A DNA stretch of 21,620 bases from a virus, in the IMG/VR virus record IMGVR_UViG_3300042922_001072, positions 1-21,620 of that record; one strand, 5' to 3'. The notes under the pieces were generated by a model that saw nothing but the letters and a program-made list of their open reading frames with translations, had not been told where the DNA came from and ran no database searches. Shown here in pieces: positions 1 to 21,620 of the stretch; the first letter of the stretch is position 1; every line of letters begins with the position of its first letter. The translations under genes and the position numbers were made by a program.

Positions 1-14
1 CCCGAGGAGGTCAG

Positions 15-593
15 ATGCCTGAGGCACCCGAGAACACGCCGGACCTCCTGATCACGCCCGCCGAGGTGCAGAACGTCACCAACCGGGCGATGTCCGAAGA
101 CCTCGCCGCCGCGATCGCGCAGTCCGCGACCGACGCCGTCCGCGACTTCTGCGGATGGCGCGTCGCGAAGACCAAGACCGAGACCCTCACCGTCCCGTCG
201 CGCGGATCCGGCCGACTCTTCCTCCCCACCCTTCACGTCACCTCGATCGCCGCCATCAGCGACGGCGACACGATCCTCACCCCGAGCGACTTCGACTGGG
301 GCGAGGAAGGCGTCATCGAACGCATCGGCCGCCGCCGCTGGACTCGCGGACGCCGCTCCGTGCGGGTCACGCTCACGCACGGCTACGACGCCTGCCCCGG
401 CGGCATCGCGCAGGCCATCGCCGCCGCCGTCGCCCGCGGCGTCTTCGTCCCCGCCGGCGGCCTCGTCTCCGAGTCGGCCATCGGCCAGACCAACGTCTAC
501 GCGAAGACCGCCGACGGTACGACCGCGGGCGCCATGTTCACACCCGCCGAGCTCGACCGGCTCACACCGCACCGCATCGGGATGAGCCGATGA
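15..593 (+). CDS. Head-tail connector (gp6-like adaptor)
   Basis: 192 residues. Probably the adaptor ring that docks on the portal after packaging and starts the neck. The sequence shows a helical N-terminal half (about residues 14-45, with a FCGW motif near 45-48), then a beta-rich stretch with two short basic segments and a helical C-terminus; this is the usual make-up of HK97 gp6-type connectors. The assignment rests mainly on position: first in the order connector, stopper, gp10-like, tail terminator, major tail protein. A perfect AGGAGG lies at 5-10, five bases before the ATG. The stop overlaps the next ATG by four bases. The capsid gene must lie off the left edge. The exact connector family is inferred from size and synteny. 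Confidence 0.7.
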   Translation: MPEAPENTPDLLITPAEVQNVTNRAMSEDLAAAIAQSATDAVRDFCGWRVAKTKTETLTVPSRGSGRLFLPTLHVTSIAAISDGDTILTPSDFDWGEEGVIERIGRRRWTRGRRSVRVTLTHGYDACPGGIAQAIAAAVARGVFVPAGGLVSESAIGQTNVYAKTADGTTAGAMFTPAELDRLTPHRIGMSR

Positions 594-913
594 CCGGCCT
601 GCCCTCTTACTTCACGACCGAGACCGTGAAGGTCAGCGTCCTCAAACGCGGCGGCGGCATGGGCGGTCGACACCTCGCGCCCCACGACGTCACCGCCGCG
701 GTCCAGGACGAGCAGCAGACGATCCTCGACGCCGAAGGATCGGAGGTCGTCTCCAACACGCAGGTGCACGTCGCGTTCGACGAGGACATCCCGATGGGAT
801 CCCTCGTCACCGTCTGGCCGGGCCTGCCAGGCGAACGGTCCGGAGCGGTGAAGAAGATCGGCCGGTTTCGGCACGAACGGCTCCCATCGTTCCAGACCCT
901 GTTCCTCGTGTAG
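590..913 (+). CDS. Head-tail stopper protein
   Basis: 107 residues starting at an ATG inside an ATGA overlap with the connector gene. It is rich in predicted beta strands with basic residues between them (a VKVSVLKRGGG segment near residues 13-23, and a hydrophobic VTVWPGLPG segment), typical of the small beta-barrel proteins that close the neck channel below the connector. Size and place, second after the adaptor and before the gp10-like gene, fit a head closure or stopper protein. A longer reading frame runs in from upstream, but the overlap start is preferred because the upstream part is a shadow of the connector gene. No catalytic motif is visible. Confidence 0.6.
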   Translation: MTGLPSYFTTETVKVSVLKRGGGMGGRHLAPHDVTAAVQDEQQTILDAEGSEVVSNTQVHVAFDEDIPMGSLVTVWPGLPGERSGAVKKIGRFRHERLPSFQTLFLV

Positions 914-924
914 GAGGTCGCACC

Positions 925-1242
925 GTGGCGAAGTTCTACCCGCTCATGACGCAGCTCGAGAAGTCCATCCAGGCAGGGCTCCGCGAGGGCGGCCGCGCCG
1001 TGATCAAGAGGTCCCGCGAGCTCTCGCCCGAGCTGACCGGTGGGCTGAAGGACGAAGGCGCGGTGGTCGTCGACGACCTCACCCTGCAACTCAGCTACTC
1101 GTCGCTCAAGGCGCGCCTGAATCACGAGGACCTCGACTACGAGCACGACGACGGCCAGCCGAAGTTCCTCGAGACGGCCGTCGCCGAGGTCGACATCGGG
1201 CCGATCCTCGCCGCCAGGAACCGGAGGGACCTCGGTGGATGA
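925..1242 (+). CDS. HK97 gp10-like neck/tail protein
   Basis: 105 residues starting at GTG, with AGGAGG at 912-917 seven bases upstream; no ATG nearby fits as well. A mainly helical N-terminus (residues 1-38, with Lys/Arg/Glu alternation and the phrase SRELSPELTGGLKD) is followed by short strands. Phage gp10-like and minor-capsid-type neck proteins have this pattern, in which an amphipathic helix precedes an S-P-x-x-T-G-x-L-x-x motif. I see that motif at about residues 33-42 and take it as the main support. The last eight bases overlap the next gene. The probable role is at the head-tail joint. Confidence 0.6.
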   Translation: MAKFYPLMTQLEKSIQAGLREGGRAVIKRSRELSPELTGGLKDEGAVVVDDLTLQLSYSSLKARLNHEDLDYEHDDGQPKFLETAVAEVDIGPILAARNRRDLGG

Positions 1243-1657
1243 CCGCGCCCTGACCATCTGGATCTGCGAGCAGCTCGGCCACCTCGAGGGCTGGGAATGG
1301 TCCGAGGACGTCGACACCGAGTACGGCGTCGACAGCGTCGGCGTCAGCTACGGCCGCATCGCCGCGACACCCGACCGCGGTGTCGGCGTCCGCATCTACG
1401 GCGGATCTGACGACGACGTCGCCGGAACGAAGAGCCGCCGCGTGCAGCTCCGCAGCCGCGGCGCTCGAAACGACCCGAGTAGTGCCGACGACATCGCCGA
1501 CACCGCTTACGACCACCTCCATCTGCTGCTGCGCGAAGGCGTGATCAGCGAGGTCACCCGCACGTCCTTCTCCCCGTCCGCCAGTGATGGCAACCAGCGC
1601 GAAGAGCGCACCGACAACTACCTGATCATCTTCGACAACCCGGAGGCTTCATCATGA
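1235..1657 (+). CDS. Tail terminator protein
   Basis: 140 residues starting at GTG inside the previous gene's end (eight-base overlap). It begins with a helix (ALTIWICEQLGHL), continues through beta strands, has a helix near IADTAYDHLHLLL, and ends with a strand containing YLIIFDNP. This alpha-beta layout and size are those of tail terminators and minor capsid proteins placed just before the major tail protein. Such a protein caps the tail tube after it reaches tape-measure length and joins it to the head. The family is inferred from layout and position; no diagnostic residue is known to me. The stop overlaps the next ATG by four bases. Confidence 0.6.
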   Translation: MDDRALTIWICEQLGHLEGWEWSEDVDTEYGVDSVGVSYGRIAATPDRGVGVRIYGGSDDDVAGTKSRRVQLRSRGARNDPSSADDIADTAYDHLHLLLREGVISEVTRTSFSPSASDGNQREERTDNYLIIFDNPEASS

Positions 1658-2448
1658 ATCGCGTTCCCCTTCCCGCCGGCACCGTGCGGGGCAAGTCCTA
1701 CGAGTACGGCGTCCGCGTCAACGTCGCCGACCGCGACGAGCCGAAGAACTTCATCGACGTGCGCCGCCTGTTCGGCTACTCGCCGACGTTCACCCCGGCC
1801 ACAAGCGACGCGCGCACCTACGACGACGCCGGCGCCCAGAACAACAGCGTCGACGCGTGGTCGTTCGCGCTCGGGTTCTCGACCTTCGTGAACCGCTCCC
1901 GCGAGACCGGCGAGTACCTCGAGGAGATCGAGGCGCTGCGCCAGCGCACCCTGCCGACGTCGATCGACACCGACGCGGAGATCGAGATCCAGTTCTTCCA
2001 CAAGCCCACGAAGGGCGCGCCGAACCTCACCGACGCAGGCCAGGGCTTCGCGACCGTCTCCTACCAGCGCGGACAGACCGGCGCCGACGGGCAGAACGAG
2101 ACCTGGAACTGGACGCTCACGGGCGTCGGCGCGTACACGCCGATCGAGAACCCGTTCGAGGGCTGGGCGGACGAGGCGCCGCTCGTGTCCACCGTCGAGC
2201 CGGCGACCGGCCCGGCCGACGAGCTCGTGACGCTGCGCGGCACCGGCTTCAAGGACGCATCCGGCACGGTCCTCGTCACCGCCCCCGACGGCGTGAAGTT
2301 CGGCACTGTCAACGCCGGCGACTACACCGTCGTCAACGCGACCACCATCGTCGCGACGGTGCCCGCGGGCGCGGCCGGATCCGCGCCGATCACCGTGAAG
2401 TCGGCGAACGGCACCTCCGAAGCCCGCGCCTTCGCCCGGACCGCCTGA
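1654..2448 (+). CDS. Major tail protein with C-terminal Ig-like (IPT/TIG) domain
   Basis: 264 residues. The first part, about 1-170, is the tube-forming domain, with alternating strands and a central helix (TGEYLEEIEALRQR) as in many siphovirus major tail proteins. Residues about 176-262 form a separate beta domain that opens with a P-ATGPADELVTLRGTGF pattern and ends in PITVKSANGTSEA. That is the signature of IPT/TIG immunoglobulin-like folds: a P-x-x-G start, then G-T/S-G-F, then a strand with V-V-N-A-T. Such domains decorate the outside of phage tail tubes and may bind carbohydrate. A GGAG lies about ten bases before the ATG, which overlaps the previous stop. The two tail-chaperone frames follow directly, as expected. 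The tube call rests on position plus the domain pattern. Confidence 0.8.
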   Translation: MNRVPLPAGTVRGKSYEYGVRVNVADRDEPKNFIDVRRLFGYSPTFTPATSDARTYDDAGAQNNSVDAWSFALGFSTFVNRSRETGEYLEEIEALRQRTLPTSIDTDAEIEIQFFHKPTKGAPNLTDAGQGFATVSYQRGQTGADGQNETWNWTLTGVGAYTPIENPFEGWADEAPLVSTVEPATGPADELVTLRGTGFKDASGTVLVTAPDGVKFGTVNAGDYTVVNATTIVATVPAGAAGSAPITVKSANGTSEARAFARTA

Positions 2449-2450
2449 CC

Positions 2451-2897
2451 GTGGGCGCGGTCGACTTCTCGGAGTGGGTCGCGCCTGATCTCGTGCTCAC
2501 GCTGGGGGAGCGGACCTACAAGGTCCCGCCCCCCAGCGTCGAGCAGGCGAAGAAGATCATCGCGGCCGCCGTGCGCGGCGAGGTGAACCTGCGCATCGTC
2601 AAGGGCGAGATCCCGGCGGAGATCCAGGCAGTCCTCGACACCTTCGGCCCGATCGAGCGACCCGGACTCGGGCCGGTCGCCGACCAGCTCGTTGCCGACG
2701 GCATCCCCGTCGAGACGATCGACCGGATGGACTACTACGCCGTCTTCTACTGGGCGCGCGGCAAGGAGTACGCCGACGCGCTCGCCCTCACCCTCTGGGC
2801 GCCGCGCGCGGCCGCCGAGGCAGGTGCACCGGCCCCAAAAGTGCGGACGCGCTCACCTCGGAAGAGTGGGCGCAGTACGGCGTCGGCAAGCCGATAG
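2451..2897 (+). CDS. Tail assembly chaperone, short form (G-like)
   Basis: 148 residues from a GTG two bases after the major tail stop; no ATG is available in frame until much later, so GTG with translational coupling is the likely start. The protein is helical (VEQAKKIIAAAVRGEV, then VADQLVADGIPVETIDRMDYYAVFYWARGKEYA). Tail assembly chaperones of actinophages look like this and always sit between the major tail and tape measure genes. The last 18 residues (Arg/Ser/Thr rich) lie past the slippery site and resemble read-out of a wrong frame, as expected for a short form. The short form coats the tape measure during tail assembly and is absent from the finished virion in lambda-like phages. Confidence 0.75.
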   Translation: MGAVDFSEWVAPDLVLTLGERTYKVPPPSVEQAKKIIAAAVRGEVNLRIVKGEIPAEIQAVLDTFGPIERPGLGPVADQLVADGIPVETIDRMDYYAVFYWARGKEYADALALTLWAPRAAAEAGAPAPKVRTRSPRKSGRSTASASR

Positions 2898-3172
2898 ACC
2901 ACGACGAGAACGGCGTCCCCATCTACGCCGACTACCGGGTGCCGCCCGAGGTGCAGGCCGCGACGACGCCAGCCGCCGCAGTATCGCGCATCGACGGATC
3001 GTGGCTCGCTCTCGTGACGCACTGGCGCCTCGTCGTCGCCGAGCTGAAGGACCGCGGCATCGACATGTACGCGCCGGCGGTACTCGACGGGTCCTGGCTC
3101 AGCGTCCGGTCCTCCATCTTCTCCCTCCTCGACTCGCCCACACGGCTGCGGGAGGTACTCACCCGGAGGTGA
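2451..3172 (+). CDS. Tail assembly chaperone, -1 frameshift form (GT-like)
   Basis: Same start as the short form. The ribosome can slip back one base on CCCAAAA (2834-2840), after which translation continues in the -1 frame from 2840 to the stop at 3170-3172: 130 residues of the zero frame plus 110 more, 240 in all. The new frame has no stop and reads like protein at once (SADALTSEEWAQYGVG, then a proline-rich link and a helical end with WLALVTHWRLVVAELKDRG). It has no start codon of its own near the beginning; the first ATG in that frame is not until 2939. The tape measure ATG follows three bases after the stop, behind a strong GGAGGTGAT. In lambda the longer product bridges tape measure and tail tube; the same job is inferred here. 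Confidence 0.8.
2834..2873 (+). promoter_or_regulatory. Programmed -1 ribosomal frameshift signal
   Basis: The heptamer CCCAAAA at 2834-2840 is in the X-XXY-YYZ phase of the upstream frame (codons CCA AAA). Eight bases later a hairpin can form: GCGCTCAC at 2849-2856 pairs with GTGGGCGC at 2866-2873 (eight pairs, one a G-U wobble) around a nine-base loop. Slippery site, spacing and stem match the textbook arrangement. It joins the two halves of the tail chaperone gene. Confidence 0.85.
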
Positions 3173-3175
3173 TCG

Positions 3176-6037
3176 ATGTCCGGTGCACTCCGCGCAGCAG
3201 AACTCGAGGTGCTGTACACCGCCAACACGGCGGGCGTGGAGAAGGCCGAAAAGTCGGTCAAGGACTCCGCTCAGCGGATCGAGTCCAAGCCGATCACGCA
3301 GAAGGTCGACGCCGACGCCAGCGACGCGCTCGCCGGGATGGATCGGGTCGAGGCGGAGGCGAAGAAACTCGTCTCCGAGCGCGCCGTCCTCAAGGTCGAC
3401 GCCGACATCGAGCGCACCGAGAAAAGCCTGCAGCGCGCCAAGGACAAGGTCGAAGACCTCGCCATCCGCGCGGAGGCCGGCTTCGAGGTCACTGCCGAGA
3501 CGAAGCGTGCCGAGACGGCCGTCGCCCGCCTCGCCCAGCAGGCCGAGCGGCTGAAGACGCTGCGTGCGGGCATCGAGATCGACGCGAGCACCGCGAAGGC
3601 CGAATCCGAGCTCGAGCAGCTCGCCGACAAGGCGCAATCCGCCGCCGGCACCGCCGGCGAAAAGGGCGGCGCGTCGTTCGTCCGCTCGCTCGACGGAGCG
3701 ACCCGTGGCGCCGGGCAGAAGGTCGGCGACGTCGTCGGCGGCGACATCGAGGGATCCCTGATCGCCGCGCTGACCGCCATCCCCGTCGCCGGAGGCATCA
3801 TCCTCGGCGGCGTCGCCATCGGCAAGACCATCGTGGGCGCGATCCAGGACGGGCTGCAGCAGGAGGTCGGATTCGACCGCCTCGAGGCGCTCACCGGCAT
3901 CAACACCGCCGACGCGCTGCGCATCGGTCGCGCCGCTGGTGAGGCCTACGCGAACGTCTTCGGCGACTCCGTCGAATCGAACCTCGACACCGCCCGCCTC
4001 GCGCTGCAGTTCAATATCCTGGACGCCGACAGCACGAACGCCGAAGCGAAGCGGACCATCGAAGGTCTCGCGGGCATCGCCGACGTCATGCGCGACGAAG
4101 TCCAGCCCGTCGCGACCACCACGACCACGCTCCTGAAGACCGGCCTCGCCCGGTCCGCGCAGGAAGCGTTCGACCTGATCGCGGCGGGAGAGCGCGAAGG
4201 CGCGAACCGGGCCGGCGACCTCCTCGACACGCTCACGGAGTACCCGGCCCTGTTCCAGCGGCTCGGGCTCACGGGACCCGAGTCGCTCGGGCTGATCAAT
4301 CAGGCGCTGGAGGGCGGCGCGCGGAACAGCGATCTCGCGGCGGATGCGCTGAAGGAATTCCAGATCCGCGCGACGGACGCGTCTGAGACCTCCGCGGAGG
4401 GGTTCCGGACCCTCGGGCTCGACGCCGAAGACATGACGGCGAAGATCGCTGCCGGCGGCGCGACCGCCCGCGACGGCCTCGACCTCGTCCTCGACCGCCT
4501 CCGCGAGACGGAGGACCCGGTACTGCGGAACGCTGCCGCCGTTGCGCTGTTCGGAACTCAGGCCGAGGACCTCGGAAACGCTCTGTTCGAGATGGACCTG
4601 TCGAACGCCGTCGACCAGCTCGGACAGGTCGAAGGCGCCGCGCAGCGGATGTTCGACACCATCGCGGACAACGACGCGACGAAGATCGAGCAGGCCGGCC
4701 GCAACATCGAAGTCGCGATGGACGGCATCAAGGGTGCATTGGCCGCGGGGTTCTCCGAGCCGCTCGCGGACGCCGCCGACTTTATCTCCCGCAACCGCGG
4801 ACCGGTCCTGCAGTTCTTCCTCGACCTCGCGAACGGTGCCCTCGACTTCGGCGACTCGCTCATCGAGGGAACCGCGGCAGGCACGGAGGCGCTCGGCGAG
4901 TTCGCTGCCGGGCCGCTCGCGGACTTCGTCTACTCGATGGCCGACATCCTCGGCAAGCTGCCGTGGCCGTTCAACCAGGACACGAGCGGGCTGAAGGCTG
5001 CGGCCGAGGAGATGCGCGGCTTCGACGACGTCACGCAGGTCACCGCGGACACGATCCGCGAGCTCGGGAACGGCGCCATCGACGAGGCGCGCCAGAAGCT
5101 GAACGAGTTCGGCGAAGGCGCGGTCGCGATGGGGTACCTGAACGACGCGTCCCTGAGACTCGGCGACGCGATCGCCGAGGTTGGCGCGAACGCGGACGGC
5201 ACGAAGGCGTCGCTCGAAGGCATCGACTTCGCCAACCTGTCGGCCTCCGACTCCGGCCGCCAACTCGAGGAGCAGGTGCGCGGTGCTGTCGCCGCGCTGG
5301 GCGATCAGATCACCGCGGCGGATCTGGCCGGCGAAAGCCAGGGGCAGCTCCGCGAGCGGTACATGGCCGGGCGCGACGCTCTCATCTTGCAGATGGAGCA
5401 GATGGGCCTCACGAAGGATCAGGCGCAGCAGCTCATCGACACCGTGCTGCAGACGCCGGCGTCGGCGACGACGACGTTCGGATCGAACGCGACCGACGAG
5501 CAGGGCAAGGTGCAGTCCCTCGCGGACCGGATCGTCACTCTCCCCGACGGCAGCGTCGTGATCCAGGCGGACACCTCCTCGGCGTACGAGAAGCTCATGA
5601 ACCTGCAGGCGCTGCTGCGCGAAGTGACGGGGGACAAGCGCCTACGCGTGTCCACGGGGCAGGGCGGGCAAGGCGGACTCGTCCTCGGCAACGGCGGCGT
5701 CATCGAGTACATGGCGAGCGGCGGCATTCCCGGCCTCACGCCGATGGAGTCGGTCGCGCAGGTCGTGCCCGCCTCCACCTGGCGGGTTGTGGGGGACCGG
5801 TCCGACGTGCCGGAGTCGTTCATCCCGCACGACAACTCGCCGCGGTCCTGGGCGATCCTCCTCGAGACGATGCGCCAGTTCGGCATCGGCGGGCAGATCG
5901 CGTCGGCATCGCAGGGCGGGCGTGAGAGCGCAGGAGGCGGTGTGTCCATCACGCAGTACAACAGCTTCCTGCAGCTCGACGAGCGCCTGCAAGCTCTCGC
6001 CCTCGGGCAGGGGCTGAAGCAGGTGATGTCCTCGTGA
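3176..6037 (+). CDS. Tail tape measure protein
   Basis: 953 residues, the longest gene here, in the fixed place after the chaperone pair. The N-terminal part holds four units of about 30 residues, each opening with a short strand and an acidic turn (VDADAS 44, VDADIE 74, VTAETK 105, IDASTA 135) followed by a coiled-coil helix. A hydrophobic segment (about 193-225, rich in Gly, Ala, Ile) could cross a membrane, as in other tape measures that help DNA entry. The middle is helical with many Ala and Glu. Near the C-terminus are glycine-rich turns (GNGGVIEYMASGGI) and a WRVVGDR...PESFIPHD stretch common to actinophage tape measures. By the known rule of roughly 1.5 angstrom per residue the tail would be around 140 nm. 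The ATG has GGAGGTGAT upstream. Confidence 0.93.
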   Translation: MSGALRAAELEVLYTANTAGVEKAEKSVKDSAQRIESKPITQKVDADASDALAGMDRVEAEAKKLVSERAVLKVDADIERTEKSLQRAKDKVEDLAIRAEAGFEVTAETKRAETAVARLAQQAERLKTLRAGIEIDASTAKAESELEQLADKAQSAAGTAGEKGGASFVRSLDGATRGAGQKVGDVVGGDIEGSLIAALTAIPVAGGIILGGVAIGKTIVGAIQDGLQQEVGFDRLEALTGINTADALRIGRAAGEAYANVFGDSVESNLDTARLALQFNILDADSTNAEAKRTIEGLAGIADVMRDEVQPVATTTTTLLKTGLARSAQEAFDLIAAGEREGANRAGDLLDTLTEYPALFQRLGLTGPESLGLINQALEGGARNSDLAADALKEFQIRATDASETSAEGFRTLGLDAEDMTAKIAAGGATARDGLDLVLDRLRETEDPVLRNAAAVALFGTQAEDLGNALFEMDLSNAVDQLGQVEGAAQRMFDTIADNDATKIEQAGRNIEVAMDGIKGALAAGFSEPLADAADFISRNRGPVLQFFLDLANGALDFGDSLIEGTAAGTEALGEFAAGPLADFVYSMADILGKLPWPFNQDTSGLKAAAEEMRGFDDVTQVTADTIRELGNGAIDEARQKLNEFGEGAVAMGYLNDASLRLGDAIAEVGANADGTKASLEGIDFANLSASDSGRQLEEQVRGAVAALGDQITAADLAGESQGQLRERYMAGRDALILQMEQMGLTKDQAQQLIDTVLQTPASATTTFGSNATDEQGKVQSLADRIVTLPDGSVVIQADTSSAYEKLMNLQALLREVTGDKRLRVSTGQGGQGGLVLGNGGVIEYMASGGIPGLTPMESVAQVVPASTWRVVGDRSDVPESFIPHDNSPRSWAILLETMRQFGIGGQIASASQGGRESAGGGVSITQYNSFLQLDERLQALALGQGLKQVMSS

Positions 6038-6864
6038 CGCGCACTCTGCTCCACCTCGAGCACCTGACGTTCAGTGATCAGAGCATCCGCGGATGGTCGT
6101 TTCGCGAACTCACCGGATGGTGGGGTGGGACGGGCAACAAGCTGGTCGAGGCTGACCGTCCGCAAGGGATCGGGTCGTTTCAGCGGACTCGTGCTCTGCG
6201 TCGATCACGGGTGATGACGTTCCGTGCCCGCTTCCGGGGCGCGGACTCGGCAGAGGTAGAGCGCGCGTACGACGAGCTGTCGGCGGTCGGTGCAGAGGGA
6301 CCCGTGCGGATGGCGGTCACAACCGACGCGGGCACTATGTGGCGGACGGTCATCGTCGAGGACTCGGACGCGTCCAACACGCACAATCGGCGCCTTGGAT
6401 GGCAGGACGTGACGCTGACGGCTGACGACCCTCGCCGTTACGCCGATGCCGAGTGGGCCTCCGTCGGGCTTCCGGCTCCCGGGCAGGGCGAGGTGTGGCC
6501 GGAGGTCTCGCCGACGGTATGGCCCGGTGGTGGCTCCACCGGGCGCGTGACGCTCGCGAACGACGGCCGCGCCCCGTCTCCGTCGCTGTTCGTGCTGACG
6601 GGCGGGTTCTCGTCCGCGCTGATCACCTGCGTCGAGACGGGCGACCGTGTCGGCTTCGCGCGTCCTGTCCCTTCAGGGTCGTCGGTCACCATCGATGCCC
6701 GCACTCGCCGGGCCGAGATGAACGGGCAGGACGTGTCCCGGTGGCTCCGGTTCCGTGAGTGGACCGAGGTCCCGGGCCAGCAGTCCCGGACGTTTCAGTT
6801 CAACGCGACCGACCCTGTCGGTTTGCCGGAGATGGCGGGGAAGGCGGATCACGCATGGTGGTGA
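6034..6864 (+). CDS. Distal tail protein (Dit-like, siphovirus tail component)
   Basis: 276 residues from a GTG that overlaps the tape measure stop by four bases (GTGA). The first gene after a tape measure is usually the distal tail protein, the hub that ends the tube and carries the baseplate. The sequence fits: an N-terminal strand region with GWSFRELTGWWGG, then a barrel-like domain with TFRARFRG and AYDELSAVG, the segment DVTLTADDPRRY (a typical end of the Dit N-terminal domain), and a C-terminal beta-sandwich (about 165-276) with VTLANDGRAPSPSLFVLTGG and a WLRFREWTEVPG strand. The D-P-R-x-Y phrase and the renewed start with N-x-G-x-A-P-S-P are, as I recall them, typical of this family. 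Confidence 0.75.
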   Translation: MTRTLLHLEHLTFSDQSIRGWSFRELTGWWGGTGNKLVEADRPQGIGSFQRTRALRRSRVMTFRARFRGADSAEVERAYDELSAVGAEGPVRMAVTTDAGTMWRTVIVEDSDASNTHNRRLGWQDVTLTADDPRRYADAEWASVGLPAPGQGEVWPEVSPTVWPGGGSTGRVTLANDGRAPSPSLFVLTGGFSSALITCVETGDRVGFARPVPSGSSVTIDARTRRAEMNGQDVSRWLRFREWTEVPGQQSRTFQFNATDPVGLPEMAGKADHAWW

Positions 6865-8054
6865 GGTTCTTCCTGTTCGAGACCCGCGGTGGGCAACTGA
6901 TCCGCGAGATCGAGCCGTCGTCGTACGACTGGTCGGAGCGGGTGAACGTCGCCGAGACGGTCAACGTGTCGTTCGTGGACCGCCCCGACGAGTGGCGGAA
7001 CCTGTTCACTCCGTGGAAGCACTCCATCGCCGTCGACGACAACGGCCACCTCCTCGGCGGCCCGATCGTCCCGTCGAGCCTGAACGGCGACGACGTCGTG
7101 CTGCGCGTCACCGCGCGTGGCCTGCGGCACATGGCCTCGCGCTGGTCGATTCTCCCCGTCGAGGCACTCAACACGCCGCTCGCGCCGGACGGCGTGCCGG
7201 ACACGTCGCTCGACGTGGTCATCACCGGAGTAGACCACGGCACGATCGGCAAGCACGCGCTGCAGACCGCGCACGCATGGCCGGGACGCAATGACATCCC
7301 GATCACGTACCACGCGGACCGTCCGGGCACCCGCTCGGAGACGTACACGGCCGTGCGCCGCAAGCGCGTCGAGTCCGCGTTCACCGACCTGTCGAACCAG
7401 GAGCAGGGGCCTGACATTCGTCTGCAACTACGGCGCACTTCCGAGGACACGTTCGGTTGGGAGTATCAGTCCGGCACCGAGGAGCAGCCGCGCCTGCAGG
7501 GTGAGGTCCCGCTCGACTGGGAGCCGCTCGACACGTCTGGTCTCGGCGTCGACCTTGACCCGTCCCGGATGGGTTCGATCGCATGGTCGGACGGCGGCCG
7601 AAGCCTCGACAAGACGCTGATCCGGATGCTGTATGACCCGTTCCTCATCGACCGCGGCTTCCCTCTGCTTGAGCTGGACTCCGACGCGTCCACGTCCACG
7701 ACCGACGAGGCGACGCTCGACTCCTGGAACGTCGAAACGCTCCGCACCGCACGGAACCCGTGGGACTTCTGGTCCTTCCGGGTGTCGACGGAGCAGGCGC
7801 CGCTGCCCCACGAGTACGGGTGCGGGGACCTCGCGACCGTGCACCTCATCCCGCAGATGCAGCACCGCCTCGGGCTTCTGTCCGGTCCCACGCTGCTGTC
7901 CGGGTCGAACGTGCTCAGCGGCGGGGCGTCGTCATCCCCGCTCGTCGGGTTCCTGGAACCGCGGCCGTACACGCGGCGCATCGCCGGCCTGTCGGGCGAC
8001 TCCCGCACCCCGGGCTTCATCCGCATCACGACAGCGGAGGCCTACGATGGCTGA
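6855..8054 (+). CDS. Minor tail / baseplate hub protein (Gp37-like)
   Basis: 399 residues from the ATG at 6855, which overlaps the Dit gene by ten bases and has a GGGGAAGG purine run about ten bases upstream. Longer reading of this frame exists upstream but would lie inside the Dit gene. The protein starts with strands (VVRFFLFETRGGQLIREIE) and contains the pattern VNVSFVDRPDEW and GLRHMASRW, seen in actinophage proteins placed second after the tape measure (Gp37/Gp18-like minor tail proteins, virus ReqiPepy6 type). Role inferred from position: hub at the tail tip that may guide the tape measure and hold fibres. No peptidase or glycosidase motif was seen. The end overlaps the next gene by eight bases. 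Confidence 0.65.
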   Translation: MVVRFFLFETRGGQLIREIEPSSYDWSERVNVAETVNVSFVDRPDEWRNLFTPWKHSIAVDDNGHLLGGPIVPSSLNGDDVVLRVTARGLRHMASRWSILPVEALNTPLAPDGVPDTSLDVVITGVDHGTIGKHALQTAHAWPGRNDIPITYHADRPGTRSETYTAVRRKRVESAFTDLSNQEQGPDIRLQLRRTSEDTFGWEYQSGTEEQPRLQGEVPLDWEPLDTSGLGVDLDPSRMGSIAWSDGGRSLDKTLIRMLYDPFLIDRGFPLLELDSDASTSTTDEATLDSWNVETLRTARNPWDFWSFRVSTEQAPLPHEYGCGDLATVHLIPQMQHRLGLLSGPTLLSGSNVLSGGASSSPLVGFLEPRPYTRRIAGLSGDSRTPGFIRITTAEAYDG

Positions 8055-8472
8055 CCCTTCGCCGCGGGCAGACGATGTGCTCCAGATCATCCGCGACGAG
8101 TTCGATCGGATTCGTCAGCAAATCCGCGACGCCGCAACGCCATCCGGCACGCAACTGTTCAACGCGGTCCCGAAGCTGCAGGAACAGATCGACGCTGTCG
8201 AGGAGACGCAAGGCGAGCTCGCCGGGGTGGTCGAGCAACTGAGCGGGCTCGTCGACAACATCGAAGAGACGTTGACCTCGTTCATTCAGAACGACGTAGC
8301 GGCGATCGTCGACGCCGCGATCACGGAACGTCTTGCCGCGCCGTTCATCACGATCGGTGTCGCCGGTGGCACCGTCCGCATCCCCGCGCTGTACACGACC
8401 GACGTCACCATGAGCGGCCGCCCTCGAGCGACCGTGTGGACAGACGACCAGGGCCTCGTCGGCCGCACCTGA
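8047..8472 (+). CDS. Minor tail protein with coiled coil
   Basis: 141 residues; the ATG overlaps the end of the previous gene by eight bases. Residues about 8-85 form long amphipathic helices with heptad-like spacing (VLQIIRDEFDRIRQQIRD, then LQEQIDAVEETQGELAGVVE, then LSGLVDNIEETLTSF), suggesting a trimeric coiled-coil shaft. The last 35 residues are beta-rich (TIGVAGGTVRIPALY ... ATVWTDDQGLVG) and could be an attachment tip. Its place between the hub and the larger fibre-like gene suggests a baseplate connector. I know no named family for it. Confidence 0.5.
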   Translation: MADPSPRADDVLQIIRDEFDRIRQQIRDAATPSGTQLFNAVPKLQEQIDAVEETQGELAGVVEQLSGLVDNIEETLTSFIQNDVAAIVDAAITERLAAPFITIGVAGGTVRIPALYTTDVTMSGRPRATVWTDDQGLVGRT

Positions 8473-8482
8473 GAGGACCAAC

Positions 8483-9523
8483 ATGGCACTCACGCCCTCC
8501 CTTCCCACCGGGGCACCCACGGGCCTGCCCCTGACCGCCCGCCGCCGCATCCAGGCAGGCATGGTCGCGCGCGCAGTCGACGGCACGCCGCGCACGGGTG
8601 TGATCCCGGCGCACTACGGGCCGCTCGTCACAGGGAAGGCGTCCTGGGGCTACAACGTGGCCGAGTTCGTCGCCGTCACCTCGCGAGAGCTGCCCGGTGT
8701 GGAGTTCGTCGCGAACGATGGTCTCCACGATCTGAGCCCCGCGGGCTACGGGGCGCCGGGCGCGAACTCGCGTCTCGACCTGATCTGGGTCCGGTGTCGG
8801 CTGAGCGCTTTCGGTGATGCCGCCAACGTCACGGAGTTCGGCATCGCCCAGGGGCAGTCGAACCTCAACCCCGAGCGGCCGCTTCTCCCTGCCGGCGCAC
8901 TCGAGCTCGCGCTCGCCGAGGTCAAGGCGACCGATACGACCACACAGACAGTCGTCATCACACCGACGCACCGCTTCACGGCTCTGGCGGGTGGCGTTGT
9001 AGCGCTTCGTTCCGCCGCCGAGGCGACCGCGTGGACGCCTGCGGACGGTGCCCAGGCGTACCGCATCGACACGGCGACCCGCTGCGAACGCGTCGCGGGA
9101 GTATGGCGGCGGCAGGGCGCCTCGTTCCGACAGTTCACGACCGCACGCGGCGGAATGACGGACGGCTCCCCGTTCTTCCAGGTACCCGTCGAGGACACCG
9201 AGAAGGACACCGATCCGGCGTTCGCCTACACCTACAGCAACGCGGATGGCCGGATCACTCTCGAAGCGGGTGTGTACGAAGTGCACGCGACGGGGCATCC
9301 AGGGAGCGTTGCGACCGGAACGACATTCCTGCAACTACGCGGCACCGCGCAGGGAGTCCTTGACCGAAAATCGCCGGCGGTGAGTGCCGACCCGGTGATG
9401 TCCGTATCCGCGTTGTTTCATGCGAACGGGGCGGAGGGTCTGATCGTGGAAATCCAGAAGCAGACCGGCGGGTCGTCCAACGCGTCCGGCACGCTCCGCA
9501 TCGCGCGCATTGGGGGCGTCTGA
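8483..9523 (+). CDS. Minor tail protein / fibre with jelly-roll-like end
   Basis: 346 residues; GAGAGG at 8473-8478 precedes the ATG. The N-terminal half (to about 185) has the pattern GVIPAHYGPLVTGKASWGYNV and SRLDLIWVRC, then PERPLLPAGALELALAEVKATDTTT; actinophage tail proteins that present a fibre to the host often have this segment, where a list of initial conditions (G-x-N-x-R-x-D-x-I-W-V) is followed by L-P-x-G-A-x-x-L-A. Residues about 225-346 are a beta domain beginning at SPFFQVPVEDTEK and ending AEGLIVEIQKQTGG...LRIARIGGV, similar in strand order to TNF/C1q-like jelly rolls found at fibre tips. Receptor contact is an inference. It sits just before the endolysin with a one-base overlap. 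Confidence 0.6.
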   Translation: MALTPSLPTGAPTGLPLTARRRIQAGMVARAVDGTPRTGVIPAHYGPLVTGKASWGYNVAEFVAVTSRELPGVEFVANDGLHDLSPAGYGAPGANSRLDLIWVRCRLSAFGDAANVTEFGIAQGQSNLNPERPLLPAGALELALAEVKATDTTTQTVVITPTHRFTALAGGVVALRSAAEATAWTPADGAQAYRIDTATRCERVAGVWRRQGASFRQFTTARGGMTDGSPFFQVPVEDTEKDTDPAFAYTYSNADGRITLEAGVYEVHATGHPGSVATGTTFLQLRGTAQGVLDRKSPAVSADPVMSVSALFHANGAEGLIVEIQKQTGGSSNASGTLRIARIGGV

Positions 9524-10266
9524 TGGGGGGCGCACCGGTCATCGAGACCATCCGGGCCGGCGTGGGATTCGTCCATACGGCCGCGTCGTCGTTTCGGCGG
9601 GCAGAAGCCGGGTGGGAGGAGAAGACCGGCCGAGTGCGGATCGGGTGTAACTCGTCGTTCCGCGACTACGGGCTGCAGCTGTCGATGTATCAGGCGTGGG
9701 CCGCTTGGACGGAACGCCGCGGGCCGAAGCCCAACCATTCGCGGCCGGCGAAGCCCGAGGACTCGAAGCACGTCATGGGTCTCGCGCTCGACACCCCCGA
9801 CATCGGCATCCCCGGGTTCCTCGCGCACATGGCGGAGCACGGATGGATCCAGATCCTGCCGAACGATCCGACCGAGCGTCACCACCTCGAGTACCAGTGG
9901 TGGCGCGATGAGCACTACGGCGAGCCGGTCCCGGTCCCTGCCGCGAAGACGCCCCTGCCTGACGAGGAAGAGAGTCACGACATGTACGCGATCCGACAGA
10001 TCGGTCAGCCCGACTCGGGCGTCATCATCCGGCCGGGAGTTCCGCCCTACGCGCTGCCCGCGCAGGTCTTCGAAACCGAGGCTTCGACGTACGGGCTGAC
10101 GATCAAGGACCTCCCCGACTGGCGCTACGGCACCGCCGTGCGCGAACAGTGGACGGCGTTCAACACCGCCGAGCGCTTCCGCGCCGACGTGGATCTCACG
10201 GCTGAGAGCGTGCAGGATGTCGCGGACGCCACGCGCGAAGCGATCGTCGCGCCGAAACGGACCTGA
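9523..10266 (+). CDS. Endolysin, VanY/M15-type D-Ala-D-Ala carboxypeptidase
   Basis: 247 residues. It should cut peptidoglycan cross-bridges to release progeny. The zinc-site motifs of peptidase family M15 are visible: S-K-H-x-x-G-x-A-x-D (His83, Asp90) and E-R-H-H (Glu118 as general base, His121 as third ligand), with the aromatic EYQWW after it. Residues about 1-130 are the catalytic domain; a Pro/Glu linker (133-150) leads to a C-terminal region of about 94 residues (from MYAIRQIGQP) that may bind the cell wall. It has no signal peptide, so a holin is needed; one lies three genes on. Its start overlaps the fibre stop in TGATG. A purine run before the Met at residue 154 could serve as a second start (see findings). 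Confidence 0.85.
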   Translation: MGGAPVIETIRAGVGFVHTAASSFRRAEAGWEEKTGRVRIGCNSSFRDYGLQLSMYQAWAAWTERRGPKPNHSRPAKPEDSKHVMGLALDTPDIGIPGFLAHMAEHGWIQILPNDPTERHHLEYQWWRDEHYGEPVPVPAAKTPLPDEEESHDMYAIRQIGQPDSGVIIRPGVPPYALPAQVFETEASTYGLTIKDLPDWRYGTAVREQWTAFNTAERFRADVDLTAESVQDVADATREAIVAPKRT

Positions 10267-10718
10267 TGCGCGCGCTGTGGCGGGCGTCGATCTGGCACCC
10301 CGACGCCCCGTCCATGCAGAAGGTGCAGACGCGCTTCCGTCCGGTGTTCCGCATCGGGCTCCCGGTGTTCGATGTCGCGCTAATCGCGTTCTCCGTCTTC
10401 GGGATCGTTTTCGGGTCGCGGGCGGTCGAGGAGTTCACGCTCTGGTGGTTCACGCCGCTCCTCGCCGGCGCGATCGGAGTGGCCTCCGCGGCAGCGCTTG
10501 GTGGTCTCGTGTTCCAGAAGCCGAAGATCGAGTTGACGTCGAAGTTCGTGCTGGGCGTGTGCATCGCCGTGTACGTCGTCTTCCTGATCGCTTCCGCCAC
10601 GGTCCGGAGCGCCAGTGCGGCACTCACGGCGGCGCTCGCGATCGCGGTCCTCACGATCCTCGCGCTGCGCGTATTCGATCTGATCGACCAGGCAGCGCAG
10701 GAGGAAGATGCCGCGTGA
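10266..10718 (+). CDS. Four-helix membrane protein of the lysis cassette
   Basis: 150 residues with four hydrophobic helices at about 30-50, 60-83, 94-112 and 117-138; the N-terminus is basic (cytoplasmic) and the C-terminus acidic (AAQEEDAA). The start overlaps the endolysin stop by one base in TGATG. Small polytopic proteins between endolysin and holin occur in many actinophages without a known job. Position suggests control of lysis (antiholin or pinholin-like) or superinfection exclusion, but the sequence alone shows only a membrane protein. It belongs to the late operon. Confidence 0.6.
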   Translation: MRALWRASIWHPDAPSMQKVQTRFRPVFRIGLPVFDVALIAFSVFGIVFGSRAVEEFTLWWFTPLLAGAIGVASAAALGGLVFQKPKIELTSKFVLGVCIAVYVVFLIASATVRSASAALTAALAIAVLTILALRVFDLIDQAAQEEDAA

Positions 10719-11212
10719 GCGAAGACGTACTGATCTCCGTCATCTCCACTCTCGGGATCGTCGCCGTCGCGCTGATCGGTCGATGGAGCCTGAAGAAGGC
10801 CGTCACTCGTCGCCGTCGCGTCCGCGTCGCCGCAGGGGAGTCGGTCAAGGAAGCCGCGCGGCATGAGCAGGCTGACGCCGCCATTGCCGACTACGAGAAC
10901 AACCCCGGGGCGTTCGTCGAACGAGTGCTCTCGGACAACGCGCAGAAGCACGAGGAGCTGAAGGCGCTCAGCGAGCGGTTCCAGTCGCTCGAGACGCAGT
11001 TCACTGCGCTGCGCGTCGAGGTCCAGGGGCTACGCGACAAGTACACCCGGAAGATGTCGGCGGTCGCGCGGATCCTGCGCGCCATCGCTGACCAGTGGCC
11101 GTCCGCGCACGGCCCCAACCTCGATCCTCGGGACATCGAGGAGATCGAGGACACCATCCCCGTTCAGTGGATCCGCCGCGCCCCAGCGGACGGACCGATC
11201 CAGCCCCTCTGA
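10715..11212 (+). CDS. Membrane-anchored coiled-coil protein
   Basis: 165 residues from a GTG overlapping the previous stop (GTGA). A single N-terminal helix (about 5-22, VLISVISTLGIVAVALIG) is followed by a strong basic cluster (KKAVTRRRRVRV), which places the rest in the cytoplasm by the positive-inside rule. Residues about 70-115 form a coiled coil (EELKALSERFQSLETQFTALRVEVQGLRDKY). The C-terminus is loop-like and Pro-rich. The layout resembles the DUF2746-type proteins of mycobacteriophage lysis regions, though I cannot confirm homology. It might scaffold the lysis machinery at the inner face of the membrane. Not secreted, so it is not a typical o-spanin. Confidence 0.55.
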   Translation: MSEDVLISVISTLGIVAVALIGRWSLKKAVTRRRRVRVAAGESVKEAARHEQADAAIADYENNPGAFVERVLSDNAQKHEELKALSERFQSLETQFTALRVEVQGLRDKYTRKMSAVARILRAIADQWPSAHGPNLDPRDIEEIEDTIPVQWIRRAPADGPIQPL

Positions 11213-11252
11213 GCCGCCTACGGACGGCTCTTCTCGTTCCTGAGGAGGAACC

Positions 11253-11708
11253 ATGCTCTCGCTCGCTCTGCGCTCCGCGCGCTACCTGCTCCTGGTCCTG
11301 CTGGCCGTCGGTGCACTGATGATCGTCGGTGCTCCGTCCGCGTACGCCTCCGACGGGGAGGCGGTGGTCTCGTTCGAGCCGAACCTGCCGATGGTCCTGA
11401 CCCTGCTGGTGTCGATCGTGTTCCCGCTGTTCGTCGGCGTGGTCACGAAGAAGACCGCGTCGGGCCGGTTGAAGGCGATCCTGCTGGCGACGATCTCGCT
11501 GCTGTCGGGACTCGCGTCGCAGCTGCTCGCCGCGGTCACAGCCGGGGCCACGTTCGACCTGTTCACCGCGCTCGTCACCGGTGTCGGCGCGTGGCTCATC
11601 GCCATCGGCACCTACGAGGGGTTCTGGAAGCCCACCGGTATCGGTGAAGCCGCCCAGTCCGTCGGCGTCGGGGCCGGGAAGCGTGTCGACGGCGGACACA
11701 ACGCCTGA
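11253..11708 (+). CDS. Holin candidate with signal-like N-terminus
   Basis: 151 residues. There is a clear SD, GAGGAGGA, just before the ATG, after a 40-base gap that makes this the only independently spaced start in the cassette. Residues 1-32 look like a cleavable signal (basic start, hydrophobic core LLLVLLAVGALMIVG, site after APSAYA). Three more hydrophobic helices follow at about 45-65, 72-95 and 102-122, separated by a KKTASGRLK loop. A short tail has mixed charge. Small multi-helix proteins next to an endolysin are usually holins; the cleavable signal plus three helices recalls Actinobacteria phage holins. If the first helix is cut off in the membrane, timing may depend on it. An alternative is that the four-helix protein upstream is the holin and this is a partner. 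Confidence 0.65.
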   Translation: MLSLALRSARYLLLVLLAVGALMIVGAPSAYASDGEAVVSFEPNLPMVLTLLVSIVFPLFVGVVTKKTASGRLKAILLATISLLSGLASQLLAAVTAGATFDLFTALVTGVGAWLIAIGTYEGFWKPTGIGEAAQSVGVGAGKRVDGGHNA

Positions 11709-11989
11709 TGCCGTACACGCCTCCGGTCTTCAAGGACAACGACCCGCGGTACCCGGTCGTCGACGAGAAGCTCAACGCCCTCGGCCAGCAGTACCAGGCG
11801 GTCGCAGAGGACGCGACGGACACGACCACGCCCGTTGGGTTCGCAATCGCGCAGGCAGCGTCGGCAGCCGGCGGCGGGGGTCTCATCGAGGACCCGACTC
11901 GTCCGGGCACGTTCATCATCACCAACCCGGGAGCGATCTCGGAGAACCCTGAGCGTCCTGGCACGTTCGTGATCGGAGGCACCGCATGA
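11708..11989 (+). CDS. Small structural-type protein with PGTF tandem repeat
   Basis: 93 residues of unknown function. The N-terminus (YTPPVFKDNDPRYPVVDEKLNA) and a helix with QQYQAVAEDATDT precede a Gly-rich hinge, after which a 17-residue unit is repeated: DPTRPGTFIITNPG then NPERPGTFVIGG. Each unit would give a tight turn followed by a beta strand. Such units are seen in adaptor segments of tail fibres and adhesins. It overlaps the holin stop by one base and the next fibre gene by four, so it is probably made together with that fibre and may anchor or chaperone it. The N-terminal phrase suggests docking, but this is a guess. Confidence 0.45.
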   Translation: MPYTPPVFKDNDPRYPVVDEKLNALGQQYQAVAEDATDTTTPVGFAIAQAASAAGGGGLIEDPTRPGTFIITNPGAISENPERPGTFVIGGTA

Positions 11990-13743
11990 CCGGACCCTTC
12001 GTGCCCGTGGGCATCGACAACGACAACCTGTTCCCGGCGCCCGTCGAACAGCGCCTATCCGACAAGATTGGTGCGGTCGTCGGTCCCGTCGTGGCTGCCG
12101 ACAAGTCGAAGGTGTCGGCACGCTTCATCCCCGACATCGCGAACTCCTGGTGGCAGAACATCCAGAGCTACCTCATCGGCGGACGCGTGTTCGTCGGCGG
12201 CTGTGGTGTCGACGGCGGTGTGCGGATCGGCTGGGCCGACCTCGAGAACGGGGTCGTGGGTCGGACGCGCCTGAACCCGGAACGGTTCTTCCAGGACGAC
12301 CACGACAGCGTCGGCATGGCGTTCGACACGTCCGGCGTGAACCGGCGTGCACTCGCGGTCTACTCCGCCCACGACGACGACACCTACCTCCGCATCCGCG
12401 AGGCCGAGGGTTACGGCAGCTTCGACTCCGTCGGCCCGGAGGTGCGACTGCAGTTCGGCGGCGGCACGTCAGTCGCGTACGGGTCGATCATGGCGAAGTC
12501 GGCGGAGACGAACAAGCGCGTCAACACGACCAATGGTTCCGCGGTGCTCCAGTCCGTGACGGCATCGAGCGTGAACGTCGCGCACGGGCTGGTCGACGGC
12601 ATGCGGTACCGGTTCACGGCCGCGGGTGCGCCCGCTCCGTTCGTCGCTGGCGTCTCGTACTACGTCGTGAACTCTGCAGGTGACACGACCACGTTCGGTC
12701 TCGCAGCCACCCAGGGCGGTGCAGCAATCGCCGCCACGGCAACATCGTCCGACGCGTCGAAGGTCATCACGGACAGCGGCCGCGGGCTGGTGCGGTGCCG
12801 GAACGGTGGCTTCAACAAGATCGCCCGGTCGCTGAACATGCAGGTCTCCGTGACGGAACGTCCGACGGCCACCCCGCCCACGTTCGAGGACACGACCGAC
12901 GAGCGGTTCACGCTCATCGAAGCGGCGTACGTGGCGCACACGGAAGCCGGGAACACGTTCTGGGCGATCGCCACCGGCGACCCGACCCCCGTGCCCGCCA
13001 CCGGATCCACGAAGACGTACTTCTTCAAGGGAATCAAGGGCGGCACCGGCGCGATCCGCAACGCGTTCGGCAACGTCATCGGCTACCTGTGGGGTGCGGC
13101 TCCCGCCCCTGGGACGCCGCTTCTGCCGCTCACCGGTGGTGGCAACAAGCCCGACCTGATCTACGACGCCACCGGCACCGACGGGCGCCGCTTCTACGAC
13201 GTCTCCCGCGGCGGTGACGCGGTCGCGGTCCTCTCGTTCAACCGTGAGGACTTCGCGACCGTCACCGGCCCGGATGGTGTCGCGGTGATCGCCGACCCCG
13301 CACGCGCGGAGCTCGGCGGAACGTACAAGGTCATGCGCCGGAAGACCAGCGCGACCACGAACGAGTGGATCGACGAGACGATAGCCCCTTCGGGTAAGCC
13401 GTTCGGTGCGTACAAGTCCGTTTACGTCGGCGGGATGTGCTTCGAACGTGACGACACATCCGGGAACGCGCTGCTTGCCGTCGTGGAGCAGGGCAACGTG
13501 TGGACGCTGCGACGCTACGTCCGCACTGGTACCGAATACCCGACGACCACTCCGGGAGTGTGGACCGAGGACGCGATCATCTACACCGCGCCGGCTGGGT
13601 ACAAGCTCGGGCGCCCGAAGATCCCGCTTGGCGCTGAGGGTCTCGCAGCAGGATCCCGGATCTTCACCGTGTCGCAGTACAGCTACTACGCGCTGGATTC
13701 GTTCAACGCCATCCGTGGTGGAGAGATCGTGGGGTACTACTGA
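11986..13743 (+). CDS. Tail fibre-like protein with BNR-like beta-propeller
   Basis: 585 residues. After a short N-terminal adaptor (1-55) come repeated strand blocks with the look of a beta-propeller of the BNR_4 group: FIPDIANSWWQ, IGGRVFVGGCGVDGGVRIGW, DDHDSVGMAFD, RALAVYSAHDDDTYLRIRE, then further blades to KIPLGAEGLAAGSRIFTVSQY. The D-D-H-D and Y-S-A-H segments are typical of that fold as I recall it. Residues about 175-265 look like an extra domain inserted between blades, with VAHGLVDGMRYRF and AGVSYYVVNSAGDTTTFGLA; this pattern recurs in phage structural proteins as a small adhesin-like module. Likely role: host-surface carbohydrate recognition or cleavage. No catalytic Asp box series was confirmed. 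Its ATG overlaps the previous stop. Confidence 0.6.
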   Translation: MTGPFVPVGIDNDNLFPAPVEQRLSDKIGAVVGPVVAADKSKVSARFIPDIANSWWQNIQSYLIGGRVFVGGCGVDGGVRIGWADLENGVVGRTRLNPERFFQDDHDSVGMAFDTSGVNRRALAVYSAHDDDTYLRIREAEGYGSFDSVGPEVRLQFGGGTSVAYGSIMAKSAETNKRVNTTNGSAVLQSVTASSVNVAHGLVDGMRYRFTAAGAPAPFVAGVSYYVVNSAGDTTTFGLAATQGGAAIAATATSSDASKVITDSGRGLVRCRNGGFNKIARSLNMQVSVTERPTATPPTFEDTTDERFTLIEAAYVAHTEAGNTFWAIATGDPTPVPATGSTKTYFFKGIKGGTGAIRNAFGNVIGYLWGAAPAPGTPLLPLTGGGNKPDLIYDATGTDGRRFYDVSRGGDAVAVLSFNREDFATVTGPDGVAVIADPARAELGGTYKVMRRKTSATTNEWIDETIAPSGKPFGAYKSVYVGGMCFERDDTSGNALLAVVEQGNVWTLRRYVRTGTEYPTTTPGVWTEDAIIYTAPAGYKLGRPKIPLGAEGLAAGSRIFTVSQYSYYALDSFNAIRGGEIVGYY

Positions 13744-14228
13744 TGGCCGACCGCATCCGTATCGACAAGCCGGTGATCGACCGCGACACCACGACCGCCG
13801 CACGCGAGCCCGTGCAGTACGACGGAGCCGGTGGGTTCGAGGTCCGAGACCCCGGACCGTCGCTCCTCATCCCTTGGGTGAAGACCACGGCTGTCGCCAG
13901 CACCACGGGCGGAAACCTGGCCGCGGTGTACGGCACCAGTGGCGTGCAAGAGTTCACCCTTCCCATCCCGTTCCGCCTGGTGGGTATTCAGATCGACACC
14001 CCGGGCAACATGTCGGGCGGCTCGCTGACTGTTCGCGTTCGAAAAGCCGGGGTCGAGGTGGCATCACTCGTCCTGGCGACCGGGAAGCACGTCGGAATCC
14101 CGCTCGGGTGGCGGAACGGGCCCCAGTTCGCGGCGGGAGACATCCTCTCCGTCATTCATGACACTGACGCGGCGTTCGCGCCGAGCCAGAACGTCATGAC
14201 GCACCTGCTGATTGCCGCACGACCCTGA
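13743..14228 (+). CDS. Tail-tip adhesin-like protein, last late gene
   Basis: 161 residues, starting in TGATG with the propeller gene. The first 35 residues are an extended polar segment with RIDKPVIDRDTTTAAREPVQYDG, which could be a docking arm. The rest is beta-rich: EFTLPIPFRLVGIQIDTPG, SLTVRVRKAGVEVASLVLATGK and SVIHDTDAAFAPSQNVMTHLLIAARP, a strand order like fibre-tip jelly rolls. I do not know a named family. It is the last gene of the rightward late operon and is followed within five bases by a strong hairpin. Probable receptor-binding or baseplate decoration protein made with the propeller. Confidence 0.5.
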   Translation: MADRIRIDKPVIDRDTTTAAREPVQYDGAGGFEVRDPGPSLLIPWVKTTAVASTTGGNLAAVYGTSGVQEFTLPIPFRLVGIQIDTPGNMSGGSLTVRVRKAGVEVASLVLATGKHVGIPLGWRNGPQFAAGDILSVIHDTDAAFAPSQNVMTHLLIAARP

Positions 14229-14232
14229 GCGC

Positions 14233-14273
14233 AAGAAGCCCCCGTCACTCATCGCGGGTGGCGGGGGCTTCTT
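14233..14273. terminator. Bidirectional terminator between convergent genes
   Basis: A 12-bp perfect inverted repeat: AAGAAGCCCCCG at 14233-14244 and CGGGGGCTTCTT at 14262-14273, with a 17-base loop. On both strands the stem ends in a T-rich run (TTCTT). It separates the late operon (+) from the polymerase gene (-), whose stop lies 13 bases away. Confidence 0.85.
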
Positions 14274-14285
14274 CGGCGTTCCGGC

Positions 14286-15515
14286 CTACCGGACCTTGAC
14301 CCAGTCGTCGAGGATCGCCGACGCGTAGAACGCTTCGTTGCGGTCGATGATGATGAGGAAGAAGTACGCGGCTGAGAACGCCACAGCGACCAGGCCGGCC
14401 GCAAACCGGTGCTTCGGGACCGCACCGACGATGAGCCCGTACCCGATGATGCGCAGGTACCCGAAGTACGCCAGCAGTCGGTAGAACGGGTAGCTGATCT
14501 CGCGCACCGGCAAGAGAACGAGTTCGAGCGACAACAGCACCAGAACGACGATCACAGCGCGGCGGGCGGGGGTGTCCACGTCGATCATCGGCTGGCGGGC
14601 GGTCTTCAGCAGCAGCGAGCCTTGCGGCTGGTAGCCGAGTGAACCCACCTTGCGCTTCGGTGGCCGTGGCGCCCGTGTTGCGCGGAGCACCCAGATACCG
14701 AACGCGATCGGGATGGCACGGTAGAGCGCGTCGATGCCGAACGCCCGTCCGCCGCGCGCGCCCTCAACGAGGTACTCCTGGTACTTCGAGTCGCCCAGAG
14801 CACCACCGAGGAACTCGAGCGCGGGTGCGGCGATCGACAGCGCCAGCACGCTGAGCAGCAGGACGGCCCAAATGGATCGACCGATGTGATCCTTCCGCGT
14901 CTTGAGGTAGCGGGCGACAGCCCACATTACGAGGAACACGACGGCGGAGTTGTGGAACAGGATGCCGGCTGATCCGACGACGAGCCCGAGCCACGGTCGG
15001 GACCGGATCACGAGCGCGACGCCAAGCACTGCGAGGGCCAGGGAGGGGCTCTGGCGGAGGAGGTTGAAGCCCTCGACGTACGCGGTGAACATGTACGTCA
15101 GCCACATGACTGCAGGCGGGCCGTAGTCGCGCAGAAGCATGATCGCGATGAGGATGACCGTTGAGCAGAACGCCGCGAGGACCGTGTAGTAGACGTGTGG
15201 GTCGCTGGTGAACCGGGCGACGATCCAGTTCATGAAGTAGTACGCGACCTCGCCGGACGCGCCTCGCGCGTCGGCGTAACCGGTGATCTCGAGCAGGTTC
15301 GGCGTCATCAACATGGCGTTGAAGACCTTGTTGCCGTAAAGCATCACGTCGGGGCCGCCGACTGCGTAATCCCGGATGCCGGCGAACACGCTGACCAGAA
15401 CGATAGCGAGGATGGAGAACAGCCACCGCACGAGCTTCGATGCGTTGAGTCGCGACCCTGCTACCGCGACGAAGGCAGTCGAGACGCCGAAGACGACGAA
15501 GTAGGGGGCGAGCAT
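14286..15515 (-). CDS. EpsG/Wzy-type polysaccharide polymerase (cargo gene)
   Basis: 409 residues and about ten or eleven membrane helices. The EpsG family pattern is visible: A-G-I-R-D-Y near 46-50 with G-x-P-D-x-x-x-Y (54-60), N-L-L-R-Q-S (151-156), and F-H-N-S-A (187-191). These polar signatures in a many-helix protein mark polymerases that join repeat units of exopolysaccharide or capsule outside the membrane. The cytoplasmic loop at about 280-315 is basic. Phage structural and lysis genes lie on the other strand, so it is probably a cargo gene expressed in the lysogen. A plausible role is changing the host's surface polysaccharide, for instance to block phage adsorption; no pathway partner (transferase, flippase) is present. 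The ATG follows one base after the stop of the tiny gene upstream (TGACATG). Confidence 0.75.
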   Translation of the reverse strand: MLAPYFVVFGVSTAFVAVAGSRLNASKLVRWLFSILAIVLVSVFAGIRDYAVGGPDVMLYGNKVFNAMLMTPNLLEITGYADARGASGEVAYYFMNWIVARFTSDPHVYYTVLAAFCSTVILIAIMLLRDYGPPAVMWLTYMFTAYVEGFNLLRQSPSLALAVLGVALVIRSRPWLGLVVGSAGILFHNSAVVFLVMWAVARYLKTRKDHIGRSIWAVLLLSVLALSIAAPALEFLGGALGDSKYQEYLVEGARGGRAFGIDALYRAIPIAFGIWVLRATRAPRPPKRKVGSLGYQPQGSLLLKTARQPMIDVDTPARRAVIVVLVLLSLELVLLPVREISYPFYRLLAYFGYLRIIGYGLIVGAVPKHRFAAGLVAVAFSAAYFFLIIIDRNEAFYASAILDDWVKVR

Positions 15516-15516
15516 G

Positions 15517-15618
15517 TCACCCGGGTTCGTTGTCGGTGCCCTGGCCGAAGTAGAGCACCGCCAGCCCGGCTAGCCCGAGAGGCAAGATCGCAATCAGTGC
15601 CCAGACGATGTCTTCCAT
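15517..15618 (-). CDS. Micro membrane protein, 33 residues
   Basis: A 33-residue frame: an N-terminal MEDIVWALIAI followed by a hydrophobic helix (about 5-24, ending VLYFG) and a short polar tail (QGTDNEPG). It is one base upstream of the polymerase ATG (TGACATG), so the pair is probably translationally coupled. GC-ending codons and the clean helix suggest that it is real. Single-helix microproteins beside polymerases may act as partners or only as leader cistrons that let ribosomes reach the larger gene. Function unknown. Confidence 0.55.
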   Translation of the reverse strand: MEDIVWALIAILPLGLAGLAVLYFGQGTDNEPG

Positions 15619-15635
15619 GGGCGTGATCCTATCGG

Positions 15636-15836
15636 CTACCTGATCGCGCTGCTGGTTTCGGCTTCGCTGAGCCCGTTCTCCGGGTCTACCTCGTGGTGCA
15701 GCGGGTCCGGGTTAGCTCGAGTCCACCGGTAGACGACGCTGACGGCCGCGACGACGACAGCGAAGAATCCCAGCAGCATCGTGACGCCGAGCGCCGGGAA
15801 CGTCTGAATCAGGCTCATGTCGCGGAGTCTAGTCAT
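15636..15836 (-). CDS. Small one-helix membrane protein, 66 residues
   Basis: 66 residues with one hydrophobic helix (about 12-36, FPALGVTMLLGFFAVVVAAVSVVY) followed by a short basic spot (RWTR) and an acidic, polar C-terminal tail (HHEVDPENGLSEAETSSAIR). Met7 is another possible start; a weak GGAAA lies before Met1. It lies 17 bases upstream of the 33-residue gene and heads the three-gene accessory operon. Function unknown. The large share of Val/Ala in the helix and the acidic tail resemble single-helix regulators, but this is not evidence of a role. Confidence 0.5.
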   Translation of the reverse strand: MTRLRDMSLIQTFPALGVTMLLGFFAVVVAAVSVVYRWTRANPDPLHHEVDPENGLSEAETSSAIR

Positions 15837-15868
15837 GGCACGTTTCCAGCAAAGCAGGAACTTAGTTC

Positions 15869-15903
15869 AGCCCCCGGCTGCCTCTACGAGGTGGCCGGGG
15901 GCT
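15869..15903. terminator. Nested hairpin between accessory genes
   Basis: Outer stem of ten pairs, AGCCCCCGGC at 15869-15878 with GCCGGGGGCT at 15894-15903; the loop contains a second stem, CCTC (15881-15884) with GAGG (15888-15891). The TAG stop of the unknown protein upstream is in the loop. No clear T-run follows on the minus strand, so it may weaken rather than end transcription into the polymerase operon; on the plus strand CTCTTT follows. Confidence 0.6.
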
Positions 15904-16204
15904 CTTTCGGCGCTCGCACGGATGGCGTGCTGTGCGACCCGCGGCTGCGTCGCTCCTGGCCTTCACGAATGAACGGCACCGCGCCGGGGAACGCGTCGAG
16001 AAGCGCGGCCGTGAGCGCGGCGTTCTCGGGGATGCCGTGGTATCCGACCCACCGGCCGACCTCCGGGTAGAGGATGTCGGGGCGGCCGCCGGCGAGCTGT
16101 CGGACCTCGTCGATGATCGGTTGCACGTCCCGCGTGTACTGGTTGCGGCCCATCGCCGCGCTGAGCGAGATGCTCAGCAGGACGTCGGGGTGTAGGCGGC
16201 TCAT
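15884..16204 (-). CDS. Hypothetical protein, accessory strand
   Basis: 106 residues, unrecognised. The N-terminus MSRLHPDVLLSISLSAAMGRN and the middle QPIIDEVRQLAGGRPDILYPEVGRWVGYHG look globular; AALTAALLDAFPGAVPFIREGQERR is a helix that ends in a basic stretch, and the last 20 residues are disordered and polar. The start overlaps the stop of the gene upstream by four bases (ATGA), so the two are one transcription unit. The stop is inside a hairpin loop. No known domain is visible; the compact form might be a small DNA-binding or inhibitory protein, but nothing proves it. Confidence 0.55.
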   Translation of the reverse strand: MSRLHPDVLLSISLSAAMGRNQYTRDVQPIIDEVRQLAGGRPDILYPEVGRWVGYHGIPENAALTAALLDAFPGAVPFIREGQERRSRGSHSTPSVRAPKEPPATS

Positions 16205-16470
16205 CGCTGGATGATGGCGAGCAGCTCGTGGCCCTCAGGGACCTTGCCACGCAGAGTCTCGATGTCGTCGGCCTCGATCTCCGTCGGCTCATCACGACGC
16301 GCGAACTGCCCGACCGTGAAAAACTCCGTCGTCCCGGGCTGGCGTCCCATGTGCGCCTGCGTCATCTCCCAACCGGGCGGCGCCTCGAGCTGCTCGTGAA
16401 TGGCGGCGATACCTTCACTACGCACCTCGCGCGTGCGCTTCTCGATGGGGCGGATCAGTCCGATGAACAT
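16201..16470 (-). CDS. Hypothetical protein, 89 residues
   Basis: 89 residues from the Met at 16470 (MFIGLIRPIEKRTREVRSEG). A longer frame runs upstream to 16563, but that part overlaps the zinc-ribbon gene and lacks protein-like character. TACGAT at 16483-16478 (minus) is a fair -10 lying just before this ATG, so a near-leaderless start is possible. The protein has basic helices at first, a WEMTQAHMGRQPGTTEFFTVGQF strand region, and an acidic end (TEIEADDIETLRGKVPEGHELLAIIQR). The end overlaps the next ATG. No family recognised. Confidence 0.55.
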   Translation of the reverse strand: MFIGLIRPIEKRTREVRSEGIAAIHEQLEAPPGWEMTQAHMGRQPGTTEFFTVGQFARRDEPTEIEADDIETLRGKVPEGHELLAIIQR

Positions 16471-16508
16471 GCGATCGATCGTACGTCCGGCCGCCGACGG
16501 CGACTGTC

Positions 16509-16646
16509 TTAGCGCGCGACTCGCGACCCGTCGCGGAGGAACAGGGTGCCGCAGGTGCAGCACTCGAGCCCGCGGGGATCATCGCGCAGCACCGTTCCGC
16601 AGCCCGGACAGGGCGGCTGCGCAGCGTCCTCGAGCGGGTCGATCAT
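16509..16646 (-). CDS. Small zinc-ribbon protein, 45 residues
   Basis: A 45-residue frame with two zinc knuckles: C-P-G-C-G (Cys13 and Cys16) and C-T-C-G (Cys30 and Cys32, with Cys29 beside), spaced as in rubredoxin-like and zinc-ribbon proteins. The segment between them is acidic and the end basic (RDGSRVAR). It would bind one zinc ion and could touch nucleic acid or polymerase. TACTCT at 16658-16653 (minus) lies exactly 12 to 7 bases before the A of ATG, which suggests leaderless transcription; no SD is visible. The gene is divergent from the DUF3263 gene 47 bases away. It heads the accessory minus-strand unit. Confidence 0.65.
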   Translation of the reverse strand: MIDPLEDAAQPPCPGCGTVLRDDPRGLECCTCGTLFLRDGSRVAR

Positions 16647-16652
16647 CCAGGC

Positions 16653-16658
16653 AGAGTA
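16653..16658 (-). promoter_or_regulatory. Candidate -10 of accessory operon
   Basis: TACTCT on the minus strand, 12 to 7 bases upstream of the zinc-ribbon ATG; matches the TAnnnT rule. No good -35 was found at 16-18 bases, so the call is modest. Confidence 0.4.
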
Positions 16659-16693
16659 GCTGCGATGTCGGTGGCACCTCGGAGACTGTCCAC

Positions 16694-17376
<683 letters not shown>

Positions 17377-17422
17377 AAGTCCAGGTCAAAGGGAAAAAGC
17401 GTCAGGTACTGACATGAATCAC

Positions 17423-17466
17423 AAGGCCCTCACCAGCAGCTCGGAAGAGCAGCAGGTGAGGGCCTT
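17423..17466. terminator. Hairpin upstream of DUF2188
   Basis: AAGGCCCTCACC (17423-17434) pairs perfectly with GGTGAGGGCCTT (17455-17466); the 20-base loop has a nested stem GCTC/GAGC around GGAA (17439-17450). It may end the leftward integrase transcript, end the frame stopping at 17376, or form part of the attachment site. It has no T-run of note. Confidence 0.55.
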
Positions 17467-17485
17467 GCCCACGTTCTGCCCACAT
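17466..17485 (+). repeat. Arm-type repeat pair, right
   Basis: TGCCCACGT (17466-17474) and TGCCCACAT (17477-17485), again 11 bases apart, in the same direction as the left pair. About 270 bases separate the pairs. Confidence 0.5.
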
Positions 17486-17530
17486 CCCGTGACGGCAGAC
17501 GATCCATCGCACTACGAGAGGAATGGACGA

Positions 17531-17755
17531 ATGGCCAAGGGTGACATCTCCACCTACAACGAAGACGGTCAGTGGAAGTCGAAGGTCGAGGGCAGCAGCC
17601 GTGCTGCCCACGTCGGCGGCACGAAGGCTGAGCAGCAGGCGACGGGGCGTCAGATGGCGCAGGAGCGCGGTGTCGAGCACACCGTCCGGAATCTGAACGG
17701 CCAGATCGGTACGAAGAACTCGTACGGTAACGATCCCGAGCGCTACAAGGGCTGA
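17531..17755 (+). CDS. DUF2188 protein
   Basis: 74 residues. The family pattern is plain: MAKGDISTYNEDGQWKSKVEG, then TKAEQQATGRQMAQERGVEHTVRNLNGQIGTKNSYGNDP. DUF2188 proteins are short alpha-beta proteins found in many bacteria and some mobile elements, with no settled function. An AGAGGA about eight bases upstream supports this ATG; a longer frame upstream runs across the hairpin and repeat pair and is not credible. It converges with the integrase gene (14 bases between stops) and probably is a cargo gene expressed from its own promoter near the attachment region. Confidence 0.85.
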   Translation: MAKGDISTYNEDGQWKSKVEGSSRAAHVGGTKAEQQATGRQMAQERGVEHTVRNLNGQIGTKNSYGNDPERYKG

Positions 17756-17769
17756 GCGGACGCGGGCGG

Positions 17770-18864
17770 CTAGCTGACGGCGGCCGCCCGCGCCTTGCTC
17801 ATAGCCACGGCGACCGCCTCGAGGTCGTCGTCGAAGAGGTCGGCGTAGACGTCGAGTGTCATCGCAGCGGACGCGTGCCCGAGCATTCGCTGCACCGCCT
17901 TCACGTTCGCGCCGGCGCTGATGGCGAGCGATGCGGCGGTGTGGCGCAGGTCATGCGGCGTGATCGTGGGGAACGATCGGTCGGCGGTCTGGGCGGCACG
18001 TACTGCGCGCACGAACCATCCCGTCGCGCCGTGTGACCGCGGGATGGGTGCGACTCCGGGGCCGAGGACGAAGGCGTCGCGGCTCTTGCCCTCGCAGAGG
18101 CGGGCGAGCTCCGGAATCAGGAAGACGGGCATGGCGACCTCGCGGCGGTCGCCGGTCTTCGGCGTGCCGATCTCCCATTGCCCCTTGACCCACACGGCGT
18201 TGTCCTCGACGAGGAGTCGGCGCCGGAGCATGTCGAGGTGGCGGACGCGGAGGCCGATCGCCTCGCCCCATCGCAGGCCGGAATACGCGAGCAGGCGGAT
18301 GACGGTGTCGTAGGGCTCTGCGTGCCGCGCGAGCACCTCGACCTGCTCGTGGGTGAGGTACCGCTGCGGCTTCTTCGTCTTCGGCGGTAGCTGAAGGCCC
18401 TTGGCGGGATTCGACAGGATGATGCGGTCGCGCTCGGCGATGGCGAGGACGCTCGACAGTACGAAGACGGCCCGGCGGACGGTTTGCGACGCGAGGTCGC
18501 GGTGCAGCTCGGCGACCCAGTCCTCGATCTCGGATGGGCGGATGCTGGCTGCGCCTCGGGTGCCCCATCGAGGCTCGACGTGCACGCGCCAGGCGGTCTC
18601 CATCACGTTTTGAGATGAGGGCTTCAGGCCGGCGAGGCGGCCGCGCTTCCATTGCTCGGCGAATGCGGCGATGGTCTTCTTCCCCTCGGAGGGGTCGAGG
18701 TACTGGCCGCTCGCCTTCGAGATCGTCGTCGACGCGAGAAACAGCTCGGCTTCGCGCTTCGTCTTGAATCCGCGCTTGTCGGTCTGCGCGCCGTTCGGCT
18801 TCCGGTAGCGGACTCGGTACCGCTTGCCCTTCGCGGTCTCGTAGGGCGCGATCGTGCCGGCCAT
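17770..18864 (-). CDS. int: Tyrosine integrase
   Basis: 364 residues. It catalyses attP-attB recombination. The N-terminal 60 residues (RYRVRYRKPNGAQTDKRGFKTKREAE) look like an AP2-type arm-binding domain, residues 65-155 like the SAM-like core-binding domain, and 170-350 the catalytic domain. All active-site residues are present: Arg198 (GLRWGEA), Lys236 (TPKTGDRR), His304 and Arg307 (HDLRHTA), His330 (LGHASAAMT) and the nucleophile Tyr340 (VYADLF). The ATG is one base after the stop of the peptidase gene (TGACATG), so repressor, peptidase and integrase appear to be one operon: integrase would be made with the repressor when lysogeny is chosen. A start without SD agrees with coupling. Confidence 0.95.
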   Translation of the reverse strand: MAGTIAPYETAKGKRYRVRYRKPNGAQTDKRGFKTKREAELFLASTTISKASGQYLDPSEGKKTIAAFAEQWKRGRLAGLKPSSQNVMETAWRVHVEPRWGTRGAASIRPSEIEDWVAELHRDLASQTVRRAVFVLSSVLAIAERDRIILSNPAKGLQLPPKTKKPQRYLTHEQVEVLARHAEPYDTVIRLLAYSGLRWGEAIGLRVRHLDMLRRRLLVEDNAVWVKGQWEIGTPKTGDRREVAMPVFLIPELARLCEGKSRDAFVLGPGVAPIPRSHGATGWFVRAVRAAQTADRSFPTITPHDLRHTAASLAISAGANVKAVQRMLGHASAAMTLDVYADLFDDDLEAVAVAMSKARAAAVS

Positions 18865-18865
18865 G

Positions 18866-19309
18866 TCAGGCGCTGTCCGCGAGGTGGTGCCGACCGATCC
18901 ATTGCCCGACGCCCATCTTGGCGCGGACGTAGGTCACGCCGCGGAGCTTGACGAGGCAGTTCTGCATCCAGAGGTTCAGGACGTGGACGCTCACTCCGAA
19001 GTGCTCGGCGATGTCGTACTGGTGCAAGCCCTGCTGCTCGAGGGCGGCGTAGGTGGCCGGGTCGATGAGGAGGCGCGCGGCGTACTCATCGGCTTGGTCC
19101 TCGGCGCGAGGGTCGTTCTCGCAGCGGTGGCCGTGATGTGCGTGGCCGAGTTCGTGCGCGATGGTGAACACCTGCTCGTCGGGGGACTGGCGCAGCTCGA
19201 AGTAGACCTCGCGCTCGTCCTCGTACCACTCGCCGAGCACGCCCGGTTCGAGCCGTGCTCCGTGGACGGAGATCCCGAGCTGTGCGGCGAATCGCAGTAT
19301 CTCTTTCAT
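18866..19309 (-). CDS. ImmA/IrrE-type zinc metallopeptidase
   Basis: 147 residues from the ATG at 19309, which has AGGAGG five bases upstream; another ATG at 19333 overlaps the repressor stop but has no SD. The site H-E-L-G-H (52-56) followed by A-H-H-G-H, and E-x-x-A-x-x-Y-A-A-R-L-L (Glu70 as third zinc ligand), is the ImmA/IrrE (M78) signature. The C-terminal part after 90 has an HTH-like pattern (GLHQYDIAEHFGVSVHVLNLW). In ICEBs1 the related ImmA cuts the ImmR repressor to start excision; here it lies directly after the repressor gene, so the same job is likely. Other members may serve as toxins, but the position between repressor and integrase favours the induction switch. Confidence 0.85.
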   Translation of the reverse strand: MKEILRFAAQLGISVHGARLEPGVLGEWYEDEREVYFELRQSPDEQVFTIAHELGHAHHGHRCENDPRAEDQADEYAARLLIDPATYAALEQQGLHQYDIAEHFGVSVHVLNLWMQNCLVKLRGVTYVRAKMGVGQWIGRHHLADSA

Positions 19310-19329
19310 CGGGACCTCCTCCCCTCGGA

Positions 19330-19818
19330 TCATTCGGCGTGCGGCGCCTCGTCCGCTTTGGTCGTGCCCTTGCGTGCCGCGGTGCGCTGCTTCGCTGGCG
19401 GCTGCTTCACGCCCGGCTCATCCTCACCCGAGGCTCCGACACCGAACCGTCCCTCGATGACGTTGCCGGGTCGGGGTCGCGGATCGACGTCGCGCACGAG
19501 GTAGACAGTGCGCCCATCGGCGCCGCTCACCACCTCGTAGTCCGGAACGAGTCGGCCCTCGTAGTCGGACGCGTCGATCAGTCGCACGCGCGCGAGCATC
19601 TCGTCGGGCGTCAGCTCGAAGCACTTGGCGGCGACCTCGAAGTCGTTCAGCGTGAAGACGGCTTCGTTTCGCAGCCGCGTGGCGACGTAGTTGAGGGACT
19701 TGTCCATCATCGTCGCGAGCTCGCTGACGGTAAGTCCGCGCTTGCGGCGCTGCTGCTCGAGGTAGGCGGAGAACGCCTGCGACAGGCGCAGAGGCTTCCC
19801 TTGAGATCCAGAGGGCAT
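19330..19818 (-). CDS. Immunity repressor (XRE-type)
   Basis: 162 residues with an N-terminal helix-turn-helix (about 15-75: EQQRRKRGLTVSELATMMDKSLNYVATRLR, then FTLNDFEVAAKCFELTPDEML). The middle (85-125) is a short domain of strands and the C-terminus is basic and disordered (KQPPAKQRTAARK). It is divergent from the Cro-like gene, with which it shares the NYV-x-x-R ... F-x-L-x-x-x-E-x-A-A pattern, so both may bind the same operators. The ATG has no SD, and TACACT lies exactly 12-7 bases before it, which suggests a leaderless message. It should hold down the early promoter and be inactivated through the peptidase downstream. The role is inferred from position and fold. Confidence 0.82.
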   Translation of the reverse strand: MPSGSQGKPLRLSQAFSAYLEQQRRKRGLTVSELATMMDKSLNYVATRLRNEAVFTLNDFEVAAKCFELTPDEMLARVRLIDASDYEGRLVPDYEVVSGADGRTVYLVRDVDPRPRPGNVIEGRFGVGASGEDEPGVKQPPAKQRTAARKGTTKADEAPHAE

Positions 19819-19854
19819 GGGGAGAGTGTACTTCTATGGGTAGCCGCTGCGCAT
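19819..19854 (-). promoter_or_regulatory. Repressor promoter with weak operator (O1)
   Basis: Minus strand: -10 TACACT (19830-19825) 12-7 bases before the repressor ATG; at 17 bases further the -35 would be TGCGCA (3 of 6 match). Within the spacer is ATGGGT-N7-GCGCAT (19836-19854, plus strand), the same repeat as O2 with an imperfect right half. Self-regulation of the repressor is inferred. Confidence 0.5.
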
Positions 19855-19860
19855 CCGTGG

Positions 19861-19896
19861 TTGCAAAGTAACTGAGATGGGTTTACGGTACCCATA
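19861..19896 (+). promoter_or_regulatory. Early promoter with operator (O2), leaderless
   Basis: -35 TTGCAA (19861-19866), 17 bases, -10 TACGGT (19884-19889), then ACCCAT and the ATG at 19896. The A of ATG is the expected transcription start. ATGGGT (19877-19882) and ACCCAT (19890-19895) form an inverted repeat with 7 bases between, covering the -10. Its centre is 41 bases from that of O1, close to four helical turns. Confidence 0.75.
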
Positions 19897-20132
19897 TGAG
19901 TAGCGAACCGGGATGGTGGCAGCGCATCGCCGAAGGCGTGCGCGTGGAGCTCGTGAGACAGCGGCTCGATCAGGGACAGCTCGCCACGGCCATCGGCCGA
20001 AGCAGAAACTACGTCTCCCTCAGAGTGAACGGTAAGGCGCCGTTCAAGCTCGATGAGGCCGAGGCGGCGGCGGACTTCCTGGGCAAGGACCTGGAAGCGC
20101 TCGCGGCCCAGGGTGCCGAGGTGGCCCGCTGA
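19896..20132 (+). CDS. Cro-like HTH protein
   Basis: 78 residues, first gene of the rightward early operon, apparently translated from a leaderless message. The HTH (about 10-65: GVRVELVRQRLDQGQLATAIGRSRNYVSLRVNG, then FKLDEAEAAADFLG) is similar to that of the divergent repressor gene, so the pair may be old duplicates. Size (no extra domain) and position are those of Cro: it would bind the same operators and favour lytic growth. The next ATG overlaps its stop by one base. The unusually short header of nine residues before the first helix is consistent with a DNA-binding domain only. Confidence 0.78.
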   Translation: MSSEPGWWQRIAEGVRVELVRQRLDQGQLATAIGRSRNYVSLRVNGKAPFKLDEAEAAADFLGKDLEALAAQGAEVAR

Positions 20133-20377
20133 TGGGCAACGTCACCGCGATCAGAAACACTCCCGCTCCGGCGGTCGAGTGGCTGTCGCCGGCGCAGGTC
20201 TGCGAGCTGCTGCCGGGGATGACCGAGGAGATCCTGACGAAGCGCCGCAAGAAGCGCCTGGACCCTCCCTACTTCAAGCCCACCGGCGACAGCGGCAGGG
20301 TCGTGCTCTACGACCGCGCCGACATCATCGCCTGGGTGAACGCGCACCGCGTCGAGACCCGGACCGGTGCAGCATGA
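20132..20377 (+). CDS. MerR/excisionase-like HTH protein (RDF candidate)
   Basis: 81 residues. After a short tail there is W-L-S-P-A-Q-V-C-E-L-L-P-G, a linker EEILTKRRKKRL, and Y-F-K-P...V-L-Y-D-R-A-D-I-I-A-W-V-N-A-H-R, the pattern of winged-helix MerR-like proteins (HTH_17 or AlpA/Xis type). Recombination directionality factors and phage activators both have this form. Being in the early operon, away from integrase but repressed with the lytic genes, fits an excisionase that is made only on induction; a replication or transcription role remains open. Overlaps both neighbours (TGATG before, ATGA after). Confidence 0.65.
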   Translation: MGNVTAIRNTPAPAVEWLSPAQVCELLPGMTEEILTKRRKKRLDPPYFKPTGDSGRVVLYDRADIIAWVNAHRVETRTGAA

Positions 20378-21171
20378 GCGCCGTCGTGACCCTCCTGTCG
20401 GAGGGGGAGGCGCAGCGTCTCACGCAGCGGATCCAGCTCACCGCGTCGTCTGTCCGCGACGGCCTGTTCAAGCTGCGCAACCTCGTCGACGAGGCGCGCG
20501 ACTCGAACGTATGGCAGGTCATGGGCTTCGCGTCCTGGACTGCCTACCTCGCCGACACCCTGGGCGCCGAACCGATGCGCCTCGGCCGCGATGAGCGGCA
20601 GGAGCTGGTCGGCTACCTCGCAGGCGAGGGGCTCAGCACCCGCGCGATCGCGCCGATCGTCGGCGTCGCGCACAAGACCGTCGCCCGCGACCTCGCACCT
20701 GTGTCAAATGACACACCTGACTCCGACGCTTCCCCCGCGTCGGACCCCGCCGTGGCCGCGCCCGTCGCGTCCCCCACGTCCGCAGACGCGGCCACGGTTC
20801 CCCCGAAGATCCAGGGCCTCGACGGGAAGCAGTACACGCGCCCCGAGCCGAAGCTCGACGACTTCCACGACATCCCGGACACCCCCATCGTCGACGTCGA
20901 CTGGAAGCCGTACGACCCGCCCGTCGCGCCCGTCGACCCGGCCGCCGAGCTCGTCACAGCGGAGACCGAGTCGAAGGCCATCGGCCGCGCGCTAGTCGCG
21001 ATGTCGTCGATGGCCTCCGCCGCGCACCGCGAGCGAGTCGTCTCGCACTGGTGGCCGCTCGGCAACGACGCCGTCCCGCCCGACGTCCGGAAGCTCTTCG
21101 CCCCGCGGTCGCTCCGCGACATCGCCACGCACCTCATGCAACTCGCCGACGAACTGGAGGCCTCGCTGTGA
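20374..21171 (+). CDS. HTH DNA-binding early protein
   Basis: 265 residues from an ATG overlapping the previous stop. The first part (about 10-65) is helical with W-x-x-M-G-F-x-S-W-x-x-Y, a pattern I know from actinobacterial phage and plasmid DNA-binding proteins. An HTH is visible at 86-107 (GLSTRAIAPIVGVAHKTVARD). A Pro/Ala/Ser/Asp linker (109-145) leads to IQGLDGKQYTRPEP (146-159), a common phrase in these proteins, and a helical end (about 195-265) with RSLRDIATHLMQLADELEASL. Possibly a replication or partition-like protein acting on early DNA; no enzymatic motif is present. The stop overlaps the next GTG by four bases. Confidence 0.6.
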   Translation: MSAVVTLLSEGEAQRLTQRIQLTASSVRDGLFKLRNLVDEARDSNVWQVMGFASWTAYLADTLGAEPMRLGRDERQELVGYLAGEGLSTRAIAPIVGVAHKTVARDLAPVSNDTPDSDASPASDPAVAAPVASPTSADAATVPPKIQGLDGKQYTRPEPKLDDFHDIPDTPIVDVDWKPYDPPVAPVDPAAELVTAETESKAIGRALVAMSSMASAAHRERVVSHWWPLGNDAVPPDVRKLFAPRSLRDIATHLMQLADELEASL

Positions 21172-21620
21172 CCTACACCGACACCATCGCCCGCGTCTAC
21201 CGCGAGACCGTCGCCTCGTACGGACCCGAGGGAATCAACAGACCCGAGGCCATCGAGTCCGCGACCGCGACGCTGATGATCGAAGTCCGCGCCGGCCGCC
21301 TCGAGCTGAACATCGAGTCCGCCATCCGCGCCGAGCTTCACAAGGCCGACGAGTACGACGGCCGCGTCGCCGACGCCATCATCGAGCGCGCCGCCTACGG
21401 CACCGAGCCGCTCACCGACGACGACATGAACGTGATCGTCACCCTCGGCCGCGGCCTCCGGAAGTCCTGGCGCGACGTCTCGCCCGCGGACCTAGAGCAG
21501 ATGAACGAGATCCGCTACGAGAACTACCGCAAGGTGCGGAGCTCCTTCGAGAAGTTCAACCAGGCCGTCGGCCGCATCCGCGTCGTCGTCCTCGAGCACG
21601 GCACCGTCGGCGCCGCGTAC
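21168..21620 (+). CDS. Early protein of unknown function, cut by the window edge
   Basis: At least 151 codons without stop, starting at a GTG in a GTGA overlap with the HTH gene. The N-terminus is VTYTDTIARVYRETVASYG, then helices (ESATATLMIEVRAGRLELNIES, RAELHKADEYDGRVADAIIERAA) and LTDDDMNVIVTLGRGLRKSWRD. Helical, highly charged and rich in Arg/Glu. No known domain is seen; frequent in early regions of actinophages as a hypothetical protein. The right end is missing. Confidence 0.6.
   Translation, partial: MTYTDTIARVYRETVASYGPEGINRPEAIESATATLMIEVRAGRLELNIESAIRAELHKADEYDGRVADAIIERAAYGTEPLTDDDMNVIVTLGRGLRKSWRDVSPADLEQMNEIRYENYRKVRSSFEKFNQAVGRIRVVVLEHGTVGAAY

Follow-up and report, generated by a model that had tools for sequence, protein, structure and literature searches.

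The DNA analysed here, a 21.6-kb IMG/VR virus record that we call the window, comes, on sequence evidence, from a temperate phage whose host is Microbacterium or closely related to it, and it very probably carries an EpsG-family polysaccharide polymerase in a slot for surface-conversion genes. Two micro-proteins, each with one predicted membrane helix, are encoded ahead of the polymerase, and we favour, as probable, the reading of these genes as a cassette for lysogenic conversion: the polymerase would give host repeat units a new linkage, a micro-protein would silence the host's own enzyme, and sibling phages would be excluded; that the cassette alters the glycan receptor in lysogens we regard as quite likely. 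The cassette lies beside attP, opposite in strand to the late genes, and in the mechanism we propose leaderless promoters of its own would drive its expression in the lysogen. The EpsG-family protein would act in the manner of a Wzy polymerase: it would take lipid-linked units supplied and flipped by the host and join them through a different linkage. Alone or together with the 60/66-aa protein, the 33-aa peptide would block or displace the host polymerase, and the altered glycan would no longer be a receptor for the neighbouring tail fibre, a loss that would exclude sibling phages and keep progeny off lysogen debris. The enzymatic linkage change, the inhibition of the host polymerase, the receptor change and the expression are steps that we infer.

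Tail genes occupy the left of the window and integrase and repressor genes its right (Table 1). The match to the 3' end of nrdF, together with the presence of the same core beside the integrase of related prophages, identifies attP and points to a Microbacterium-like host. Once integrated, the EpsG module would sit about 1.5-3 kb off a prophage end, and the neighbourhood of a prophage end is a usual location of conversion genes. The nrdF integration site is common to related phages and prophages (L006, L007, L010-L012, L014-L016 and L020; L numbers denote loci compared). Beside the integrase, positions 18866-19818 hold an IrrE/ImmA-type metallopeptidase gene and an HTH repressor-like gene, a pair that suggests protease-controlled lysogeny.

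Table 1. Features of the cassette and its surroundings in the window.
Feature	Coordinates	Strand	Basis or remark
Putative tail-fibre gene, convergent with the cassette	11986..13743	+	Position and sister-locus comparison; without Pfam match
161-aa tail-associated gene adjoining the cassette	13743..14228	+	Position only
Hairpin, terminator-like, between convergent polymerase and tail gene 13743-14228	14233..14273	.	
EpsG-family (PF14897) polysaccharide polymerase	14286..15515	-	409 aa; Pfam, invariant residues, 32% full-length homologue
33-aa single-helix membrane protein (mp33), candidate polymerase inhibitor	15517..15618	-	Iap-like by size and layout
-10-like hexamer TAGGAT	15626..15631	-	7 nt ahead of the 33-aa ATG; leaderless promoter signature
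66-aa single-helix membrane protein (mp66)	15636..15836	-	Likely true start ATG 15818, giving 60 aa
-10-like hexamer TAGACT	15826..15831	-	7 nt ahead of ATG 15818
26-bp slot boundary element GGGGGCTGAACTAAGTTCCTGCTTTG with palindromic GAACTAAGTTC	15850..15875	-	Just after the g106 hairpin
Hairpin, 16-nt arms	15869..15903	.	Closes the g106 unit; upstream slot edge
g106, conserved slot flank	15884..16204	-	58-93% identity in sister phages
g88, conserved slot flank	16201..16470	-	80-92% identity in most sister phages
attP core, 81 bp of the nrdF 3' end	17293..17373	+	98.8% identity to Microbacterium-type L002/L003
Tyrosine integrase	17770..18864	-	Pfam PF00589

The polymerase matches the EpsG profile PF14897 over residues 32-390 (E=3.3e-21), with a score of 76.2 bits, where the cutoff is 30.1, in an alignment that spans profile positions 2-314 of 326. 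It also keeps all nine residues (D56, Y60, R154, Q155, H188, A191, Y245, R346 and Y350) that do not vary when it is aligned with seven Microbacterium EpsG-family proteins, which are 20-23% identical to it. The initial annotation had named an EpsG polymerase from three motifs, which we find as IRDYAVGGPD, LLRQS and FHNSA and which contain some of these invariant residues, and had put forward a profile search as the check; the score and the retained residues bear the assignment out. Hydropathy predicts 8-10 TM segments. NCBIfam gave no match and PHROGs no significant one, a sequence-profile search of the PDB found no solved relative, and a single-sequence AlphaFold model (pLDDT 47) was unusable.

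The best homologue found, in one of 400 family genomes (E=7e-50), lies at one end of a chromosomal cluster that also encodes a Wzx-like flippase, glycosyltransferases and an initiating transferase of WbaP type, and it is from these gene neighbours that we infer a Wzx/Wzy-pathway polymerase of lipid-linked repeat units in the phage. EpsG-family genes above the cutoff are rare in Microbacterium (7/367 genomes), which we count against the cassette reading, and those examined adjoin glycosyltransferase, flippase or transferase-like genes, as read from translations. Within the 21.6-kb window we see no transferase or flippase gene, as had been noted before, and the phage copy, being solitary, would need repeat units made by the host. 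Close relatives were found in none of the phage records, viral contigs and genome contigs searched; plasmid matches proved to be distant Lactobacillaceae EpsG and were rejected as such.

Both one-helix ORFs that had been annotated ahead of the polymerase are present at their annotated positions, each with one strong hydrophobic segment (KD19 about 2.5), and the stop of mp33 falls 1 nt ahead of the polymerase ATG. The longer ORF stands as an ORF, but its start is probably the internal ATG at 15818 rather than position 15836, since the pattern TANNNT-N7-ATG occurs there. Third-position GC is phage-like in both genes, while their codon score alone is unremarkable (77th-80th percentile of open frames). 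Viral contigs held no homologue of mp66, and none of the loci compared held a homologue of either protein.

TANNNT-N7-ATG is the typical pattern of leaderless actinobacterial transcripts, and in the window it stands ahead of both micro-proteins. When only the gene that opens each cargo unit is scored, the pattern is found in 14/17 cases against 7/133 other genes, and among the cases added after the pattern had been noticed in 6/7 (p=1e-6). An earlier and stricter count, which scored the cargo gene itself, gave 6/15 against 6/125 controls (p=0.0003), a lower fraction because polymerases behind micro-proteins were scored and late starts were missed. A sigma-70 consensus scan returned no promoter. 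Autonomous promoter signatures are a well-supported feature of the cassette, which in its sequence signatures has the layout of a phage moron: promoter signatures, hairpins, an orientation opposite to the late genes and alternative cargos in sister phages. That the polymerase gene is a silent passenger of recent capture, as its single occurrence in phage collections might suggest, is scarcely credible given that its ORF is intact, its codon use is phage-like (GC3 0.87), the family residues are conserved, and it lies behind promoter signatures in a slot of functional type.

The slot that the cassette fills is hypervariable and lies between the tail-fibre gene on one side and g106, g88 and attP on the other. 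The 26-bp boundary element, which may be an operator, part of a promoter or a recombination boundary, recurs at the matching position in L007, L101, L103, L107, L110 and L111 with 0-7 mismatches, and thus in seven phages with the window. In L101, L103 and L111 the fibre is 85-93% identical from residue 1 to 165-178, its remainder is unrelated and the cargos differ, so the variable block would extend across both the cargo and the part of the fibre presumed to bind the receptor. Sister slots carry Wzy_C proteins (L101/L102, L161 and L174, with L106 below the cutoff), Acyl_transf_3 acyltransferases (L110 and L208, and fused to SGNH in L194), OpgC (L116), GDSL/SGNH proteins (L107, L111, L197, L201, L229 and, by reading, a partial one in L007) or a glycosyltransferase (L108); L105, L109 and L159 hold small genes only, and several isolate loci are empty. 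The cargo of L103 (6824-8164), counted as polymerase-type by topology and position only, is a 446-aa 11-TM protein without Pfam match that has a 50-aa TM protein ahead of it, and possibly represents an undescribed polymerase or ligase family.

These cargos bear on what the polymerase is for. An EpsG protein might boost or change exopolysaccharide for host survival, in biofilms, desiccation or cold, with no relation to receptors, as has been proposed for viral epsG (PMC10405475). We think this distinctly unlikely here, since the slot also takes acyltransferases, esterases and a glycosyltransferase beside the variable part of the fibre, and glycan editing, not extra polymer, is the common denominator of its cargos. 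The slot, its alternative glycan cargos and the comparative data instead support lysogenic conversion, which the initial annotation had already proposed. That annotation had also suggested looking for the same three genes in other actinophages. There the outcome is divided: the slot and the architecture of a polymerase with a small TM protein recur, but their sequences do not, and the exact set was found in no other phage, with EpsG absent from 15 records related by integrase.

Ahead of its Wzy_C cargo, L101 has a 391-aa ORF (1059-2234) whose motifs, SGGxDS and CxxCxxC-like, may mark a PP-loop enzyme of the conversion unit. In the cultured Microbacterium phage Min1 (L117), a fatty acid desaturase gene (1556-2653) adjoins the g88 homologue, and the g88 neighbourhood may also accept lipid-modifying cargo. 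The g88 small-protein family occurs in 128/363 Microbacterium genomes, often outside recognisable prophages, and the many g88-family loci of these genomes outside a phage context were not counted as slots.

A small TM ORF lies directly upstream of 5/6 polymerase-type cargos (the window, L101, L103, L161 and L174) and of 0/9 other cargos (Fisher p=0.002), and of 4/125 other phage genes, where such an ORF was defined as having 28-110 aa, a TM segment and an end between -35 and +60 nt relative to the cargo start. These counts come from a small sample, and the first three cases had been seen before the test was devised; loci added later contributed L161 and L174 as positives and L194, L197, L201 and L208 as negatives. 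In the sixth polymerase slot, L106, the strand of the cargo carries no upstream small TM protein; by reading, there is one on the opposite strand. A further 60 regions, examined to enlarge the test, yielded no additional polymerase slots. Neither the polymerases nor the small proteins show significant similarity among themselves, which suggests that the pairing arose repeatedly.

What the small proteins do is a separate question. They may be partners of the phage polymerase, in assembly, chain length or stability, rather than inhibitors, with the glycan still converted; the small genes lie within 1-12 nt of the polymerase or overlap it, and non-polymerase cargos lack a directly upstream small TM protein, both of which fit this. 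We nevertheless consider it rather unlikely, because the chromosomal EpsG clusters examined do without such a protein (0/8 real cases), an indication that a partner is not generally needed, and because inhibitors occupy the corresponding neighbourhood in phages epsilon15 and D3. (An apparent small TM ORF beside the chromosomal EpsG of L088 looks like the end of a glycosyltransferase and was rejected.) Several phages use small membrane proteins to block DNA entry, and the micro-proteins might likewise be superinfection exclusion factors that share the slot and have nothing to do with the polymerase. Small TM ORFs not directly linked to the cargo do occur in the non-polymerase slots L116 and L197 and, by reading, on the opposite strand in L107; but direct upstream linkage is confined in this sample to polymerase cargos, and we give entry blocking little credence.

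We return to inhibition of the host polymerase, a reading that we draw from the layout of epsilon15 and D3. Conversion of serotype by a phage polymerase with a polymerase-silencing peptide has been worked out in Gram-negative phages. Salmonella phage epsilon15 has, in order, its tailspike, a convergent wzy-beta, a 66-aa two-TM inhibitor of the alpha-polymerase 12 nt upstream of wzy-beta, lysis genes and integrase; like the window, it places a convergent polymerase and a small membrane protein between tailspike or fibre and integrase. It differs in its target, a Gram-negative O-antigen, in an inhibitor with two TM segments where the window has one helix, in the lack of significant sequence similarity, and in a polymerase of Wzy_C type, not EpsG (PMC4815439). 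Pseudomonas phage D3 has the order tail fibre, 31-aa iap, O-acetylase, wzy-beta, endolysin, attP and integrase, so that a single-TM inhibitor of 31 aa and a polymerase lie opposite the late genes between tail fibre and attP, a placement shared with the small protein and polymerase of the window, although iap does not adjoin wzy-beta, an acetylase is included and the polymerase is unrelated. Iap mimics TM2 of Wzz (PMC12004945) and has been proposed to work in concert with Wzy-beta (PMC4815439).

The window has the same arrangement of polymerase and small membrane protein, on the opposite strand and from fibre to attP/integrase. An eight-sequence comparison found no significant similarity to Iap, the epsilon15 inhibitor or the beta-polymerases, and mp33 gave only a 23-residue hydrophobic match to the epsilon15 inhibitor (E=0.005 in that eight-sequence database). 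By its layout the cassette is thus an analogue of epsilon15 and D3, convergent and not a member by descent. The micro-proteins had been annotated as possible regulators of the polymerase; their link to it is upheld by the comparative data, and by analogy we would define their role more sharply, as probably inhibiting the polymerase of the host, although for the specific claim that mp33 and/or mp60/66 silence that enzyme we see the chances as evenly balanced.

Phage-borne EpsG/Wzy proteins are already known. In Acinetobacter baumannii, the prophage polymerases WzyPh1/Wzy1Ph are, like that of the window, EpsG-family proteins; the linkage change they cause was assigned from CPS structures and a deletion, with a suppressor of the host Wzy that those studies leave unnamed (PMC9241936, PMC13228068). 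They act on a Gram-negative capsule, and a small TM partner has not been described for them. The epsG carried by vOTU4_CB17_43158, a phage genome of Arctic cryopeg brine, was read as a survival gene (PMC10405475); it differs in being Firmicutes-like, and slot or small proteins were not analysed there. The Gnarl proteins of E. coli phages, of 40-90 aa, affect O-antigen (PMC12373910) in phages that differ from ours in having no polymerase or other seroconverting enzyme. In the searches made of the open-licence literature, the window provides the first polymerase-plus-micro-protein layout in phages of Actinobacteria.

The same layout, built from unrelated parts in phages of Gram-positive actinobacteria, suggests that this design arose repeatedly. 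It also supplies a rule for finding inhibitors, namely to look immediately ahead of a phage-borne Wzy/EpsG gene beside the tail fibre for a small TM ORF, and the presence of the variable half of the fibre and the surface-conversion genes in one variable block makes their co-evolution testable. More tentatively, we raise the possibility that the receptor-binding half of the fibre and the receptor-altering cassette swap as a matched block in these phages of Actinobacteria, that each captured polymerase comes with its own, unrelated silencing micro-protein, and that polymerase-plus-inhibitor pairs are a general convergent design across phyla. If so, such pairs would be findable by layout alone, including the missing suppressor of host Wzy in the Acinetobacter prophages.
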